NCBI GenBank assembly: GCA_947449255.1
Contig: CANFQX010000003.1
Span: 186,001-250,000, forward strand
Source of the DNA: Pseudobdellovibrionaceae bacterium
Lineage (GTDB): Bacteria; Bdellovibrionota; Bdellovibrionia; Bdellovibrionales; Bdellovibrionaceae
Reading direction: 5' to 3'
DNA: 64,000 nt
Shown here: positions 1 to 64,000 of the stretch, piece by piece
How the letters are laid out: every line of letters starts with the position of its first letter
Numbering within the stretch: position 1 is the stretch's first letter
Position numbers and translations under genes: made by a program
Notes under the pieces: generated by a model
Seen by the model: the letters and a program-made list of their open reading frames with translations, nothing else
What the model was told of the DNA's origin: nothing
Databases searched by the model: none

Positions 1-1
1 C

Positions 2-127
2 TTGATGACCAAGTCCCACGAAAAAGGTGGTTTTGATTTGGGAACAAGTTACACATCACTCCTGCTGCTGGTGATTCTTTTGGTCCTTATTCAATTCTCT
101 TATAGCAAAAAGAGACCTCAGAATTGA
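2..127 (+). CDS. C-terminal end of a membrane-anchored protein (partial)
   Basis: An open frame runs in from the left edge and stops with TGA at 125-127. The visible tail is about 41 residues. It has a polar stretch (KSHEKGGFDLG), then one hydrophobic segment of about 18 residues (SLLLLVILLVLIQF) and a basic end (YSKKRPQN). This is the look of a single C-terminal transmembrane anchor with a short positively charged cytoplasmic tail. The family cannot be told from this piece. It is convergent with the minus-strand gene that ends at 174. Confidence 0.55.
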   Translation: MMTKSHEKGGFDLGTSYTSLLLLVILLVLIQFSYSKKRPQN

Positions 128-173
128 TTCCCCCAAAGTGACAAAAAATATTTCTTTTTCGAATCGAGATTTC

Positions 174-1439
174 CTAATCCAATCGAAATAAGGCAAATTT
201 TAAATAGCGCAATTCTTCCATAGCCAAAGGGTAGGGATGATCCACGGGTTGTCCGCCAATTTTAACAATAGTGCCTTTGAGGCGAGCCTTTGAAAAAGCC
301 TCTTTGGTGATTTCAAAAAAGGCATCTGTTGAAATATGGCTTGAGCAAGAGCTTGCTGCAAAAAGCCCATTGGGCTTTACAAGTTTTAATGAATCCGAAA
401 AGATCTTTGTGTAGGCCGCTGTTGCTTGCGGCACTGATTTTTCATTGGGAGCAAAACTTGGCGGATCAGTGATGACAATATCAAATTGCGTTTTAGCTCT
501 GATTTGTAGGTCAACGTACTCAAAGGCGTCAGTAGCGATATTTTCAGTCAGGGTCTTTAGATTGTTGATTTCAAAATTTCGTTGCACAGCTTCGATAGCA
601 ACTTTTGCAATATCGACACTGGTCACAGATTTAGCACCACCGGCGGCTGCGAATATTGAAAAACCACCTGTATAGCTAAATAAATTTAAAACCGTTTTAT
701 CTTTTGAGAAATCTTGAATCAATCTGCGATTGTCCCTTTGGTCCAGGAAAAAGCCTGTTTTTGAGGCTTCTCTGATGTTTGAAGAAAAGAGCATGTTATT
801 TTCTCTAAACTGGGTTTCAGGCTCTAGGGTTCCGATTAAACTCTCGCCTTTATTTTTGTCATCATTTCGGCGCTTTAAATAAACGCAATGGATGAAGGGG
901 AATCGGGCGACGATTCTGTCCGCAATATTTTGCGAGTTCCAGACACTTTCCATCAAGGCATGTTCATATTTTATGACAGCTGTTGAACCATAGATATCAA
1001 CCACGAGGCCCGGTAAGCCATCGCCTTCACCATTGATCAGTCGGAAGGAATTTGTGATATTCAAGTTGAAGTGAGAGCGCAGTTGCAGGGCTTTTTTCCA
1101 TTGATGGTCGACCCAGATTTCCAGAGTTTTTGCAGGGTTGTTTTTTTTGAAATAAAACTCATCAGCGAGGCAAAAGAGTCTAAAACGCATCTGTGTGTCG
1201 GCTTGGTAAAGGCCAATTCCTAAAAATTCTTCTTTATATTTTAAATAGCACAGGCCTGATTTTATTTTTAAAGTTTCAGGGAAGGCACTGGCAAAAGCCC
1301 ACCGGTGGCCCCGTTTAATGTGTTTTGTCAGGTCTCTGCTTAAGGCGATCGTGGGGATTTGAGCAGGGCAGTGAATCAGCGTTTTCGTTGCAAATGCAGC
1401 TTCATTTTTATTAGCTGAGAGGTCATTGTTTTTTGTCAT
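174..1439 (-). CDS. rlmI: class I SAM-dependent rRNA methyltransferase, RlmI-like (COG1092)
   Basis: Predicted 23S rRNA cytosine-C5 methyltransferase. The N-terminal part (about 35-110) has the length and position of the PUA-type RNA-binding domain of this family. It is followed by a linker with the NGEGDGLPGLVVD segment and a Rossmann methyltransferase domain with SAM motif I (LNLFSYTGGFS), an acidic residue after beta2 (SVDIA) and motif IV DPPSFA. An SCSS segment could supply the catalytic cysteine expected of m5C enzymes. About 421 residues is close to the family size. An ATG at 1454 is in frame, but the ATG at 1439 has GGAG at 1449-1452 nine bases upstream, so I prefer it. The gene lies downstream of the suc operon terminator. 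E. coli RlmI modifies C1962; the exact target here is inferred. Confidence 0.85.
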   Translation of the reverse strand: MTKNNDLSANKNEAAFATKTLIHCPAQIPTIALSRDLTKHIKRGHRWAFASAFPETLKIKSGLCYLKYKEEFLGIGLYQADTQMRFRLFCLADEFYFKKNNPAKTLEIWVDHQWKKALQLRSHFNLNITNSFRLINGEGDGLPGLVVDIYGSTAVIKYEHALMESVWNSQNIADRIVARFPFIHCVYLKRRNDDKNKGESLIGTLEPETQFRENNMLFSSNIREASKTGFFLDQRDNRRLIQDFSKDKTVLNLFSYTGGFSIFAAAGGAKSVTSVDIAKVAIEAVQRNFEINNLKTLTENIATDAFEYVDLQIRAKTQFDIVITDPPSFAPNEKSVPQATAAYTKIFSDSLKLVKPNGLFAASSCSSHISTDAFFEITKEAFSKARLKGTIVKIGGQPVDHPYPLAMEELRYLKFALFRLD

Positions 1440-1478
1440 GAATTCAATCTCCATATCTCTAAATCAATAAAAATTAAA

Positions 1479-1509
1479 AAAGGCCCTGGACAAAAAGTCC
1501 AAGGCCTTT
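1479..1509 (-). terminator. rho-independent terminator of the sucA-sucB-lpd operon
   Basis: On the minus strand the stem AAAGGCC-TGGAC pairs with GTCCA-GGCCTTT across one mismatch, with a five-base loop, and is followed by T-rich sequence. It starts 24 bases after the lpd stop. It separates the operon from the methyltransferase gene, which therefore probably has its own promoter. Confidence 0.8.
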
Positions 1510-1533
1510 GGATTTTAAGTAGGAATCATTCAA

Positions 1534-2967
1534 CTACATCTGCCGTGCGCGTTTTTCAACCGCTAAGGCGGCTTCTCGAACAACTTCGCTCAAGGTTGGA
1601 TGGGCATGGAAAGATCTTGCAAGATCTTCGCTGCTGCCACCAAATTCCATGCAGACGATCACTTCGTGAATCAATTCAGAGACACTTGGACCTACCATAT
1701 GTGCGCCGATGATTTTATCAGTCTTTTTGTCTGCAATAATTTTTACAAAACCTTCAGAAAAGCCCTGAGCCCGAGCGCGGCCATTGGCCATAAAAGGGAA
1801 CTTGCCAACATTGACTTCGAGACCTTTTTCTTTGCATTGATCTTCAGTGAGCCCCACGTTAGCCACTTCAGGGTGAGTGTAAATAACTCCTGGGACTGTG
1901 TTGTAATTGACGTGTCCAGCTTTACCAGCAAGCAGTTCTGCTAAGGCCACCCCTTCATCCTCTGCCTTATGGGCGAGCATTGGTCCTGTGATGACATCTC
2001 CAATAGCATAAATGCCCGGCAAAGAAGACTGGAAATGGGCATCCACAAGAATACGACCCTGCGGATCTTTTTGAATTCCCAATTCTTCACAACCTAAACC
2101 AGCCGTGAAAGGTTTGCGACCTGTTGCAACCAAGACGACATCTGCTTTTGAAGTTGTTGTCTTGCCATCAGCCAGGGCCTCATAGGTCACTTCAACACCA
2201 TCACTTAAAACTTTTGAACCAGTGACTTTTGTTGAAAGAAGGAATTTCATTCCTTCTTTTTCAAGAGCCTTCTTTAGAACATTCATGCAGTCTTGATCCG
2301 TTGTGCCGCCCAGTTTGTTGGTGTATTCAATGACGGTCACTTCAGAGCCCAAACGTTGCCATACAGAACCCAATTCAAGACCAATGACACCGCCTCCAAC
2401 CACGATCATTTTTTTAGGCACTTGTGAAAGTGCCAGGGCGCCCGTGTTGGAAAGGATTCTTTTTTCATCGTATTTTAAAAAGGGAAGTTCAACCGGGACC
2501 GAGCCCGTGGCAATGATCACTGACTTTGCGGTCAAGATTTGAGTGCTGCCATCGGCGCTTTTAACTTCTACTTTGCCGTTGCCTAAAATTTTGCCAAAGC
2601 CATTGAAAGAGGTGATTTTATTTTTCTTAAATAAAAAAGTGATTCCCTCTGTGTTGGTTTTGACCACTTTGTCTTTGCGGGCTTGCATGGTTGGAAGGTC
2701 AAGTTCAACTTTGGAAACTTTCACTCCATGGGATTCAAGATCATGCAGGGCTGCATGATAAGCCTCTGAACTAGCTAGCAGCGCCTTAGAAGGGATGCAG
2801 CCGACATTCAGGCAAGTTCCCCCAAAGGTTTTGTCTTTTTCGACGACCGCTGTTTTAAGTCCTAATTGTGATGCGCGAATGGCCCCGACATATCCTCCGG
2901 GACCGGAGCCGATAACGATAATATCAAATTGTTGTTCTGCTTGTTTTTCACCTTGTAGTTCTGCCAT
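1534..2967 (-). CDS. lpdA: dihydrolipoamide dehydrogenase (E3)
   Basis: FAD-dependent E3 subunit that reoxidises dihydrolipoyl groups with NAD+. It would serve 2-oxoglutarate dehydrogenase and possibly other 2-oxoacid complexes. Visible features are an FAD-binding GSGPGG motif near residue 21, the redox-active disulfide C52/C57 in GGTCLNVGCIPSK, the NAD-binding GGGVIGLELG motif, the second FAD motif with AIGD, and the C-terminal His456-Glu461 pair in HPTLSE that acts as the base at the partner subunit's active site. At 477 residues it is full length. It is third in a sucA-sucB-lpd operon and lies 41 bases after sucB. An in-frame start slightly upstream is possible, but MAELQG has a purine-rich site (AAGGAAA) before it. 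Confidence 0.97.
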   Translation of the reverse strand: MAELQGEKQAEQQFDIIVIGSGPGGYVGAIRASQLGLKTAVVEKDKTFGGTCLNVGCIPSKALLASSEAYHAALHDLESHGVKVSKVELDLPTMQARKDKVVKTNTEGITFLFKKNKITSFNGFGKILGNGKVEVKSADGSTQILTAKSVIIATGSVPVELPFLKYDEKRILSNTGALALSQVPKKMIVVGGGVIGLELGSVWQRLGSEVTVIEYTNKLGGTTDQDCMNVLKKALEKEGMKFLLSTKVTGSKVLSDGVEVTYEALADGKTTTSKADVVLVATGRKPFTAGLGCEELGIQKDPQGRILVDAHFQSSLPGIYAIGDVITGPMLAHKAEDEGVALAELLAGKAGHVNYNTVPGVIYTHPEVANVGLTEDQCKEKGLEVNVGKFPFMANGRARAQGFSEGFVKIIADKKTDKIIGAHMVGPSVSELIHEVIVCMEFGGSSEDLARSFHAHPTLSEVVREAALAVEKRARQM

Positions 2968-3008
2968 GATGATTTCCTTTTGCCTTAAATGAAAATATTA
3001 AAAAAATA

Positions 3009-4253
3009 TTAAACTTCGAGCAGCAGTCTTTCTGGATCTTCAACAAGCTCTTTGATTTTAACTAAAAAGCTCACAGCCTCTTTGCCATCAATAATTCTGT
3101 GATCGTAAGTGAGCGCCACATACATCATCGGGCGGATTTCAACTTTTCCGTTGATAGCCATGGGGCGATCCTGAATTTTATGAAGTCCCAAGATTGCAGA
3201 TTGGGGAGCATTCAAGATAGGCGTAGAAAGCAAAGAACCAAACACTCCACCATTCGTAATAGAGAAAGTGCCTCCGCCCAAATCATTAGGAGTGATTTTT
3301 CCATCACGACCTTTGGCTGCTAGGTCACGAACGGCGACTTCGACGCCGGCAAGTGTGAGGGTGTCAGCGTCCTTGATGTTTGGCACCATCAAGCCTCTCT
3401 CTGTAGAAACCGCGATGCCGATATTATAGTAATTATGATACTCAATATCTGCTCCTGAAACCCAAGCATTCACAGCTGGGAAGGTTTTCAGTGCTTCCAC
3501 AGAGGCTTTTACAAAAAAGCCATTAAAGCCCAGATTTAGGCCATATTTTTCTTTAAATTTATCTTTATATTTTGCTCGAATCTCCAGCACCTTGGTCATG
3601 TCAATTTCATTAAAAGTGGTGAGCAAGGCGGCTGAGTTTTGCGCTTCTTTAAGTTTCTCCGCAATTTTTTTGCGAATGGTTGTCATGGGTACAAGTTTTT
3701 TATCACCTTGCTTAGATGGGCCGGTGGAGATTGGGACAACAGCAGGAGCCGCCTTTGCAGCCGTCGCAGTCGTCGCAGCCGAAGTCGTTGCGGGCACACC
3801 ACTTGGTGCGTTCAAGACATCACCCTTAGTCAGTCGTCCGTCTTTTCCAGTGCCAGTCACCTGAGCCGTGTTGACTTGATTTTCTGTAACAATTCTTTGC
3901 ACTGCAGGAGAAAGATGTTGAACGGCAGAGGTTGCCCCTGGAGCAGCAACGGCAGCACTGCTTGTCGCATTCGGGGTTGTGGTTGGTGCAGCAGTTGTTG
4001 TCGTGGGTTTTGCATCCGTATCAAGGATGGCCACTGTGGCACCAATTTTAACGATAGCTCCAGCTTCGCTGCCCGGAAGCAGAGTGATCACGCCATCATT
4101 TTCGGCGACAACTTCAACACTGGCTTTGTCAGTTTCAAGAAGCATAAGGACTTCGTTGCGTTTTACGAAGTCGCCCGTTTTTTTTGTCCAGCTGCCAATG
4201 GTGGCTTCAGTAATGGATTCACCTACTGCGGGAACCTTGATGTCTTGTTTCAT
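3009..4253 (-). CDS. sucB: 2-oxoglutarate dehydrogenase E2, dihydrolipoyl succinyltransferase
   Basis: E2 core of the 2-oxoglutarate dehydrogenase complex in the TCA cycle; it transfers succinyl groups from lipoate to CoA. Domain order: one lipoyl domain (1-80) with the lipoylated Lys43 in ETDKASVEV; an Ala/Thr/Pro-rich flexible linker (82-112); a peripheral-subunit-binding domain (about 113-147, LSPAVQRIV...GRLTKGDVL); a second Ala-rich linker; and the catalytic acyltransferase domain ending in the His385-x-x-x-Asp389-Gly active-site motif. The 414 residues are the usual E2o size with a single lipoyl domain. The order after sucA supports the succinyl rather than acetyl assignment. Large antisense open frames over the linkers are artefacts of their low-complexity codons. 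Confidence 0.96.
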
Positions 4254-4303
4254 TTTTAAACGCCCTTCTTAAGTTGCTAAATAAATTATGTATTCTTGTT
4301 GTG

Positions 4304-4330
4304 GATCAGCTTTGAATTTCAAAGCTGATC
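4304..4330 (-). other. perfect 12-bp hairpin between sucA and sucB
   Basis: GATCAGCTTTGA and TCAAAGCTGATC flank a three-base loop in the 106-base gap between sucA and sucB. There is no T-run after the stem in the direction of the operon, so it is not a standard terminator for these genes. It may protect or process the mRNA and set different E1 and E2 levels. On the plus strand the stem is followed by TATTTTTAG, so it could also stop antisense transcription. Confidence 0.6.
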
Positions 4331-4359
4331 TATTTTTAGTCCAATCACTTCAAGCATGA

Positions 4360-7083
4360 TTAATGAAAAATGCTTTTGATGATATCTGCTTGTTCAATTT
4401 TATGTCTGTGAACAGAGCCAACCGCTGGAGATGATTTCTCTGGACGGCCAACATATTCAAAGCGAAGTTGCAAACCTGACTTTTGAACTACCTCTCCAAA
4501 TTTAAAGTAAACATTTTGAAAGGCGCCCATATTTTTAGGCTCTTCTTGCGCCCAAATCAAGGTTTTAGCCTTTGGATAGGATTTCAAAACATCAATGACT
4601 TTTTGATTCGGGAAGGGATAGATCTGTTCCAGGCGAACCAGCGCAATATTTTCTTTCTTGGTTTTTTCTCGCTCTTCCAAAAGTTCGTAATAGAGTTTTC
4701 CGGAAACAAAAACAACCGTGTCCACTTTGGACTTGTCAACAGTGTCAGCGATTACTTCTTGGAAAGAACCTTTGGCAAGATCTTCCATAGAAGAAACGGC
4801 GCGAGGATGTCTTAACAGTGATTTCGGTGTCATCAAAACCAAGGGTTTTCTGAAGTCTCTGCAGACTTGACGGCGAAGCGCATGGAAAATTTGCGCAGGA
4901 GTTGTTAAATTGCAAATTTGCATGTTGTACAGCGCACAGCTCTGCAAGAAGCGCTCAAGTCTGGCCGAAGAATGCTCGGGGCCTTGACCTTCGTAACCGT
5001 GAGGCAACAAAAGGACTAAGCCTGACATCTGTTGCCATTTGGATTCTGCAGAGGCCAAGTATTGATCCAAAACAATTTGAGCACCATTGACGAAATCGCC
5101 AAATTGAGCTTCCCACATCACCAAACTTTTTGGAGCTTGCACAGAATAGCCATACTCATACCCCAGGACGCCGTACTCAGATAAAATGGTTTCAGCCACT
5201 AGCAATTGCGCTTTTGCATTGAGGTCTGCCAAAGGGAAATAAGCTTTGTTCGTTTTGAAATCATACATGCCAGCATGGCGGTGAGTGAAAGTTCCACGAA
5301 CGCAGTCTTCTCCAGTTAAACGCACTGATGTGCCCTCTGAAAGCAATGAACCATAAGCCAAAAGTTCACCCATGCCCCAGTCGATCATTTCTTTAGAGTT
5401 TCCCATGTTCTTGCGAGACTCCAGAAGCTTAACCAATTTTGGATGTGGATTGAAATCAGCAGGGCAGCTGGCAACTTTTTCAGCGATTTGCATCAGCTTA
5501 ACCAAATCAAAAGATGTGGTCGCAGATTTTTCCATATCAGCCTCAAGACCTTTTCTGAGACCAGACCATTCGCCATCAAACTTAAAGTTTTTAAGTTTAG
5601 GAGGTGCTTTTTTAGCATCTTCAAATATTTTTTGAAGGCGATCCATGGCCGCTTGAAATAAACTCTCAGCCACTTTTTGATCGATGCTATTTTCAGCAGA
5701 CAATTGTTTGATGTAAATCTCACGCACGGTTGGATGTGTCTTGATGATATCATACATCAAAGGTTGGGTGAAAGCCGGCTCGTCCCCTTCATTGTGACCG
5801 TATTTGCGATAACAAATCAGATTGATCACAACATCTTTGCCGAACAGTTGGCGGTATCTGATCGCAATGTCCATTGAACGAACACAGGATTCAACATCAT
5901 CCCCATTCACATGAAGCACGGGTGTGAGGGTGATTTTTGCTGCATCAGAAGCATAGCGAGTGGACCGTGTGTCTTTGCCACTTGTAGTAAAGCCCACTTG
6001 GTTATCAATAATGATATGGATCGTCCCACCGGTGGTGTGGGCCTGAGTTCCCGCAAGTTGCATGGTCTCTTGGATAATGCCTTGACCCGCAAACGCGGCA
6101 TCGCCGTGAATCAGAAGTGGCACCACTGACTTTCTGTCTTTGTTGTTTTTATCTTGGGCCGCACGTGCCATACCGAGAGCCACAGCGTTGACAGTTTCAA
6201 GATGAGAGGGGTTGTAGGCAATCGTTGCTTTGACAGTTCCTGAGGCCGTTTTCTTTTCGACTTTATAGCCCAAGTGATATTTCACGTCGTTATCAAAATC
6301 TTCAATGGGCTTTTCTAATTCCAAGGGGCCATTGAAATCACCAAAAACGTACTCTTCACCTTTACCAAAAAAATTCACCAACATATTCACACGCCCACGA
6401 TGGGCCATGCCTAGGAAAATTTCTTTAATGCCAGCGGCAGAGCCTTTGCTGACAAGAGTGTCCATCATGGGTAAAACTGAATCAGCGCCTTCGATGGAAA
6501 AACGTTTTGTACCCACATAGCGAGTGTGCACAAATTTTTCTAAAGTTTCAGCCTTGGTCAAAGAAGAGAGCACGTTCTTTTTTTCTTCCATGGCCAATTT
6601 GAAAGTGTTGTTCTCAAATTCTTGAGTCAACCATGTCAGCTCAGCGGGAGCGGCATCGGAAGCATGCAGAGCCAGTTTGCCGCAATAATTCTTTTTAAGA
6701 GTTTGAATGATTTCACTGAGAGCTGAATTGGTTTTTCCGATCAGGGAGCCAATTTTAAATTTTTCGTTGAGATCTTTCTCCGTAAGACCAAAATTCTTTA
6801 ACGAAAAAAGATCGCTATTTTGAGGTGCATAAAGTGGATTGATGTCCGCCTCGAAATGACCGTGCGCCCGATAAGCTTGAATGAGTTGATAAACTCCAAG
6901 TTCTTTTTCGGACATGCCAAATTTACCTTCTTGAGCGAATTCGACGCCCTCAAAGAAGCTTTTCCATTCTGCCGCTAATGATTCAGGCTTCACCTTGAAT
7001 TCAGTATAGAGTTGTTCGATGTACTCAAGATTTGAACTGTTGATGCCGTTGTTGATACCACTGTTATTCACGATGATCCTCAT
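4360..7083 (-). CDS. sucA: 2-oxoglutarate dehydrogenase E1, thiamine-diphosphate dependent
   Basis: E1o subunit that decarboxylates 2-oxoglutarate and passes succinyl to lipoyl-E2. The N-terminal segment (NLEYIEQLYTEFKVKPESLAAEWKSFF) is the E2-binding helix region typical of E1o and absent from pyruvate E1. A histidine-rich active-site motif (GMAHRGRVNML) and the thiamine-diphosphate/Mg motif GDAAFAGQG...IIDNQVGFTT follow. The C-terminal transketolase-like part contains LLLPHGYEGQGPEHSSARLERFLQ. At 907 residues it is close to the usual 930. It is first in the operon. The start at 7083 lacks a strong Shine-Dalgarno, but the N-terminal homology begins right after it. A divergent promoter region shared with gpmA lies upstream. 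Confidence 0.97.
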   Translation of the reverse strand: MRIIVNNSGINNGINSSNLEYIEQLYTEFKVKPESLAAEWKSFFEGVEFAQEGKFGMSEKELGVYQLIQAYRAHGHFEADINPLYAPQNSDLFSLKNFGLTEKDLNEKFKIGSLIGKTNSALSEIIQTLKKNYCGKLALHASDAAPAELTWLTQEFENNTFKLAMEEKKNVLSSLTKAETLEKFVHTRYVGTKRFSIEGADSVLPMMDTLVSKGSAAGIKEIFLGMAHRGRVNMLVNFFGKGEEYVFGDFNGPLELEKPIEDFDNDVKYHLGYKVEKKTASGTVKATIAYNPSHLETVNAVALGMARAAQDKNNKDRKSVVPLLIHGDAAFAGQGIIQETMQLAGTQAHTTGGTIHIIIDNQVGFTTSGKDTRSTRYASDAAKITLTPVLHVNGDDVESCVRSMDIAIRYRQLFGKDVVINLICYRKYGHNEGDEPAFTQPLMYDIIKTHPTVREIYIKQLSAENSIDQKVAESLFQAAMDRLQKIFEDAKKAPPKLKNFKFDGEWSGLRKGLEADMEKSATTSFDLVKLMQIAEKVASCPADFNPHPKLVKLLESRKNMGNSKEMIDWGMGELLAYGSLLSEGTSVRLTGEDCVRGTFTHRHAGMYDFKTNKAYFPLADLNAKAQLLVAETILSEYGVLGYEYGYSVQAPKSLVMWEAQFGDFVNGAQIVLDQYLASAESKWQQMSGLVLLLPHGYEGQGPEHSSARLERFLQSCALYNMQICNLTTPAQIFHALRRQVCRDFRKPLVLMTPKSLLRHPRAVSSMEDLAKGSFQEVIADTVDKSKVDTVVFVSGKLYYELLEEREKTKKENIALVRLEQIYPFPNQKVIDVLKSYPKAKTLIWAQEEPKNMGAFQNVYFKFGEVVQKSGLQLRFEYVGRPEKSSPAVGSVHRHKIEQADIIKSIFH

Positions 7084-7166
7084 TTTATATATTCTGTTGA
7101 AGCCCGTTCAATTTTTCAAAAACTCTGGAGTTTGTAACCATTTAATGCGCAGCAAAACTAAGAGTT

Positions 7167-7195
7167 TTGATATTCAAGCAAAGTCTTGTCATGAT
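7167..7195 (+). promoter_or_regulatory. putative sigma-70 promoter of gpmA
   Basis: TTGATA at 7167-7172 and CATGAT at 7190-7195 are separated by 17 bases, about 35 bases before the gpmA start. It lies in the 146-base divergent region between sucA and gpmA. The call rests on spacing and consensus only. Confidence 0.35.
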
Positions 7196-7229
7196 AGCTC
7201 TTTTCTATAGCAAATTGAAGGAGTTTAAC

Positions 7230-7976
7230 GTGTATAAATTAGTGTTGATCAGGCACGGCGAAAGTTTATGGAACCAAGAAAATCGATTTACCGGTTGGCA
7301 GGACGTTGATCTGTCAGAAAAAGGTCAAGTCGAAGCTCAAAAAGGTGGCAAAGCCTTGCGTGAGAGGGGATTTTCATTTGATTTCGCTTACACAAGCGTT
7401 TTAAAACGAGCAATTAAAACTCTCAATATAGTCTTGGATGAAATTGATCAAGTCTGGTTGCCCGTGCAAAAAGAATGGCGCTTGAATGAAAGACATTATG
7501 GCGCTCTGCAGGGTTTGAATAAGTCAGAAACCGCAGCGCTCCACGGAGAAGAGCAAGTCAAAATCTGGCGCCGCAGTTATGACGTACCGCCGCCAGCAAT
7601 GGCTGTGACCGATCCAAGACATCCGTCTCATGACCGTCGCTATAAAAATGTTCCGGCTGAACTTTTACCTAGCAATGAATCTTTGAAAGACACTGTCGCC
7701 AGATTTTTGCCTCTGTGGAACTCAACCATCGTCCCTAAAATTAAATCTGGAGAGCAAGTTCTGATCGTTGCCCATGGAAACAGCATTCGTGCTTTGATGC
7801 AGCATCTTGAAAACATGACTCCTGACCAAATCATGGGTGTGAATATGCCTACGGGAATTCCTATGATGTATGAACTCGACCAAGATATGAAGGTGATCAA
7901 GAGAGAATTTATTGGGGATCCTGAGGAAGTGAAGGCTGCGATTGAAGCGGTGGCGAATCAGGGTAAGGCGAAGTAG
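7230..7976 (+). CDS. gpmA: 2,3-bisphosphoglycerate-dependent phosphoglycerate mutase
   Basis: Interconverts 3- and 2-phosphoglycerate in glycolysis and gluconeogenesis. The phosphohistidine motif [10 protein letters not shown] lies at the N terminus, followed by the [15 protein letters not shown] signature, the catalytic Glu in [15 protein letters not shown], and the second His in [10 protein letters not shown]. The preferred start is GTG at 7230: GAAGGAG lies six bases upstream, and the product then begins [11 protein letters not shown], exactly where family members start, giving 248 residues. An ATG at 7167 is in frame but would add about 20 residues of untypical sequence and lies inside the putative promoter. 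Confidence 0.95.
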
Positions 7977-8035
7977 TTGGTTTTTTTATACAGCTGCTCT
8001 CGGGATTGACTAGTCTGGCCATCCTGAGCGGCCTT

Positions 8036-8060
8036 CCTCAAGCGCATCGTGCGCTTGAGG
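8036..8060 (+). terminator. strong hairpin after gpmA
   Basis: CCTCAAGCGCA pairs perfectly with TGCGCTTGAGG around a TCG loop. A seven-T run follows, but 13 bases after the stem, so termination efficiency is uncertain. The hairpin separates gpmA from hutI. Confidence 0.55.
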
Positions 8061-8103
8061 CCGAAGTTCAGGGTTTTTTTCTTTAGATGCTTGAGAGGTG
8101 AGG

Positions 8104-9333
8104 ATGGCTTTTTTGCTTAAAAATATTTCTACACTTCTTACTCTGGGACCTGCTGCTCTGAAAGAGGGGCGTCGGATTACTGAGTCTGATCTTGGGATTT
8201 TGCGCGGGCAGTCCATTTTAATAGTAAAAGATAAAATAGCTTGGATTGGGGAGGCTAAAAAGCTTCCTCGCAGTTTGGCTCAGAAAAAATCCTTAAAAGA
8301 AATTGATATGAAGGGCATGACTGTTTTGCCTGGATTTGTGGAATGTCATACGCATTCGATATTTGCTGGTGATCGGTTTTCTGAATTTGAGCTGCGCAAC
8401 CAAGGTCGCAGTTATCAAGAGATTGCAGCTCAAGGTGGTGGCATTCTTTCAACTATGAGAAACACTCGTGCAGCCACTTTGAAATCCCTAATATCGATGG
8501 GGCAAATGCGCGCGGATCATTTTTTAAGACAAGGTGTGACTACTCTTGAGATAAAATCTGGTTATGCGCTCAATCTTGATGATGAACTTAAATGCCTGCG
8601 AGCTATCCAAAAAATTCAGAAATTGCGTGTTGTTCCCACTTTCTTAGGGGCGCACGCTTTGCCTCCTGAATTTAAAACTTATGAAAGCTATCTCGATTTT
8701 TTGGCAGATAAAGTTTTGCCAGAGGTGAAAAAGAAAAAACTTGCTCGCCGAGTAGATATTTTTATTGAGCAAGGATTTTTTCCCAAGCAAGCTTCAGAGA
8801 AATATCTGCGCCGTGCAAAAACTTTGGGCTTTGATATCACCATTCATGCCGATCAGCTTACTTTAAGTGGTGGCAGTGATGTGGCCATTAAACTAGGGGC
8901 CTTATCTGCAGATCATCTTTTACAAATCACTTCGCGTGAAATTAAATCTTTGGCTGAATCGCAGGTGACTTGCGTGATGCTGCCGACGGCGGATCTTTAT
9001 ACGCGCACCAAATATCCTCCGGCCAAAGAGCTGATTGAAGCGGGGGCTCGGTTGGCCTTGGCTACGGATTTTAATCCTGGGACGTCGCCGACACAGGATT
9101 TAACATTGGTGGGATTGTTAGCTCGCTTGGAGATGAAAATGACTTTGCCCCAGGTGATTGCAGCTTACACGGTTGGGGCGGCTTATGCTTTAAACCTACA
9201 AAATGAAGTGGGATCCTTAGAGGTTGGGAAGTCAGCCGATCTTTTGTGTTTTGAACAGGATTGGCAAAGTTTATTTTATAGTGTCGGGGAGCAGATTCAA
9301 AAAGTTGTCTTTTCGGCTGGGGTACGGGTTTAG
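8104..9333 (+). CDS. hutI: imidazolonepropionase (histidine utilisation)
   Basis: Zn/Fe-dependent amidohydrolase that opens imidazolone-5-propionate to N-formimino-glutamate, the third step of histidine breakdown. The metal-binding HTHSIFAG follows the first strand-rich region, DITIHADQ supplies further ligands, and ATDFNPGTSPT holds the catalytic Asp. The length, 409 residues, is normal. The start is the ATG at 8104 with GAGAGG five bases upstream; an in-frame GTG six bases earlier would overlap that site. No hutU, hutH or hutG is nearby, so the rest of the pathway must be encoded elsewhere. A piece of the 3' end of this gene recurs at about 12.8 kb. Confidence 0.93.
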   Translation: MAFLLKNISTLLTLGPAALKEGRRITESDLGILRGQSILIVKDKIAWIGEAKKLPRSLAQKKSLKEIDMKGMTVLPGFVECHTHSIFAGDRFSEFELRNQGRSYQEIAAQGGGILSTMRNTRAATLKSLISMGQMRADHFLRQGVTTLEIKSGYALNLDDELKCLRAIQKIQKLRVVPTFLGAHALPPEFKTYESYLDFLADKVLPEVKKKKLARRVDIFIEQGFFPKQASEKYLRRAKTLGFDITIHADQLTLSGGSDVAIKLGALSADHLLQITSREIKSLAESQVTCVMLPTADLYTRTKYPPAKELIEAGARLALATDFNPGTSPTQDLTLVGLLARLEMKMTLPQVIAAYTVGAAYALNLQNEVGSLEVGKSADLLCFEQDWQSLFYSVGEQIQKVVFSAGVRV

Positions 9334-9778
9334 CTTTTTTCCGTTTTATCCTTCTTAGCTTAACAAAAAGGTTTTCATAAGGTCGCTAGTTCTATTTCAA
9401 AGGTTGTGGGATTAATTTCCTCTACTCAACCAAACGGTCTCCTGGGATCCAACTACAAAAAGATCCGCGCCAAATATTTTCTTTGTTTAATTTTATTTGA
9501 GTAAAAAAAGTGTAGAGGTGCTTAGAAAAGTGCCATTAATTGACAGCCTGTCGAAATTTCTAACAATTAAACAACTTGGTGACGTCGGTAAACTTCATGG
9601 ATGCGAGACCTAAATTAACGGGGTCTCAAGTTAAGAATGTAAAAGTCAGAGACCTCGAGCAGAACGCATCTTTGCGTTGGATGTCTGAAAACAAACTGCC
9701 ATAGAGTGTGGAGCAAAGTGATAAGTCGCGCAGCTATTATTAACCTCTCTAACTCCATATTCTAGGGACCTCAATGAG
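9334..9778. other. 445-base gap without a recognisable gene
   Basis: No convincing coding frame is seen on either strand. Two small hairpins are present: GAGACC/GGTCTC at 9605-9627 and AACGCA/TGCGTT near 9664-9679. A TTGACA hexamer lies at 9540 with only a weak -10 partner. The end near 9778 is the 3' side of the minus-strand cassette. A small RNA cannot be excluded, but nothing here proves one. Confidence 0.4.
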
Positions 9779-10693
9779 CTATTTTGATGTTGAAAAAACG
9801 TTATCTGCCCATGGGGCTGAGAAGGTTAAATTAATGTCACCTGAATCTTGATCATATTTGGCATTCAAAACGTCTTTTTTAGTTGCAGAAATCTCTTCAA
9901 ATTCTTTATGATTTATTTTCAATTCTTCTAACAACCCCGCAATTTGCGGGGTTTGAAGTTCAGTGCCATCTAAACTGTCTGACCAAATTTGCCCTTGAAC
10001 CTTTTCGCAAAAATCTCTGAGTCCTTTGTCATTAGCTAACTGAGGATATTTTTCCAGAAAACGATAAAGGTTGTACATCTGCCGATAATTTTCCGATTTT
10101 TTTAATATGATTTGCCAATATTTCGGGCCTTCCCTCAAGGCACCTACAAGGGCATAATAAAATTCTATATTAGTCTTCCAAGATTCTTTTTTAGAATAAC
10201 TGATAATCTCTACCACTTTTTTATTTGATGGTAAGCGAAGAAATTCTAATTCAGGGCCATTCAAAATATTCCAGGACATTGATTTTTGATCACGCATGCC
10301 ATCTTCCAACCCTTTGATCACATTCTGACCTCGTCCTAATTCTTGGCAGTATTCATATTTCACCACCGGCTCTAAAGCCTGCTTCATGAGGTATTTTTGG
10401 CGCACTTGTGCCAATTGCCTTTCAATATTTTCCTTATTTTTTTCAGCAGCACGAGGTTCTACACTGAGACTCTGATCCTGCTCATGAGCTGTCGAAATAA
10501 ATTTATTTTGTGCAGACTTGCCCACTTCAGACCTATCAGATTTTTCTGTCACAGTCTGTGTTTTTTCAATCAACATATCTTTTCTAATTTTTTGAGGGGA
10601 CGGTAAAACTTTAATTAATAATACCAGACCCATGAAAGCAATAAGGACTAATGTAGCAAAAGTATAAAAAAACCATTTAATTAAATTTTTCAA
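9779..10693 (-). CDS. membrane-anchored protein of the HTTM cassette, SdpA-position protein
   Basis: The product of about 304 residues has one N-terminal transmembrane segment (FFYTFATLVLIAFMGLVLLI). A charged coiled linker rich in Lys, Glu and Gln comes next, then a soluble domain with two cysteines (YEYCQEL and RDFCEKV) and helical TPR-like stretches. The frame stays open to 10828 inside the upstream gene, but no ATG fits. I place the start at TTG 10693, preceded by GGTGGA, which overlaps the HTTM gene by 17 bases and implies translational coupling. The order peptide - HTTM protein - single-TM protein recalls SdpC-SdpB-SdpA, where SdpA and SdpB are both needed to mature the peptide. I see no clear sequence match to SdpA, so the role is inferred from position. 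Confidence 0.6.
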   Translation of the reverse strand: MKNLIKWFFYTFATLVLIAFMGLVLLIKVLPSPQKIRKDMLIEKTQTVTEKSDRSEVGKSAQNKFISTAHEQDQSLSVEPRAAEKNKENIERQLAQVRQKYLMKQALEPVVKYEYCQELGRGQNVIKGLEDGMRDQKSMSWNILNGPELEFLRLPSNKKVVEIISYSKKESWKTNIEFYYALVGALREGPKYWQIILKKSENYRQMYNLYRFLEKYPQLANDKGLRDFCEKVQGQIWSDSLDGTELQTPQIAGLLEELKINHKEFEEISATKKDVLNAKYDQDSGDINLTFSAPWADNVFSTSK

Positions 10694-12239
10694 TTTGTTT
10701 TTCTTTCCACCTGTAGGGATTAAAAGTTCTGACCTCAATTTTGTCTTGATCCACGTATTTTCGTACATGCCTGATTTGCACAAATTTTGGATTTTCAAAT
10801 CCTTGAGCACGGCACAATTCCAAAGCACCTAATCTAATTTTTTGATAATTAATGTTGGCATCACTTTGATCTTTTATTTTTTGCAAACAATGATGATCAC
10901 TTAAAATTTTGCAATCGGCCTCAAATTGCGAACTGATATTAGATAAGTCCATAGACCACCCGACTAAGGCCCGTCCAAGGTAAGCATATTTTGAAAATCG
11001 ATTTTGCTGATGCTGTTCAATCACAGAACTTAAAGGATCAATCCAATTGGATTCACCGACTTCCTCGCAGCGAATTTCCATCAAGTTATAATAATTATGC
11101 ACCTGTGGCCCAAACAACAGCCAGACTTGCGGAAAATAGGGCAATGTATAACTTCGAGCCAAAGTCGGTGAACCGCCAAAAGGTTTTGGCAGAACAAGTT
11201 CAATGATTGCAAAACAATGAAAGACCAACCAACCACTGCAGGCCACTAACAAAATAGCTCTTAATTTGTTCCAAGACTTTGTCAGGATTCCATTGAGCCT
11301 TTGACTAAGCCACTGTTTTATTTGCTCGAAAAAATTTGATATTTTATTTAGCCTTTCAGCGTCAGAAAATAAAAGATAACTGGCGATCATGACAAATCCA
11401 AAGCTGGTGATTCCCATCACATAGGCAATGGACAAATGCATAAGGGTTCCAAGGAAAATATAATATTTTCGAAGCTTTTTATTCCAAACACCAAGGGGCC
11501 AGGACAATTGAAAAAAAATGGTGAAATAATTTGCGGATTTTAAAATAAAACCTTTGGATATATGTGATGACACGACAGGCAATGTGTATTCAGGTGTTTT
11601 CAATATTGAATATAAAGCATCTCCCTTTAACCATAGGGGCGCAATTGCTTTTCCTACACCAGCCATTGCATAGATGAAGCAAAGTTGAAATCGCATTGCA
11701 TAGAAAACAAGATTCGAAATTAAGATTTGAGTTTGTTGAATCCACGAGATTTCTGCAATTTGTAGATTTTCTTCTTTACTCAAGGACTGATTCGATTGGA
11801 AGTTTTCTTCGGTGGTAAAAATTAATAACAAAAAGAAAATATCTAGGATGCAGCTTCCCGCATCGGTGACATTTCTGAATCTATAATGAAATGAAACTGA
11901 AGCAATCCATGTCAGTAATCCCACAAGACGGTTTTTAACCAACATATTAGCGATAATTATTCCAACAGTTGCTAGGATCAACATGTTTAAATCAGAATTA
12001 TTTTCAGGGAAATAAAATATTCTGTAGAAAATAGGCAGTCCCTGATCTGCTGATTTAGTTAAAGATTCATTAAACGAAAATGCACCTAAAAGCGAATACA
12101 TCAAGGCTATTTCACCCAGGAAGCAAAGCGAAAGACCTCTGCGCAGATAGCGAATGTTTTCTGCGTAGGGGTTACTTAAAAACAAATTGCTATATGTATT
12201 TTTCCATTTGTTTTTAAGAATTGTTTTCACAACTAGCAT
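10677..12239 (-). CDS. HTTM-domain polytopic membrane protein (SdpB / vitamin-K gamma-carboxylase-like)
   Basis: The 520-residue product has about eight hydrophobic segments in the first 380 residues. This arrangement is typical of HTTM proteins: a first helix after an N-terminal YLRRGL stretch, the NVTDAGSCILDIFFLLLIF segment, the MRFQLCFIYAMAGVGKA helix with WLKGDALY, and LGTLMHLSIAYVMGI. The C-terminal 140 residues after the last helix look extracytoplasmic, with PYFPQVWLLFGPQVHNYYNLMEIRCEE and several cysteines. HTTM proteins include SdpB, which matures the SDP cannibalism toxin. The ATG at 12239 lies inside the last codons of the peptide gene (seven-base overlap, ATGCTAG), so the two are translationally coupled. 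Substrate and chemistry are not known. Confidence 0.75.
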   Translation of the reverse strand: MLVVKTILKNKWKNTYSNLFLSNPYAENIRYLRRGLSLCFLGEIALMYSLLGAFSFNESLTKSADQGLPIFYRIFYFPENNSDLNMLILATVGIIIANMLVKNRLVGLLTWIASVSFHYRFRNVTDAGSCILDIFFLLLIFTTEENFQSNQSLSKEENLQIAEISWIQQTQILISNLVFYAMRFQLCFIYAMAGVGKAIAPLWLKGDALYSILKTPEYTLPVVSSHISKGFILKSANYFTIFFQLSWPLGVWNKKLRKYYIFLGTLMHLSIAYVMGITSFGFVMIASYLLFSDAERLNKISNFFEQIKQWLSQRLNGILTKSWNKLRAILLVACSGWLVFHCFAIIELVLPKPFGGSPTLARSYTLPYFPQVWLLFGPQVHNYYNLMEIRCEEVGESNWIDPLSSVIEQHQQNRFSKYAYLGRALVGWSMDLSNISSQFEADCKILSDHHCLQKIKDQSDANINYQKIRLGALELCRAQGFENPKFVQIRHVRKYVDQDKIEVRTFNPYRWKEKQIEKFN

Positions 12240-12487
12240 CCATCAGCATTGGTATCGCCAGGGAAAGCGAATGCGCAACGGCGACTAAAGAATTCTTTGT
12301 AAACTTTAGTTTCGATGTAGGCCATTTTCACAGGGCCAGCCTGATACCTATTCACCGTGCGCTCTTGAGCTGGGGCATTCACTGCTGATTTCTTTGCAGC
12401 AGGAATAAAGCCACTGATTGAATTTAAAGTTACTGCTTGGCTATTTACAGCCAGCAATATCGCACAAACAAAAACATAATTTTTCAT
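12233..12487 (-). CDS. small secreted peptide with C-terminal cysteine pair; candidate SDP-type precursor
   Basis: The product has 84 residues. Residues 1-18 form a Sec signal peptide (MKNYVFVCAILLAVNSQA) with likely cleavage after NSQA. The mature 66 residues are basic in the middle and end in RRCAFAFPGDTNADGC. Its only cysteines are C71 and C84, which could form a disulfide loop closing the C terminus. PGDTNADG resembles half of a calcium-binding dockerin or thrombospondin loop. A dibasic RR precedes the loop and could be a processing site, which would release a peptide of about 14 residues. The start has GAGAGG about nine bases upstream. It is first in the cassette and overlaps the HTTM gene. 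The toxin, signal or structural role is inferred only from context. Confidence 0.65.
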   Translation of the reverse strand: MKNYVFVCAILLAVNSQAVTLNSISGFIPAAKKSAVNAPAQERTVNRYQAGPVKMAYIETKVYKEFFSRRCAFAFPGDTNADGC

Positions 12488-13089
12488 ATTTGAACCTCTC
12501 TATTTCATTTTTTATTTTTTCACTTGAACCAATAAAAGAACATCAGAACGAAAAGCAATCCAGATGCCGAAGGTTATACAATTCAGTTTGAGATTCGTCT
12601 TGAACAGCCGCCGGTTTTCGGAATTTTTAAGAAAGCGGACCTATATATCGTGGACTTGTTAACACCGATGCCCAAGCCTCCACCATATTCACTATACAAA
12701 CTGAGTAGAGAACCGAGAGTTGGGAAGTTTCTATTGAATTCGACCATTGCAGCCGAGGCAGAAATGGCTTTGCGGAATTAAAATAGCAAAGGATCCGCAG
12801 AGTTTGGGAAGTCAGCCGATCTTTTGTGTGTTGAACAGGATTGGCAAAGTTTTATCAAAACTAACTGCTACCTGTGCCAATACTCGGGCATTGTGCCATT
12901 TTCCTGTAAAAGACTCATCTAAACACTCATTCAATTGGAGGTTTAGGTGCGTGCAGATCATCTCCAAGAAAGCATGACAGACTTGACTTGCTCTGGAAAA
13001 TTAGATTGCCTCAAGATCATAACGAATAAAGTAGCAACTGGTCCTTCAAAGAAAATGAGCTTTTTCTAAAAGTCGAATTTGGAGCAAAT
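12488..13089. other. 602-base intergenic region with gene debris
   Basis: The region lies between the divergent peptide cassette and the MFS gene. Apart from the hutI-like fragment at about 12791-12852 I see no gene. Short open frames on the plus strand have no ribosome binding sites or family-like sequence. It presumably carries the promoters of both neighbours, and its mixed content suggests past rearrangement. Confidence 0.45.
12791..12852 (+). pseudogene. fragment of hutI 3' coding sequence
   Basis: About 62 bases match the hutI gene at 9211-9272 with only a few differences, including GAAGTCAGCCGATCTTTTGT and GAACAGGATTGGCAAAGTTT in the same order and orientation. Neither flank matches hutI, and the frame is not continued. 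This is a relic of a second hutI-like gene or a duplicated scrap left by recombination. Confidence 0.8.
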
Positions 13090-14325
13090 ATGAACGAAGA
13101 AAAAAAACTTCTCTGGCAGACTTTGCAGGTTCCCGCTCTATGGATCGGTGCTCTTGGCTATTTTGTGGACCTTTACGATCTAGTTTTATTTGGAGTCGTC
13201 CGTATTCCCAGTCTCAAAGCTCTCGGGGTTCCGGAAGCAGAGTTCCTCAGTATGGGCGCTTTTCTTCTCAATTGCCAAATGATCGGCCTGCTTCTTGGCG
13301 GTTTTTTTTGGGGTGCGCTAGGAGATAAGTACGGACGATTAAGAGTCCTCTATGGATCGATACTTATTTATTCTCTCGCTTATTTGGCCAATGCCTGGGT
13401 GACCTCTGTAACGATTTATGGCCTATTAAGGTTTATTGCGGGGTTTGGACTCGCCGGAGAACTTGGCGGTGCCATTACGCTTGTCGCAGAAAGTTTACCC
13501 GCTAGAGCTCGTGGATATGGTTCTGCGCTCATTGGTGCGGCGGGCTTTATGGGCGCTCTGCTCGCAGCCACAGTAGGTGCTGAACTTTCATGGCGAGTGG
13601 CCTACACGTCTGGAGGTCTTCTTGGTTTACTGTTGCTTGTGCTTCGATTTAAAACAACCGATTCTAGTCTGTTCGAACGAGCTAAGCAAATGCATCAACA
13701 ACGGGGCAAATTGGCATGGCTGCTCTCTCGACCAATTCTGCGGCGCCGATTCCTGTTGAATCTATTCGTTGGATTGCCGATCTGGCTTGTATCGGGTGTT
13801 TTAATTTATTTTGCGCCAGAGTTGAGTCACGAACTCGGAATTACAACTCCAGTGTCAGCACCGCAAGCTATTTTTTGGTCCTACGCTGGAACAATTTTTG
13901 GAGATATATTTAGTGGCATTGCTAGTCAACTTTGGCGTAGCCGAATAAAAGTAATATTTGTGTATTTACTGATATTAGCCACAGCGATCCTTATTTATGG
14001 CCTTGGGGTCAAAGGTTGTTCCGCTTTCCAATTTAAACTCGTGTGTTTTTTATTGGGACTGGGAACTGGTTATTGGGTGCTGTTTGTGCTGACTACGGCT
14101 GAACAATTTGGAACTAATTTGCGGGCCACCGTCGCGACAAGCGCTCCGAACCTAGCGCGCGGCGGTGCTATTCCCCTCGTGGCACTATTTCGCTGGGGCT
14201 CTCCACACTTTGGCGGGCCAACCACCGTATTGGGCTTGGGGGGATTTTGCTTGGCATTGGCTTTTTTTGCACTTTCTAAATTGCCCGAAACTTACAATGC
14301 CCAACTTGATTTTCTCGAGGACTAA
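13090..14325 (+). CDS. MFS transporter, metabolite:proton symporter-like
   Basis: The 411-residue inner-membrane carrier has about 12 hydrophobic helices and the MFS motif GDKYGRLRVL between helices 2 and 3. The helix 1 segment (YFVDLYDLVLFGV) and helix 4-5 sequence (RFIAGFGLAGELGGAITLVAESLPARARG) resemble the sugar/aromatic-acid/niacin porter groups, and the central loop is short. The substrate cannot be told. The start at 13090 has TTGGAGC eight bases upstream. It is convergent with the M20 peptidase gene and not obviously in an operon. Its G+C looks somewhat higher than that of the neighbours, so transfer is possible. Confidence 0.85.
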   Translation: MNEEKKLLWQTLQVPALWIGALGYFVDLYDLVLFGVVRIPSLKALGVPEAEFLSMGAFLLNCQMIGLLLGGFFWGALGDKYGRLRVLYGSILIYSLAYLANAWVTSVTIYGLLRFIAGFGLAGELGGAITLVAESLPARARGYGSALIGAAGFMGALLAATVGAELSWRVAYTSGGLLGLLLLVLRFKTTDSSLFERAKQMHQQRGKLAWLLSRPILRRRFLLNLFVGLPIWLVSGVLIYFAPELSHELGITTPVSAPQAIFWSYAGTIFGDIFSGIASQLWRSRIKVIFVYLLILATAILIYGLGVKGCSAFQFKLVCFLLGLGTGYWVLFVLTTAEQFGTNLRATVATSAPNLARGGAIPLVALFRWGSPHFGGPTTVLGLGGFCLALAFFALSKLPETYNAQLDFLED

Positions 14326-14376
14326 TCGCCTAAACTGAAACACTTTTTTGAGGCTCAAAATGTAATTGTTTTTGGT

Positions 14377-15579
14377 TCATGGCTTCGAGCTGAGTTTTTC
14401 AACCAGTTTCTTCACTAAATCTAAACTCAGTCTAAGTCTCGATTCAAAGCTCGAGGTATCCATAAATTCGTCCTTTGTGTGCATACCACCGCCGTAGGGT
14501 CCGAGTCCAACTATGATATTCATTTGCAGATCGGATAGGTTGTTGCCATCACTCCCATATCCCACATAGGTCTTCTTAAAATTGATTCCCATGGATCGCC
14601 CAATCTCGGATATCATATTAAAAAGCGGGAGGGTTCTCTCTTCACTCAATGGCGGCATAAGTGCAAGCTGCTTGAGTGTGGCTGAAGGGACAAAATTAGC
14701 TGGTATAAAATGGGAAAGTACGGTGTCAGTGATTTTTTGAATTTTTACGATATTTTCATTAAATTGATCCATTGTCCTGAAACGCATGTCTATTTTTGCT
14801 GTTGCACGCTCACAGACCACATTCGGTTTCGTTCCTCCGGAAACTAAGCCTGGATTAAAATTGAGATTCTTTGAAAGATCGGAGAGCTCCGCCACTTTTG
14901 TTAATTTGTAACTGATCTCCGTGCAGGCGCTGAATCCCTTTTCTGGCTCTAGGCCAGCATGTGCTGCTTTGCCCAAAGTATCTAACTGAAACCATGCGAC
15001 TCCACTCTGAGAGGAAACCACGGAACCATCTGGTAGACCCGGCTCATACACGAGCACTGAAGATCCGAGTGGAATGAGGGATCTTAAAATCTGCTTGCTG
15101 TAAATCGACCCAATTTCTTCATCATCATTTAAAATAATTTGCAGATGTTCCCGTTCCTTGACGGAAAGTCCCTGAACTATTTCCCGAATTAAGACAATTC
15201 CACCCTTCATATCAATGACACCAGAACCGTAAATCATTTTGCCATTTTTGGAAATCTTCCTAAAATCTAAGGCATCGCTAAATACGGTGTCGATGTGACC
15301 TAGCAGGGTGATCTTGTTGTCACTATTCGCCAAGCGAATCTGAAGAACTTTATGCCCTTCGGCTTCGGCAGCACCACCCAAATTTACTGTCTTAACAATA
15401 AATCCCATTGCCGAAAACTCATCGACTATCCGTTGTCTGACTATCGCCAATCCAGCAGAGTTATCGGTTGCAGAACCCACTTCAACGAGACTTTTTAATA
15501 AATTATACTGGCCACCTGAGAGTTGCGCCCAGCTGATTTTAGAAAAAATGATTAAACAGAATAATATTACGTTTTTCAC
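14377..15579 (-). CDS. secreted M20 metallopeptidase, carboxypeptidase G2-like
   Basis: Predicted periplasmic dizinc exopeptidase that would remove C-terminal residues, such as glutamate, from peptides or conjugates. Metal and catalytic signatures are visible in order: LLGHIDTVF (His and catalytic Asp), the bridging Asp in GVIDMKGG, the catalytic Glu pair in NDDEEIGS, the metal-binding Glu in VYEPGLPDG, and the last His in GGGMHTKDE. The dimerisation domain lies between. I place the start at GTG 15579, with GAGGAG six bases upstream; this gives a clean signal peptide (MKNVILFCLIIFSKISWA, cut before Q) and 400 residues. The longer frame adds an untypical hydrophilic leader. A predatory lifestyle would fit secreted peptidases, but that is inference. 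Confidence 0.9.
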   Translation of the reverse strand: MKNVILFCLIIFSKISWAQLSGGQYNLLKSLVEVGSATDNSAGLAIVRQRIVDEFSAMGFIVKTVNLGGAAEAEGHKVLQIRLANSDNKITLLGHIDTVFSDALDFRKISKNGKMIYGSGVIDMKGGIVLIREIVQGLSVKEREHLQIILNDDEEIGSIYSKQILRSLIPLGSSVLVYEPGLPDGSVVSSQSGVAWFQLDTLGKAAHAGLEPEKGFSACTEISYKLTKVAELSDLSKNLNFNPGLVSGGTKPNVVCERATAKIDMRFRTMDQFNENIVKIQKITDTVLSHFIPANFVPSATLKQLALMPPLSEERTLPLFNMISEIGRSMGINFKKTYVGYGSDGNNLSDLQMNIIVGLGPYGGGMHTKDEFMDTSSFESRLRLSLDLVKKLVEKLSSKP

Positions 15580-15654
15580 CAGGTTCTCCTCTGTTATCCA
15601 ATACAAGACTTTTCTATTCGAATCAGACTTTTTTTGTATTGGGCCCTCGGACAT

Positions 15655-15873
15655 TCAGTGACCTTCCGGGCGATTAACAATATGCGGGCTATTTCTAATT
15701 TCAAAGATAATGCCAGACGGATCTAATTCGCACACCATTTTTAAATACTAATGATAAAATAAATTGAAATCATTTCCAACGACTTTGAAATTGTATCCCT
15801 CATATGGGGCCTTTTTATCAAAGATGCCTGGCAGGTGGGGCGGAAGTGTGTTGATCAAATTCACAATTAAAAT
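15655..15873 (-). pseudogene. possible decayed VOC/glyoxalase-like gene end
   Basis: One minus-strand frame reads as protein-like sequence across this gap (PPHLPGIFDKKAPYEGY, then FKVVGNDFNLFYH), then an in-frame TAG, then MVCELDPSGIIFEIRNSP and a stop at 15655. DPSGIIFEI resembles the final strand of VOC-fold proteins, which carries a metal-binding Glu. There is no start codon, and the CHI-like gene's promoter overlaps it. This may be the end of a decayed gene; chance cannot be excluded. Confidence 0.3.
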
Positions 15874-15880
15874 TTATAAG
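15851..15880 (+). promoter_or_regulatory. putative promoter of the chalcone-isomerase-like gene
   Basis: TTGATC at 15851 and TATAAG at 15875 are 18 bases apart and sit 25 bases before the GTG at 15905. This supports the shorter start of that gene. Confidence 0.45.
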
Positions 15881-15904
15881 CACAATAAACAAAGAGAATC
15901 CGCC

Positions 15905-16543
15905 GTGAAGTTATTTGCTTTGATATTCTTAGGAGTTATTTATTCCTTCACTTCTTCAGCGTCCCTGTTGATTTCTGAGGGGCCCATTGAAAATTTTGAA
16001 AAAGTGAGTTTAAGTCCATTTGCTTTGGTCAACATCCAGAACGAAAAAATAAAGCTCACAGCTTTAGGTTCAGGATTACGCTCAAAAAAAATCGCTTTTA
16101 TTAATATTCGAGTCTATGTGGCGCAGTTTCTGGCGAGTTCCCCAGAGAAAATAAAACGCTCGGACTCCGAAGCCTTAAGCTCTCTCAATGAACAAAAAGC
16201 GGTGGCTATTCAACTGCATTTTTTACGCGATGTGGAAGCCGATAAAGTACTAAAATCTTTCAATGATGCAATGGCGGTGAATCACATTGATTCAGAGGAA
16301 GCAAGCATCAAAGGCATCCTCAATGCCATCAAGAGTGAGGGTGAAGTTAAAGAAGGTCAAACCCTGACTCTGGTTGGGGTTCACCTTGGTGATGGAAGTG
16401 AATTGATCACCATCGAGTCTGCCAAGGGGAAGGTCACTGAGTTTAAGGGGGCCCCCGGTTTGATTGAAAAAGTATTTTCGATCTGGCTTGGGCAACCTTC
16501 TGATGAGGGTGTGGCGCAGTTGAAACGGAAACTGTTGAAGTAA
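15905..16543 (+). CDS. secreted chalcone-isomerase-like protein
   Basis: The 212-residue product has a signal peptide (VKLFALIFLGVIYSFTSSAS) followed by a CHI-like fold domain. Family-like features are LTALGSGLRSKKIAFINIRVYVAQFL near the start, a central helix with KAVAIQLHFLRDVEADKVLKSFNDAM, and a C-terminal IEKVFSIWLGQPS. Bacterial relatives are not true chalcone isomerases; they probably bind fatty acids or other lipids in the periplasm. The start is the GTG at 15905: the longer frame from 15764 would place about 47 hydrophilic residues before the signal peptide and would run through the promoter. Single gene. Confidence 0.8.
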   Translation: MKLFALIFLGVIYSFTSSASLLISEGPIENFEKVSLSPFALVNIQNEKIKLTALGSGLRSKKIAFINIRVYVAQFLASSPEKIKRSDSEALSSLNEQKAVAIQLHFLRDVEADKVLKSFNDAMAVNHIDSEEASIKGILNAIKSEGEVKEGQTLTLVGVHLGDGSELITIESAKGKVTEFKGAPGLIEKVFSIWLGQPSDEGVAQLKRKLLK

Positions 16544-16676
16544 CCAGTTCGATAGTGATGGGCCGTCAAGATCGGCTCAGGGTTTTTATTTGTCTTTGCG
16601 CAAATGAAATCTAGTTTTCGAAAACACCTTTAAATAAGATTGTATTTCAAATTAAAATATATAAAATTTTTTCACA

Positions 16677-17783
16677 ATGAATAATGTTAATTATCAATCA
16701 AAGAATTTTTTACTCGGAAAAAATCTCGATGTCCTTCTGGTTGGAGGCCTAGGTTTATTTTTTTTTGCTGGATTTCATTTTTTTGTTCAGGAGAATGCTG
16801 ATTTAGGAAAAATAGCAAAAATAATGTATGCCTTGAGCATGATCGTCAATTGGCCCCATTTTATGTTCTCATATCAGTTGCTTTATTGGGATAAACGCAA
16901 GCTTTTATTTAAAAAGTTTTCTTATGTTTGGGCAGGGTTCGTTATTCCGATAGCTCTCTTTAGTATGTTAGGCCTGGGACTTTTTTCGTCAAACTCGTTT
17001 CTAATTCCATTCCTTATTCAATCCATGTTTCTTGCTGTGGGCTGGCATTATGTAAAACAAGTGTTTGGCACTATAGTGGTCAGTTCTGCGATTGATGACT
17101 TTTATCTAACAAAAAAAGAACGCTGGGCTCTAGCCGCTAGCTTATATTCTATTTGGGCATTGTCTTTTTTTTCAGGGCAAATTGAATCCACTCAGGCTCA
17201 GTTTGAAGGTATAAAATATTCTCTAATGGGGTTGCCTTCCTCTGTTTTGATTTATAACTATACTCTTGTCTATTTGACCACTGCGGTGGCTGTTTTTTTT
17301 CTTATCAAAAGATATATCAAGGAAGGTCGAACCATTTCTACGACCGGCATCGTCTCTTATTTAGGACTTTTTGTTTGGTTTGTGCCTTTTGTTTCTCATC
17401 CACATTTTATCTATATGATTCCTTTTTTTCACTCCATTCAGTACCTACTCTTTGTTAGCACGCTAAAATTCAATCAGTGGAAATCGAAATCTGGTTTAAA
17501 AGCCGAAGCGGAAAACAGACGAAAAGTGATTTACAACACTTTAATTTACACCGGACTGGCCGTAGTTTCTGGAGTTGTTTTTTTTCTTTTTATTCCCGAG
17601 TTTCTCGATGTGCAGGGACAAAGTTCGAGCCCAGAAATCATGGCAAAGTGGGGGCCTACTTTATTTGTTGGATTATTTTCGATTTTTATTAATTTGCATC
17701 ATTACTTTATCGACAACGTTATTTGGCGTTCCGATAATGAGGATATAAGAAAGTTTTTATTTACAGCTCGAAAATTGAACTGA
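16677..17783 (+). CDS. polytopic membrane protein with conserved-looking histidines, unknown function
   Basis: The 368-residue product has about nine to ten hydrophobic helices. Histidines sit at or in membrane segments in patterns that look conserved: NWPHFMFSY, GWHYVKQ, SHPHFIYMIPFFHSIQYL, and NLHHYFIDNVIWR near the end. Such spacing is seen in membrane metalloenzymes and haem-binding proteins, but I recognise no named family. The first residues (MNNVNYQSKN) are polar, and the ribosome binding site is weak. It stands alone between the CHI-like and aldehyde dehydrogenase genes. A role in lipid or quinone chemistry would be a guess. Confidence 0.7.
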   Translation: MNNVNYQSKNFLLGKNLDVLLVGGLGLFFFAGFHFFVQENADLGKIAKIMYALSMIVNWPHFMFSYQLLYWDKRKLLFKKFSYVWAGFVIPIALFSMLGLGLFSSNSFLIPFLIQSMFLAVGWHYVKQVFGTIVVSSAIDDFYLTKKERWALAASLYSIWALSFFSGQIESTQAQFEGIKYSLMGLPSSVLIYNYTLVYLTTAVAVFFLIKRYIKEGRTISTTGIVSYLGLFVWFVPFVSHPHFIYMIPFFHSIQYLLFVSTLKFNQWKSKSGLKAEAENRRKVIYNTLIYTGLAVVSGVVFFLFIPEFLDVQGQSSSPEIMAKWGPTLFVGLFSIFINLHHYFIDNVIWRSDNEDIRKFLFTARKLN

Positions 17784-17901
17784 TTTTTAGCTTTTTCCCT
17801 GACACTCTGTTTCTTTAGCTCCTTAATCATTTTTTTGATTTGAAAGAAGCCTAGTTATTTTTCTGAAATAAAAAAGTCAATTCACGCTAAGGTCACCCCT
17901 T

Positions 17902-17922
17902 GGACTGGACTAGTCCTTTTTT
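17902..17922 (+). terminator. short hairpin with T-run
   Basis: GGACT pairs with AGTCC across a five-base loop, and six T follow directly. It lies between the membrane protein and aldehyde dehydrogenase genes. The stem is short, so the call is tentative. Confidence 0.4.
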
Positions 17923-18008
17923 GATCCGGCTTTTAATAAGCCATTGACCCATCACAAATCCTGGACCAACAATTGTGTATTGTTATAAATACAAAAGGAG
18001 TTGTTGAT

Positions 18009-19529
18009 ATGTCTAAAATCGAACCAGGAAGCTACGGATTTGCAGTGCCTTTCAAAAAACGCTATGCGAATTTTATCGGTGGAAAATGGACTCCGCCAGT
18101 TAAAGGTCAGTATTTTGAAAATTTCACGCCCGTGACGGGAAAAGCTTTTTGTGAAGTGCCTCGGTCTACGGCTGAAGATATCGAGCTTGCTCTTGATGCG
18201 GCTCATGCAGCAAAAACAAAATGGGGCCAAACCTCACCCGCTGAGCGTGCAAATGTTCTAAATAAAATTGCCGATCGTCTTGAAGCAAATCTTGAATTGA
18301 TAGCAACCGCTGAAACCTGGGACAATGGCAAGCCCATTCGTGAAACGATGGCGGCGGATATTCCTCTTGCAATCGATCATTTTCGTTATTTTGCGGGCTG
18401 TATAAGAGCGCAAGAGGGTTCGGTTTGTGAAGTCGATAATCAAACCTACGCTTATCATTTTCATGAGCCCCTTGGTGTGGTCGGACAAATTATTCCATGG
18501 AACTTTCCGATTCTTATGGCCACTTGGAAATTGGCGCCAGCTTTGGCTGCAGGAAATTGCGTGGTCTTAAAACCAGCTGAACAAACCCCAGTGTCCATTC
18601 TGATCGTGATGGAACTTATTCAAGATTTACTTCCTGCAGGTGTGGTCAATATCGTCAATGGATTCGGTCTTGAAGCTGGAAAACCTTTGGCAACAAGTCC
18701 ACGGATTGCAAAAATCGCCTTCACTGGTGAAACGACTACGGGTCGTCTGATTATGCAGTATGCAAGTCAAAATCTGATTCCTGTGACTCTTGAGTTGGGT
18801 GGTAAGTCTCCGAATGTTTTCTTCCCCGACATTATGGCTAAGGATGACAGTTTCCTAGATAAGGCTATTGAAGGCTTTGTAATGTTTGCCTTAAATCAGG
18901 GTGAAGTCTGCACTTGTCCTTCTCGGGCGCTGATTCATGAATCTATTTATGATGCTTTTATGGAAAGAGTTTTAAAACGTGTGGCTGCAATCACGCAAGG
19001 AAATCCTCTGGATAAAAATACGATGTTGGGTGCTCAAGCTTCCAGTGAGCAGCTTGAAAAAATTCTTTCCTATATGGACATTGGCCGAAAAGAAAATGCT
19101 CAATGTTTGATCGGCGGGGAGCGCAATGTTCTTGCGGGCGATCTTAAGGATGGCTACTATGTGAAGCCCACTGTTTTTAAGGGCCACAATAAAATGAGAA
19201 TCTTCCAAGAAGAAATCTTTGGTCCAGTAGTGTCGGTGACAACCTTTAAAGATGAAGCTGAAGCTCTTTCTATTGCCAACGACACTTTGTATGGCCTGGG
19301 TGCAGGGGTTTGGACTCGCGAAATGAATATGGCCTTCCGCATGGGACGGGGAATACAAGCCGGGCGCGTGTGGACGAACTGTTATCATGCTTATCCAGCT
19401 CATGCTGCTTTTGGCGGCTACAAGATGTCGGGAATTGGTCGTGAGAATCACAAAATGATGTTGGATCATTATCAGCAAACTAAAAATTTGTTGGTCAGTT
19501 ACAGTGAATCTCCACTGGGTTTCTTCTAA
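18009..19529 (+). CDS. NAD-dependent aldehyde dehydrogenase, AldB/ExaC type
   Basis: Oxidises short aldehydes such as acetaldehyde to the acid. Markers: YANFIGGKW at the N terminus, [21 protein letters not shown] (cofactor pocket), FTGETTTGR, the general-base Glu in LELGGKSPN, and the nucleophilic Cys in [11 protein letters not shown]. 506 residues is the ExaC/AldB size. The ATG at 18009 has AAAGGAG eight bases upstream, so the 12-residue extension from 17973 is not needed. It is followed 37 bases later by a DUF779 gene, the habitual partner of this subfamily, which strengthens the assignment to the acetaldehyde group. Confidence 0.93.
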
Positions 19530-19566
19530 ATTATAAAAAAGAGGTCTCACCTTTCCAAGGAGTCTT

Positions 19567-19944
19567 ATGATTCAAAATGTCGATCAAGTCAGTGCCACAG
19601 AGGCCGCTTTGGAATTTATTGGAATGCTGGTCAAAAAGCATGGCCCAGTGATGTTTCATCAATCTGGCGGCTGCTGTGATGGAAGTTCTCCGATGTGTTT
19701 CGCGCAAGGAGAATTTCTGCTTGGGGACCAAGATCGACTTTTAGGCTCACTTGGTGGGATGCCTTTTTATATGAGTGCGCCTCAGTTTGAATATTGGAAG
19801 CACACTCATTTGATTATTGATGTCGTTCCGGGCCGAGGGGGAATGTTTTCCCTGGATGGCTCGGAGGGGCTGCGATTTCTGACGCGTTCAGAAGTTTTTA
19901 GCGATGAAGAATTGGCTTGGCTTAAGGAAAATAAAAAAATATAA
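19567..19944 (+). CDS. DUF779 protein, aldehyde-dehydrogenase partner
   Basis: A 125-residue soluble protein. It contains FHQSGGCCDGSSPMC, a cysteine cluster that is the hallmark of DUF779, and a second half with HLIIDVVPGRGGMFSLDG. The family is repeatedly found beside AldB/ExaC-type dehydrogenases, as here. Its molecular role is not established; maturation or regulation of the dehydrogenase is a common guess. AAGGAG precedes the ATG by five bases. It is almost certainly cotranscribed with the dehydrogenase. Confidence 0.9.
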   Translation: MIQNVDQVSATEAALEFIGMLVKKHGPVMFHQSGGCCDGSSPMCFAQGEFLLGDQDRLLGSLGGMPFYMSAPQFEYWKHTHLIIDVVPGRGGMFSLDGSEGLRFLTRSEVFSDEELAWLKENKKI

Positions 19945-19987
19945 AAGTTTTTGATGAGCAGGGAAGACATTATTTTATTTTTTTATA

Positions 19988-20578
19988 ATGAAGCAGGGAT
20001 TTGTGAAATTTAAAGCTTTTGCCTTTGATTTAGATGGAACTTTGGTGGACACCAAAATTGATTTTGCGGCTATATATCAAGAATTGAATCTTCCCGACGG
20101 GACTCCTCTTTTAGAGGAAATTGAACAATGGAGTGCAAGCGAAAAGCAACGAGCCCAAAATGTCATGCACCACTACGAACAAAAGGGGGCCGAAGAATCC
20201 CTCGTCATCGCGGATGCTTTTGATTTTCTAGTTCATCTTGAAAATTTCAAAATTCCATTTGCAGTCTTTACCAGAAATTCAAGGGCCACAGCGCTTAAAA
20301 CTCTTGAAAAGCATAAACTAAATATTCCTCTTGTCATTTCCAGAGACGATGCCAATCCCAAGCCTCATCCCGAGGGTTTGCATATGATCGCAAAACAATT
20401 GGCTGTGAAAGCGCACGAGCTTTTATTTGTGGGCGATTATATTTTTGACCTTCAAGCAGGCCAGGCTGCGGGAGTTTCAACGGCCCTGTATTTGCCCCAG
20501 CCTCCAGATTTTGAAACTCTGGGTGCTTATTTCACTTTTGATCATTATGATAAATTAAGAACGCATTGTTTCAATTGA
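19988..20578 (+). CDS. HAD-superfamily phosphatase, phosphoglycolate-phosphatase-like
   Basis: Small-molecule phosphatase of about 196 residues. Motif I AFDLDGTLVDT has the nucleophile and acid Asp, a helical cap of about 60 residues follows, motif II is VFTRNS, motif III Lys is in ANPKPHPEG, and motif IV is VGDYIFDLQAGQAAG. The subclass I cap placement matches phosphoglycolate phosphatases and similar enzymes, but the substrate is not defined. The ATG at 19988 has no good ribosome binding site; an in-frame GTG at 20003 with AGGGA just before it is an alternative. It may be read through from the aldehyde dehydrogenase operon. Confidence 0.85.
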   Translation: MKQGFVKFKAFAFDLDGTLVDTKIDFAAIYQELNLPDGTPLLEEIEQWSASEKQRAQNVMHHYEQKGAEESLVIADAFDFLVHLENFKIPFAVFTRNSRATALKTLEKHKLNIPLVISRDDANPKPHPEGLHMIAKQLAVKAHELLFVGDYIFDLQAGQAAGVSTALYLPQPPDFETLGAYFTFDHYDKLRTHCFN

Positions 20579-20625
20579 GGCTTAGATTTCTAGTGCTTGG
20601 TTTTGATCTTGGGTTTTGAGATGAA

Positions 20626-20982
20626 TCAAGCCATCGGTTTTGAAAACACCGCAATCATAGAAATTCCCAGTATAACCAGACCAGTTCCAATCCACTGCGG
20701 AAGACTTAAGGTCTGTTTATCAATCATCATTTCTAAGAGGGTTCCCCAAATAAAAGTGCTGGCATAAATAGGGTAGACGACCGAGATTTTTCCACCCAGC
20801 CGGTAGGCAACAACAAAAAGAACCATCACCACGCAAAAGCACAGCACGCCAAAAAAAATAGATCCGTTTTGATAAATTGGAACGGTTTTCATCTTGGCTG
20901 CGCCAGATTTATAAAAAAATTGCCCGACAGCTCCAAACAGCGCCGCAATTAAATTTAAAATAATAGGTAGAGTCTGGCTCAT
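20626..20982 (-). CDS. small four-TM EamA/SMR-like membrane protein
   Basis: The 118-residue product has four hydrophobic helices and the half-length architecture of small multidrug-resistance-like or ArnE/F-like proteins, which act as dimers. Notable segments are the first helix NLIAALFGAVGQFFYKSGAAKM, GGKISVVYPIYASTFIWGTLLEM and the final LPQWIGTGLVILGISMIAVF. The last two are typical of EamA transporters, where the Pro-Ile-Tyr/Trp region lies in the substrate path. Substrate unknown. It is a lone minus-strand gene convergent with the HAD gene. Confidence 0.75.
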   Translation of the reverse strand: MSQTLPIILNLIAALFGAVGQFFYKSGAAKMKTVPIYQNGSIFFGVLCFCVVMVLFVVAYRLGGKISVVYPIYASTFIWGTLLEMMIDKQTLSLPQWIGTGLVILGISMIAVFSKPMA

Positions 20983-21161
20983 GCTAGGGTCCTCTCATGT
21001 TGTTGTTTTAGATTCTACGTTATTTATGTCTCAGCTCAAAGTTGTTGTTTGGACTTAGTTTTAAATAAATGGATATAACCCTACATTGGCCAGTGATCAC
21101 GACCACCGTCTTGGCCGTTGAGAGTCATACTACAGGTTACAGAATTTGCACAGAATACTAA
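20983..21161. other. start of a 512-base gap at the edge of the accessory island
   Basis: No gene or clear signal is seen in this stretch. The rest of the gap up to 21494 contains a gene relic (21162-21371) and an operator-like palindrome (21445-21465). Confidence 0.35.
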
Positions 21162-21371
21162 GTCCCCACATTTCTGATTTCTCATATTACTGCACTGACA
21201 TATCTTCCCACAAAAGATGACGAAGTCTTTCTGACCTCTTCAAGTCATCGCACTATAAAATTCCCAGGACTTACTGTTAGATTTATGCGTGGACCTTCCC
21301 CTCTTCAAAGTGATGCTGAATTTATGGGAATGAAGGCCTCCAGTTTTGAACGAGCACTCCTTGAAAACTGA
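21162..21371 (+). pseudogene. relic of a wHTH/AbiEi- or Fic-associated regulator
   Basis: An open stretch without a start codon encodes DDEVFLTSSSHRTIKFPG, LTVRFMRGPSPLQSD and SSFERALLEN before a stop. After the stop the same frame continues AAAKGTLSKRV, which looks like the continuation of the original protein. The pattern (test of DNA-binding region, then ARALLEN) resembles winged-helix AbiEi-like antitoxins and N-terminal parts of some Fic proteins. It is not similar to the intact Fic protein at 61.7 kb. It is a decayed accessory gene upstream of an intact toxin-antitoxin pair. Confidence 0.55.
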
Positions 21372-21444
21372 GCTGCTGCAAAAGGAACACTTTCAAAAAG
21401 GGTTCGATTTTCCTGAGTAGGTCGTGACTTGCCATGAGTGAGAG

Positions 21445-21465
21445 GGTACTTTTATAAAGTATACC
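21445..21465 (+). promoter_or_regulatory. imperfect palindrome upstream of the MNT/HEPN pair
   Basis: GGTACTTT and AAAGTATACC form an inverted repeat with a two-base bulge around TAT, 30 bases before the MNT start. The position suits an autoregulatory operator of the toxin-antitoxin operon. AGAGGAT further down is the likely ribosome binding site. Confidence 0.35.
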
Positions 21466-21494
21466 ACTAATGAGCTTTTAGAGGATAATTTTAA

Positions 21495-21857
21495 ATGTCA
21501 CTTGCACGTATTCATAAAATAGATTGCAGCGAGCCTAGATGGAGGGAACTTCTTCGTAAAGTCGTCCTTCGCCTTGTTGAAGTGGATGAAGCTATTCAAG
21601 TTAAAGTCTTTGGCTCCTTTGTTCACGATAGAATGACTGAGGCCTCCGATATCGATATCGCAGTTATTATTCCTGATCAATGGCGAACTAAGGATTTTTT
21701 GGATAAACTTTACTTGAAAGGTGCCATTTCAGATTGGCCCGTTGATTTGATTGTTTTACGACTTTCGTTTTACAACCAAAAAAAGGAAATGGGTGGCGTC
21801 AGCTTTGATATTCATCAAGACGGAATTGATTTATACCCAGACTGGAAATTGAAATGA
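21495..21857 (+). CDS. MNT-type nucleotidyltransferase antitoxin (pair 1)
   Basis: A 120-residue minimal nucleotidyltransferase. The catalytic signature is VKVFGSFVHDRMTEASDIDIAV, that is GS followed about ten residues later by DxD. In type VII toxin-antitoxin systems such MNT proteins adenylylate and silence the partner HEPN RNase. The gene overlaps the HEPN gene by four bases (ATGA), a strong sign of a coupled pair. AGAGGAT precedes the ATG. The 5' coding region from 21519 to 21555 is duplicated downstream at 22308-22344, which suggests a past tandem copy. Confidence 0.88.
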   Translation: MSLARIHKIDCSEPRWRELLRKVVLRLVEVDEAIQVKVFGSFVHDRMTEASDIDIAVIIPDQWRTKDFLDKLYLKGAISDWPVDLIVLRLSFYNQKKEMGGVSFDIHQDGIDLYPDWKLK

Positions 21858-22255
21858 ATGCACTGATAAAAAAATATAAAAAAGAATATGCGGTTGAGCT
21901 CCTTTCAATTGCTGTCGGTGACTATAAATCTGGCACAGACTTAATGAAGTTGCGAACGGGTCGCGATGAGAATATTATTTTCATGGCACAGCAAGCGGTA
22001 GAAAAGGCTCTTAAGGCTGTTCTTATTCATCAGTCAAAACCTGTTCGACACCCCCATGAAATTGAGATTTTACTTTCTTTGTTGGATGAAAAATCGCAAC
22101 CACCCTATGCACAAGAAATATGCTCTCTTTCGCAATTTGCAGGAATTCGACGCTATGAAGAGGGGCGTGAGGATATTTCTGAAGAAGACTTGGTGTTGAT
22201 TCTAAAAATAAGCTCTGAAATTTTAGCCTGGGCACAGGTTCAGATACAGCCCTAA
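21854..22255 (+). CDS. HEPN-domain protein, predicted toxin (pair 1)
   Basis: A 133-residue all-helical HEPN protein. It shows the standard pattern: DYKSGTDLM in helix 1, IIFMAQQAVEKALKAVLIHQSKP in helix 2, HPHEIEILLSLL, and IRRYEEGRED toward the end. HEPN proteins coupled to MNT enzymes often act on RNA. I do not see a clean Rx4-6H nuclease motif, so the protein may be a divergent or inactive HEPN. The order MNT then HEPN is opposite to that of the second pair. Confidence 0.85.
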   Translation: MNALIKKYKKEYAVELLSIAVGDYKSGTDLMKLRTGRDENIIFMAQQAVEKALKAVLIHQSKPVRHPHEIEILLSLLDEKSQPPYAQEICSLSQFAGIRRYEEGREDISEEDLVLILKISSEILAWAQVQIQP

Positions 22256-22307
22256 TTTTCCGACAACTATGAATTTTATTTAGCATTGTCAAAAAGTTAA
22301 GCGAATC

Positions 22308-22344
22308 ATAGATTCCAGCGAGCCTAGATGGAGAGACCTTCTTC
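22308..22344 (+). repeat. 37-bp duplicate of the pair-1 MNT gene 5' end
   Basis: This stretch matches 21519-21555 at 34 of 37 positions (shared core CAGCGAGCCTAGATGGAG). It lies 53 bases after the HEPN stop. Its flanks do not match the MNT gene, so it is a relic of a duplicated or recombined MNT copy. Confidence 0.8.
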
Positions 22345-22508
22345 ATCTCCAGACTTAGAACTCGGCCATTAAATTCGGCGATTTGAGTTTCATTTTGTGA
22401 TTGAATTTTGCGCGGCGTTAATCATTTTTAACCTCATGTCCCGATCCTCTGTCCTTGCTCAATAGATTGGTATGTCATATTCTTCTCTTTGGGGAGCGGG
22501 TTTAACTC

Positions 22509-22913
22509 ATGACAAAAACGAATAAAAAAAAACTTGTTGAATATTGGAAAACTGGCTCTGAGTTAGATTATTCATCTGCAGAGGCTATTGCTGTTAAAGC
22601 TAAACAGTATGTACAAGCCATTTTTTTTCTCCATCTTTCGGTAGAGAAAATACTAAAAGCCTATATAGTTGCTCAAACATCAGATCATGCCCCTTACGTC
22701 CACAATCTTTCTCATCTGGCCAAATTATCAGGCCTTGAACTTTCGAAAGAGCAGTTTGATTTTTTAATTGAAGTTAACGATTTCAATATGAGATGCCACT
22801 ATCCCGATGAGAATTTTGAAATCTATAAAAAAGCCACAGCAAAACACACTAAAAAACTTTTAACCAAAGCTAGGGAGTTTATTGATTGGACATTAGAGCA
22901 ATTAAGCAAATAG
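22509..22913 (+). CDS. HEPN-domain protein, predicted toxin (pair 2)
   Basis: A 134-residue HEPN protein with an N-terminal basic start (MTKTNKKKLVEYWKTGSELDYSSA), helix 2 AIFFLHLSVEKILKAYIVAQ, HNLSHLAKLSGL and NDFNMRCHYPDENFEIYKK. The RxHYPDE segment is usual in this HEPN group. It is followed by, and overlaps by 28 bases, an MNT gene, so here the HEPN gene comes first. It is not closely similar to the pair-1 HEPN, which suggests independent acquisition rather than duplication. Confidence 0.85.
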   Translation: MTKTNKKKLVEYWKTGSELDYSSAEAIAVKAKQYVQAIFFLHLSVEKILKAYIVAQTSDHAPYVHNLSHLAKLSGLELSKEQFDFLIEVNDFNMRCHYPDENFEIYKKATAKHTKKLLTKAREFIDWTLEQLSK

Positions 22914-23206
22914 CCTTAGAATATCGAGCTCTGCTTTTAAAAAACAATATACATCCTGACATTATAATCTTGTTTGGATCACAAGCTAAAGGCACAGCAC
23001 ATAAAGACAGCGATATCGATTTAGCTATTGTTTCAAGAGATTTCAAAAAAATAAATAGAAAAGATTCCATCAGAATCAACAAGATTGCCTATGAAATTGA
23101 TGCGCCCCTTGAAGTTATTCCAGTCAATTATTTCGAATACATGAAAAAGGAAACGCTTTCACCCATTTTAGATCAAATTTTTAAAACTGGAATAGTGTTG
23201 TTCTAG
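22886..23206 (+). CDS. MNT-type nucleotidyltransferase antitoxin (pair 2)
   Basis: A 106-residue minimal nucleotidyltransferase with IILFGSQAKGTAHKDSDIDLAIV (GS-x10-DxD) and the later strand DAPLEVIPVN. The TTG start at 22886 lies inside the HEPN gene, with GGGAG nine bases upstream. No ATG is available before the conserved region, so TTG is accepted. The deep overlap implies translation coupled to the toxin. Predicted to modify the HEPN partner. Confidence 0.85.
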   Translation: MDIRAIKQIALEYRALLLKNNIHPDIIILFGSQAKGTAHKDSDIDLAIVSRDFKKINRKDSIRINKIAYEIDAPLEVIPVNYFEYMKKETLSPILDQIFKTGIVLF

Positions 23207-23220
23207 CGAGCTCTCTGGTC

Positions 23221-23442
23221 GTGAAATTCAGATTAAAGGTTCCTGAGTTAGGCGGAATGATTGAGTCTCTTTCCGTTTTTCATGGCAAGTTATTTGCTTT
23301 AGAAGGAGCGCATGGAGGCTTTTTGGCAACGGATGTCTTGTTTTTGATGACGATTCAGACACAGGTGGATATCGGCCTGGTGATTTATAAATATCTTAGT
23401 GGTTCATCTGTTTTAAAAGTTCTAAAAAATAAAGAGGAATAA
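23221..23442 (+). CDS. possible small ORF or gene fragment, 73 residues
   Basis: An open frame begins at GTG 23221, fifteen bases after the MNT stop. It encodes MKFRLKVPELGGMIESLS, then a mildly hydrophobic middle and a Lys-rich end. There is no clear ribosome binding site and I recognise no family. It may be a fragment of a larger protein or a chance frame. Confidence 0.25.
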   Translation: MKFRLKVPELGGMIESLSVFHGKLFALEGAHGGFLATDVLFLMTIQTQVDIGLVIYKYLSGSSVLKVLKNKEE

Positions 23443-23463
23443 AAGAAGTGAAATTCAAAATCC

Positions 23464-24057
23464 TCATTCAAACTCGGGACAATATTCTTTCTTGAATTTT
23501 TTAGTCAACTCACATTCCTCGCCCTCACAGCCTGTGCGCGTTTTAAACCGATGGAGAAATCCGATGCGCTCCATTTGTCCTTTTTCGTTCTTTTCTTCTT
23601 TAGAAATACTCGAAGCTGAAATGCAAGCGTGTGAGGTTCCTTTCATAATCTTTTTCAGATCCTTTACAAAACTTCTGCAATCTCGAATTGGCCACGGCCG
23701 ACTTTCAAAAAACTGATAGACCATTTCTTTATTGCGAGCCTCAATATTCACACGTCCAATATGCCCCTCGGTTTCATCAATACCTTCATCATCACAGGTA
23801 GGTAGAACATTTTTTCTTTCAAAACAAATCCAGTATTGATAGGAATGGGTTGCTCCAGGAATAAATGGAGGAGGCTTGAGACGACAAGCGTTTAGGGCTA
23901 AGTCCTTGAGATTCAATACCCCATAGTCATCACTCAGTAATCCATTTGGAAATTTTGATTTTAATTTCGCCAGATGAGCATTATCTGCTCCCCGGGACAT
24001 GATTGAACTCAAAAGCAAGAAGAAAAAAACAACAATCCCTTCTATATTTTTTCGCAT
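23464..24057 (-). CDS. secreted Cys-rich protein, unknown function
   Basis: A 197-residue protein with a signal peptide (MRKNIEGIVVFFFLLLSSIMSRGA) and eight cysteines in the mature part (NACRLKP, WICFERK, PTCDDEG, RDCRSF, HACISAS, TGCEGEEC, EYCPEFE). An even number of cysteines suggests periplasmic disulfides. No family recognised. Its start overlaps the end of the upstream minus-strand gene by 16 bases, so the two are made together. Confidence 0.6.
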   Translation of the reverse strand: MRKNIEGIVVFFFLLLSSIMSRGADNAHLAKLKSKFPNGLLSDDYGVLNLKDLALNACRLKPPPFIPGATHSYQYWICFERKNVLPTCDDEGIDETEGHIGRVNIEARNKEMVYQFFESRPWPIRDCRSFVKDLKKIMKGTSHACISASSISKEEKNEKGQMERIGFLHRFKTRTGCEGEECELTKKFKKEYCPEFE

Positions 24058-24497
24058 TTTTGAAGCTCCTCATATAAATTGTTAAATTTCGTTTTTATTT
24101 CCTCAGCTTTTTTCTTCGTTTTGGCACGCGCAACCGCTTTGTAATCCCAAATGGTCTCCAACCAAGTGGCAGGTTTTTTCAGATGAGAAGAAAGTAAACG
24201 TCGTTTTTCAAACAGCCACCTTGGATAAAGCTGATCCTTGCCTGAAGGATTTCGAGCACAATGTTCATGACGAGTTGTCACCGAGCCCTCGGGATGAGTT
24301 TTGACCCAATGTTCACCGTAAGGGCACATTCGCCAAGGATGAACCGCCGGTAAAGTGGGCTTCGGATCTATTTTTTGGGTTTTTTTAATCACGGATTCTT
24401 TCCGAGGTTTTACTTTACGATTTAGTGTCTTGGTTTTTCTTTTTGGCATAAACTTTAAACCCTTGGTAGAAAAAGAATTTTTTTGCTGTGAATTCAT
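24042..24497 (-). CDS. basic protein with a CPYGEHW domain, unknown function
   Basis: The product has about 151 residues from the ATG at 24497, with AAAGG about ten bases upstream; the longer frame to 24581 adds unlikely sequence. The N-terminal third is very basic (KRKTKTLNRKVKPRKES). Then comes WRMCPYGEHWVKTHPEG, HEHCARNPSGKDQLYP and a helical C terminus. The Cys/His pattern (C..HW, H..EHC, KDQLYP) looks like a small conserved domain, possibly metal-binding, that I believe occurs in Bdellovibrio-type genomes; this is from memory. It is coupled to the secreted protein after it. Confidence 0.6.
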   Translation of the reverse strand: MNSQQKNSFSTKGLKFMPKRKTKTLNRKVKPRKESVIKKTQKIDPKPTLPAVHPWRMCPYGEHWVKTHPEGSVTTRHEHCARNPSGKDQLYPRWLFEKRRLLSSHLKKPATWLETIWDYKAVARAKTKKKAEEIKTKFNNLYEELQKCEKI

Positions 24498-24937
24498 TTG
24501 AAATAAACCTTTATTTACTTTAATACAAATAAATTGCCGCATGCCACTTAGGTTAGTGGCATGTTTAATAACTAAAGACATTATAGGCTTATGGCGTAAA
24601 TCTTAGACCTGCCACGAATGAATTTATGATTTTTATTTAAGTCTTTGAAGTCTCTAGGTGCATAAGAATCTTTGCCTTGCTGCAGATCTTGGACCAGATT
24701 TTTTATGTTTTCTCACGGGGGCCTGTTTGGGGGGGAGTCTCATTCCGCTTTGGGATCAGCTTATTGAGCAAGCAAAGGCCGGCAGGGCCTTCGCGGTGTT
24801 GAAGCCTTTGCCATCTGGTTTATGGAATCAGAGGACGCTAAAATAATAAGATAGGGAATTCCCGCAGCCTGGTATAAGTTTCTTAAAAACACGCAAAATT
24901 CTGTGGCCGCCGCATAGGCCCCCTGTTTGCTCTCACT
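24498..24937. other. 440-base gap without a supported gene
   Basis: A 62-codon plus-strand frame (24658-24846) and overlapping minus-strand frames exist but have no ribosome binding site or family-like sequence. G-rich tracts occur at about 24715-24737. The stretch leads into the repeat leader of the ATPase gene. Confidence 0.35.
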
Positions 24938-25034
24938 AATTCCTCTGCAAATAGCTAAAGTTCCAGTTGCAGAGGAATTGTGCGAGTGATACAATTCCTC
25001 TGCAACTGGCGTTATATCCAGTTGCAGAGGAATT
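24938..25034 (+). promoter_or_regulatory. four alternating inverted repeats in the ATPase leader, covering its ribosome binding site
   Basis: Copy i (24938-24950, AATTCCTCTGCAA) is followed by copy ii (24963-24981, CCAGTTGCAGAGGAATTGT), its complement iii (24991-25009), and copy iv (25018-25034, CCAGTTGCAGAGGAATT). Copies ii and iii can form a perfect 19-bp stem with a 9-base loop. Copies iii and iv can form a perfect 17-bp stem with an 8-base loop, and iv contains the Shine-Dalgarno AGAGG of the gene starting at 25039. Pairs i-ii plus iii-iv would hide the site; ii-iii would free it. Binding of a protein to the DNA palindromes is the alternative. Confidence 0.85.
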
Positions 25035-25038
25035 ACGA

Positions 25039-26484
25039 ATGAAGTTTATCGGTCGCAAAAAAGAGTTAAAAGATTTAGAAAACCTTAAGGATAAAGCAAC
25101 GGCAAGCCTGGTTGTTGTTAAAGGACGTCGACGAATTGGAAAAAGCAGATTAATAGAGGAATTTGGCAAATCTGCTAAAAATTATATTGAAATTGCCGGC
25201 CTTGGCCCCAAAGAAGGCGGAAATAATGCATCTCAGTTAGAGCATTTTTCTACAAAACTAAGTATTCAAACGAATTCCCGTCAAAAAACATTTTCGAATT
25301 GGACGGAAGCTTTATTTGAATTAGTTCAGGCAACAACAAAAGGGGAATGGATAATTCTTTTGGACGAAATCTCTTGGCTTGGTCGATTTGATCCTCTTTT
25401 TCCGGAAAAAATCAAAGATGCCTGGGATACTGGATTTAAAAAAAATGATAAGTTAATTCTCGTACTGTGCGGATCGGTGTCCTCATGGATCGAAAAAGAA
25501 ATCGTGATGAATAAGTCCTTTGAAGGTAGAGTGTCATTAGACTTAACTTTGAATGAATTAACTATACCCGAAATAAATCAATTTTGGAAATCAGTGAAGA
25601 CTCAACATATGGGTTCATTTGAAAAAATGATGATTCTATCTGTTACAGGTGGAATTCCAAAGTATCTCGAGGAAGTGCTTTCAAAAAACTCTGCAGAAAA
25701 AAATCTGGTCCGCCTCTGTTTTGAAAAAAGTGGATTCTTATACAACGAGTTTGATAAAATTTTTAACGAAATTTTTCAAAAAAAATCCAAAGTCTTGCAA
25801 AAAATTGTAAAAATCTGTTCAAAGGGAAAGGTGACGATTTCAGGTGTGGCAGAAGCTCTTAAGGTTCCACTGAACAGTGATATGTCAGAAAATATTAAAA
25901 TTCTTGAGCTTGCTGGTTTTCTTAAGCGAGATCACTCTTTTCTTTTTGATGGGAAGCCCTCCAAGTATAGCTATCTCAGAGTTAATGATAATTATGTAAA
26001 ATTTTATCTTAGTCAGATTGAACCAGTTAAGGCAGTTATTGAAAGTGGCGGGAAAAAAATTTCTCGCTGGTCTGATTTGAAATCATTTTATAACTTAATG
26101 GGATATCAATTTGAAAATTTAATTCTGGCGAATCGAACTTTGATATATTCACATCTTAATCTTCAAGATAGAGATATCATCAGCGCGGCCCCTTATACAC
26201 AAAGAAAAAGCACTAAGAATAAGGGGGGATGTCAGATAGATCTTTTTATTCATACGCAACTCGATGTATTTTACCTTTGTGAAATAAAGTGCAAAAAAAT
26301 TATCGATGCCACAGTTATTAATGAAGTTCAGGCTAAAATGAAAATATTAAAAATACCTAAGAGATCTTCATTAAAACCTGTTCTTATTTACGAGGGCGAA
26401 GTTTATCCTAGCCATCAAGAAAAACTCGAAGAGTTCTTCTTTAAATTGATTCCATTTTCTGAATTGTTGGAAGCAAACGAATAG
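25039..26484 (+). CDS. AAA-type ATPase with C-terminal DUF234-like domain (COG1672)
   Basis: A 481-residue ATPase from the ATG at 25039. It begins FIGRKKELKDLENL. The Walker A is VVKGRRRIGKSRLIEEF, Walker B IILLDEISWLG, and sensor-like LVLCGSVSSWIE follows. The middle includes a winged-helix-like segment (VTISGVAEALKVPLN). The C-terminal part (CQIDLFIHTQLDVFYLCEIKCKK) has a D-x(n)-E-x-K nuclease-like pattern typical of DUF234. The family is widespread in mobile regions of archaea and bacteria; its function is unsettled. The repeat leader overlaps its ribosome binding site, so tight or feedback control is likely. Confidence 0.85.
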   Translation: MKFIGRKKELKDLENLKDKATASLVVVKGRRRIGKSRLIEEFGKSAKNYIEIAGLGPKEGGNNASQLEHFSTKLSIQTNSRQKTFSNWTEALFELVQATTKGEWIILLDEISWLGRFDPLFPEKIKDAWDTGFKKNDKLILVLCGSVSSWIEKEIVMNKSFEGRVSLDLTLNELTIPEINQFWKSVKTQHMGSFEKMMILSVTGGIPKYLEEVLSKNSAEKNLVRLCFEKSGFLYNEFDKIFNEIFQKKSKVLQKIVKICSKGKVTISGVAEALKVPLNSDMSENIKILELAGFLKRDHSFLFDGKPSKYSYLRVNDNYVKFYLSQIEPVKAVIESGGKKISRWSDLKSFYNLMGYQFENLILANRTLIYSHLNLQDRDIISAAPYTQRKSTKNKGGCQIDLFIHTQLDVFYLCEIKCKKIIDATVINEVQAKMKILKIPKRSSLKPVLIYEGEVYPSHQEKLEEFFFKLIPFSELLEANE

Positions 26485-26545
26485 CTTAGAACTTTTAAAT
26501 AAAATAGGTGGAAGCTTTTCAAAAAAATTTACCTGATAATTATAT

Positions 26546-26620
26546 AATCTAATCTAATCTAATCTAATCTAATCTAATCTAATCTAATCTAATCTAATCT
26601 AATCTAATCTCATCTCATCT
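26546..26620 (+). repeat. pentanucleotide microsatellite, 13 x AATCT plus 2 x CATCT
   Basis: Thirteen perfect AATCT units run from 26546 to 26610, followed by two CATCT units. The array lies 62 bases after the ATPase stop and just beyond the stop of a short minus-strand ORF. A perfect 65-base array is prone to slippage. It lies outside any supported coding frame. Confidence 0.95.
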
Positions 26621-26627
26621 AGAAGTA

Positions 26628-26744
26628 CTAGTAGACCCTTGGATGTAGCGGTGGACAGGGGACAACCTCGAACTGAGGAAATTCCGGATTGCGACTTTGT
26701 TCAAAGAGATCCAGCGTGGTGAAAAGCCAGGTAAGGGTCATCAT
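26628..26744 (-). CDS. possible 38-residue small protein
   Basis: ATG at 26744 has an ideal AAGGAG six bases upstream, and TATAAAT lies about 60 bases before it. The product begins MMTLTWLFTTLDLFEQSRN and ends PPLHPRVY. The LDLF segment resembles a beta-clamp-binding motif, which is only an observation. Upstream on the same strand (about 26800-26970) a start-less frame ending in LILEINSFEKVWV suggests that this may be the debris of a larger gene. Confidence 0.35.
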   Translation of the reverse strand: MMTLTWLFTTLDLFEQSRNPEFPQFEVVPCPPLHPRVY

Positions 26745-26977
26745 TTTGAGCTCCTTGTATCTTGTCAGCTTAATTGCTGATGTTTGTTTTCTGAGTTTAT
26801 TTATACCCAGACTTTTTCGAAGGAGTTGATTTCAAGGATTAAGTGGTGACCGCGCTGGTCACAGAGTGAATTAAAGTCAGGAATGTAAAAAAGTTCGGCA
26901 GTTTTATGCTGCCTCTTGAGCTCGCTGAGATGTTTGTTGGGGCTTGGACGAGCTTTCCCCAGACTCCATCAGAAAAT
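26745..26977 (-). other. gap with a possible gene relic
   Basis: A minus-strand frame without a start codon reads HLSELKRQHKTAELFYIPDF and then LILEINSFEKVWV before a TAA near 26800. It directly follows the stop of the secreted protein gene at 26978. I cannot name the source. Promoter-like TATAAAT for the short ORF also lies here. Confidence 0.3.
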
Positions 26978-27496
26978 CTAAAAATTCCAAACCAGAGTCG
27001 TCATCCCTTTATTGATCGCCTGCAGGGAAAACTGAATGTCGGGGATCAGGTTAGAAGAGATTGTCGGAGCTTTGGCTTCGCCAGATGTTTTGATGTTTTT
27101 TAAAACCTTGGTTAAGGGTTTGTTGGAGAAAAAATAGGAAGTTAAGAGATGGCCCCAGTAGATCTTAGGGTCAAAGGAGGCGGTGGGGGCCGTGATTAAA
27201 TATTCGATTGAAAAGCTGAGGCCATTCCAAAGTTCAGATTCCGTTTTCGATTTTTCAGATTCAATTTTTTGGTAGTAGTCAGAGGACTCTTTTCCTTCAT
27301 TAAGGACAGTCATCAGATCTTGCTTGGTGGTGAGGTCACTTTTGAAAATTTCTTCGGTTGATTTGATTGAATGCAAAGAGAGTTGTGATTCTGGAAAGAT
27401 GTAGCCAGCAAAAGACGGCGTGGCTGAAAGTAAAACTAAGACAAAGGCTAAAGTAAAGCTGAGTGAAGATAGAAAGTTTAAGTTTATTTTTTTCAT
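26978..27496 (-). CDS. secreted protein, unknown function
   Basis: The 172-residue product starts at the ATG at 27496, which has GGAAG about six bases upstream; the 11-residue extension is not needed. The signal peptide (MKKINLNFLSSLSFTLAFVLVLLSATPSFA) is followed by a mature part of about 142 residues that begins GYIFPESQLSLHSIKSTEEIFKSD. There are no cysteines and it is rich in Ser, Thr and Lys. Helical and strand-like parts are mixed, with WNGLSFSIEYLITAPT suggesting an outer-membrane or lipid-facing strand. No family recognised. Confidence 0.6.
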   Translation of the reverse strand: MKKINLNFLSSLSFTLAFVLVLLSATPSFAGYIFPESQLSLHSIKSTEEIFKSDLTTKQDLMTVLNEGKESSDYYQKIESEKSKTESELWNGLSFSIEYLITAPTASFDPKIYWGHLLTSYFFSNKPLTKVLKNIKTSGEAKAPTISSNLIPDIQFSLQAINKGMTTLVWNF

Positions 27497-27720
27497 GAGA
27501 TCTTCCTTTAAATAATTGGGCTTTTGCATCTTTTCGCAAGCTCATTGGGTTCGAAGGGGGTAAAGCAAGCCCTGCGCCATATTTAAAAGCTATAGGTTTG
27601 ATTGGAGCGAGTTTTTCTGGAAATATTCTTCGATTTGAGAATTGATTCTGGGACTTTAGACCGAGGCCATAACCGTTAGATTGCTCGATGGCCTTCTTGT
27701 TCGCGGGGTTTTTTCAAGTA

Positions 27721-27748
27721 TTGACATATTATAATATTGTCATATATT
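27721..27748 (+). promoter_or_regulatory. promoter of trx-osmC with an overlapping palindrome
   Basis: TTGACA (27721) and TATATT (27743) are 16 bases apart. The spacer holds a palindrome: ATATTATAATAT framed by TGAC and GTCA with a one-base offset. An AT-rich dyad over the promoter is typical of ArsR- or MarR-type repressor sites. AAAGGAG lies just before the gene. The regulator is not in the window. Confidence 0.6.
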
Positions 27749-27768
27749 ACATACAAAGGAGTTACTTT

Positions 27769-28125
27769 ATGGAGACACTAAATATTGAATCTTTTAAGTC
27801 TAAGGTGTTCGATTTTGAGGCTCACAAAGAGTGGACCTTTAAAGGCCCACGACCAGCCATTGTTGATTTTTATGCGGACTGGTGCGGTCCCTGCAGAGCT
27901 CTAGCACCGGTGTTGGATGAAGTGGCCGAGGGCTATTCCAATCTTGTTGATGTGTACAAGGTGAATACCGAAATGACCCCTGAGTTGTCTGTTTTATTTG
28001 GCATCAAAGGGATTCCTGCCATCTTATTCATCCCAATGAGCGGGGAGCCTGCCATGTCCTCGGGCTTTATGCCATTTGAAAGTTTTGAACGAGCGATCAG
28101 TGAACTCTTTGGAATTAAAAAGTAA
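27769..28125 (+). CDS. thioredoxin
   Basis: A 118-residue thioredoxin-fold protein with the active site DWCGPCRALAPVLDEVA (C39, C42) and the cis-proline in KGIPAILFIPMSG. There is no signal peptide, so it is cytoplasmic. The ATG at 27769 has AAAGGAG nine bases upstream; the longer frame from 27688 would cross the promoter. OsmC follows 28 bases later. Together they suggest a small peroxide- or sulfide-response operon rather than the housekeeping trxA, which fits the operator-like promoter. Confidence 0.9.
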   Translation: METLNIESFKSKVFDFEAHKEWTFKGPRPAIVDFYADWCGPCRALAPVLDEVAEGYSNLVDVYKVNTEMTPELSVLFGIKGIPAILFIPMSGEPAMSSGFMPFESFERAISELFGIKK

Positions 28126-28153
28126 GCTCTGAATCTAGTAAAGGAAATCGATC

Positions 28154-28603
28154 ATGAAAACTAAGATCACCTGGAACGAGGGAATGCAATTTGAAGCCGT
28201 CTCTGATGGCAACCTGGTCGGCATGGATGCAAAGGCCCCTATTGGCAAGAACAAGGCCATGACGCCTAAAGAATTGGTCGCAGCGGGGCTTGGTGGCTGC
28301 ACGGCAATGGATGTGATAGCGCTCCTCAAGAAACACAAGCAGGCCTATGAAAAATTTGAGGTCGAAGTCGATGTGACCAGTTCAACAGGACGCCATCCCG
28401 CCGTGTTTACGGAGGCCCTTCTTACATTCCAACTCACTGGCCCTGTGGACAAAGATATTTATCTAGATTCCGTGAAACTTTCTCAGACAAAATATTGTGG
28501 GGTCAGTGAAATGCTCTCTAAAGCTTTTCCAATTAAGTATGTGGTTGTGCTCAATGGTGAAGCCATTGGCGAGGGCCATGCCGATTTTGGAGGGCAGGCA
28601 TGA
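28154..28603 (+). CDS. OsmC/Ohr-family peroxiredoxin-like protein
   Basis: A 149-residue OsmC-fold protein. The two reactive cysteines are C49 in AAGLGGCTAMDV and C115 in TKYCGVSEML, the family's peroxidatic pair. The fold includes the N-terminal strands (MKTKITWNEGMQFEAVSDG) and the ending VVVLNGEAIGEG. Members reduce organic hydroperoxides in the cytoplasm with thiol donors. The neighbouring thioredoxin may be the electron source. AAAGGAAA precedes the start. Confidence 0.92.
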   Translation: MKTKITWNEGMQFEAVSDGNLVGMDAKAPIGKNKAMTPKELVAAGLGGCTAMDVIALLKKHKQAYEKFEVEVDVTSSTGRHPAVFTEALLTFQLTGPVDKDIYLDSVKLSQTKYCGVSEMLSKAFPIKYVVVLNGEAIGEGHADFGGQA

Positions 28604-28616
28604 GTGTCATGAGTTC

Positions 28617-28665
28617 CCACGGAGTGGTGTTTTTTTGAGATTTTAAAGCTCAAGACACTCCGTGG
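28617..28665. terminator. long hairpin between osmC and hppD
   Basis: CCACGGAGTG pairs with CACTCCGTGG, and an inner TTGAG/CTCAA stem surrounds the loop. It sits between convergent genes and could end transcription from both sides, although the T-runs are weak. Confidence 0.6.
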
Positions 28666-28689
28666 AAATTAAGATTTTGCTGCTGAAAT

Positions 28690-29778
28690 TTAAGTTAAAA
28701 CTCCACGCTTCATTTGATCTCGTTCAATAGATCTAAATAATGCACCAAAGTTGCCTTCACCAAAAGAATGGTGATTTTTTCTTTGGATGATTTCCATGAA
28801 AATAGGCCCGATGATATTTTTTGTGAAAATCTGCAACAAATAACCTTCGTCATCGCCATCGATCAAAACATTGAAGTCTTTAATTTTTTGATGATCTTCA
28901 GTGACGTGAGGCAATCTTGTGAAGATTTCTTTATAGTATTCGTCATCAATATCTAAAGTCTCAATTTTTGAGCCCTTTAATGACTCCAAAGAGCTCAAAA
29001 TGTCTTCCGTGAGGAAGGCAATGTGCTGAACGCCCGGTCCCTTGTATTCATCAAGGTACTCATTGATTTGAGATTTGCTCTCTTTCGCTTCATTGATCGG
29101 AATGCAGAAAGTCCCACAAGGTGATTTCAAGGCAAAGGAAGTCAAACCCGTTTTAGCCCCGCGAATATCAAAATAGCGAATTTCTTCAAAGCCAAAAATA
29201 TTTTTATAAAAATCTGCCCAATCTTTCATTGTGCCATTGTAGACATTGTTTGTCAGATGGTCGATGGCCAAGAAGCCATTCGGCTTTTGCACAATCGGAT
29301 GAGGGTGGGTGACAAAGCCAAGGTCTGAATATTCACCTTGTGCTGACTCTGAAGTCATAAAGTAAATAAGACTGTCGCCGATTCCCAGAATTGTAGGAAT
29401 ATTTTCGCCGTTGGCAGCTTTGAAATCGCCTTCAGCCGCCTTGGCACCTCGAGCAATGGCTTTTTTAAAAGCAGCTTGGGGATCCTTAAATCTCCAGCCC
29501 ATGGAGCTGACGCAGGCTCCATGCAATTTAGAAAAAGTCTCTGCCGTGCTGTTGGTTTGGCGATTTACAAAAAAGTGAATGTCATTTTGTTTGAAATAAT
29601 CAACATTCATCACTTTGTGCTTTTTAATTTTTGAAAAGCCAAAAGCTAAGAAAAGATCTTCAAGAGATTGTGGATTGGGGCCACTGAATTCAATAAAATC
29701 AATACCACAAAGGCCGAGTTCATTTTGGCTCTGTTTGGCTGGCGCCATGGAATTCATGGAATCATGAGTTGCTGTCAT
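28690..29778 (-). CDS. hppD: 4-hydroxyphenylpyruvate dioxygenase
   Basis: Non-haem iron enzyme converting 4-hydroxyphenylpyruvate to homogentisate in tyrosine breakdown. The C-terminal VOC half carries the iron ligands: His in IDHLTNNVYNG, His in GPGVQHIAFLTEDI and Glu in EGYLLQIFTK. The family signature QHIAF...QIFTKNIIGPIFMEIIQRKNHHSFGEGNFGALF is complete. The preferred start at 29778 gives 362 residues; the ORF extends 42 residues further, but that part looks unrelated to the family. No other tyrosine-catabolic gene (hmgA, fahA) is adjacent. In some bacteria the product also polymerises to pyomelanin. Confidence 0.95.
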   Translation of the reverse strand: MTATHDSMNSMAPAKQSQNELGLCGIDFIEFSGPNPQSLEDLFLAFGFSKIKKHKVMNVDYFKQNDIHFFVNRQTNSTAETFSKLHGACVSSMGWRFKDPQAAFKKAIARGAKAAEGDFKAANGENIPTILGIGDSLIYFMTSESAQGEYSDLGFVTHPHPIVQKPNGFLAIDHLTNNVYNGTMKDWADFYKNIFGFEEIRYFDIRGAKTGLTSFALKSPCGTFCIPINEAKESKSQINEYLDEYKGPGVQHIAFLTEDILSSLESLKGSKIETLDIDDEYYKEIFTRLPHVTEDHQKIKDFNVLIDGDDEGYLLQIFTKNIIGPIFMEIIQRKNHHSFGEGNFGALFRSIERDQMKRGVLT

Positions 29779-30019
29779 ATAAGCAGTATCCTTTTTTTGC
29801 TCTCTTTGAGGAAAGCTGAAAGTAAAATTGCATTGGACTAAAAAATTCGCCCTCAGGGTAGAACAAGGGTGAGTTGTTGTCGATGATTTTTGTGGCAAAA
29901 TCACTCCAGATTGCTAGCCAAGTCATTTCTAGCTAGGCGTGCAAGGTCTGGGTTAGGGGCGTTTATAGGCCCTATGAGGATCCCTGGACTTGAGGGGGGG
30001 CCGTAGTGCAAAATACAGG

Positions 30020-31291
30020 TCATCTTTTAAAGACAAGCCTAGCCGCTTTATTCTTGTGTTCGCTTTTTTGAGGTAAGATCTCATTGCCACTGAGAGAATT
30101 CATTCTCAATGTCAGCTCCTTCGCCAGAAAGTTCATGCGATTTTCAGACATGGGAATGGAAAATAAAATATGGTGGTGTTGTCTAAATTTTCTTAAGACA
30201 TCATCAATCGCACCCTCTATAGCGGCCTTTTTTAATTCAAAACGCGTGGCAAAATTAATAAAGTCTTTGCGGTTGAAATTAGCATCCTTAGCATCCATTT
30301 TTAGCGCCATCCTTTGATCGCCATACAAGAGCGTGCAAATCAAATCATAGGCTGGTGTCAGGCCAATTCGGCCGTCAGCAGGCGATTCATAGACGCTGAT
30401 ATTTTTGGCGTGCAAATCACCGTTGCCAAGTAGATAAGAGAACACGACGAGTTTGAGCAGATGATACATTTCAATCAATGGTGCGGTCGTGTGTTTTTGA
30501 ACACAGCTAAATATATCTTTTAAAGGAATTCGATATTTTTCGGCGGGAAATAAATTGAGCGCTTGGCACATATCTTCTTGGTGAATTCGAATGAGCTTTC
30601 TATCCTTAATCATACGATCAAAGCGCTTAACCAATAATCCCAGATCTCCATCGCGATCCTTTATTAACTTATATTCATTGACTTTAAGCCCGCAAAGTTC
30701 AGCTAAGTAGAGGCAGATCCATTCATTGTAGACTAGATTTTGCTTATCTTTAGGATTCAACTTTAAAATATAAGAGCCTTTGTTTTGTGTCGCGAAGGGG
30801 AGGGAAATCATCGAAGCCGATATTTTTTCCTGAACACCTGCAAACCCACTGGGATCGGAGATAGGGGAGTCTCTTATTGAAGAAAGAAAGTAATCATAAA
30901 AATTGATCTCATTCCAATAGGGAAGAGCTGCTAAGTCCGCTGAGGTCTTAGGTGGGTTGCTTTGTGCATACACGTCGCCAATACAGTCAGGCCCTATGGC
31001 CGCAAAAATTGAAAACAGATCATCGGGAGAGGTTTTGATTTTTTGTAAAAGATATTTGAGTCGCAATCCTTCTGGTAACAGCCCTGCAAAGTAGGGATGC
31101 AGGTTTACACCATGTTGAATAAAAGGTTCCGATCTTTTTTTCATGGTCAGGCACAAATCACGAGTGTCCGGTTGAGAGAGATAGGCTTTGTCATAGATAA
31201 ATTCAGCTCCGCCATCGGCCCGCCGCCTAAGGAGTCCAGCGAATTCTTCACCTTTGTAGATCTTTAACTCTGCAAGTGATTTACTTTCCAC
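30020..31291 (-). CDS. hipA: HipA-family serine/threonine kinase toxin
   Basis: A 423-residue HipA-like kinase. An N-terminal subdomain (ELKIYKGEEFAGLLRR, GLLPEGLRLKYLL) precedes the kinase core with GVQEKISASM, SYILKLNP (ATP lysine region), LVKRFDRMI, the catalytic-loop LGNGDLHAKNISV and the metal-binding segment AYDLICTLLYGD. HipA toxins phosphorylate glutamyl-tRNA synthetase or other targets and cause growth arrest. It is paired with the hipB-like gene 11 bases upstream. The catalytic loop reads GNGDLHAKN, as in many short HipA/HipT-type kinases. The target is not known. Confidence 0.9.
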   Translation of the reverse strand: MESKSLAELKIYKGEEFAGLLRRRADGGAEFIYDKAYLSQPDTRDLCLTMKKRSEPFIQHGVNLHPYFAGLLPEGLRLKYLLQKIKTSPDDLFSIFAAIGPDCIGDVYAQSNPPKTSADLAALPYWNEINFYDYFLSSIRDSPISDPSGFAGVQEKISASMISLPFATQNKGSYILKLNPKDKQNLVYNEWICLYLAELCGLKVNEYKLIKDRDGDLGLLVKRFDRMIKDRKLIRIHQEDMCQALNLFPAEKYRIPLKDIFSCVQKHTTAPLIEMYHLLKLVVFSYLLGNGDLHAKNISVYESPADGRIGLTPAYDLICTLLYGDQRMALKMDAKDANFNRKDFINFATRFELKKAAIEGAIDDVLRKFRQHHHILFSIPMSENRMNFLAKELTLRMNSLSGNEILPQKSEHKNKAARLVFKR

Positions 31292-31302
31292 GAGTCGTGC
31301 TC

Positions 31303-31563
31303 CTAATTCTCTTGCGCGATGAGTTTTTTATCAATAACCAAATGGGTAGAACCGAGTTCAACATGCAACTGCAGTCCTAATGCGTTTAAAACTTGAAGAA
31401 GCTTAATGAATTGCACACGCGGTTTTCCTGATTCAATTTGACTGATGAGATTAAGACTAACGCCCGCCAATTGAGCGAGCTGATTTTGACTCAAATTTTG
31501 GGAGACTCTTAGTCTTTTAATCGTTTTGCCAAGTGCACTGATGTCATTTTCTATCTTCTTCAT
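31303..31563 (-). CDS. hipB: HipB-type Xre antitoxin/repressor
   Basis: An 86-residue Xre-family helix-turn-helix protein (IKRLRVSQNLSQNQLAQLAGVSLNLISQIESGKPRVQFIKLLQVLNAL) with a short C-terminal strand (LQLHVELG), as in HipB. It would neutralise HipA and repress the operon. Three palindromes centred on GATC lie directly upstream, the expected operator arrangement. Confidence 0.92.
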   Translation of the reverse strand: MKKIENDISALGKTIKRLRVSQNLSQNQLAQLAGVSLNLISQIESGKPRVQFIKLLQVLNALGLQLHVELGSTHLVIDKKLIAQEN

Positions 31564-31583
31564 ATTCCTATGATCGTAGGAAT
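31564..31583 (-). promoter_or_regulatory. hipBA operator 1
   Basis: ATTCCTAT-GATC-GTAGGAAT, palindromic with one mismatched pair. It abuts the hipB start codon. Confidence 0.7.
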
Positions 31584-31622
31584 AGGCCTGTCTGTCAAGT
31601 CACGGAGGTGTGTTATCGGGCA

Positions 31623-31648
31623 TTTTTTCACACGATCGTATGAAAAAA
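31623..31648 (-). promoter_or_regulatory. hipBA operator 2
   Basis: TTTTTTCACA-CGATCG-TATGAAAAAA, a dyad centred 62 bases from operator 1. The outer arms differ from those of operators 1 and 3 (TCA instead of TCC), but the GATC centre is shared. Confidence 0.6.
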
Positions 31649-31680
31649 CGTGTTTTTTTGTGTGAAATCTTGCACAGGAG

Positions 31681-31712
31681 ATCTATTTTCCTATGATCAT
31701 GGGAAAATAGAT
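31681..31712 (-). promoter_or_regulatory. hipBA operator 3
   Basis: A 32-base dyad with arms ATCTATTTTCC and GGAAAATAGAT and a GATC centre. It starts five bases beyond the stop of the chorismate mutase gene, so it may also act as an end structure for that transcript. Confidence 0.65.
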
Positions 31713-31717
31713 ATATT

Positions 31718-31978
31718 TTAAGGGTTCAGTTTATTTAATTTAGAATATTTAAATATAACTTTATAGATATCGCTAATTAAACCTGAAGGGACTTCAGGAA
31801 ATTGGGCTGAAAGACTATTCAATATTTGATTTTCCCGTTGAAGATCTTCAACGGGAAGTTGGTTTTTAGTTTTTAAAGCTTGCACTTTGTTGGTCAAAGT
31901 CATTCTTTTTTGTATTAAGGCGATGACCTCGTGGTCCAAGTTGTCGATCTCTTGTCTTAATTCTTGAAGGGTCATCAT
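31718..31978 (-). CDS. chorismate mutase, AroQ class
   Basis: An 86-residue all-helical protein: LQELRQEIDNLDHEVIALIQKRMTLTNKVQALK with the catalytic Arg near the N terminus, then LPVEDLQREN and a third helix. It converts chorismate to prephenate for Phe/Tyr synthesis. It is a stand-alone AroQ rather than a PheA fusion. It lies 26 bases after the envelope-motor operon, separated by a small hairpin, so it may be cotranscribed with it; no functional link is evident. Confidence 0.85.
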   Translation of the reverse strand: MMTLQELRQEIDNLDHEVIALIQKRMTLTNKVQALKTKNQLPVEDLQRENQILNSLSAQFPEVPSGLISDIYKVIFKYSKLNKLNP

Positions 31979-31993
31979 TTTTTTACCTTAATT

Positions 31994-32014
31994 CAAGCAA
32001 TATCTTATTGCTTG
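31994..32014 (-). other. 9-bp hairpin over the VWA gene stop codon
   Basis: CAAGCAATA and TATTGCTTG flank a three-base loop. The structure spans the stop codon of the VWA lipoprotein gene and has no T-run toward the chorismate mutase gene. It may be an attenuating or RNA-stabilising structure at the end of the motor operon. Confidence 0.5.
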
Positions 32015-33279
32015 AGCGTCAAAGGAATCAAATCCACCGCAAAATGAGCACCTTCTTGGTATTCATAGTGAACTTGACCAGAAATCACAATGGAGTTGTT
32101 TTCTGGATCATAGAGCCAGCCGCCATTTTGCTTTTTCTCGATGGCTTGAGCTTTGCCTGCTGCGATTTGCTTGTCAGTTCCATATTTGACTCTGACCATC
32201 AGCTGGCCGGATTTGTCGACACGAGGTCTTTGCGTCAGAAAAATCTCTTTTTGCAGAGTTTTTACGGTGATGTCTTCGCCAATCTTACCTAGCTCTGAAC
32301 CAAAATTCTTAGCTGTGATGCTCATGATATATTTATTGTGAGTCTGACTTGGAGTTCCTGCGTCATGATTGGCAGCAACGATAAATTGCTCTAAGCGCTC
32401 AGGTGCAAAGCCTTTGCATTGACCATTGTTCTTTGGAGTTTTTGAAGTCATGTCAAAGCATTCAGGATGGTATTTCGGATGGATGCGAAGATCCCAGTCT
32501 TTATAAATATCAGCGTCCTGTGCCCGTACTAAAACCCCATAGGCTGAAACTTTGTTGGCTTTTCCGCCCTTAAATTCTACGAGCATTTTAGCCATTTGTT
32601 CAGGGCTCATGCGACTTGTTGAATCGTCTGCGTCAGTCAATAAAATGACGACCAACTGGGCCTCTGGTCTAAAAAAATTCTCGTTGCTGGCGCCATGGCC
32701 AGTTTGTTCAATAGCCGCAGCTAAGGGAGAGAAAAATTCTTCAACTTCAGGACCACCCAATTTATAGGAGGCCACTCCGATATTCAGAGTTTGGGCCAAG
32801 GATGCAGATCCCGAGTCAGCTTTTTCTATAAAACGTTTGCTGGTGCTTTGACCTTGCGCTGTTTTTGCAAACTGCAGGTCGCCAATGTTGTAGGCGTTAT
32901 TTTTGGTTTTAGCATATCGTTCAGAACTGTCCCAACATGATATCACACCAATGTGATAATCAATCATCTTGTTTTTGATCATTCCAGAAGTGAATTGTCC
33001 GATGTTGTGAACTAAATTTTCTTGAGCGGATTTCATACTGTCAGAATTGTCACTGACAAATAAAATATCCACTTGAGGATTGAATTCGAGCTGACTTTGG
33101 CCACCATCTTCACTGATCCATTGGAAAGTCTGATCTTGAATTTTGCCGTATTGGGGAATGAAAGGCTTAGGAGCTTGCTGTAGTGGCTTAACAGCCCTGA
33201 CCTCAGAAGATTCCGGACTGCAGGCGTTTAACAAGACAAAAGCCAAAACATAAATAATCGGAGTGATGAGAGTTTTCAC
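32005..33279 (-). CDS. VWA-domain lipoprotein at the end of the Glt-like operon
   Basis: The 424-residue product starts at GTG 33279, with AAGGAG six bases upstream, and overlaps the previous gene by four bases (GTGA). A lipoprotein signal (VKTLITPIIYVLAFVLLNAC) is followed by a Pro-rich stretch and a von Willebrand A domain. The MIDAS motif is DILFVSDNSDSMKSA and a second metal segment is VVILLTDADDST. The region 245-330 has paired cysteines (ECFDM, GQCKGF). The last 100 residues look like beta-rich Ig-type sequence. VWA lipoproteins with MIDAS sites bind partners through Mg. An outer-membrane or surface role with the motor is inferred from the operon. Confidence 0.8.
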   Translation of the reverse strand: MKTLITPIIYVLAFVLLNACSPESSEVRAVKPLQQAPKPFIPQYGKIQDQTFQWISEDGGQSQLEFNPQVDILFVSDNSDSMKSAQENLVHNIGQFTSGMIKNKMIDYHIGVISCWDSSERYAKTKNNAYNIGDLQFAKTAQGQSTSKRFIEKADSGSASLAQTLNIGVASYKLGGPEVEEFFSPLAAAIEQTGHGASNENFFRPEAQLVVILLTDADDSTSRMSPEQMAKMLVEFKGGKANKVSAYGVLVRAQDADIYKDWDLRIHPKYHPECFDMTSKTPKNNGQCKGFAPERLEQFIVAANHDAGTPSQTHNKYIMSITAKNFGSELGKIGEDITVKTLQKEIFLTQRPRVDKSGQLMVRVKYGTDKQIAAGKAQAIEKKQNGGWLYDPENNSIVISGQVHYEYQEGAHFAVDLIPLTLKQ

Positions 33280-34496
33280 ATTTTTCTCCTTAAATTCTGC
33301 GGACAAGACTTGGCGATCACTTCAAATTTATCCAATTCATCAATCCAAGGGAGTCCGTCATCCATAAATATTAATTGGTCTGCATTCGTGGACCTAAATT
33401 TACCCTTCGAGTAAAGTTCATTTTTAATGCTGAGATCCGTGTGAATGCGCTGAATGGCTTCAACTTCGATTAAATTTAATTTTTGAATAATCTTGTGGTT
33501 GGCTTCAACTTCTTGTTTTGCAAGGGCTGCCATGCGAGTTTTCAATTTTTCAAAACTCTCTTGGTTGATTTTTTCTAAGTTCTTTGGCAATGATTTTAGC
33601 AAAGACTTTGGTAGGGCTTCAATGTGGCTTGATTCCTCAGCCAAGATGTTCAGACCTTTTTGAGAAAGCTTAAAGCGCATCAACTCCGCTTGGAAGCTTA
33701 AATCTTTATAATAAAAAGCGGGCAGATGCAGCAGGCTTTCGGTGATTTCATTGCCTTGCAAAGGGAGCGCATCTGTTTTTTCAACGACAGTCTGTAAAGC
33801 GTCATTCATTCCTGAGGCTGCCAATTTTTGAATTTCTAAGATGTGACTTTTTTGCTTTTCTTTAAACAGCTGATGCGTGACAAAAATGCCTTTGTAATCA
33901 CAGAGCTTCAGTTGACTCAGTGATTGCAGAAAATAGGCTTCCGATGAAACCAATTCTGAAAAAGGAGGGCTCAGCAAAGTTTTGCTTTGAGCTATGGCTT
34001 TTTCAGCTTCACCTTTTCGGTAAAAACTCCAGCCTTTTTCTTCGACGGCTTGAAACCAATAATCACTGCCCCTTGGGATTTGATTGTAAAGCTCTATGGC
34101 AGAATCAAATTCGGCTTGGGCAAAAAGCTCTCGTGCTTTGTGCAGTTTTGTTTTATTTTCAACTTCGTTGGACAAAGTTGATTTTTTATCCGTGGAGCTA
34201 GCCAGAGATTTCTCTAAATTTCTAAAGCTAGTTAAGGTTTTTATCGCCTCAGCATTATTGCCGCTCAGAGCTGACTTAAAATCAGAGCCCCAAGAGCTGA
34301 CTGAAAAGGGAATGCCCTTTTTGGGGACATCAGTGGGCGCCGTGAGAGCGGAATTTTCTGTCGGGGACTCGGCTATTTTTTCTGGAAGTTGTTCTGTGAT
34401 TGCAGAGGGCTGAGCCGTGCTTGTCGCGTCAGCCAGAGAAATGGATTCGCAACATTGTGCAATCAATAGAGTGATCAGTAAGGGTTTACTTTTCAT
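33276..34496 (-). CDS. periplasmic TPR protein of the Glt-like operon
   Basis: The 406-residue product starts at 34496, where ATGA overlaps the stop of the beta-barrel gene; an ATG three codons earlier is also possible. The signal peptide (MKSKPLLITLLIAQCCESISLADA) is followed by a low-complexity Thr/Pro/Ser stretch. TPR-like helix pairs come next (KARELFAQAEFDSAIELYNQ, AVEEKGWSFYRKGEAEKAIAQ, SEAYFLQSLSQLKLCDYKGIF), and then a long helical half with conserved ending KGKFRSTNADQLIFMDDGLPW. This matches the place and build of GltC-type proteins in Myxococcus-like gliding clusters; the orthology is not checked. Confidence 0.75.
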   Translation of the reverse strand: MKSKPLLITLLIAQCCESISLADATSTAQPSAITEQLPEKIAESPTENSALTAPTDVPKKGIPFSVSSWGSDFKSALSGNNAEAIKTLTSFRNLEKSLASSTDKKSTLSNEVENKTKLHKARELFAQAEFDSAIELYNQIPRGSDYWFQAVEEKGWSFYRKGEAEKAIAQSKTLLSPPFSELVSSEAYFLQSLSQLKLCDYKGIFVTHQLFKEKQKSHILEIQKLAASGMNDALQTVVEKTDALPLQGNEITESLLHLPAFYYKDLSFQAELMRFKLSQKGLNILAEESSHIEALPKSLLKSLPKNLEKINQESFEKLKTRMAALAKQEVEANHKIIQKLNLIEVEAIQRIHTDLSIKNELYSKGKFRSTNADQLIFMDDGLPWIDELDKFEVIAKSCPQNLRRKM

Positions 34497-35245
34497 AAAA
34501 TCCATCCAATTCCTATTGTGGCAGCTCCGACATCAAGTTGACGAGAACCTGTGACTGGTTGGTCTTCATAGGCTTGATAGCGAAGCTCTGCGCGAGCCGT
34601 GAGATGTTTTGTCATCCACAAGGCGATGCCTGCACCTGCTGTCATCAGGCTGGTGTCTTTGCTAGACAAAGTAATGGCACCACCACCCAGAAGCATGTAA
34701 ACGTCAAACTGGTTGATTCCCATATCCAAGAAGCTTGTTTTGCCATAAATAGGGTACCAATTTAAGACGGCAAGTTTGGCATTGAGTGGATAGTCGATAT
34801 CGACGGCATATCCAGTTGCACCGGCTTGATAATTTTTTCGGGCTTGATCAAAAACTCTTTGGCCTTCATTGGTCAATGAGTTCCCATAATCGATGTACCG
34901 AGCACCCAAAGACCAGCGAGGGGTGATATGATAATCCAACTGCACCGAAGCGCTCTGTGTTTTAAGGTAAGCATCACCGCCCAGGACTCCACCATAAGAA
35001 AGTCCCACTTCAAGTTTGTTGTTTCTTGAAACAAGGCGTTCTTGAACAATCCGAGAGCGAGTTTCAGATTTGATTTTCCGAGCCATCTCTAAGAGCTCTT
35101 GATTGCCACCCAAAGAATCGATGTCTTCACTGAGGTCTGGAGTTTCTTGAACCGAACGAGTTGAGGCAGCAAGGGCAACACTTCCAGCCGTCATCCAAAT
35201 TAAGGAAGGTATAATCAGAAAGTTGATAAATTTAATTTTTTTCAT
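34493..35245 (-). CDS. outer-membrane beta-barrel protein, GltA/GltB-like
   Basis: A 250-residue protein with a signal peptide (MKKIKFINFLIIPSLIWMTAGSVALAA). A helical stretch of about 45 residues (SLGGNQELLEMARKIKSETRSRIVQERL) follows, and then alternating amphipathic strands (KLEVGLSYGGVLGG, SASVQLDYHITPRWSLGARYIDYG, TARAELRYQAYED) ending in ATIGIGWIL. That is an eight- to ten-strand outer-membrane barrel. In Glt systems GltA and GltB are such barrels, and the helical part could contact the periplasmic partners. It overlaps both neighbours by four bases. Confidence 0.8.
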   Translation of the reverse strand: MKKIKFINFLIIPSLIWMTAGSVALAASTRSVQETPDLSEDIDSLGGNQELLEMARKIKSETRSRIVQERLVSRNNKLEVGLSYGGVLGGDAYLKTQSASVQLDYHITPRWSLGARYIDYGNSLTNEGQRVFDQARKNYQAGATGYAVDIDYPLNAKLAVLNWYPIYGKTSFLDMGINQFDVYMLLGGGAITLSSKDTSLMTAGAGIALWMTKHLTARAELRYQAYEDQPVTGSRQLDVGAATIGIGWIL

Positions 35246-36438
35246 TTTCGATTTCCTTTGACTGGCTTTGGAACTGTTTTTGGTTTGGGCTTGCCTTCAG
35301 TTTTATTTTCAGGTTTTGGTTCAGGCAGAGTCTCAGGTTGACCCACTAGATTCGCTTCTGGCGCATTGTCTGTTTTGCTTTCTAGATGATGAACTTTCAA
35401 CTGAACCAATGTTTCTGGACCTGCGCGGCCATTGGGGCTCGACACCTTAAAGCTCAAGCGCAGATTCGTGATATCCGCTTTTTTTGCAGGCTCGTTGTTT
35501 TGAGAAACTTGTGGTTGCAAAGGAATATTTTTGGTATCAAAAATTCGGTTGAATTTCCATTTTGAATTCCCCACATACTCTACGGATTTTTGACTTGGAT
35601 CCGTCAACACATGGCGAGATCCGTCCAGCTCTTTAATGTTACTTCCGGACAGAGAGTTCATTTGATCGGAGTAGATATTGATCATTGGCAAGAAGGGTGT
35701 TCTGCCATCAATATCTGGAACCGTGGATATTACCGAGAATTTTATAATTTCTCCTTCTGTAATTTCAGAAGGCAGATTTTCAATGGTCAGTTGTGAAGGG
35801 GCATGCTGATTTCTGAAAACAACAAGATCGATGTTTTTTTCACGAGTTAAGCCCTGAATTTGTGCTGCAGCTAGTGATTTCGCAGTTGTTGAGATGTCAG
35901 CAATAATTTTGACTGTAATCATCTTCATGTTGTCATTGGGTGGCAAAGTGTAAAAATCTGGAGCCCAAGCTAATATATAAAGACCCTTTTCTGAAGTCGA
36001 TGCCGTGAAGGTGGCTCCTTCAGGAAGGCCTTGGGCTTTGAGCTTGATTTGTGCCCCCGGGATCAGAACCTGAGCTCGCACTTTAAAGCTCGAGCTTTGA
36101 CCTTCGTTGAAAGTCATAGAAGGTTCTGGGGATATAATAATGAATTTCTCATCAATTGAGGACTCCTCACGCACTACCACTTGAGGTTTTTCGACGATCA
36201 CTGTTTCTGTAATCACACGTGGCTTTTCAGGACCTCGTTGGTTTAGATCTTTCGCATGGGTGCGAAGATCATTCAAGGATACGCCCTGTTCTGAGGGAAC
36301 GGGATTTTTATCAAAGTTTCCGCAGCCGATGCCTAGAAATCCGAAGGGCAGCAAGCTTGTTGTTAAAATCTTAACACCAGCGATTAATTTATTAGAATTT
36401 GGAAGAGTCGTCATTTTTTTATCCATCATTTTAGACAT
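35242..36438 (-). CDS. lipoprotein with Ig-like repeats, Glt-like operon
   Basis: A 398-residue lipoprotein with a long basic n-region and lipobox FLGIGC. Two beta-rich Ig/cadherin-like modules follow. The first (about 105-200) contains ISPEPSMTFNEGQSSSFKVRA, GLPEGATF and LYILAWAPDF; the second contains IENLPSEITEGEIIKFSV. Such modules are common in surface scaffolds. The C terminus is a Pro/Lys/Glu-rich tail (PKPENKTEGKPKPKTVPKP) that could span peptidoglycan. GAGAGG lies five bases before the start. It overlaps the barrel gene by four bases. The exact Glt counterpart is not identified. Confidence 0.75.
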   Translation of the reverse strand: MSKMMDKKMTTLPNSNKLIAGVKILTTSLLPFGFLGIGCGNFDKNPVPSEQGVSLNDLRTHAKDLNQRGPEKPRVITETVIVEKPQVVVREESSIDEKFIIISPEPSMTFNEGQSSSFKVRAQVLIPGAQIKLKAQGLPEGATFTASTSEKGLYILAWAPDFYTLPPNDNMKMITVKIIADISTTAKSLAAAQIQGLTREKNIDLVVFRNQHAPSQLTIENLPSEITEGEIIKFSVISTVPDIDGRTPFLPMINIYSDQMNSLSGSNIKELDGSRHVLTDPSQKSVEYVGNSKWKFNRIFDTKNIPLQPQVSQNNEPAKKADITNLRLSFKVSSPNGRAGPETLVQLKVHHLESKTDNAPEANLVGQPETLPEPKPENKTEGKPKPKTVPKPVKGNRK

Positions 36439-36450
36439 AAATACCTCTCA

Positions 36451-37671
36451 CTATCGACTGCTTACGCGAGTCAGTTCAAAGGGATAAAGAACATCAACAT
36501 TGACCTTGCCCACGGGTCGCGGGAACTGCCAAGTGCGCATTTTTTCTAACATACAATTTTCAACAAAACGGGATCCCAAAGAAGACTGAGCCACCTTTGC
36601 CGTTGTGATTCGTCCAGAGGGTCCAATGACAAAATCGACAGCCACACGACCATTGATCTGTGGAGCGGCTTGCAGTCCTCGTTCATAACAATAAACAATT
36701 TGTCCCTGATGGCTGTTGATGACTGCAATGATTTGATCTCGGTCAAGTCCACCTTCGACCGTCGCTTCATCGTCCAGCGGTAAACTGACCGCAGAGATTC
36801 CGCCCACTTTATTGAGTTTTCCATATCCAGCTTTTCCGCCACCAGTGCCACGGGTGCCGTAGCCCCCTGCAGATTCTGCGCGTCCGCCACTTCCAGGGCT
36901 GCCTGCAATCATGCCGTTGCCGGTCATATAGCCTTTCATGCCGCCGCGACCTGCAGAGCCAACGCCGCCTCCGCCGTTGCCTGTCCCCGCAGAACGAATT
37001 GCTTTCATCGAATTGACGTCAAGGCCTTCATAGCCTTTTGTTCCATTGCGAACTCCACCCAGAGCCGCGAGTGCACCAACACGTTGGACATCCACAGCTT
37101 TGGCCGTGTTTGTCTTGTAGGGTTTTGTTTTTAAGGGTTGCGGAATTTTATGATGAGCCACGCGATTTGTTGGCTTCAACTTTTTTTCCGAAACTTTAAC
37201 ATGGGGTCTTTTTTCTGGAGCCACTTTAGTTTCAGTTTGAGGTAAAACTATAGTCACCAATTGAGGTTCTTCTTTTTTTGTGAAGTAAACCCAAGCCCAA
37301 GAGCCCAGCATCAGTAAAAGCACGATGGCCAAATGTCCGGCAGCTGATTTTTTCAAATAACCTGTCAGTTCGGCTTCATCCCTTTCATCTGAAAGTTCAT
37401 GAATAGGACTGGGCAATATTTTTGTGTCAGCTAAGCGCACCGCGCCTACGCCATCAAGCAGCACTCCGGCTTGTGAGACGGAGGACACATTGAAGTTGGT
37501 CAATAAAGTGTAAGCCACTTTATTTTTATCAAGGTCATCGAGTGAAGAAAAGGCCTCCACCCGCCGATTGTCTTTGAGGTAAACTATATTTAGCGATTCA
37601 CCTTCGACAGAGAAGGTCCGAACCTGTTGACCCCATTGGTTTTCTAGTATTAAGAGCTTTGCAGTTCCCAT
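36451..37671 (-). CDS. AgmX/PglI (GltG/GltJ)-type TonB-like transenvelope protein
   Basis: The 406-residue product has three parts. Residues 1-110 are a cytoplasmic beta-rich domain (KLLILENQWGQQVRTFSVEGESLNIVYL). One transmembrane helix (LAIVLLLMLGSWAWVYF) follows. The periplasmic part has Pro/Lys then a long Gly-rich stretch (GGGKAGYGKLNKVGG). The C-terminal TonB-like domain (QIIAVINSHQGQIVYCYERGL, VDFVIGPSGRITTAKVAQSS, MRTWQFPRP) is the AgmX/PglI C-terminal module. In Myxococcus, GltG and GltJ have this build and reach the outer membrane to pass on motor force. AGGAAG lies seven bases before the start. Confidence 0.85.
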   Translation of the reverse strand: MGTAKLLILENQWGQQVRTFSVEGESLNIVYLKDNRRVEAFSSLDDLDKNKVAYTLLTNFNVSSVSQAGVLLDGVGAVRLADTKILPSPIHELSDERDEAELTGYLKKSAAGHLAIVLLLMLGSWAWVYFTKKEEPQLVTIVLPQTETKVAPEKRPHVKVSEKKLKPTNRVAHHKIPQPLKTKPYKTNTAKAVDVQRVGALAALGGVRNGTKGYEGLDVNSMKAIRSAGTGNGGGGVGSAGRGGMKGYMTGNGMIAGSPGSGGRAESAGGYGTRGTGGGKAGYGKLNKVGGISAVSLPLDDEATVEGGLDRDQIIAVINSHQGQIVYCYERGLQAAPQINGRVAVDFVIGPSGRITTAKVAQSSLGSRFVENCMLEKMRTWQFPRPVGKVNVDVLYPFELTRVSSR

Positions 37672-37682
37672 ATTATAACTTC

Positions 37683-38033
37683 CTAATTTCTCTGTTGATC
37701 TTGTTCAATGCGATCATTGAAATTTTTTCTTCCAGCCAATAAATCATCCAATAACTTATCATTTTCTACTGCGGCACTTAAACCCATTGAGCTCTGATAT
37801 TTACCGTGGAGATTTGAGCCATTGAATTTAAAAGAAGTCCCAAGTTTGGCCTGAGCGTCTTTTTTTTCTGCTGGGACTTTTTTTGTCACCGCTTTTTTTG
37901 GTGCAGCCGCTGATTTTGTAGAGGGGAGCAAAACCAAAATCAGTGCAAAAGCCATCAGTCCATTAAAAATAATGAGTGAGAGGCGAATGAAAAGCTGTTT
38001 AAGCTTTGTGAGTTGAAGAGAGATCTTTATCAT
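37683..38033 (-). CDS. small single-TM protein of the Glt-like operon
   Basis: A 116-residue protein with one hydrophobic segment (LIIFNGLMAFALILVLLPSTKS) and a Lys/Ala-rich linker (KKAVTKKVPAEKKDAQAK). A short conserved-looking motif (GTSFKFNGSNLHGKYQ) is followed by an acidic-basic end (LLDDLLAGRKNFNDRIEQD). It overlaps the big TPR gene by four bases. No named family; the position between the TPR protein and the TonB-like protein suggests a structural part of the same complex. Confidence 0.7.
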   Translation of the reverse strand: MIKISLQLTKLKQLFIRLSLIIFNGLMAFALILVLLPSTKSAAAPKKAVTKKVPAEKKDAQAKLGTSFKFNGSNLHGKYQSSMGLSAAVENDKLLDDLLAGRKNFNDRIEQDQQRN

Positions 38034-41000
38034 AGTCGTATTCCTTTCTGAATATGACTCAAGCGAGCCTCTAAATAAGAGGGCATCAAGGGATGGCCGA
38101 CTTTAAGTTCCAGAACTTTTAAATTTTCGATCTTTTGCAGACTGTCGGGGCTGTCTGAAACCGAGTTTCGTGCCGCCTGCAGCGTGCTCAATGAAACAGT
38201 GGGTGAGTTGACAGCCTTTAAGAGTTCAGATTTTTGAAAACCATTACCAGGAACTTGTTCTAGGATATGGATTTCTTTTGTAAGCAAAGTCTGAATTTCT
38301 GGACGTGCTTTTCTGTATTCAGCAGCAAGTTCAGCAAGCCCTCTGGAAGAATTCCAAATTTCCTGAATTCTTTGTCTGGCAATGACAGCCTTCGAGACAA
38401 AAGGTTTCGATTTCATTTTTAAGGAATCGAGGTAGCTTCGTCTTTGAGCTGGATTCAATTCTCGAGGAATATCAAGATGGGCAAGATCTTGCACAAAGCG
38501 TTGATTTTCTTCAACAAGGATATTCAATGCGTATATCTCAGCGGTGATGTCCTTTAAAGCCAGAGATTTCTTTAAATTGTCATCGGCTGTTTTCAATAAG
38601 CTCATCCGTTGCTGGATATTTTTTTGCATCACTTGGGCATTCGAATGATCGATTTTGGCTTTCGATAGCCGCTCTTTAAAATTTCCCAGTGTTTCATAGA
38701 AGCTTGATTTTTCGACAAATTGAGCCGCGGATTTGTTTTTAAGTTCCTTAATGGCCAACACACTTTTTAAATCCGTCGAGAGACCTGATCTTGCAAGAAC
38801 TAATAATGCAGTGTCGTTAAGCAATTCAGGCTTCTGCTTAAGTTCCTTAGATTGAAGTCTGAGTTCTCTGGCTGGATTTTCAGAAAGCAGAGCAAGCCTT
38901 GTTCGAAGTACTAGGGATCGATTCCCTGTCAAGCCCAACTCAAGGGCTTTTTTGTAGTGAATTGTGGGGCTATAGTCAGGACTGTCAGCAAGGTCAGCCA
39001 GTGTGCCTAAGCGAACTTCTAGCTCTCGTCTTGCGCCCTTGGTGGTCATTTTTTCTTGACCAAGCTTCAGGGTGAATTTGTAAGCATTTTTGAAATCAAG
39101 TTTACGCTCAAAATGTCCTACAAGCTGAGTGATATATTTTTGTTTTTGCACATCATTGATTTCAGGAAGATTTATTAAGGCACTGATGGCATTTATATAG
39201 ACTTCATCTTCATTGAGTTTTTGGGCAAGGATGCTTAAATTGGAATAGAAGAGCTTGCGCTCCTTGGCTGAGGCTCCATCCAGTGAAGTTTTAAGCACAG
39301 CTTTAAAGACCGCTTTTAATTCTGAGGTCGTGGATTTAGGATTGTTACTGACCGCTGCCAGTTGATTCATCAAGGCTTTTCGTGCAATTCCAAGATACTC
39401 ATTTTTATGAGCTGGAAAGATCTCTGAATACGCCTCCGCTTGAGTTCTTAATTCTTCATCTTTTTTCAACAGAGCTAAGCTGTCTAGGGCTAAATCAGCA
39501 GATTTTTTTCTGAGCTCAGAGGGAGCGTCTTTATCAAAACTAAGATCTTTGAATAAGTCTGTCGATTCTTTGGTTTTCTTTTGAGTGTAAAGAAGATAAG
39601 CCTGCTGATAGCGGATCTGAAAAAACTTTTCATTTTTTGTTCCATATTTCAGGAAATGGGCATAGGTCTCTGCCAATATTTTTGCATCTTGAGATTTTTC
39701 GGCGACGCCCACTTCATTCAGTAAGGCTTCATTTTTTTCGTCTTTACTAAAAGCATCGCTCTCGCTGATTCCGCGATACATGGCTATAGCCATAGGATAG
39801 TTGTTTAAAGCTATGGCAACCTGTGATCCCCGTTGAATCATTTCCTTGTCATTAGGAAATGTTTTAACATAAGTCATATAAGCATTCAAAAGGTCCTGGT
39901 CTGGTTTAGTCTTCTTAGAGCGATGCAATTCAGTGACATACCTTTTCATTGTCTTTTGAAGATCTTGACACTTGGATTTGTCATCACAGTCATTGGCCTT
40001 AAAGGCGGCTGAGGCTTTTGCAAAATCAAGAGTGGATTCAGTGACCTCGCCACGGTCATAATTTATTTGTGCAAGTCGCACAAAGGCCTCGAGGCGTTCT
40101 GATTTTGAAAGATCGGGAATTTCTAAGTAGCGATTTAGAATATCATGAGCGGCCTGCTTTTGGCCAACTCGGTCAGCCTCTTGAGCAAAATTTAAAATAA
40201 GCTCTTTGCGGCTGTCTTTAGGCGTGAAGCCCTCATAGGTTAAGATCTCGTTGGTGGTGATATTTCGACGGGAATAAAAAGTCCCAAGGTCTCGAACGAT
40301 GTCAGCGTGAAAGACCACATCGTAGGAGTTTCCTGTGTCTGAATTTCTAGTTATTTCTTCAGGATGATTAAGAATTTTTTCTAAGGTGGAAATCGCTGCA
40401 TTGAGCTTGCCGGTGTTAAATTCACACCAAGCCATATTGTAGGTGATCAGAGTTCTATTTTCTAGTTCATTGTCTTTGAGTGCTGTTGTGTAATGTCCGA
40501 GGGCATCCTTGAATTTGCCCTTTTTAAATAGCAAATCACCCAGCTCGGACCGGGATCTGGTGAGGATGGATTTGGATATTGATTTTTGTTTTGCATCTTT
40601 GATGATGGTCTCAAAAAGTGAAATAGCTTGATCTGGTTCGCCACCAATTTCATAAAGATGACCCAATTGAAAAAGCAAAGGACCATGCTCATTGAGAGGC
40701 AGTTCTTCGGTTAAGTTCTGATAGATTTTTATGGCCTGCTTGCGATCTTCTTTAGATCCTTTGCAGTTGTCACAGTTGCTTTCAACTTCAAGCATGAAAC
40801 GAGACCTGGCGCGTTCTGCAAGCACGTCAGCAAGCCGCTGTTGTGTCGGCAACCAAGAGGGGTCATTGTGGTCCATGGAATCAGAAACATGCTGAAGTTT
40901 ACTGATCACTAGGTCCTGTGTTTTATCGTTCATTTTGTCAGCGAAAACTGATTCTGGAAAAAGCAAACCAGTGATCAACACCAGGATCATGAAAACCAAA

Positions 41001-41038
41001 AGCATGGAGATTATCTGTAATCGGCTGTGTGTTTTCAT
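38030..41038 (-). CDS. large periplasmic TPR protein of the Glt/Agl-like machine
   Basis: A 1002-residue protein with a signal peptide (RLQIISMLLVFMILVLITGLLFPESVFA) and many TPR-like helical repeats through most of its length. Examples are PLLFQLGHLYEIGGEPDQAISLFETI, ELGDLLFKKGKFKDALGHYTTAL, TYNMAWCEFNTGKLNAAISTLEKIL and NNYPMAIAMYRGI. A CDNCKG pair lies near residue 90. The last third is coiled-coil-like. Large TPR proteins are the periplasmic scaffolds of Glt/Agl clusters. Both ends overlap neighbours by four bases, which points to one coupled operon. Confidence 0.8.
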   Translation of the reverse strand: MKTHSRLQIISMLLVFMILVLITGLLFPESVFADKMNDKTQDLVISKLQHVSDSMDHNDPSWLPTQQRLADVLAERARSRFMLEVESNCDNCKGSKEDRKQAIKIYQNLTEELPLNEHGPLLFQLGHLYEIGGEPDQAISLFETIIKDAKQKSISKSILTRSRSELGDLLFKKGKFKDALGHYTTALKDNELENRTLITYNMAWCEFNTGKLNAAISTLEKILNHPEEITRNSDTGNSYDVVFHADIVRDLGTFYSRRNITTNEILTYEGFTPKDSRKELILNFAQEADRVGQKQAAHDILNRYLEIPDLSKSERLEAFVRLAQINYDRGEVTESTLDFAKASAAFKANDCDDKSKCQDLQKTMKRYVTELHRSKKTKPDQDLLNAYMTYVKTFPNDKEMIQRGSQVAIALNNYPMAIAMYRGISESDAFSKDEKNEALLNEVGVAEKSQDAKILAETYAHFLKYGTKNEKFFQIRYQQAYLLYTQKKTKESTDLFKDLSFDKDAPSELRKKSADLALDSLALLKKDEELRTQAEAYSEIFPAHKNEYLGIARKALMNQLAAVSNNPKSTTSELKAVFKAVLKTSLDGASAKERKLFYSNLSILAQKLNEDEVYINAISALINLPEINDVQKQKYITQLVGHFERKLDFKNAYKFTLKLGQEKMTTKGARRELEVRLGTLADLADSPDYSPTIHYKKALELGLTGNRSLVLRTRLALLSENPARELRLQSKELKQKPELLNDTALLVLARSGLSTDLKSVLAIKELKNKSAAQFVEKSSFYETLGNFKERLSKAKIDHSNAQVMQKNIQQRMSLLKTADDNLKKSLALKDITAEIYALNILVEENQRFVQDLAHLDIPRELNPAQRRSYLDSLKMKSKPFVSKAVIARQRIQEIWNSSRGLAELAAEYRKARPEIQTLLTKEIHILEQVPGNGFQKSELLKAVNSPTVSLSTLQAARNSVSDSPDSLQKIENLKVLELKVGHPLMPSYLEARLSHIQKGIRL

Positions 41039-41550
41039 GGTCTTGGCACCACTGCAAATTTTAGTTTCTCAATGCCGGCTTGTGAGCCTGCTCTTAATAA
41101 TGGGTCCAAGTCAGCATATTTCATCTCTGTGTCAGCCTGAACCATCAACTCAATGTCTTGAGTGATGTTCTGCTTTTTGTTTTGTTCCATCGTGTTTCTT
41201 TTAAGTTCAGAAAGCTTTTCGGTAAGCAATTTTTTAGGGACCACTTGATCATTCAAAAAATAAGTTCCTTGCTCAATTCGCAACACAGCGAATTTCTTTT
41301 CAACAGCTTGGCTGTGAGTGGCCTGAGGTAATTTTAAATTTCCAGAAAGCTCTGACTCAACTCCGCTGTTTTGAGTTCCGATCAAAAGGTAGATCACGAT
41401 GATTGAAAAAGCATCGATCAAAGACGTCAAGGGAAGGGCTATGGCCAAATCCTTACGCAGCAGTGAGTTCTTTGATTTGCTTCCCTTAAGGCTGAGCGCC
41501 TCTAAGAGTGGTGATCTTCTTGTTGAGCTGGTTAAAAAAGTATTTTTCAT
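41035..41550 (-). CDS. ExbD/TolR-type motor protein (second copy)
   Basis: A 171-residue protein with one transmembrane helix (LAIALPLTSLIDAFSIIVIYLLIG) that carries the pore Asp in SLIDAFS, as needed for proton use in the MotB/TolR/ExbD group. The periplasmic domain has FAVLRIEQGTYFLNDQVVPKKLLTEKL and ELMVQADTEMKYADLDPLL, the ExbD fold. Two different ExbD-like proteins with one ExbB-like protein is the AglR-AglQ-AglS arrangement of the Myxococcus gliding motor. Confidence 0.85.
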   Translation of the reverse strand: MKNTFLTSSTRRSPLLEALSLKGSKSKNSLLRKDLAIALPLTSLIDAFSIIVIYLLIGTQNSGVESELSGNLKLPQATHSQAVEKKFAVLRIEQGTYFLNDQVVPKKLLTEKLSELKRNTMEQNKKQNITQDIELMVQADTEMKYADLDPLLRAGSQAGIEKLKFAVVPRP

Positions 41551-41555
41551 AATGA

Positions 41556-42014
41556 CTACCCCAGTGGACTTAAGCCCACGCCCTCAATTTGATTTTGTTT
41601 CAATTGATCCATGATTTTAATCACATCACCATAAGCTGACTGAGCTCCTGGATGAACGATCCCGGTCTTAAGTTCTGGAATATTCTTTTTCAAATCAGAA
41701 AGCTTGGATTCCAGGGCAGTCCAATCAATACCTTTTCCGGTTTTTGCTAAGCGAGACTCTAATCGAACCTTGGCTTGCGTGGTTTTTGGTAAATCACGCA
41801 AAGACAGTTGGATAGCTCCATCAGATTCTAGAGTGACCCAGAGAGAGGGTGGATTCTTTCCGTTAGAAAGCGAATTGTCGCCAATGGCTTGCTTCGTGTC
41901 TATTGTGGAAATTTGAATCCAAACAGCGGTGAGCAACAGAAAACAAATCAACACAGATAAAATGTCTAGTATTGGCAGAATATTGATTTCAAAATTCAAT
42001 TCTTTGTTGCTCAT
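41556..42014 (-). CDS. ExbD/TolR-type motor protein (first copy)
   Basis: A 152-residue protein. The transmembrane segment INILPILDILSVLICFLLLTAVWIQI carries the key Asp in PILDILS. The periplasmic half includes SLWVTLESDGAIQLSLRDLP and LKTGIVHPGAQSAYGDVIKIMDQLK, as in ExbD/TolR. It is six bases from the second copy and ten bases after the ExbB-like gene. Predicted to form the proton channel with those proteins. Confidence 0.87.
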   Translation of the reverse strand: MSNKELNFEINILPILDILSVLICFLLLTAVWIQISTIDTKQAIGDNSLSNGKNPPSLWVTLESDGAIQLSLRDLPKTTQAKVRLESRLAKTGKGIDWTALESKLSDLKKNIPELKTGIVHPGAQSAYGDVIKIMDQLKQNQIEGVGLSPLG

Positions 42015-42024
42015 AAATCACCTC

Positions 42025-42690
42025 TTATTTTTTGTTAGAGACTGGTTCGTAATGGAAACCCAATTGAATAAATAAATTCAGTGCAGCTTTATTCAAATCA
42101 TCAGTTAAACGAGTGGCTCTGTTTTGCAGGACTGCATACATAATCAAAGCAGGAACTGCGACGATCAAACCATAAGCGGTCGTATTCATCGCCAAGGAAA
42201 TTCCTTGAGAAAGAATAGTGGCTTTTTCAGCAGGATTGGCATTGGCAATCGCAGCAAAAGAGTGAATCAAACCCGTGATGGTTCCAAGAAGTCCCATCAA
42301 CGTTGCCACGTTGGCAAACATCGCAAGAAAACCAATGCGCTTTTCAACTCGTGAAGTTTCTTCGAGCAGGATTTCATCCATTTTTAATTGAATTTCTTCC
42401 TTGCCACCAAGATCCATGGCCGCTTGAATCCCAGCTGAAGCGACGGTCCTTAAGGGATCTTTTTCGCTCAATTGTAAAGACCTGCGCAAGGCCTTTTCAA
42501 GTTGTCCTGAGCGAATGTCTTCAGCAAGCAATCTCGATAGCTCTTTTTGATTGTCCTTGCGGTTAACAAACAGGGCCAGTGAGCGCTCAAGCATGATCGC
42601 CACAGAAACAATTTGGGCTGCTAATATTGCCCACATCCAAAAAGCATCAGCAGATGTAAAAGCACGGCCTAAAGAAAGTAAAAACTCCAT
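42025..42690 (-). CDS. ExbB/TolQ/AglR-type motor protein
   Basis: The 221-residue product starts at the ATG at 42690, with GGAGG eight bases upstream; the longer frame to 42717 includes that site and is rejected. It has three helices (FWMWAILAAQIVSVAIMLERSLALF, FANVATLMGLLGTITGLIHSFAAI, GISLAMNTTAYGLIVAVPALIMYAVLQNR) with a large cytoplasmic loop, the MotA/TolQ/ExbB fold. LLGTITGLIHSF is the family signature. It is first in the envelope-motor operon, so the operon promoter should lie just upstream (42691-43004). Confidence 0.9.
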   Translation of the reverse strand: MEFLLSLGRAFTSADAFWMWAILAAQIVSVAIMLERSLALFVNRKDNQKELSRLLAEDIRSGQLEKALRRSLQLSEKDPLRTVASAGIQAAMDLGGKEEIQLKMDEILLEETSRVEKRIGFLAMFANVATLMGLLGTITGLIHSFAAIANANPAEKATILSQGISLAMNTTAYGLIVAVPALIMYAVLQNRATRLTDDLNKAALNLFIQLGFHYEPVSNKK

Positions 42691-43004
42691 CGTGATATCC
42701 TCCATATAGCGTATCAAAGTTAGAATTCAGCAGATTTATACCTGCAACGCTAGATAACTTAGCAATGTGAATGCCATGGCTCTTATTGATTGAGATGTGC
42801 TTAAACGGGACTTGGCCTGTTTATAAGATGAGCAAAGTGACAAAAATTGGGGCTTTGGGCTTTTTTCAGGCTCTCAATGGCTTCGGGTGTTCGACATAGG
42901 TCCATTTTTATGCGCTGACCTTCATTGTTCATTCGAAGATGCTATAATGTTCTTTCCTCAGAGTGGACATCAAATTGGTAAGAGATTCGGTAGGGTTATA
43001 GAAG
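42691..43004. other. 314-base divergent region upstream of the motor operon
   Basis: This region must hold the promoters of the motor operon (minus) and the sensor kinase (plus). A 43-codon minus-strand frame at 42801-42932 (MNNEGQRIKMDLCRTPEAI...) looks protein-like but has no close ribosome binding site, so I do not call it as a gene. An extended -10 for the kinase lies at 42940-42948. Confidence 0.4.
42940..42948 (+). promoter_or_regulatory. extended -10 element for the kinase gene
   Basis: TGCTATAAT fits the TGn-TATAAT extended -10, 57 bases before the ATG at 43005. The -35 region is poor, as is usual with extended -10 promoters. Confidence 0.5.
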
Positions 43005-44799
43005 ATGAATTTAGGAACAGGTGTCGAAAATATTGAGAATCTTGGTCCAAATTCTAGAAAAGAGCGCACAATTCGCTCTGAAACAACGAAAGTTTTTTTG
43101 GGTGTTTTTGCCATTCTATTGGCAATTGGTCTTTTCTCAGTTTACGCAACCCATAAGGGATCATCAACTTTTGAAAAGATCCACGACGTTTATTTCAAAG
43201 AATTTCTTGCTGCCGATGTTTTGAAACACACGGGCCTTGAGATCATCGGAATCTATTATCAATTGGGAAGTGATCAAGATTTAGATATTCTTGTTAAAGA
43301 AATACAAAAATACGACGCTTTGGCAGCACAATTTGATCAGGCGCTTTCTAAATTGAAATGGATTGCCGGAAACATTAGCGATAATAAAAATTCCAGTCAG
43401 ATCCTTGAATTGACTGATGACGTCAGAAAAATATTTTCTACGATCAATAATAATTGTAGAGAAATGACCATAAATCTGATGGAAGGTAAAAAAGGTGAGA
43501 GTTTAGTTTTTTTAAAAAAGGTTTACTTTGATATCGATAAATTTAAGGCCGGAATTGAAAAAATTGACAAGCTAGTCGAAGGGGATATGGAGTCGGAAAC
43601 AGCTGAAGCAAAGAATTTGCTGAATTTCACGACCAGGATGGGCATTCTATTTACTGTGCTCGGAATTATTTTAACTCTAGCATTGATCTATTACTTGATG
43701 AATTTTTTGAGCATCTCGCTTTTGCCCATTTCAAACTTGATGCACAATATGCGCCAAGCCGTCTTTTCAATTGATAAGTCTCTAAAGGTTATTTCGCCGG
43801 TTTCAAATCATTCTTCGAAGGTTTTTAATCAAGATATTGTAGAAAAGAATTTCTTGAATCTTTTGTTTGAGCCAAGAGAACTTCGAGGCGAAATTGCAAC
43901 CAAAACAAATTTCGCCCTAGAAACTGTCTTTGATGAAGATGAAGTGCAATGGATCCTTTCAGAGTCCAGATTGCCGGCTCAAATTGTTTTAAAAACAGGA
44001 GTGGCGCATCAACGTTGTTAAGGCACTGATTGAAATGCACCGCGAGGATATCGAACCCTATCTTGTTGAAAATAAAATTAAGGTCGCTGAGTGTCGGCAA
44101 CTTTTACAAGTCTTAGATAAAGATCAAGATAGAAGTGCTCGTGAATTGCTATTTAGAATTCTGCATACACTCAAAGGAAATGCTAGAGTCTACGGTTTTG
44201 ATAGTCTGTCGGAGCTTTTTCATTTTACCGAAGCTGCTGTCCTCGAACTGACAGAAATGATTGATGGAGAAGATGCGTTTTCATCCGGACCCGTTCGCGA
44301 GATTATCGAAAACCTGAGTAATGCAGAGATCGCATTGGCCTTTGCCTTTAAAATGGCCAATAAAATTTATGGTATTTCAAATCCATATATGAAGTCCAAC
44401 GGAAGCTCCCATAAGGATATTAGGGATGCAAAGCAAACCGTTGAAGTTCCGCTTGATCTGATGAACGTGCTTAAAGTTCACCTGGATGAACTGAGCAAAG
44501 GAACCCCAAATGGACAAGAGTTTTTGACTCAAAAAATTCAAACGATTTTTGGTGTCCTTTTGGATCAACCCATCAAAACCATGTGCCAAAAGCTCTTGCC
44601 GATGGCTCAAGACATTGCGATCGGCTTAGAAAAAAATGTTGAGTTTTCAATTACCGGTGACGAGGTTTACCTAAGCAAAGAAAAATCAGCCTCGTTGCGT
44701 GATGCTCTGGTGCATATGATTCGAAACGCCTTGGATCATGGAATTGAAACCCCGGAAGATCAAGCAAAACTTGAGAAGAATCCAAAAGTTTATCGGTGA
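43005..44799 (+). pseudogene. broken CheA-like membrane sensor histidine kinase
   Basis: The first frame (43005-44021) encodes an N-terminal cytoplasmic tail, a helix (VFLGVFAILLAIGLFSVYAT), a periplasmic four-helix sensor, a second helix (MGILFTVLGIILTLALIYYLMNFL) and a juxtamembrane part. It then stops. Removing one A from the run of five at 43991-43995 restores reading through VLKQEWRINVVKALIEMHRED into the second frame. That frame carries an Hpt domain (FRILHTLKGNARVYGF with the phospho-His) and the N-box (HMIRNALDHGIETPEDQAKL) and ends at 44799. The G boxes, the rest of the ATPase domain and any CheW-like domain are missing. The gene therefore has two lesions and should be inactive unless frameshifting and another protein compensate. 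Confidence 0.85.
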
Positions 44800-45001
44800 A
44801 AAACAGAGTCTTAAGGTGGGCAGCTGCAGTCTTATTCCAGGGTATTGTGTTGCAGGTGAAGGAATTTGTAATCGCTGGGTTCCAAAATCAACCTAGTGTT
44901 GGATTAGCTTGGCCAACTTGATTTCATGGTTTTTGACATTCTCTTTTATCAGTCCGTTTATTTTTTTAAACTCCAGTTTATAGTTTTTTCTGGAGGTTTG
45001 A

Positions 45002-45535
45002 ATGGATCCACAAAATCAACAACAAAAACAGCGTAATATTCGGATAGCGCCTTTAAGAACACCGACTGATCTTGGTGAAAAAGCGACAAAGGATATTTCA
45101 GCAGCTCTGAACTTGGCCCTGGCAGATGTCTATGCAATTTATTTTAAAACAAAAAATTTTCATTGGCATATGAGTGGCGTGCATTTTCGTGACCTTCATC
45201 TCATGCTTGATGAGCAGGCTCATGAAATTTTTGAAATGACAGACAAAATGGCAGAACGGGTTAGAAAGGTTGGAGGCACAACTCTACATTCAATCGGTCA
45301 TGTTTCACGGATGCAACGCATTGCCGACAACGATGCCGACTTTGTGACACCTCAAGATATGCTCTCTGAACTTTGCCAAGATAACAGAGCCTTCACCACT
45401 TCATTGCGTGTGGTTCGCCAAGTTTGCTCAGATCACAGAGACAATGCAAGCGTAAGCCTGATTGACACTTGGATTGACGAGAGTGAAAAGCGCTCGTGGT
45501 TTTTATATGAAATGACTAGACAGTTTCACAGTTAA
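45002..45535 (+). CDS. dps: Dps-like DNA-protecting ferritin
   Basis: The 177-residue four-helix ferritin-like protein has the Dps ferroxidase region TKNFHWHMSGVHFRDLHLMLDEQAHEIFEMTDKMAERVRKVGG. Members form dodecamers that store iron, consume peroxide and bind DNA. The N-terminal tail (MDPQNQQQKQRNIRIAPLR) is basic and Gln-rich, as in DNA-binding Dps. GGAGG lies five bases before the ATG, and TTGACA at 44933 may be the -35. A strong terminator follows, so it is a single-gene unit. Confidence 0.92.
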   Translation: MDPQNQQQKQRNIRIAPLRTPTDLGEKATKDISAALNLALADVYAIYFKTKNFHWHMSGVHFRDLHLMLDEQAHEIFEMTDKMAERVRKVGGTTLHSIGHVSRMQRIADNDADFVTPQDMLSELCQDNRAFTTSLRVVRQVCSDHRDNASVSLIDTWIDESEKRSWFLYEMTRQFHS

Positions 45536-45622
45536 TTCCTGAAGTCTTTCTATAGATTCCCTTCGAATTATTTTAAGTTCTAAAGGGGCATATTTTTTAG
45601 CTGTATCGAGCCTTTCTGAAAA

Positions 45623-45655
45623 GAGGCGACCTTAGTCGGTCGCCTCTTTTTTTTT
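45623..45655 (+). terminator. strong rho-independent terminator after dps
   Basis: GAGGCGACC and GGTCGCCTC form a perfect 9-bp stem with a six-base loop, followed by nine T. Confidence 0.95.
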
Positions 45656-45731
45656 GGGCGATATGCGAGCTTAAAACTTGAATTGAGCTCTTTGCCAATG
45701 GAAAATAAAGAAAATTTAAGGAGAGAATTGC

Positions 45732-46145
45732 ATGAAATTCATTTTTATTGTGCTAGTGGCCACTGGTTTTTCTGTTTTTGCTTATTCTGTCACCAAAGAA
45801 GAAGTGCAGAAAAAAAGCACGGAGGCTGCCTCGGCAGCGGTTGAGTACAGCAAGGAACAAAAAGAGCAATTTCAAAAAGAGATGGGATCAAAGCTGGATG
45901 AGCTCACTTCTGAAGTCAGGGAATTAAAGCAAAAAGCAATCCAAACAACTGGCGATGCGCAAAAGCAGTTGAGCGAACAAATAGCCCTGCTTGAGAAAAA
46001 AGAAAATGAACTTAAAAAGGATTTAGCTTCTTTAAGCAAAAGCACGGGAAAAGGTTGGGAGCAGATGAAGTCCGGGGTGAACAAGGCTTGGGATTCATTG
46101 TCTGATTCCTATCAAAAGGCCAAAAAAGAATTTAAGAAAGACTAG
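45732..46145 (+). CDS. secreted coiled-coil stress-type protein
   Basis: A 137-residue protein with a signal peptide (MKFIFIVLVATGFSVFAYS) followed by an almost wholly helical, Lys/Glu/Gln-rich coiled coil (KEQFQKEMGSKLDELTSEVRELKQKAIQ, QLSEQIALLEKKENELKKDL). It ends with an amphipathic WEQMKSGVNKAWDSLSDSYQKAKKEF helix like those of apolipoprotein-like or Sll1863-type stress proteins. A role in membrane or envelope protection is a guess. AAGGAGAG precedes the start. Confidence 0.75.
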   Translation: MKFIFIVLVATGFSVFAYSVTKEEVQKKSTEAASAAVEYSKEQKEQFQKEMGSKLDELTSEVRELKQKAIQTTGDAQKQLSEQIALLEKKENELKKDLASLSKSTGKGWEQMKSGVNKAWDSLSDSYQKAKKEFKKD

Positions 46146-46244
46146 ATTTGCTTTGTATAAACCCAGTTTATGATGCCTTTGCTGCTTGGTTGGCAAAAGC
46201 ATCCTTTTCTTGACAGCAATCTGGCAATTTTGGATGATCTATTT

Positions 46245-46628
46245 ATGAAAAATTTGAAAAAATCAGCCTTAGTGTTGTTCTTGTTATTTCCTTTGTTTTC
46301 ACAAGCTCGAATCACAGATGGTAAAGACCATCTGAAGTTGTCTAAAAACAAGATTTCAGTCGTCCTTGATAAAGGTTTTCATTTTGTGATGCAATCTCCA
46401 GCAGGGCTTTACATGGATGGAGAGCTGGGCTCGATAGAGCCCCTCAAAAAAACTGAAAAACAAATGGTCTTTGATGTCAGTCATGTTCAAGATAAATCCT
46501 TCACTGTCAGCTATTATGTCTGTGATGATCAAAAAACGGTCTGTGAATCCCATGAGTCCCATTTGAAGTTGGTCAAAGGGAAAATGGTTACAGTGGTTGA
46601 TTCAGAAACTAATCCCAAAGAAAAATAG
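46245..46628 (+). CDS. small secreted protein with a cysteine pair
   Basis: The 127-residue product starts at ATG 46245, which gives a clean signal peptide (MKNLKKSALVLFLLFPLFSQA). The mature part is beta-rich (DKGFHFVMQSPAGLYMDGELGSI) and contains VSYYVCDDQKTVCESHE, whose two cysteines are likely oxidised in the periplasm. The pattern of aromatic residues followed by C...C resembles the N-terminal domain of DsbD-like proteins, without enough match to name it. The ribosome binding site is weak. A palindromic terminator lies about 170 bases downstream. Confidence 0.65.
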   Translation: MKNLKKSALVLFLLFPLFSQARITDGKDHLKLSKNKISVVLDKGFHFVMQSPAGLYMDGELGSIEPLKKTEKQMVFDVSHVQDKSFTVSYYVCDDQKTVCESHESHLKLVKGKMVTVVDSETNPKEK

Positions 46629-46948
46629 ACGAATTTTTTGTTTGAAACGACAAATTGATGAGCTCCGTCATGCCCTTTTCTAAATTTTCTATTTTTTAAT
46701 TTTTTTGGCAGTAAATTTTTTGTACACAGGTCTTTGATCTTTTTTTCGAACTTGTTTCATTCTAAGAATATCAAAAAATAAAAATAAAATATCCAAATCT
46801 AAAGAACTGCGGCCGCAGTTCTTTTCTTTTTCATTACAAAAAAAAGCATACTTCAGCTTTCAGAATCTTGATAAAAAAATCATGGCATCGCGGATTTCAA
46901 CTTTTCGTTGAGTCTTAAACACCGAAACGGATTTCGGAGGAGATTACT
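46629..46948. other. 320-base gap holding a terminator and the next operon's promoter region
   Basis: It contains the palindromic terminator at 46801-46825 and a CCGAAA/TTTCGG hairpin at 46922-46937. The second arm of that hairpin overlaps the GGAGGAG ribosome binding site of the next gene. No gene seen. Confidence 0.5.
46801..46825 (+). terminator. perfect palindromic terminator
   Basis: AAAGAACTGCGG pairs with CCGCAGTTCTTT with no unpaired loop beyond the central CGGCCG, and T-rich sequence (TTCTTTTT) follows. It separates the small Cys protein gene from the secreted-protein operon. Confidence 0.75.
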
Positions 46949-47491
46949 ATGAATTTAGGTAAAGCTATCATTTTGCTGGCATTCTGTTTTGGAGGGCTAC
47001 AATCCAAGGCAGGCGAATTTGACAAGGGCTCTACGGAGTTTGATACACCTCAAGTTCCAAATTATTCTGAAGCTGAGGTTCAGAAGCAAATTCAAAATGA
47101 AATGGCCATAGCCTGCTCTGGCAATCTTTGTAAAATCGCTGGCCAGGATAGTCATGGGTCTGGATGGACTGTTTCATTTCAAGTGGGCTATGGAGGCAAC
47201 AACAACAACGGCAATGGAATGGGAACTGGAGGAATGATTTATATTGGTGGTAATAACAATAACAACAATAAAGGTTATGCCAGCGTTTCGGTCAGCTATA
47301 AAACCTTTCAATGTCACTCAAACTTATTAGTCACCCCCGCAGTCTATCGGTTCGTGAATACGTATTTGTACAATATGGTGAATTCTGATGGTTCAGTGAA
47401 AAGAAATTTTTCTCCAGCAGATCAAACAGTCATTTTATTTTATACGACTATGTTAAACAAAGTTGATGCCTGCGCTGGCGGGATGAGATAG
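46949..47491 (+). CDS. secreted Gly/Asn-rich protein, first gene of the secreted-protein operon
   Basis: A 180-residue protein with a signal peptide (MNLGKAIILLAFCFGGLQSKA). A polar segment with a cysteine pair follows (AIACSGNLCKIAG), then two Asn-rich runs (GGNNNNGNGMG and GGNNNNNNKG) inside strand-like sequence (TVSFQVGYG, GMIYIGG, ASVSVSYKTFQCHS), and a helical C terminus with a last cysteine. The Gly/Asn runs look like loops in a beta-structure such as a surface or amyloid-like protein. GGAGGAG lies eight bases upstream. Two bases separate it from the next gene. No family recognised. Confidence 0.7.
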   Translation: MNLGKAIILLAFCFGGLQSKAGEFDKGSTEFDTPQVPNYSEAEVQKQIQNEMAIACSGNLCKIAGQDSHGSGWTVSFQVGYGGNNNNGNGMGTGGMIYIGGNNNNNNKGYASVSVSYKTFQCHSNLLVTPAVYRFVNTYLYNMVNSDGSVKRNFSPADQTVILFYTTMLNKVDACAGGMR

Positions 47492-47493
47492 AT

Positions 47494-50049
47494 ATGTTTA
47501 AAATCCTGCAATATACCAATCAAAGATTCCATAAATTCGCAAATATAAATTTTATTAAATGGATGTTGGGTCTTTGTTGCCTCTGCAATCTGGGTTTGGC
47601 TCAGGCCGAGTCTGAGATTCTGAGTGTTGAAAGCCCAAAGTCTGCAAAGACGGACAGCCCAAAAACAAACAACCAGCCTTCGCTGAATACTTTGAAATTC
47701 ACAAATCGAGCGCAATGTGCGCTGGATTCAGAGCTCCCAACGGATTCAGCTTTTATGGTTATTGATGGGTATAATGCAGGAAAGCTTTCGTATAATTTAG
47801 CAAAAAGCGTGGGACTGGATACCGAAGCCACCAGTGCCAAAGGAATGAAAGAGTTCCGAATTTCTGTGACAAGAATGGCCACTGAAATCATGAATAAAGT
47901 ATTGGCCGGATCCCTTCCTTTGCTGCCCTTGAATCTAAAGAATTCAAAGCTCTATAAATATAACAATCTGGTGACCCTTTGTTCAAAAAAGACCTACTGT
48001 CCTGAATTGAACACTTACCTTGCAAAGTTGTGGGAAAATTCAGAAGGGGCCGGAGTTCCTTGGGAAAAAATTGATAGCTTTACAGGAGCGCATTTTTCGA
48101 ACTTGAAAAAAGCTCAGCGCGTGTCTTGCATGTATGTCAAAAAGTTTTCACCCTTGCAAGAGCATCTGCATACAACAGTGATCAACCAAGTGGCTTTAAC
48201 AGAAATGGCCCAAGCCTTTTTGGACAAAGAAAAATACATCACATCTTGCGACAATATTGATGACAGCTTAGATTCCAGAAATTCGATCATTCAATTTGAT
48301 TTAAAATTTGATAAAAATGAAGATTTTAAAAAGTTGGGCTTCGATTTTTGGAACAGTGTTAAAATCTATCTTTCTTTTGCGTGGCGCTACACAGACATTG
48401 CCTCAAAAGTCTCTCCAGAGCTTGGGCAATTATTTAAGTCCATTGCTTTAGAAGAATCATTAATGATGATGCCCAATGGCTGTAAAAGCATTGAGATGCC
48501 ATCTTGTGACGCAGAAACCTTGTCGATGAACAGTCTTCGCGAATTGGCAAAACCAGACGGGTTTAAGGCGGAGCCAGGCAAGAATATTCCTGAGGGCCCA
48601 GAGTCCAGTGTCATTAAAAATGGACCCCGATCCGTCAATAACGATTTTTTGGGAACCAGAGGATATAAAGATGCCTCTGAGTGGGTCAGTAATTTTAGAA
48701 AAAACTTTATTCAAATTCGGGGCTCACTCAAAAACAGAGCGCAAAGTTCGATTCAATTTATGAATGTGTTGTCGTCATCCATGACCGGCACAGAGCTTGC
48801 GGACTATGTCAGGCCACTGGCTTTTTCAAAAAGTTACACAAATCCTCATCGCGATGAATTGTATTATCTTTGCACTGAGGCCAGGCTTGCTGGTGACAAA
48901 CGTATCGATTTTATGAAGTCAGGAATTGATAAAATTAAAGACATGGCAGTCATGCAAAAGGTTTTCGAGGGCTCTAAGAAATCCCTTTATGAATTGACCA
49001 ACTACTTTGATACAGCGACATCCGCAGTTCTTACGATGTGTGATGTTTTAGAAAAACAAAAAATTTGGAGTCAGGGAAGTTATCAAGTCAATCGCAATGG
49101 TTTTAGTCCCTGGGCAAGAGAATTGCTAAATATTCCTTCAGCAGCGGGGGCTGTGCCCGAAGTTCAACCAGTGTCTTTTGGTGCGCCACTTTTGGTTTGG
49201 GACGCCACACGAAGCAACGAGGAGGGCAATGTGATCTGTCAGTCGGGTCTTGATTGTGTTCGTAAGCTGACTAAATCCATGGTGGATCTCTATGCCGTGG
49301 CCAAATATGCGGAAGCTTATTTGCCAGTGACTTCCACGGTGACGACACCAGACGTTTTCAATCCCTATGCGGAACTGAAAGCCTGTAAGGTCTACGACCC
49401 TTGGTTTTATACGAGAAGGGCCAATAAGCGTCTTTTTAGTGATCTAGTGAACACGGCTCTTTTTGGTTGGAATTTTGTGCCCATCTACGTTGACATTGAT
49501 TTTAAACCACCTCATGTGACCAGTTTAAATCAGCTCATTAAGAATGGAATTGTGAAGTTTGATCCCAAGGTCGAACCAGAAAAAATGGAAGCGTCTTTGT
49601 TGGCAGATCTTGGACCATTGATTGGGGCTCCCTGTGCTATTTCGATTGCGCCCAACAGTGGCAAGGTCTTTAATTTTTATGCCTTCAATGGAATTTCACT
49701 GAATTACTGCAATGAGAAATCTGCGGGAACCTCAGTGGGTGAATCCAATGGGTCCGTGAATAATCCTACACCGAAAAGTCATGCCTATTGTGGAGGTTGT
49801 TCAATCAATTTTATTGGGGTGGCTTCAGGAGTCGCTATGACTTCAAGTATGACTTTTAATCCCATCAAGCTTGGAATCTATTTATTTAGGTCTGTGTATC
49901 GTTTCATGGATGCCAAATCGGACAATGTGAATATTCCCCTCACTCGGGAAGTGGATTTAAATAAAGTTGCTAAAGTCTATAAAGAGTACGGGGGAATTCC
50001 GAAGAAATGTATGGATTCTTTAGCCCTAGGTGATGGATGTGAATTATGA
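47494..50049 (+). CDS. large secreted protein (851 aa), unknown function
   Basis: The signal peptide has a long basic n-region (FIKWMLGLCCLCNLGLAQA). The mature part of about 810 residues is mostly helical in the first two thirds, with scattered cysteines (LVTLCSKKTYCPELN, RVSCMYVKK, YITSCDNI, NGCKSIEMPSCDAE, VICQSGLDCVRKL). The last 200 residues include a glycine-rich stretch, YCGGCSINFIG and a final CMDSLALGDGCEL. No transmembrane helix or enzyme motif is seen. Length and cysteine content suggest a large disulfide-bonded envelope or extracellular component. It is coupled at both ends: two bases from the previous gene and a four-base overlap with the next. Confidence 0.75.
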   Translation: MFKILQYTNQRFHKFANINFIKWMLGLCCLCNLGLAQAESEILSVESPKSAKTDSPKTNNQPSLNTLKFTNRAQCALDSELPTDSAFMVIDGYNAGKLSYNLAKSVGLDTEATSAKGMKEFRISVTRMATEIMNKVLAGSLPLLPLNLKNSKLYKYNNLVTLCSKKTYCPELNTYLAKLWENSEGAGVPWEKIDSFTGAHFSNLKKAQRVSCMYVKKFSPLQEHLHTTVINQVALTEMAQAFLDKEKYITSCDNIDDSLDSRNSIIQFDLKFDKNEDFKKLGFDFWNSVKIYLSFAWRYTDIASKVSPELGQLFKSIALEESLMMMPNGCKSIEMPSCDAETLSMNSLRELAKPDGFKAEPGKNIPEGPESSVIKNGPRSVNNDFLGTRGYKDASEWVSNFRKNFIQIRGSLKNRAQSSIQFMNVLSSSMTGTELADYVRPLAFSKSYTNPHRDELYYLCTEARLAGDKRIDFMKSGIDKIKDMAVMQKVFEGSKKSLYELTNYFDTATSAVLTMCDVLEKQKIWSQGSYQVNRNGFSPWARELLNIPSAAGAVPEVQPVSFGAPLLVWDATRSNEEGNVICQSGLDCVRKLTKSMVDLYAVAKYAEAYLPVTSTVTTPDVFNPYAELKACKVYDPWFYTRRANKRLFSDLVNTALFGWNFVPIYVDIDFKPPHVTSLNQLIKNGIVKFDPKVEPEKMEASLLADLGPLIGAPCAISIAPNSGKVFNFYAFNGISLNYCNEKSAGTSVGESNGSVNNPTPKSHAYCGGCSINFIGVASGVAMTSSMTFNPIKLGIYLFRSVYRFMDAKSDNVNIPLTREVDLNKVAKVYKEYGGIPKKCMDSLALGDGCEL

Positions 50050-50666
50050 ATAAAGTAATCAGGATGATTGTTTTTCTCTTTGTGGTTTCAGCCTATTTTT
50101 ATCAGAGCACAGCGCAAGCCTTCATCGTCACGGGTGGATACAAGCAATTTCAAAATGGCAGCTATTCAAGAACAACCAAAGTGACTTGCGAACCCGATGA
50201 TGTTGAATCTTGTAAAATGCTTTGTGCTCAAGAAAATGAATGTGAGCGGGTTGAACCCTTTTGTCGAAACTGTGCAGGGACAGCCTCTTCATTGCTCAGA
50301 CAGCTTTTTACCGAAATTTCAAAAGTTTATAAAATTAAAAGTGAGCTGACGGTAAGTTCCGTATTAATTCAATATCTGAAATATGATCTTTACGTGCTTT
50401 TGGATGTGAAAAGTATTTTTGATTATTACCACTCTGCTGATTCAGGACTTTTTATTGAAGAACTTAAAAAATTCTGCGGTGAGGGTGCTGAAAGTTCCTT
50501 GTTGGCGGTGACTTTAGATGTGGTCAATCAGCCCAAAGAACTAAAATATGTTCTCTGCCAGGATCCTTCAAGGGGGACTCAGACGCGAGCTTTAGAGGTG
50601 GAAACTCGGTTCCCAGGATTGTTTCCTGTTAAACTTCAGACCCCAATTTACTTTCGATCCCATTGA
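50046..50666 (+). CDS. secreted Cys-rich protein, operon gene 3
   Basis: A 206-residue protein with a signal peptide (MIVFLFVVSAYFYQSTAQA). The mature N terminus has a dense cysteine cluster: VTCEPDDVESCKMLCAQENECERVEPFCRNCAG, six cysteines in about 30 residues, which resembles a knotted module. It is followed by a helical part and a Cys-containing tail (FCGEGAESS, YVLCQDP). It overlaps the 851-aa gene by four bases. No family recognised. Confidence 0.7.
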   Translation: MNKVIRMIVFLFVVSAYFYQSTAQAFIVTGGYKQFQNGSYSRTTKVTCEPDDVESCKMLCAQENECERVEPFCRNCAGTASSLLRQLFTEISKVYKIKSELTVSSVLIQYLKYDLYVLLDVKSIFDYYHSADSGLFIEELKKFCGEGAESSLLAVTLDVVNQPKELKYVLCQDPSRGTQTRALEVETRFPGLFPVKLQTPIYFRSH

Positions 50667-50751
50667 GTCGAAATGAATTTGTATTTTTAGCGGAATTGCA
50701 AAATTTGATATTTAAAAAGTGAAGCAAAATGTTCAACTTAGTTTTCCAAGG

Positions 50752-50772
50752 AACATTCCAGAGAATGTTTTT
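50752..50772 (+). other. hairpin with T-run between operon genes 3 and 4
   Basis: AACATTC and GAATGTT flank a four-base loop and five T follow. This is a weak terminator or attenuator 46 bases before the gene at 50818. It could lower or separate expression of the second half of the operon. Confidence 0.5.
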
Positions 50773-50817
50773 GGAAGTGGAACGAAATAACCTCCCTTAA
50801 ATGGGAAAGGAGACAAC

Positions 50818-51897
50818 ATGAAGAATGTAATTCAGAAAGCCGCGGCAGTCCTGACTGCATTGGCGACTGTAGCAATCACTCAACAAGCAGGCGCCATTGG
50901 CGTCACGTTTAACTTTAGGGTGAACAGCTCAGGGCCAAGCATTTATCCCTGTAATGCGGGTCTTTTAACTCCCAATGACAACCCTAAGGTTTGTTATATT
51001 GCGGGAACAACGACAAGATGTACGCCCACTTGCGTAGGCGACACTTGTACTCCTCAACCACCACCACCGCCTCCACCAGCTTTGTTTGGAATGTCCCTGG
51101 CTGGTGCGCCACCACCACCTCCTCCAACAAATCCTCCTGAGAACAGTTGCGTTTGTACAACGACTCAGGGTGATAGCTATGCCAATTATTTCGATGCTTC
51201 TTATCATAATTGGGATGAAACTGGCGATCCAACAATGCAAGTGGCTTCAGGTATTGATTCATTCAATAAATTATTTAATGAACCTACTGCCTACGGCAAA
51301 ACTTTGCAAAATCTGACAATCAATTTGGGCAATGAATTGTACAATGCTCAATATTTTGTCGATATTTGTTATCGCGCACCACAGATTGATTACAGAGGGA
51401 TCGACACTTCATGGGATCTTTATGGAAAAGTCAGTGTGACTGATTTCGGTTATCAAAATGGCAGCAGTGGTTATAAAACATTGTCGGATCTTCATGCAAA
51501 AGCTTATGTCATTTGTGATTTACAAAAAGACACTTGCCCAACATGTAACGATGCTGACCCTGTGACAGACACAAGTGCAGCTATATTCAATGAAGGCACG
51601 GACTTCTTGAAGGCCACTGGATCTGGAGCTGCAAGATATGATTTCTCTTACCAAACTGGAGCGATCACTTCATTGCCAAGCTCTTTGACAGAAGTGTTCA
51701 ACATTCAAGATGCTTTCAAGAACCTGGGCAAAAGTGCGCCACGTTTTTGTAAAGTGCGCTATGTGTTTTCAGAAAACAATGGTTTGAGTGATCAAACAGC
51801 TATCTTAAGAAAATGGCAAAAACATGGAGCGCAAGTGTGCACATATTCGCAAATTGAAGCGACTGGTATCACACCCCATTTAATGAGCCATAAATAA
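50818..51897 (+). CDS. secreted polyproline-containing protein, paralogue A
   Basis: A 359-residue protein with a signal peptide (VLTALATVAITQQAGA). An N-terminal Cys-bearing strand region (YPCNAGLLTPNDNPKVCYIAG) is followed by CTPTC...CTPQ and two proline runs separated by a short hydrophobic segment. The C-terminal part has NLTINLGNELYNAQYFVDICYRAP, AYVICDLQKDTCPTC and APRFCKVRYVFSE. These blocks recur in the same order in the protein encoded at 53527-54414 (CNAGLIHP, FSLGSEQYGAKYFVQFCYQGP, YQCDLRS, VPRYCVITLLFTE), so the two are paralogues that differ by the proline-rich insert. GGAAAGGAG precedes the start. Unrecognised family. Confidence 0.8.
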   Translation: MKNVIQKAAAVLTALATVAITQQAGAIGVTFNFRVNSSGPSIYPCNAGLLTPNDNPKVCYIAGTTTRCTPTCVGDTCTPQPPPPPPPALFGMSLAGAPPPPPPTNPPENSCVCTTTQGDSYANYFDASYHNWDETGDPTMQVASGIDSFNKLFNEPTAYGKTLQNLTINLGNELYNAQYFVDICYRAPQIDYRGIDTSWDLYGKVSVTDFGYQNGSSGYKTLSDLHAKAYVICDLQKDTCPTCNDADPVTDTSAAIFNEGTDFLKATGSGAARYDFSYQTGAITSLPSSLTEVFNIQDAFKNLGKSAPRFCKVRYVFSENNGLSDQTAILRKWQKHGAQVCTYSQIEATGITPHLMSHK

Positions 51898-51937
51898 AGT
51901 TTTCAAATAAAGAGAAACAGGGAAGGATTTTGGAATC

Positions 51938-53527
51938 ATGAAACGGATATATGTTTTAAAAGGAAGAGGTTTTTTTCTGATTCTCTTGGGACTTTTCATG
52001 GGGGTGCTTGTTGCCCCCATGATCTCCTTAGCGCTTTGTATCATGGGCGAAGATGGAAAAATGCAATTGTTTTTATCGCCAGAAAACAAAACCTGGGGAA
52101 ATTTTTCTGGAAAAGAAGATGTTTTTCCCAGCACGGTTTCAAGATGCAAAGAAGATGCATCTCGCTACCTGATGCTCACTCTTGGGGTCGCCAGGTCCGG
52201 CAAGCAGTCGAATTTAAAAGAAGTTTATATTTTTGATAACTACAAGCCTGAAAAATGCGAGCTTAAAAATTCTCTTTCCATCTTGGGCATGATGGAGCCC
52301 TTAGCGCAAGAGCATTTTTCGCAACAATATAAACTGCTCAGATCTTGTTTTGAACTGAAGGTGGATGATATCAATGGTCTGCCACTGGTCTTTAAAGAAA
52401 ATCAAGAGCATTGTCAGATTAAGAAATCACCAGAAGGTGGAGTCACCTTGAATGGTGATCTGTGTTTTTTAAAGATTTCTTCGCGAAGTCAGTTTGCCAT
52501 TTTACCTGTGATAAAAAATGAATGTCGAGACGCTGACTATTTAAAAAAACTTGGACTGATGCCTCAAGATCTCGAGGCCAGCCTGGATGTTCTTGTCGCT
52601 GGGGATGATACCGGAAACAGCATGGATTTAACTCAAATCGGCTCTCGGCCCATACTGCTGAACGTAGCGCCGCCCTCAAAATTGGCAAAATTATCAGAAG
52701 ATTTTGGACCAGAAATGCCACGCTTTGTGACAGATTACAGCGCCGATGTGGATTGGGGGAAAGTTTCCATTCGTCCAGGGAAAACCACGCAAATCAATCT
52801 TTCTGTTTTGGCCTCAAATATTTCAGATAAAAACTGCCAGGGCGATGATTGTTTTCGCATGTCCAATTATGTCCAGCCCGTTTTTGGCCAGGTCGAAGTT
52901 TTTGAAATGAAAAATAGCAACAAGCCAGTTCTGATTGAAGAATGGTGGGATGGTGGATTTGCGGCAGCCAATTGGCAGGGGTTTGTCACCGGGACAGGCT
53001 ATGCCACCAATGAGGAGTTGTTCACGCCAGGAAAAAAATATCGCATTCAAATGACTTTTCAAAATCCTACAGATGATTTCGAAATTTATTTATCAGGCTT
53101 AAATCAAATTTTGATCAACTTAAGTGCAATGACGGGTGGAGTTGTTGGAATCGATGTCATTCCAGGCCTGCAAACATTGAAGCAATTGGGAGTGTTTCCT
53201 CCATTCATGGGCACCGGGGGTCTCAAAGGTGACGATCAAGGAGTGAACCTAGGTCAAATTATTAAAGGATTGTCGGGAATCATTTCGAGTCATGTTTGGC
53301 CGACTTATTTTGAAAAAGTTTGCGATCCGACCAAGGCCAGCTGCTTAAAATTGGGGAAGCAAAAGTTTTATCAACGCCTCAGTATGGAATTCACAGCCGG
53401 GGAGACAGATATTTCAACAGGCGAGATGTCCCTAGAGGATCTAAATTTACAAAAAGAATCTACAGTTTTTCATAGTTACAATATGACTTCAAAAGCGTTC
53501 CCTGAATTTCGCTGTGGAGGCAATTAA
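51938..53527 (+). CDS. large secreted protein (529 aa), operon gene 5
   Basis: A signal-type hydrophobic segment (GFFLILLGLFMGVLVAPMISLAL) is followed by about 490 residues, largely beta-strand in character (QFAILPVIKNEC, FGQVEVFEMKN, KYRIQMTFQNPTDDFEIYLSG), with about a dozen cysteines. The segment GMMEPLAQEHFSQQYKLLRSC is helical. A central FVTGTGYATNEELFTPGKKY suggests a beta-sandwich carbohydrate- or protein-binding module. No enzyme motif seen. GGAAGG lies about nine bases upstream. Its stop overlaps the next start (TAATG). Confidence 0.7.
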   Translation: MKRIYVLKGRGFFLILLGLFMGVLVAPMISLALCIMGEDGKMQLFLSPENKTWGNFSGKEDVFPSTVSRCKEDASRYLMLTLGVARSGKQSNLKEVYIFDNYKPEKCELKNSLSILGMMEPLAQEHFSQQYKLLRSCFELKVDDINGLPLVFKENQEHCQIKKSPEGGVTLNGDLCFLKISSRSQFAILPVIKNECRDADYLKKLGLMPQDLEASLDVLVAGDDTGNSMDLTQIGSRPILLNVAPPSKLAKLSEDFGPEMPRFVTDYSADVDWGKVSIRPGKTTQINLSVLASNISDKNCQGDDCFRMSNYVQPVFGQVEVFEMKNSNKPVLIEEWWDGGFAAANWQGFVTGTGYATNEELFTPGKKYRIQMTFQNPTDDFEIYLSGLNQILINLSAMTGGVVGIDVIPGLQTLKQLGVFPPFMGTGGLKGDDQGVNLGQIIKGLSGIISSHVWPTYFEKVCDPTKASCLKLGKQKFYQRLSMEFTAGETDISTGEMSLEDLNLQKESTVFHSYNMTSKAFPEFRCGGN

Positions 53528-54414
53528 TGAAAAGATTTATTTTGCCAATAGTCGATTGTGATACAAAAAAAAGGATCATCTTCACTTTGTTTTCCACGGT
53601 CTTGAGCTGTTTAATATTTCCTCACGAAGTCTGGTCTGCCGTGACCATTGCTCCCGTCAGCACAGAGGGACTTTTTATGTGCAATGCGGGGCTTATTCAT
53701 CCAAGGACTGAAACACTTTGTCGAAGTGTTCACACCGGAACAGTCTGTGATCCGAATGCAACGGATTCCATTGACTGCGTTTGCGCCAGTGGAAGTTCAA
53801 TCGGGGATCTCGTTTTAGGAACTATAGTTGAAGTTGCCAAAAGCACTACCAAAGAGGTTCCTGCTGGGGAAACTGCTTATACGTATTTGGTTGATCCTGC
53901 GCTGGCCTTTGATAGTCAAATTACAAATGTTGAATTCAGTCTTGGCAGTGAACAGTATGGTGCAAAATATTTTGTGCAATTTTGTTATCAAGGACCCTAT
54001 GAAGATTTTCAGACCATTCCTAAGGTGGGTCGGGCTGACCTTTCTTTGGGAATTTATAAACTGAAATTTTCCATGACCGCAGCAGACAAGATTTATAATG
54101 CAAAGTTAGAGAGCAATGCCCAGGTGAGTTATCAATGTGATTTAAGAAGTCTTGGTTTGAACACAGCTGCGCGTAAAAATGGCAACACAAAAGGGGACTT
54201 TCCCCTGGAAGTTGATGCTTTCAATCAGGGACCTCTGCCCATTGCTGATGCGACGCCCGGGGCAAGTAGAGAGCTTATTTTAAATCTAAACACAATTCCA
54301 GATCAGGTGCCACGTTACTGTGTTATAACCTTGTTGTTTACGGAGTTGCCTAAGAACATCCGCTCTCTTAAATCAAAAGCCGATTTTTCTGGAACTCTCG
54401 ATATTATACGATAA
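53527..54414 (+). CDS. secreted protein, paralogue B of the polyproline protein
   Basis: A 295-residue protein. A basic start (KRFILPIVDCDTKKRIIF) precedes a hydrophobic segment (TLFSTVLSCLIFPHEVWSA). The mature part shares the ordered blocks of the 50818 protein: LFMCNAGLIHPRTETLC, FSLGSEQYGAKYFVQFCYQGPYEDF, AQVSYQCDLRSLG and VPRYCVITLLFTELP. It lacks the proline runs. The conserved cysteines and strand pattern suggest a shared disulfide-stabilised beta fold that could pair or polymerise with its paralogue. It starts inside the previous stop codon. Last gene of the operon. Confidence 0.8.
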   Translation: MKRFILPIVDCDTKKRIIFTLFSTVLSCLIFPHEVWSAVTIAPVSTEGLFMCNAGLIHPRTETLCRSVHTGTVCDPNATDSIDCVCASGSSIGDLVLGTIVEVAKSTTKEVPAGETAYTYLVDPALAFDSQITNVEFSLGSEQYGAKYFVQFCYQGPYEDFQTIPKVGRADLSLGIYKLKFSMTAADKIYNAKLESNAQVSYQCDLRSLGLNTAARKNGNTKGDFPLEVDAFNQGPLPIADATPGASRELILNLNTIPDQVPRYCVITLLFTELPKNIRSLKSKADFSGTLDIIR

Positions 54415-54490
54415 CGCAGCATTGTTTTTAAAATTTATGCGCAATACGTTATGAAAATAAAAAAGTGATAAGCCCCCGTTGGACAAAGCT

Positions 54491-54520
54491 TTGACATCAG
54501 AGTCGCTTTCCGAACATAGT
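54491..54520 (+). promoter_or_regulatory. possible promoter before crtY
   Basis: TTGACA at 54491 and CATAGT at 54515 are 18 bases apart, ten bases before the preferred crtY ATG. The leader would be very short, so the call is weak. Confidence 0.3.
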
Positions 54521-54529
54521 GGGGTGGTT

Positions 54530-55738
54530 ATGAATACACCGCATTCCGGGGGCATTCCGGCAAAAAAAGTTACGAATAATAATTTTGATATTATTATTGC
54601 TGGCGCAGGGCTTGCGGGCCTCTCTTTGGCCTATAGACTTAAAAATCAGCAGCCCCATATGCGCCTATTGATTTTAGATAAGACCCCAAAGTTGACCGGG
54701 GACAAAACCTGGTCTTTTCATTCTGAAGATATCAAGGATTTGAAACCTTGGCAGGATTTCATCTCCTACTCCTGGCCGAAATATCAGGTCCAATTTTCTT
54801 TTGGACGAACAGTCGACAAAAGCTATTACACAATTTCATCACAGCATTTTTTTTCGAAGATGACAGAAATTTTGGGCGCCGATTTACAATTGGGCAAAAA
54901 GGTCGTTGAGACACAAGCAAATAGTGTTGTGACGGAGGCCGGTGAAATATTTTTTGCTTCCATAGTGATCGATGCCAGACTCAGTCTAAATTCTTCCTTC
55001 ACTGAAGCTAAAAAATTTGCTTGGGGATATCAAAAGTTTTTGGGACTTGAATTGAAAATGCAGGAAAAGCATGGCTTACAAAATCCTATCTTGATGGATG
55101 CCAATGTCGATCAAAAAGATGGCTATCGCTTCATGTATGTCTTGCCCTATTCAGAGGATCAGCTTTTAATCGAAGACACCCACTACAGCAATTCACCTGA
55201 CCTCAATGTAAATGAGTACACGGAAGAGATTCTTAATTATGCTCAAAATAGAGGTTGGAATGTCAGTTCACAGCTGAGATCCGAAATTGGCGTGCTGCCA
55301 ATTCCCACAACAAAGTGGGTTTCAGAATTGGCTGAAAAATCAGCTGTGCTAAAAATAGGATCAGGGGCTGGGTTCTATCATCCAGTCACAGGATATTCTT
55401 TTTTATGGTGCGTGCGGGTGGCTAATGCACTGGCTGAAATTAAAAATCCTTCGTGGGAGACCTATTCAGAGGCGCTGTTAAACCTGCAAAAAGAACTCAA
55501 TAGAAATACTTCATTTTATTTAATGTTGAATAAGCTGCTTTTTTACGGTGCAGACACCAGCAATCGGAAAAATATTTTTCAACGTTTTTACAAATTACCA
55601 GAAAGTACGATTGGCAGATTTTATGCTGCTCATACTTCACTTGCAGATAAATTTCGGATAATGATTGGGCGTCCGCCTATTTCTGTTGTCTCGGCGTGGA
55701 AGGCCCTGCTAAAAAAAGGTGTGAATAATAAGGTATGA
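54530..55738 (+). CDS. crtY: lycopene beta-cyclase, CrtY type
   Basis: FAD/NAD(P)-dependent enzyme that closes the ends of lycopene to give beta-carotene. The N-terminal dinucleotide motif is IIIAGAGLAGLSLAYRL. Family features are GDKTWSFHSEDI, VIDAR, WGYQKFLGLEL, RFMYVLPYSEDQLLIEDTHYS, IGVLPIP and GAGFYHPVTGYSF. 402 residues fits CrtY. The ATG at 54530 has GGGTGG just before it; the frame to 54479 starts with TTG and adds unlikely residues. First gene of the crt operon; its stop overlaps crtE by four bases. Confidence 0.92.
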   Translation: MNTPHSGGIPAKKVTNNNFDIIIAGAGLAGLSLAYRLKNQQPHMRLLILDKTPKLTGDKTWSFHSEDIKDLKPWQDFISYSWPKYQVQFSFGRTVDKSYYTISSQHFFSKMTEILGADLQLGKKVVETQANSVVTEAGEIFFASIVIDARLSLNSSFTEAKKFAWGYQKFLGLELKMQEKHGLQNPILMDANVDQKDGYRFMYVLPYSEDQLLIEDTHYSNSPDLNVNEYTEEILNYAQNRGWNVSSQLRSEIGVLPIPTTKWVSELAEKSAVLKIGSGAGFYHPVTGYSFLWCVRVANALAEIKNPSWETYSEALLNLQKELNRNTSFYLMLNKLLFYGADTSNRKNIFQRFYKLPESTIGRFYAAHTSLADKFRIMIGRPPISVVSAWKALLKKGVNNKV

Positions 55739-56823
55739 ATATGATGTTTACCAATAATCAAGAGCTCTTGTCTTTTTTAAATTCAACACCAGCAAAGTCC
55801 GAAACTTCGACGGATGCACTAGATTCGTTCTATCAGATGACCTTGTTGAATCCGATTGAGGACTTCTTGTCTCGACCTAAAAAAGGTCTGCGCTATGATT
55901 TGATTCAGTTGGGATTTCAGATGGCGACAGAGTCTTTTTTAAATCAATCCAATTATAAATCAAATACTCATGCCCAAGCTGTAGCAGCTAATTTTTCCGA
56001 AGATTCAATCAGCTTAAAGCTCTTTTACGATGTTGTGGAGCTGTTGCATTCTGGCTCCCTGATTGTTGATGACATTGAAGATCAAAGTAAAATGCGTCGG
56101 GGAAAACCCACACTGCATGAAATTTATGGAGTTCCCTTAGCATTGAATGCCGGCAACTGGCTTTATTTTTGGCCACTCATGAGGATTCAAAATGCCAAGA
56201 TCTCAGACACTTTAAAGCAAAAAGCCTTATTAGAATGTCATAAGACGCTGCTGCTTGCACACACCGGGCAGGCTTTGGATATTGGTGTTAAGGTTAAAGA
56301 TGTCAATCCTGAGCAAATTGGTGCATTGGTCTTTAAAACCATGGAACTCAAATCTGGTGCCTTGGCCGCATTGGCGATGAAGTTAGGGGCCTTGTGTGTG
56401 ATCGAAAATACAACTGATGACTTGGATCAGGATGTTTTTTCAAGTGTCGGAAAATTTGGTTCACATTTTGGTCAGCTGTTACAAATTTATGATGATATTG
56501 GAAATTTAAGTTCAATGACAAATCCCCAAAAAAGGTTTGAGGATTTGATATTGATGCGGCCTTCTTTTTTCTGGTTTGCCTTGGCTTCACTCTGCACTGA
56601 AAATGAGTATCAAGAGATTATAAAAAAAATAAGCCAAAAGTGTGAGAACGAGTACCTGATCGAGCTGCTCGAACAAAAGCAGTTGTTAAAATTTGCTAAT
56701 GCGCAGGCCAGTGCGCTCAAAGACAAATGGCTGGAGCAGCTGTTTCTGGCACTGCCAAATTTGTCATTCAATTTAAAACAAAAAATACAAAACACGTTGG
56801 GAAGATTAAGCAATGCCTACTAA
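55735..56823 (+). CDS. crtE: geranylgeranyl diphosphate synthase
   Basis: Trans-prenyltransferase that builds C20 precursors for carotenoids. The first Asp-rich motif is DDIED (112-116), followed by RRGKPTLHE. The second, at 253-257, reads DDIGN instead of the common DDxxD, with FGQLLQIYDDIGN around it; some CrtE-like enzymes share this form. TGQALD also matches. 362 residues is slightly long because of an N-terminal extension. The gene overlaps crtY by four and crtI by eleven bases. Confidence 0.92.
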   Translation: MNMMFTNNQELLSFLNSTPAKSETSTDALDSFYQMTLLNPIEDFLSRPKKGLRYDLIQLGFQMATESFLNQSNYKSNTHAQAVAANFSEDSISLKLFYDVVELLHSGSLIVDDIEDQSKMRRGKPTLHEIYGVPLALNAGNWLYFWPLMRIQNAKISDTLKQKALLECHKTLLLAHTGQALDIGVKVKDVNPEQIGALVFKTMELKSGALAALAMKLGALCVIENTTDDLDQDVFSSVGKFGSHFGQLLQIYDDIGNLSSMTNPQKRFEDLILMRPSFFWFALASLCTENEYQEIIKKISQKCENEYLIELLEQKQLLKFANAQASALKDKWLEQLFLALPNLSFNLKQKIQNTLGRLSNAY

Positions 56824-58468
56824 AAATAAAATAAAAACAGCAATCGTTATCGGCAGCGGATTTGGTGGTTTGGCATCAGCCATACGGCTGCAGTCCTTGG
56901 GCTTTAAGGTCATCGTGTGTGAAAAGCGCGACATGGCTGGTGGACGCGCCTATGTTTACAAGCAAGATGGCTTCACCTTTGATGCGGGTCCCACTGTTAT
57001 CACTGCACCGACTTGCCTTGAAGAGGTTTTTGAAACGGCCGGAAAAGATATAGCTGACTATTGCAAGCTGATGCCAGTTCATCCCTTTTATCAGCTTTGC
57101 TGGGAAGATGGTGTTCGTTTCAACTATGGCAGCAGCCTTAAGGAAACAACCGATCAAATTCAGGCCATTTCTGGATCTGAAGATGTAGCTGGATATAAAA
57201 AATTTCTGGCCTTCACAGAAGAAGTGTTTAGAGAGGGCTACGAAAAACTTTCTGCCGTGGCCTTCCTGGATTGGTGGTCGATGGTTAAAGTGGCACCGCA
57301 ATTGATTAAGTTGAAAGCTTATCAAAGTGTTTACCAAACTGTGGGCCAGTTCATTAAGAATGAAAAAATCAGACAGGCCTTCAGCTTTCATACTTTGTTG
57401 GTCGGGGGAAATCCATTTGAGACTCCATCGATTTACACCTTGATTCACTTTTTAGAAAAAAAGTGGGGCGTCTTTTTTCCACAAGGTGGCACCGGCGCCT
57501 TGGTTCAGGCTTTTGTTCGATTGTTCAAAGAAAATGGCGGCGAGTTGCTGCTCAATTGTGAGCTCGATCAAATTGTCGTCAAAGATCAGCAAGTCACCGG
57601 CGTGCGCACAAGGGCTGGGGAATTTATAGCGGCCGACTTGGTAGTCAGCAATGCCGATGTGATGCACACCTATAAACATTTACTGAGTAAAAGTGCAAGA
57701 GGTCCGGTTGCAGCCCAGGATCTGGCGCAAAAACGTTACAGTATGTCTTTGTTTTTAATTTATTTTGGCGCAAAAAAGAAGTTTGATAATATTGCTCATC
57801 ACATGGTTTTGTTCGGTCCAAGATACAAAGAACTTCTGCTAGATATTTTCAAAAAGGGCGAACTGGCTGATGATTTTTCGCTTTACTTGCATGCTCCAAC
57901 AGTGACAGATGCTTCTTTAGCTCCTGAGGGCTGTGAGGGATTTTACGTGTTGTCGCCGGTGCCTCATTTAGGGCTTTCTGATATTGATTGGAATGTTGAG
58001 GGACCAAAATATGCAGATCGCATTTTGACCTATTTAGATAATCACTATCTTCATGGACTCAAGGAAAACCTGGTCACGCAAAAAATATTTACCCCTTTAG
58101 AGTTTGAAAAAGAATTGAATGCCCACAATGGTTCAGCCTTTTCTCTAGAGCCTATTTTGACTCAAAGTGCGTATTTCAGAGTTCACAATCGCGACAAAGA
58201 CATCGCAGGTCTTTATTTTGTTGGAGCGGGAACTCATCCCGGTGCTGGATTGCCTGGCGTGGTTCAATCAGCAAAAGCCACTTGTGCTTTGATCTCTGAG
58301 GATTACGGGATGAAAGCGAAGACACCCTCTGCGGATTCGACAAAACAGGCTGCTGATAAAAAAACCTTTGAGCGGGAAATGCCAGCCCATGAGGCCAGCA
58401 AAGCATACAGCAAAACTGACAGCAAAACTGACAGCAAAACTGACAGCAAGAAACTAGAGTTGAATTAG
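56813..58468 (+). CDS. crtI: phytoene desaturase
   Basis: FAD-dependent CrtI-type enzyme that desaturates phytoene to lycopene. The FAD motif IGSGFGGLASAIRL (13-) is followed by CEKRDMAGGRAYVYKQDGFTFDAGPTVITAP, and the family's C-terminal FVGAGTHPGAGLPGVVQSAKAT is intact. The enzyme body of about 510 residues is followed by a low-complexity tail that ends in repeated SKTD units, encoded by a 12-bp tandem repeat. That tail is not part of the usual enzyme. It precedes crtB by two bases. Confidence 0.97.
   Translation: MPTKNKIKTAIVIGSGFGGLASAIRLQSLGFKVIVCEKRDMAGGRAYVYKQDGFTFDAGPTVITAPTCLEEVFETAGKDIADYCKLMPVHPFYQLCWEDGVRFNYGSSLKETTDQIQAISGSEDVAGYKKFLAFTEEVFREGYEKLSAVAFLDWWSMVKVAPQLIKLKAYQSVYQTVGQFIKNEKIRQAFSFHTLLVGGNPFETPSIYTLIHFLEKKWGVFFPQGGTGALVQAFVRLFKENGGELLLNCELDQIVVKDQQVTGVRTRAGEFIAADLVVSNADVMHTYKHLLSKSARGPVAAQDLAQKRYSMSLFLIYFGAKKKFDNIAHHMVLFGPRYKELLLDIFKKGELADDFSLYLHAPTVTDASLAPEGCEGFYVLSPVPHLGLSDIDWNVEGPKYADRILTYLDNHYLHGLKENLVTQKIFTPLEFEKELNAHNGSAFSLEPILTQSAYFRVHNRDKDIAGLYFVGAGTHPGAGLPGVVQSAKATCALISEDYGMKAKTPSADSTKQAADKKTFEREMPAHEASKAYSKTDSKTDSKTDSKKLELN
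58407..58449 (+). repeat. 12-bp tandem repeat in the crtI tail
   Basis: Three perfect copies of ACAGCAAAACTG and a partial fourth encode repeated Ser-Lys-Thr-Asp. The unit is a multiple of three, so copy changes would alter tail length without a frameshift. Confidence 0.9.
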
Positions 58469-58470
58469 GC

Positions 58471-59367
58471 ATGTCAAGCAAGATTCAATTTCAACACAGC
58501 AAAGAAGCCATTCAAGGTGGATCGAAAAGTTTTCGATTGGCCTCATTGATTTTGGATGAGAAATCCAAAGTGGGGGCCTACAGCCTTTATCGGTGGTGTC
58601 GTTATTGTGATGATGTGATCGATCAGTCTGCTCAAGGTGAAGCTGACTTGGCCCTTTCTGGCTTGATCGCACAAACCGAAAAAGCCCTCGCCGGAGATCC
58701 ATTTCCGGATTCATCCCCCTTTTCTGGACTTCGTTCGCTGGCCGTTGATTTTGAAATTTCTAGTCCGTATTTTTTTGAATTGCTTGAGGGCTTCAAAATG
58801 GATGTGACGAGTTTTAAATTCGATAATTTTGAGGACTTAAAAAAATATTGCTATCACGTGGCCGGAGTCGTGGGTTTGATGATGAGTCAGATTCTAGAGG
58901 CTAGTGATGAACGAGCTCCTCTTTGTGCGGATTATTTAGGGCGAGCCATGCAATTGACAAATATTTCTCGCGATATTGCGGAAGATTTTTCTTTGAAGCG
59001 CATCTATATTCCCGGCGATTGGCTGCTTGGGGCCAATGTACCTCCAGCAGAATTGATGAATCCCATTTATCAAGACAAAGTGTTTGCACTTGTTCTGCGC
59101 CTCTTAGAATCTGCGGATCAGTTTTATCTCGAAGGACGAAAAGGGATCGAGTTTTTGCCTTTTCGGGCCGGGTGGAGCATCACTGTGGCAAGCTTTTTAT
59201 ATCAAGGCATTGGACTTAAAATAAGAAAACAAGGTTCCAGGGCTTTGTTGGGACGAACTGTACTTTCTCTGTCAGAAAAAATAACTTATGTCGTTTTGGG
59301 CTCGCTCCATTTTCTGCGAGGCCGTTTTAAAACTGCACTTTTTGGATTTAAGGAAAGGTCAATTTAG
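58471..59367 (+). CDS. crtB: phytoene synthase
   Basis: Squalene/phytoene synthase family enzyme that joins two GGPP molecules into phytoene. GGSKSFRLAS precedes the first Mg-binding DDVID (47-51, in RWCRYCDDVID). The second motif is NISRDIAED (164-172), preceded by YHVAGVVGLMM. 298 residues is normal. The order crtY-E-I-B in one coupled operon is enough to make beta-carotene from farnesyl or geranyl precursors. Confidence 0.96.
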   Translation: MSSKIQFQHSKEAIQGGSKSFRLASLILDEKSKVGAYSLYRWCRYCDDVIDQSAQGEADLALSGLIAQTEKALAGDPFPDSSPFSGLRSLAVDFEISSPYFFELLEGFKMDVTSFKFDNFEDLKKYCYHVAGVVGLMMSQILEASDERAPLCADYLGRAMQLTNISRDIAEDFSLKRIYIPGDWLLGANVPPAELMNPIYQDKVFALVLRLLESADQFYLEGRKGIEFLPFRAGWSITVASFLYQGIGLKIRKQGSRALLGRTVLSLSEKITYVVLGSLHFLRGRFKTALFGFKERSI

Positions 59368-59369
59368 TC

Positions 59370-59957
59370 ATGGAAAATATAAAATCATTTCTGTTCGATT
59401 TTAAAGTTTATGTCGGCCGGGTCAGTCTGTTTACGACCACGGATTGGATTGTCTATGTTGTTTGGAATGGTTTGATGGTGGGATTGTTCGCCATGGTTTC
59501 GGCATTTATGTATTTAGGCAGCAGCCATGGAGTGATCTATCCGCAAATGGTGTGGAATATTCCCATTGGAATCTCTTGTTTTGTGGTGGCTATCGCTATC
59601 GACACCATTGGGCATCGCACGGTTTATAAAGAGGCCCTGGCTGAAGGTGAGGCCCTCATTCATCACATGACTATTTTTGCAGGGATCACCAGTGTGGTGC
59701 TGCTTTGTTTGGGCTTTTCTCATCCAGAAATGGTGCGAGTTCCCGCTTTGGTGTTTATTTTCTTGAGCATCATTTATAGTTTTTTTGATGAAGCCCTTCA
59801 TTGGCATCGTTATTTAACAAAAAAATCCGATCGCATTGAGATGTGGAGTCATTTTTTCATTCTGGTCGGTCATTTAATTATGATCGTCAGTTGGTGGAAA
59901 TGGTTTGATACAGGTTATGCTGGCGTTCAGGAAACCTTGCAGTGGCTGCCGCGCTAG
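59370..59957 (+). CDS. His-rich membrane protein of the carotenoid operon, candidate tailoring enzyme
   Basis: The 195-residue product has five hydrophobic helices. Histidines cluster near membrane faces: DTIGHRTVYKEALAEGEALIHHMTIF, FDEALHWHRYL and MWSHFFILVGHLIMIVSWW. Membrane di-iron carotenoid ketolases and hydroxylases use clustered HxxxH/HxxHH motifs. The pattern here is different and I cannot match it to CrtW, CrtZ or CrtR. Its place between crtB and the glycosyltransferase, with a 16-base overlap to the latter, makes a carotenoid-modifying role plausible. A purely structural or transport role is also possible. Confidence 0.7.
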   Translation: MENIKSFLFDFKVYVGRVSLFTTTDWIVYVVWNGLMVGLFAMVSAFMYLGSSHGVIYPQMVWNIPIGISCFVVAIAIDTIGHRTVYKEALAEGEALIHHMTIFAGITSVVLLCLGFSHPEMVRVPALVFIFLSIIYSFFDEALHWHRYLTKKSDRIEMWSHFFILVGHLIMIVSWWKWFDTGYAGVQETLQWLPR

Positions 59958-61570
59958 TGGGTGCCGATTCATCAGCGCCGTCCCTTGTTTTTTTAGCAGG
60001 AGTCCTTTTGCTCTGTTGGCGATCGACTCGAAGGCCTTTGTTTGACCAAAAAAAATTAAGCTCATCCAAAAAATTTTTGGCAGCTTTGGATTCAGAAATG
60101 TCTGCAAAGCACACCGATAATAAAAACCTCATAAGTGGTTTGGCCATTCTTATACCAGCCAGAAATGAAGCCGCAAATTTGCCGAGTCTCTTGCAATCCT
60201 TAATGAAAGCCCAAGAGCAGGGGGCCAGAGTTTTAGTCATTGATGATCAATCCACGGATGGGACAGCCCAGATCGCACACGATATGGGCTTTGAAGTTTG
60301 CACAACCGCTCATAAACCTGAAGGGTGGTCGGGAAAAAATTGGGCCTGCGCAGAGGGCTTTGAGTTTTTAAAAAAAGCAGGATTTACGGGCCAGCATCTC
60401 CTCTTTACGGATGCCGACACCCATCATGAGCCTCAAAAACTTGGGGCACTATTAGAGTGGTTTGATTCAGAGCAGGGGGCCTTGATGACAGCCTTGCCAA
60501 AGCATCGCAATCCTGATTTTTGGGAGCGTCTGATGGGGCCCTTTCAGTTGATTGTGCTGATGATCACCAATGCCATGCAATCTAAACCGTCGGCAGATCG
60601 TTTTTTTTCAATCGGTCAATTTTTACTTTTTCGGCGCCATTTTTATGAGCAAATTGGAGGGCATTTCAGTGTCAAATCTGAACTGGCCGAGGATTTGGCT
60701 TTGGCTAAGATATGTTTTGAGTCGAATCAAAAGTTCATCGTTTATTCAAAGACGGATCTGTATTCGACTCGCATGTATGCCTCATTGGGGGAATTTGTCG
60801 CTGGTTGGCAGCGAAATTTTCGTCTGGGCATGCCGTATTCTTCAGTTCAAACTTGGGTGGAAACAGTTTTGGTGATAGCAGCCATTCTGGGAACTTGGAC
60901 TTGGCCCAGCTATATTTTTACTGTTTTCATTTTTTTATTTTTTCAACGCAAGCAAGGAAAGTTTTCAATGTTAGGTGCTTTATTTTATCCGGTCAGTGTC
61001 GTGCTCTTTATTTTTATTTCATTGAAAGCTTCGCTGAGCACTTTGCGAAAAAAACCAATTCTGTGGAAGGCCAGAGAGTATTCAATCACGAAATTGGGCC
61101 TGCTCATTTTTATTTTGAGCAGCATGCATACAGCAACCACGAGAGCCGCTCAGACAGAAAAAAACACCGTGATCATCACGGTCGAAGGTTTGAAATCAGG
61201 AGCCGGCGGGATTGAACTGAGCCTGTTTGATCAAGCCCATGAAAAAGCCTATCCTGTCGATCCAAAAAAATCCGTAGCGCAAGTTTATAAGGATCTTCAA
61301 GGAAATAAAAAAATAGATTTCGTTTTTAATGATTTGCCAGAAGGTGAGTACGCAGCCTTTGCTTACCACGATGAAGACGGCAATAAAAAAATCAACACCA
61401 ATTTCGTGGGCATTCCCAGCGAGGGTTATGGGGCGACGTCTGGGGCCAAAAATAAATTTGGACCCCCTAAATTCAGCGATGCCAAGTTTTTAGTGGGTAA
61501 AAACAAGGCCCAGGTTGAAGTCTCAAAATCTGCAGCTGAAACCTCAGTTTCAGTGAAGATTGAGTACTAA
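59942..61570 (+). CDS. carotenoid glycosyltransferase (GT2, CruC/CrtQ-like) fused to DUF2141
   Basis: Residues 1-30 hold a membrane helix. Residues 65-300 are a GT2 catalytic domain: ILIPARNEAANL, IDDQSTDG (D101-D102), TDADT (157-160), AEDLALAK (E250-D251) and QRNFR (290-294). Membrane helices follow at about 305-335 and 341-363. Residues 383-403 (SITKLGLLIFILSSMHTATTRAA) look like a signal peptide in the middle of the chain. From about 407 to 540 comes a DUF2141 domain (NDLPEGEYAAFAYHDEDGNKKINTNFVGIPSEGYG). Separate GT2 and DUF2141 genes appear to have fused, leaving the old signal peptide as a last membrane helix. It would attach a sugar to a hydroxylated carotenoid. Confidence 0.85.
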   Translation: MAAALVGADSSAPSLVFLAGVLLLCWRSTRRPLFDQKKLSSSKKFLAALDSEMSAKHTDNKNLISGLAILIPARNEAANLPSLLQSLMKAQEQGARVLVIDDQSTDGTAQIAHDMGFEVCTTAHKPEGWSGKNWACAEGFEFLKKAGFTGQHLLFTDADTHHEPQKLGALLEWFDSEQGALMTALPKHRNPDFWERLMGPFQLIVLMITNAMQSKPSADRFFSIGQFLLFRRHFYEQIGGHFSVKSELAEDLALAKICFESNQKFIVYSKTDLYSTRMYASLGEFVAGWQRNFRLGMPYSSVQTWVETVLVIAAILGTWTWPSYIFTVFIFLFFQRKQGKFSMLGALFYPVSVVLFIFISLKASLSTLRKKPILWKAREYSITKLGLLIFILSSMHTATTRAAQTEKNTVIITVEGLKSGAGGIELSLFDQAHEKAYPVDPKKSVAQVYKDLQGNKKIDFVFNDLPEGEYAAFAYHDEDGNKKINTNFVGIPSEGYGATSGAKNKFGPPKFSDAKFLVGKNKAQVEVSKSAAETSVSVKIEY

Positions 61571-61588
61571 GCTCAGGTCTCCTCGACC

Positions 61589-61615
61589 GTATTGGGACAA
61601 AGTTTGTCCCAATAC
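61589..61615 (+). promoter_or_regulatory. fic operator palindrome 1
   Basis: GTATTGGGACAAA and TTTGTCCCAATAC flank a central G (27 bases). The arms are identical to those of palindrome 3 except in the middle bases. Confidence 0.75.
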
Positions 61616-61617
61616 TT

Positions 61618-61631
61618 GATATTGGGACAAA
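61618..61631 (+). promoter_or_regulatory. fic operator half-site
   Basis: GATATTGGGACAAA repeats the left arm of palindromes 1 and 3, with only a degenerate right arm. TATATAAG about 30 bases later may be the -10 region. Confidence 0.6.
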
Positions 61632-61658
61632 AAATGGGATATTATGGGGTATATAAGA

Positions 61659-61685
61659 GTATTGGGACATAATTTGTCCCAATAC
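61659..61685 (+). promoter_or_regulatory. fic operator palindrome 3
   Basis: GTATTGGGACA and TGTCCCAATAC flank TAATT. Its start is exactly 70 bases from that of palindrome 1. TTGGAG follows at 61693, and the ATG is at 61703, so a bound protein would block initiation. Confidence 0.75.
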
Positions 61686-61702
61686 TCAAGACTTGGAGTC
61701 CC

Positions 61703-63109
61703 ATGCCCAGAATAAAAAAAGCTGAACTTGAATCCATAATTTTGAAGTTGATTGCAGAAAAAAATGAAATCAGGCTTCAGGATGTTGCCCTTGTGTTGGG
61801 ACTTTCAAAATCAAATGAAGGCGACCGAAAAGCCATTCGCAGAGTCCTAAATTCCCTTATTGAGCGTGGCTTTCTTGACGCAAAGGGGGCCGCGCGTGGG
61901 CGGATTTACACCAGTCCAATTTCAGCTCAAAAAATCGAAACTCTTCAATCTGCACCAGAAATTGCAGAGGAGTTTCGGGGGATCTCATTATCAAAAAAAT
62001 CTGAGTCACTGCTAAAATATATTTCACAACCCATCCAAGCTCGCACCCCGGTGGGGTACAACCAGCACTTTTTGGAATCCTATACGCCCAATGAAACCTT
62101 TTACTTAAGCGAGCCCGAACGTCTAAGTCTTTTGCAATTTGGAAGAGTTGAAAATAAAGTGCAACCAGCTGGAACCTATGCACGCCATATCTTTAATCGT
62201 CTTCTGATTGACCTATCTTGGAACTCAAGTCGCCTTGAGGGCAACACCTATTCACTCTTGGAAACCAAACGGCTGATTGAACTAGGCGAGAATGCAGAGG
62301 GCAAAGATATCACTGAAGCGCAAATGATTTTAAACCACAAAGGTGCAATCGAATACATCATCGATTCAGCGGCAGATGAGAAGATCAGCTCAAATGAAAT
62401 CTGCAGCATACACGCGATACTTTCAGAAAATCTATTGGGTGACCCTGGAGCGTCCGGTCGCATAAGGGAGATTGCCGTCGGCGTTGGAGGATCTACTTAT
62501 TTACCGCTGGATAATCCCCACGTTCTGAAGGATTGTTTTCAGATTTTTTTAGAAAAGCTCAATCTGATCGAGAACCCATTCGAGCAATCTTTTTTTTCAT
62601 TGGTTCATTTATCTTATATGCAAGCCTTCGAAGATGTGAATAAAAGAACGGCGCGCCTCGCGGCCAATATTTCATTAATTAAAAACAACTTAAATCCACT
62701 GTCATTCACAGATGTTGATAAGAAGGCCTATGTAAAATCTTTACTTGGTATCTATGAGAAAAATGATATCAGTCTAATGCATGACCTTTATATCTGGGCC
62801 TATAAGCGTTCGTCACAGCGGTACTCAGCGATTCAACAATCAATGGGTGAGCCTAATATTTTAAAATTAAAATATCGAAATGTGATTAAAGATATCATTC
62901 GCAGCATTATCCTAGAAAAAGTAGGAGGCGAGCAAGTCGTTGGCAAAATTAGAAATTTAATTGCGAGGCAGAATTTACCTTTAGAAGATGCTGACGGAAT
63001 ATTCAAATTGATTGAGATAGAAATTTTGAGCTTGCACGAAGGCAATGTGGCACGCTTTCGTATTCGTCCCCAGGAGTTTCAGCAGTGGCAAAAACTCCAA
63101 GGACGGTGA
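61703..63109 (+). CDS. wHTH-Fic family protein with altered Fic motif
   Basis: A 468-residue protein. The N-terminal 75 residues form a winged helix (LILKLIAEKNEIRLQDVALVLGL, RRVLNSLIERGFL). The inhibitory motif SSRLEG (175-180) precedes the core, placing it in the class of Fic proteins with an intramolecular alpha-inh. The Fic motif reads QAFEDVNKRTAR (307-318), so Gln replaces the His expected to act in AMP transfer; F309, D311, N313 and the two Arg are kept. The C-terminal winged-helix-like part follows. Palindromes upstream suggest autoregulation by the wHTH. Confidence 0.88.
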   Translation: MPRIKKAELESIILKLIAEKNEIRLQDVALVLGLSKSNEGDRKAIRRVLNSLIERGFLDAKGAARGRIYTSPISAQKIETLQSAPEIAEEFRGISLSKKSESLLKYISQPIQARTPVGYNQHFLESYTPNETFYLSEPERLSLLQFGRVENKVQPAGTYARHIFNRLLIDLSWNSSRLEGNTYSLLETKRLIELGENAEGKDITEAQMILNHKGAIEYIIDSAADEKISSNEICSIHAILSENLLGDPGASGRIREIAVGVGGSTYLPLDNPHVLKDCFQIFLEKLNLIENPFEQSFFSLVHLSYMQAFEDVNKRTARLAANISLIKNNLNPLSFTDVDKKAYVKSLLGIYEKNDISLMHDLYIWAYKRSSQRYSAIQQSMGEPNILKLKYRNVIKDIIRSIILEKVGGEQVVGKIRNLIARQNLPLEDADGIFKLIEIEILSLHEGNVARFRIRPQEFQQWQKLQGR

Positions 63110-63119
63110 AATTGAATAA

Positions 63120-64000
63120 TTAGCTATTCAAAAAATCCTTCACCAATTCTGCGTAGGACCGGACAAGGCCTTCAATGTCTTGGAGGGCTTGTGCTTTGCG
63201 CGACTGTAAATCAGCAAAGGCTTTTGAAAGACGCTCTAGCTCTTCGTTGTAGGACTTAGTCGAAAAGTTTGAAATGACATGAAGGCCAAAAGAAAAGTTG
63301 TTTTCATCAATGGCAATTTTACCCCCGCAAAGTTCAATTTTATCATAGAAGCTGATCACAACAGGTTTGGTTTGCACAACTTCGAAAGACACGACTTTGC
63401 CGCCCACTTCATGGGTTTGGAAATCAAGATTTTGCACAAAGACTTTCGCATCATTGTCTTTGGCCTCCGTCAAAATTAATTTTTTAATATCCAAAGCAAT
63501 AAGATACAAGTCATGAATGTCAGCCACTTTGGACAAGCGAACAAGAATTTCAAAAGACCCAGAGTCGTCGGAGCGGTGACTTCTTCGTACAACATTTTTT
63601 TCGGCAAGATAGCGAATCATACCGAGAGTCGAAGTTTGCACCATGGCTTTCATTTTAAAAGTGCCTTCTTTGCTCAACATATTTGGGTCTTTAAATTGGG
63701 AGCCTAATTGAAGGTTGATATGGCTGTCTGTATTTTTGTCCCAAGGTGCAGTTCCCACTTGTGCTGAAAATTGCGCCGTGATTTTTCCTGTTTGTATATC
63801 GGAAGTGGGGCTAAACTTAAGCGAAATGTCTTTAATCGTGTTGTCGAATTGGATTGAGTTTGCAATGACCTCTTCAATAATGCCATTGATCTCTTTAAAA
63901 TCCACGGTTGTGATTGCACTTTGTGCTTGAGCGGTCAGCGCGAAGGCTGATAGCGTGAATACTGAGAATAGAGAAGTGAAGACTAAATTTCTAAGACTTT
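63120..64000 (-). CDS. secreted protein, unknown function (5' end beyond the window)
   Basis: The frame stays open to the right edge. The GTG at 63905 is not the start: upstream codons encode a signal peptide (SLFSVFTLSAFALTAQA, cut before QSAITT). The start codon lies just beyond 64000. About 285 mature residues follow: IIEEVIANSIQFDNTIKDISL, strand-rich segments (KITAQFSAQVGT, FEILVRLSKVADI), VSFEVVQTKPVVISFYDKIELCGG, and a helical coiled end (EELERLSKAFADLQSRKAQALQDIEGL). No family recognised. It is convergent with fic. Confidence 0.75.
   Translation of the reverse strand, partial: SLRNLVFTSLFSVFTLSAFALTAQAQSAITTVDFKEINGIIEEVIANSIQFDNTIKDISLKFSPTSDIQTGKITAQFSAQVGTAPWDKNTDSHINLQLGSQFKDPNMLSKEGTFKMKAMVQTSTLGMIRYLAEKNVVRRSHRSDDSGSFEILVRLSKVADIHDLYLIALDIKKLILTEAKDNDAKVFVQNLDFQTHEVGGKVVSFEVVQTKPVVISFYDKIELCGGKIAIDENNFSFGLHVISNFSTKSYNEELERLSKAFADLQSRKAQALQDIEGLVRSYAELVKDFLNS

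Follow-up and report, generated by a model that had tools for sequence, protein, structure and literature searches.

Chaperone-usher pili contain shaft subunits that carry an N-terminal extension and tip subunits that do not. In the F-type type IV secretion system, several exported Cys-rich proteins, the mating-pair proteins TraN, TraU and TrbC, are made together. TasA of Bacillus subtilis forms biofilm fibres by donor-strand exchange; it is a secreted beta-sandwich whose mature form begins with a short hydrophobic strand, right after the site of signal peptide cleavage, and its donor strand lies at residues 28-38 (PMC9674648). Bd1399 of B. bacteriovorus (DUF4360, PDB 8OKH) is a secreted elongated beta-sandwich with conserved disulfides that has been linked to predation, and it is described on its own and not within a gene set like the one analyzed here (PMC10792529).

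The window, a stretch of 64,000 nucleotides from a Pseudobdellovibrionaceae bacterium, contains six genes termed g1 to g6 (Table 1). All six open reading frames were present at 46949-54414 as originally predicted. The six genes had also been described as coupled, which is correct for g1-g3 and for g4-g6, since these genes are closely spaced or overlapping (2 bp between g1 and g2, a 4-bp overlap of g2 and g3, 40 bp between g4 and g5, and a 1-bp overlap of g5 and g6), but not for g3 and g4, where the gap is 151 bp and, going by its length, is room enough for a separate promoter. Seventeen terminator-like hairpins were found by a consensus scan of 46500-54700, where 7.6 were expected. We refer to the operon in the window as type A; type B operons contain the same set and in addition a secreted papain-like protein, g7.

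Table 1. Positions of the genes and the upstream hairpin within the window.
Feature	Position	Strand	Description	Basis
Terminator-like hairpin, 10 pairs	46801..46824	+	Upstream operon boundary, 5' of g1	Consensus scan only
g1	46949..47491	+	180 aa exported protein, variable Asn/Gly loop	ORF, homologue alignment
g2	47494..50049	+	851 aa exported core protein	ORF, homologue alignment, AlphaFold
g3	50046..50666	+	206 aa exported protein with a Cys cluster; overlaps the g2 stop at its start	ORF
g4	50818..51897	+	359 aa exported beta-rich protein	ORF, alignment, AlphaFold
g5	51938..53527	+	529 aa exported protein with 12 Cys conserved	ORF, alignment
g6	53527..54414	+	295 aa exported g4 paralogue without N-terminal alternating strand	ORF, hhalign

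Each of the six proteins carries an N-terminal hydrophobic export signal, after which no 19-residue window exceeds a mean hydropathy of 1.61. This agrees with the operon encoding only exported proteins, as had been proposed. The proteins g1 to g6 contain 5, 21, 8, 13, 12, and 10 Cys, respectively. Eighteen Cys of g2 are invariant, 16 of them in 65 of 65 homologue sequences and two in 59 of 59, and in g1 the conserved Cys are C61 and C122 (64 of 64), C56 (63 of 64), and C175 (58 of 63). The invariant Cys of g2 point to an oxidising compartment, not specifically to the cell exterior. A mature Cys near position +1 made g5 a candidate lipoprotein, yet a lipobox fits in only 4 of 62 sequences and the assignment was dropped.

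Pfam and NCBIfam gave no match above cut-off for the six proteins and nothing convincing for two upstream open reading frames. Nothing convincing was obtained with Pfam for 23 g2 homologues (set A2), with NCBIfam for 76 g4/g6 homologues (a single hit, E 0.0094), or when PDB sequences were compared to profiles of g1-g5, the combined g4/g6 set and g7. PHROGs and PADLOC gave no match that counts for the operon proteins. The original observation that none of the six shows an enzyme motif and that no known pilus, curli or S-layer system is recognised among them was upheld at the sequence level by these searches: Pfam and NCBIfam recognised no enzyme family, nor any curli, S-layer or type IV pilus subunit family above cut-off, among the six. 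The Asn/Gly stretch of g1, previously read as a repeat, proved in the homologue alignment to be a variable loop with no repeat architecture. The window's g2 lacks the C-terminal ~60 aa found in most Bdellovibrio homologues. For g3 the best PDB sequence match was a short PAS-domain stretch (E 0.016) that we judged to be due to chance. Profile comparisons revealed no relation between g4 and g5, g3 and g2, or g5 and g2, and a match between g1 and g4 covered signal peptides only and hence does not represent a relation.

In the article texts searched, no treatment of these genes and no expression, localisation or mutant data on them were found. Locus tags Bd0748-Bd0753 gave no hit; the prefix Bd075 together with Bdellovibrio gave none, and the prefixes Bd292-Bd294 gave only Bd2924 in Bdellovibrio papers. 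Tags with the prefix Bd074 occur in PMC11209729, PMC9140294, and PMC6717892.

Synteny was assessed in 65 g2-containing loci of 60 further genomes, the loci having been picked for the presence of g2 or g5. Beside g2 we found g1 in 63 loci, g3 in 63, g5 in 62, and at least one g4-type gene in 63. Two or more g4-type genes were present in only 40 of the 65, i.e., g6 is optional, and g7 was present in 20. The gene order was reshuffled, with the blocks g1-g2-g3 and g4-g5(-g6) changing places, while the g4-g5 neighbourhood was kept in nearly all loci. The conserved synteny in Bdellovibrionota that had been named as a check is found, each partner being kept in 62-63 of the 65 loci, and the dispersal in relatives that had been named as evidence against a single machine was not seen. 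The module was present in 75 of 368 Bdellovibrionota genomes. It was patchy at close range: of the 23 relatives from the same genus that were searched, 7 have no g2, nor does genome G025, and the module is therefore dispensable for some Bdellovibrio; up to three copies of g2 were found in a single genome. Pairwise distances of the five core proteins correlated in all 10 comparisons (r 0.51-0.87, a value reached by 0 of 500 permutations in each), although shared species history contributes to r as well. No relative of g2 was found in the viral contigs or plasmids searched for a mobile-element origin. Altogether, we are confident that the six genes constitute one co-inherited exported module.

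The genome taken as that of the B. bacteriovorus type strain HD100 has two loci, of which type B adjoins dgcB and lies downstream of Bd0743/Bd0745, and type A adjoins Bd2924. The immediate upstream neighbour of type A in genome G005 encodes a secreted protein with collagen repeats (PF01391, E 1.2e-35), with another (E 4e-29) in G002, which we count in favour of the assembly proposed below.

As originally predicted, g4 and g6 are paralogues (hhalign probability 99.9, E 3.9e-35). The polyproline tract is present in g4, where it is a linker in the window's copy, and absent from the window's g6. Directly following the AxA signal-peptide site, the mature N-terminus of g4 has a conserved alternating strand (about residues 27-35) and then the motif SSGPxxYxCNAG. 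Positions -10, -8, -6, -4, and -2 relative to the SSG motif are hydrophobic in 59, 55, 62, 59, and 51 of 62 sequences, while the four positions in between are so in 0, 2, 0, and 0. In a scan of g1-g5 this strand ranked first of 1,640 nine-residue windows for strict alternation. The second (g6-type) copies do not have the alternating pattern.

AlphaFold models were made for g2 and g4. For the g2 model (pLDDT 65.4, pTM 0.45), Foldseek returned nothing at E<=0.001, and the highest VIA Z was 6.5. The monomer model of g4 (pLDDT 75.6, pTM 0.74) has no strand at residues 20-40, its first strand being residues 41-50. The model suggests that the N-terminal strand, left unpaired, is built like a donor strand such as that of TasA fibres, although it could also pair within its own chain without a model of middling quality showing this. 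The best Foldseek match of g4 was Bd1399 (E 5.8e-3), likewise a secreted beta-sandwich, followed by the TasA fibre (E 2.2e-2), and none was found at E<=0.001. Both had a VIA Z of 4.7, tied with many unrelated beta-sandwiches and within the range that the tool calls common. The VIA alignment with TasA (156 residues, rmsd 4.7) sets in with residue 37 of the g4 model on TasA residue 43, just past the TasA donor strand. While g4, going by its model, would resemble TasA in being a secreted beta-sandwich with a hydrophobic strand right after the signal peptide, it has no sequence relation to TasA, is Cys-rich, and is accompanied by five other proteins. The pair of an extended g4 and a g6 without extension resembles the shaft and tip subunits of chaperone-usher pili, except that usher and PapD-type chaperone are absent here.

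We suggest that the module specifies a disulfide-braced exported assembly, most likely presented at the outer membrane or beyond it; that the product is a surface or extracellular assembly is, in our judgment, fairly probable. An adhesion or secretion apparatus, as originally suggested, is a possible product. That g4 joins its neighbour by a donor strand is put forward tentatively. Cleavage of the signal peptide from g4 would expose a free N-terminal beta strand, which could slot into the next subunit, be it g4, g6 or another partner, and fill its incomplete beta-sandwich. Because g6 lacks the N-terminal strand, it could receive a strand without offering one and would sit at the end of the chain as a cap or tip. 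The large protein g2 and g5 may serve as a scaffold, as an anchor or in assembly, with g1 and g3 as accessory components, and the likely use would be prey contact or surface coating. Taken as a whole, the proposal of a Bdellovibrionota class of disulfide-locked, multi-subunit surface assemblies, previously undescribed and lacking usher and PapD chaperone, in which g4 joins its partners through an N-terminal donor strand, paralogues of the g6 type either end the chain or bear variable tips, a hydrolase is in some cases encoded alongside, and contact with prey is the use, is speculative and somewhat doubtful.

Against a donor-strand fibre stand the weak fold matches of g4 and the single g4 gene per operon. 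Furthermore, the operon encodes no outer-membrane exporter, and the genome has no match to the usher (PF00577), the PapD-type chaperone (PF00345) or the TasA/camelysin family (PF12389), with controls positive in E. coli for the first two and in B. subtilis for the third.

Alternatively, the proteins could form a complex within the envelope of the predator itself, either periplasmic or bound to the outer membrane, that serves transport, assembly or protection and is never fibrous, with the g4 strand pairing with g5 or g2. This we consider rather unlikely. It is in agreement with the lack of an exporter beyond signal peptides, the presence of g2-g5 in one copy each, the 18 invariant Cys, which speak for an oxidising compartment without speaking for the outside, and a g4-g5 neighbourhood kept in most loci, whereas the patchiness within one genus and the up to three g2 copies in one genome fit a surface or interaction role better.

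It is unlikely that the six proteins are a secreted predatory package that carries or docks hydrolases onto or into prey, g7 being papain-like and another lineage having a trypsin-like protein. In g7, D63-C64 and H166, a putative catalytic Cys-His pair of the papain-like (NlpC/P60-type) kind, are invariant in 13 sequences, and the 20 loci in which g7 accompanies the module lie on several branches. In locus L077 the gene of a Trypsin_2 protein separates g3 from the g4-type gene, and the diguanylate cyclase encoded by dgcB, next to the type B locus of HD100, is needed for prey invasion. However, g7 is absent from the window's operon and the examined type A loci (two of which, L038 and L039, are cut off by the end of a contig), and had no Pfam match at cut-off and no PDB sequence match. 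Its family has 2-10 matches per Bdellovibrio genome, some of them two pieces of one gene, and most are located elsewhere, so that the link between g7 and the module is not obligatory. Genome G000 has g7 relatives on contigs C23, C1, and C4.

A known system that has diverged beyond recognition, be it a chaperone-usher pilus, a TasA-type fibre, DUF4360 surface proteins or the mating-pair proteins of an F-type type IV secretion system, is improbable. The beta-sandwich model, with Bd1399 and TasA as top weak matches, and the many conserved Cys, a property of TraN and TraU, would fit such an origin. However, no family search returned a match that counts, no Tra/Trb match in Pfam or NCBIfam was above cut-off in the six proteins, the usher, PapD and TasA families are absent from the genome with controls working, DUF4360 (PF14273) gave no Pfam match in g4/g6 at E<=1, and the genome's two DUF4360 matches are both on contig C11, away from the operon. 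A chance neighbourhood, or membership of the adjacent carotenoid cluster, whose crtY-like gene begins 65 bp past the operon on the same strand, can practically be dismissed, as module synteny is phylum-wide and, in five same-genus genomes holding both (G005, G008, G018, G021, and G023), the top crtY hit is either on a different contig or a long way from the module. The top ten crtY relatives from other genomes show 35-42% identity.

A large share of the Bdellovibrio genome is still unannotated, and the five core exported proteins, apparently undescribed, are conserved across the phylum of the classic bacterial predators. The two operons of HD100 offer clear gene targets in a tractable laboratory strain. 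The reading of g4 as a subunit with an N-terminal donor strand yields a concrete structural prediction and, if true, would add an usher-less surface-assembly system to those of Gram-negative bacteria.

Six genes, g1 to g6, follow one another on the same strand in a Bdellovibrionota genome of 3.21 Mb. Between g1 and g2 lie 2 bp, g2 and g3 overlap by 4 bp, gaps of 151 bp and 40 bp precede g4 and g5, and g5 and g6 overlap by 1 bp. A hydrophobic N-terminal export signal was found in all six proteins, while later windows of the chains were without clear transmembrane hydropathy. The original prediction of a six-gene operon for exported proteins was borne out by the reading frames, junctions and export signals. 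The next genes downstream, 65 bp away and in the same orientation, are of carotenoid type (named by eye from the sequence). The g2 gene of the window is approximately 60 aa shorter than most Bdellovibrio homologues and has lost a conserved Cys-containing tail; several Bacteriovoracaceae-type g2 genes are likewise short.

Coordinates of the operon and of associated features (window positions, or positions within loci of relatives, L)
Feature	Coordinates (strand)	Description
g1	within 46949-54414, first of six same-strand ORFs	180 aa, exported
g2	second ORF in 46949-54414; end 50020-50049	851 aa, exported
g3	third ORF in 46949-54414	206 aa, exported
g4	fourth ORF in 46949-54414	359 aa, exported
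g5	fifth ORF in 46949-54414	529 aa, exported
g6	sixth ORF in 46949-54414	295 aa, exported
Terminator-like hairpin	46801-46824	upstream boundary of operon
Upstream gene	45732-46145	137-aa exported protein, sll1863 stress-response family (NCBIfam NF052504, E 1.9e-20)
Large secreted ORF, type A locus	L031:14299-17454 (-)	~200 bp 5' of g1, same strand; collagen-like Gly-Asn-Asn-type repeats (Pfam Collagen, E 1.2e-35)
Large secreted ORF, type A locus	L035:1114-3939 (+)	~200 bp 5' of g1, same strand
Large secreted ORF, type A locus	L036:15019-17940 (-)	~200 bp 5' of g1, same strand; collagen-like Gly-Asn-Asn-type repeats (Pfam Collagen, E 4e-29)
Large secreted ORF, type A locus	L037:1883-3775 (+)	~200 bp 5' of g1, same strand
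Trypsin-like gene	L077:13735-14853	between g3 and g4-type gene (Trypsin_2, E 1.6e-7)
Orphan third g2 of strain kdesi	L061:9905-12673	no other module gene recognised within 22 kb

None of the six proteins had a match above cut-off in Pfam or NCBIfam or a convincing one in PHROGs or PADLOC, and profiles of g1 to g5 and of a combined g4/g6 set found no convincing match among PDB sequences. This agrees with the earlier statement that no known pilus, curli or S-layer system could be recognised, and within the reach of these searches the module is undescribed. The paralogous pair that had been claimed proved to be g4 and g6 (hhalign probability 99.9, E 3.9e-35). Profile comparison showed no such relation between g4 and g5.

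Within the phylum Bdellovibrionota g2 was detected in 75 of 368 genomes, and g5 in 24 of 59 genomes searched. From 63 other genomes we took 68 loci, chosen for g5 (28) or g2 (40); 65 of them (60 genomes) carry g2, and partners were counted in these. The synteny check found g1 and g3 in 63 loci each and g5 in 62; one or more g4-type genes occur in 63 loci, and 40 loci have at least two. The three loci lacking g2 (L050, L051 and L054) and several cases of a missing partner sit at contig ends. Order is variable: Bdellovibrio has g1-g2-g3-g4-g5-g6, Bacteriovoracaceae-type genomes have g4-g5-g6-g1-g2-g3 or g4-g5-g1-g2-g3, and other genomes show inversions. The pairs g2-g3 and g4-g5 are kept adjacent in most loci. 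When the five core proteins are compared, their pairwise distances are correlated (r 0.51-0.87; r reached by 0 of 500 permutations in each comparison), as shared species history would also yield. Presence is patchy, seven of 23 same-genus relatives and genome G025 being without g2. B. bacteriovorus strain kdesi (G015) carries g2 three times, and no partners were recognised for one of these copies. Two g2 peptide patterns, which could miss distant relatives outside the phylum, were scanned across 84,980 named genomes and gave 23 loci, titled Bdellovibrio, Bdellovibrionaceae/Bdellovibrionales, Bacteriovoracaceae/Bacteriovorax, Halobacteriovorax, Oligoflexia and one "Proteobacteria bacterium", the last matched to a genome of the same family (G034). 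The operon is real, and so is its conservation.

The proteins had been described as Cys-rich, and the conserved residues support this. All 65 g2 sequences share sixteen Cys, a further two occur in 59 of 59, seven N-terminal Cys of g5 are kept in 61-62 of 62, and those of g3, g1 and g4 are similarly kept with some exceptions. Judged from sequence, such conservation is consistent with a rigid, disulfide-bearing structure located in an oxidising compartment.

In a g2 tree the window clusters with L030-L039, loci ending at g6 or earlier (type A). A seventh gene, g7, follows g6 in L040-L049 and L052 (type B); it was found in 20 of the 65 g2 loci and adjoins the module on further branches too. The protein is secreted, of about 400 aa, and has the look of a papain-like enzyme, with Asp63-Cys64 and His166 invariant across 13 sequences; no database family recognised it. 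It belongs to a multi-gene family with 2-10 matches per Bdellovibrio genome (some being two pieces of one gene). The window operon is without g7, and relatives of g7 lie elsewhere in its genome. Unassigned ORFs similar in size to the trypsin-like gene of L077 occupy its position in L079, L124 and L126.

Genome G005 agrees with B. bacteriovorus HD100 in the published tags of neighbour genes. Beside its type B operon lie, in order, a 408-aa phosphoglucose isomerase (bd0741), an FHA-GGDEF protein (DgcB, Bd0742) and an ECF sigma factor (Bd0743); its type A operon adjoins a 505-aa acyl-CoA dehydrogenase (Bd2924). In published work, DgcB governs prey invasion, and Bd0739, near the type B operon, is listed as a RomR pole complex partner whose disruption is deficient in attachment, killing and rounding. 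Closeness of the module to predation genes is not function, and the literature searched held no expression or mutant evidence for module genes. Upstream of type A, G005 encodes a secreted protein of 1051 aa that contains collagen-like repeats (PF01391, E 1.2e-35) and G002 a collagen-repeat protein (E 4e-29); G023 and G015 have large ORFs at the equivalent position.

An exported assembly is the probable reading of the module. An AlphaFold model of g4 from a 76-sequence alignment (pLDDT 75.6, pTM 0.74) is rich in beta structure; strands begin at residue 41, and residues 20-40 are without any. Right after the AxA signal-peptide site g4 alternates between hydrophobic and polar residues. Among sequences selected for an SSG-like motif before Y-x-C, the hydrophobic positions are so in 51-62 of 62 and the polar positions are hydrophobic in 0-2 of 62, seven of 69 sources (68 loci and the window) with g4 truncated, broken or missing being left out. 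The stretch ranked first of 1,640 windows tested. L122 departs from the usual motif, and the pattern is absent from g6-type copies. A second g4-type protein (398-477 aa) in the Bacteriovoracaceae-type loci L118-L121, L133, L136, L138 and L141 has an extra Cys/His-rich N-terminal region before its Y-x-C-N-A-G start; Pfam gave no match to the second copies of L118, L123, L133 and L136.

Since this N-terminal strand does not pair within its own chain in the model, it can be argued to be a donor strand, completing the beta-sandwich of the next subunit; an orphan, conserved, alternating strand at the mature N-terminus is, as modelled, donor strand anatomy. The worked example is TasA, where residues 28-38 complete the next subunit (PMC9674648). 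Foldseek of the g4 model gave Bd1399, described as a secreted, predation-linked beta-sandwich, as top match (E 5.8e-3) and the TasA fibre as second (E 2.2e-2; alignment from model residue 37 and TasA residue 43), both weak and by Z tied with unrelated sandwiches. On the strength of the orphan strand and the TasA example we propose, as a guess and without proof, that g4 would dock to its partner by an N-terminal donor strand and g6 would cap the chain. Usher, PapD-chaperone and TasA families were not found when the window's own genome was searched. Assembly would therefore have to proceed in some other way, perhaps through g5 or g2. The six families are unplaced, and each known system tested fails on a defining feature. 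If the donor-strand joint were proved, the module would work as donor-strand fibres do but would not be a member of that group.
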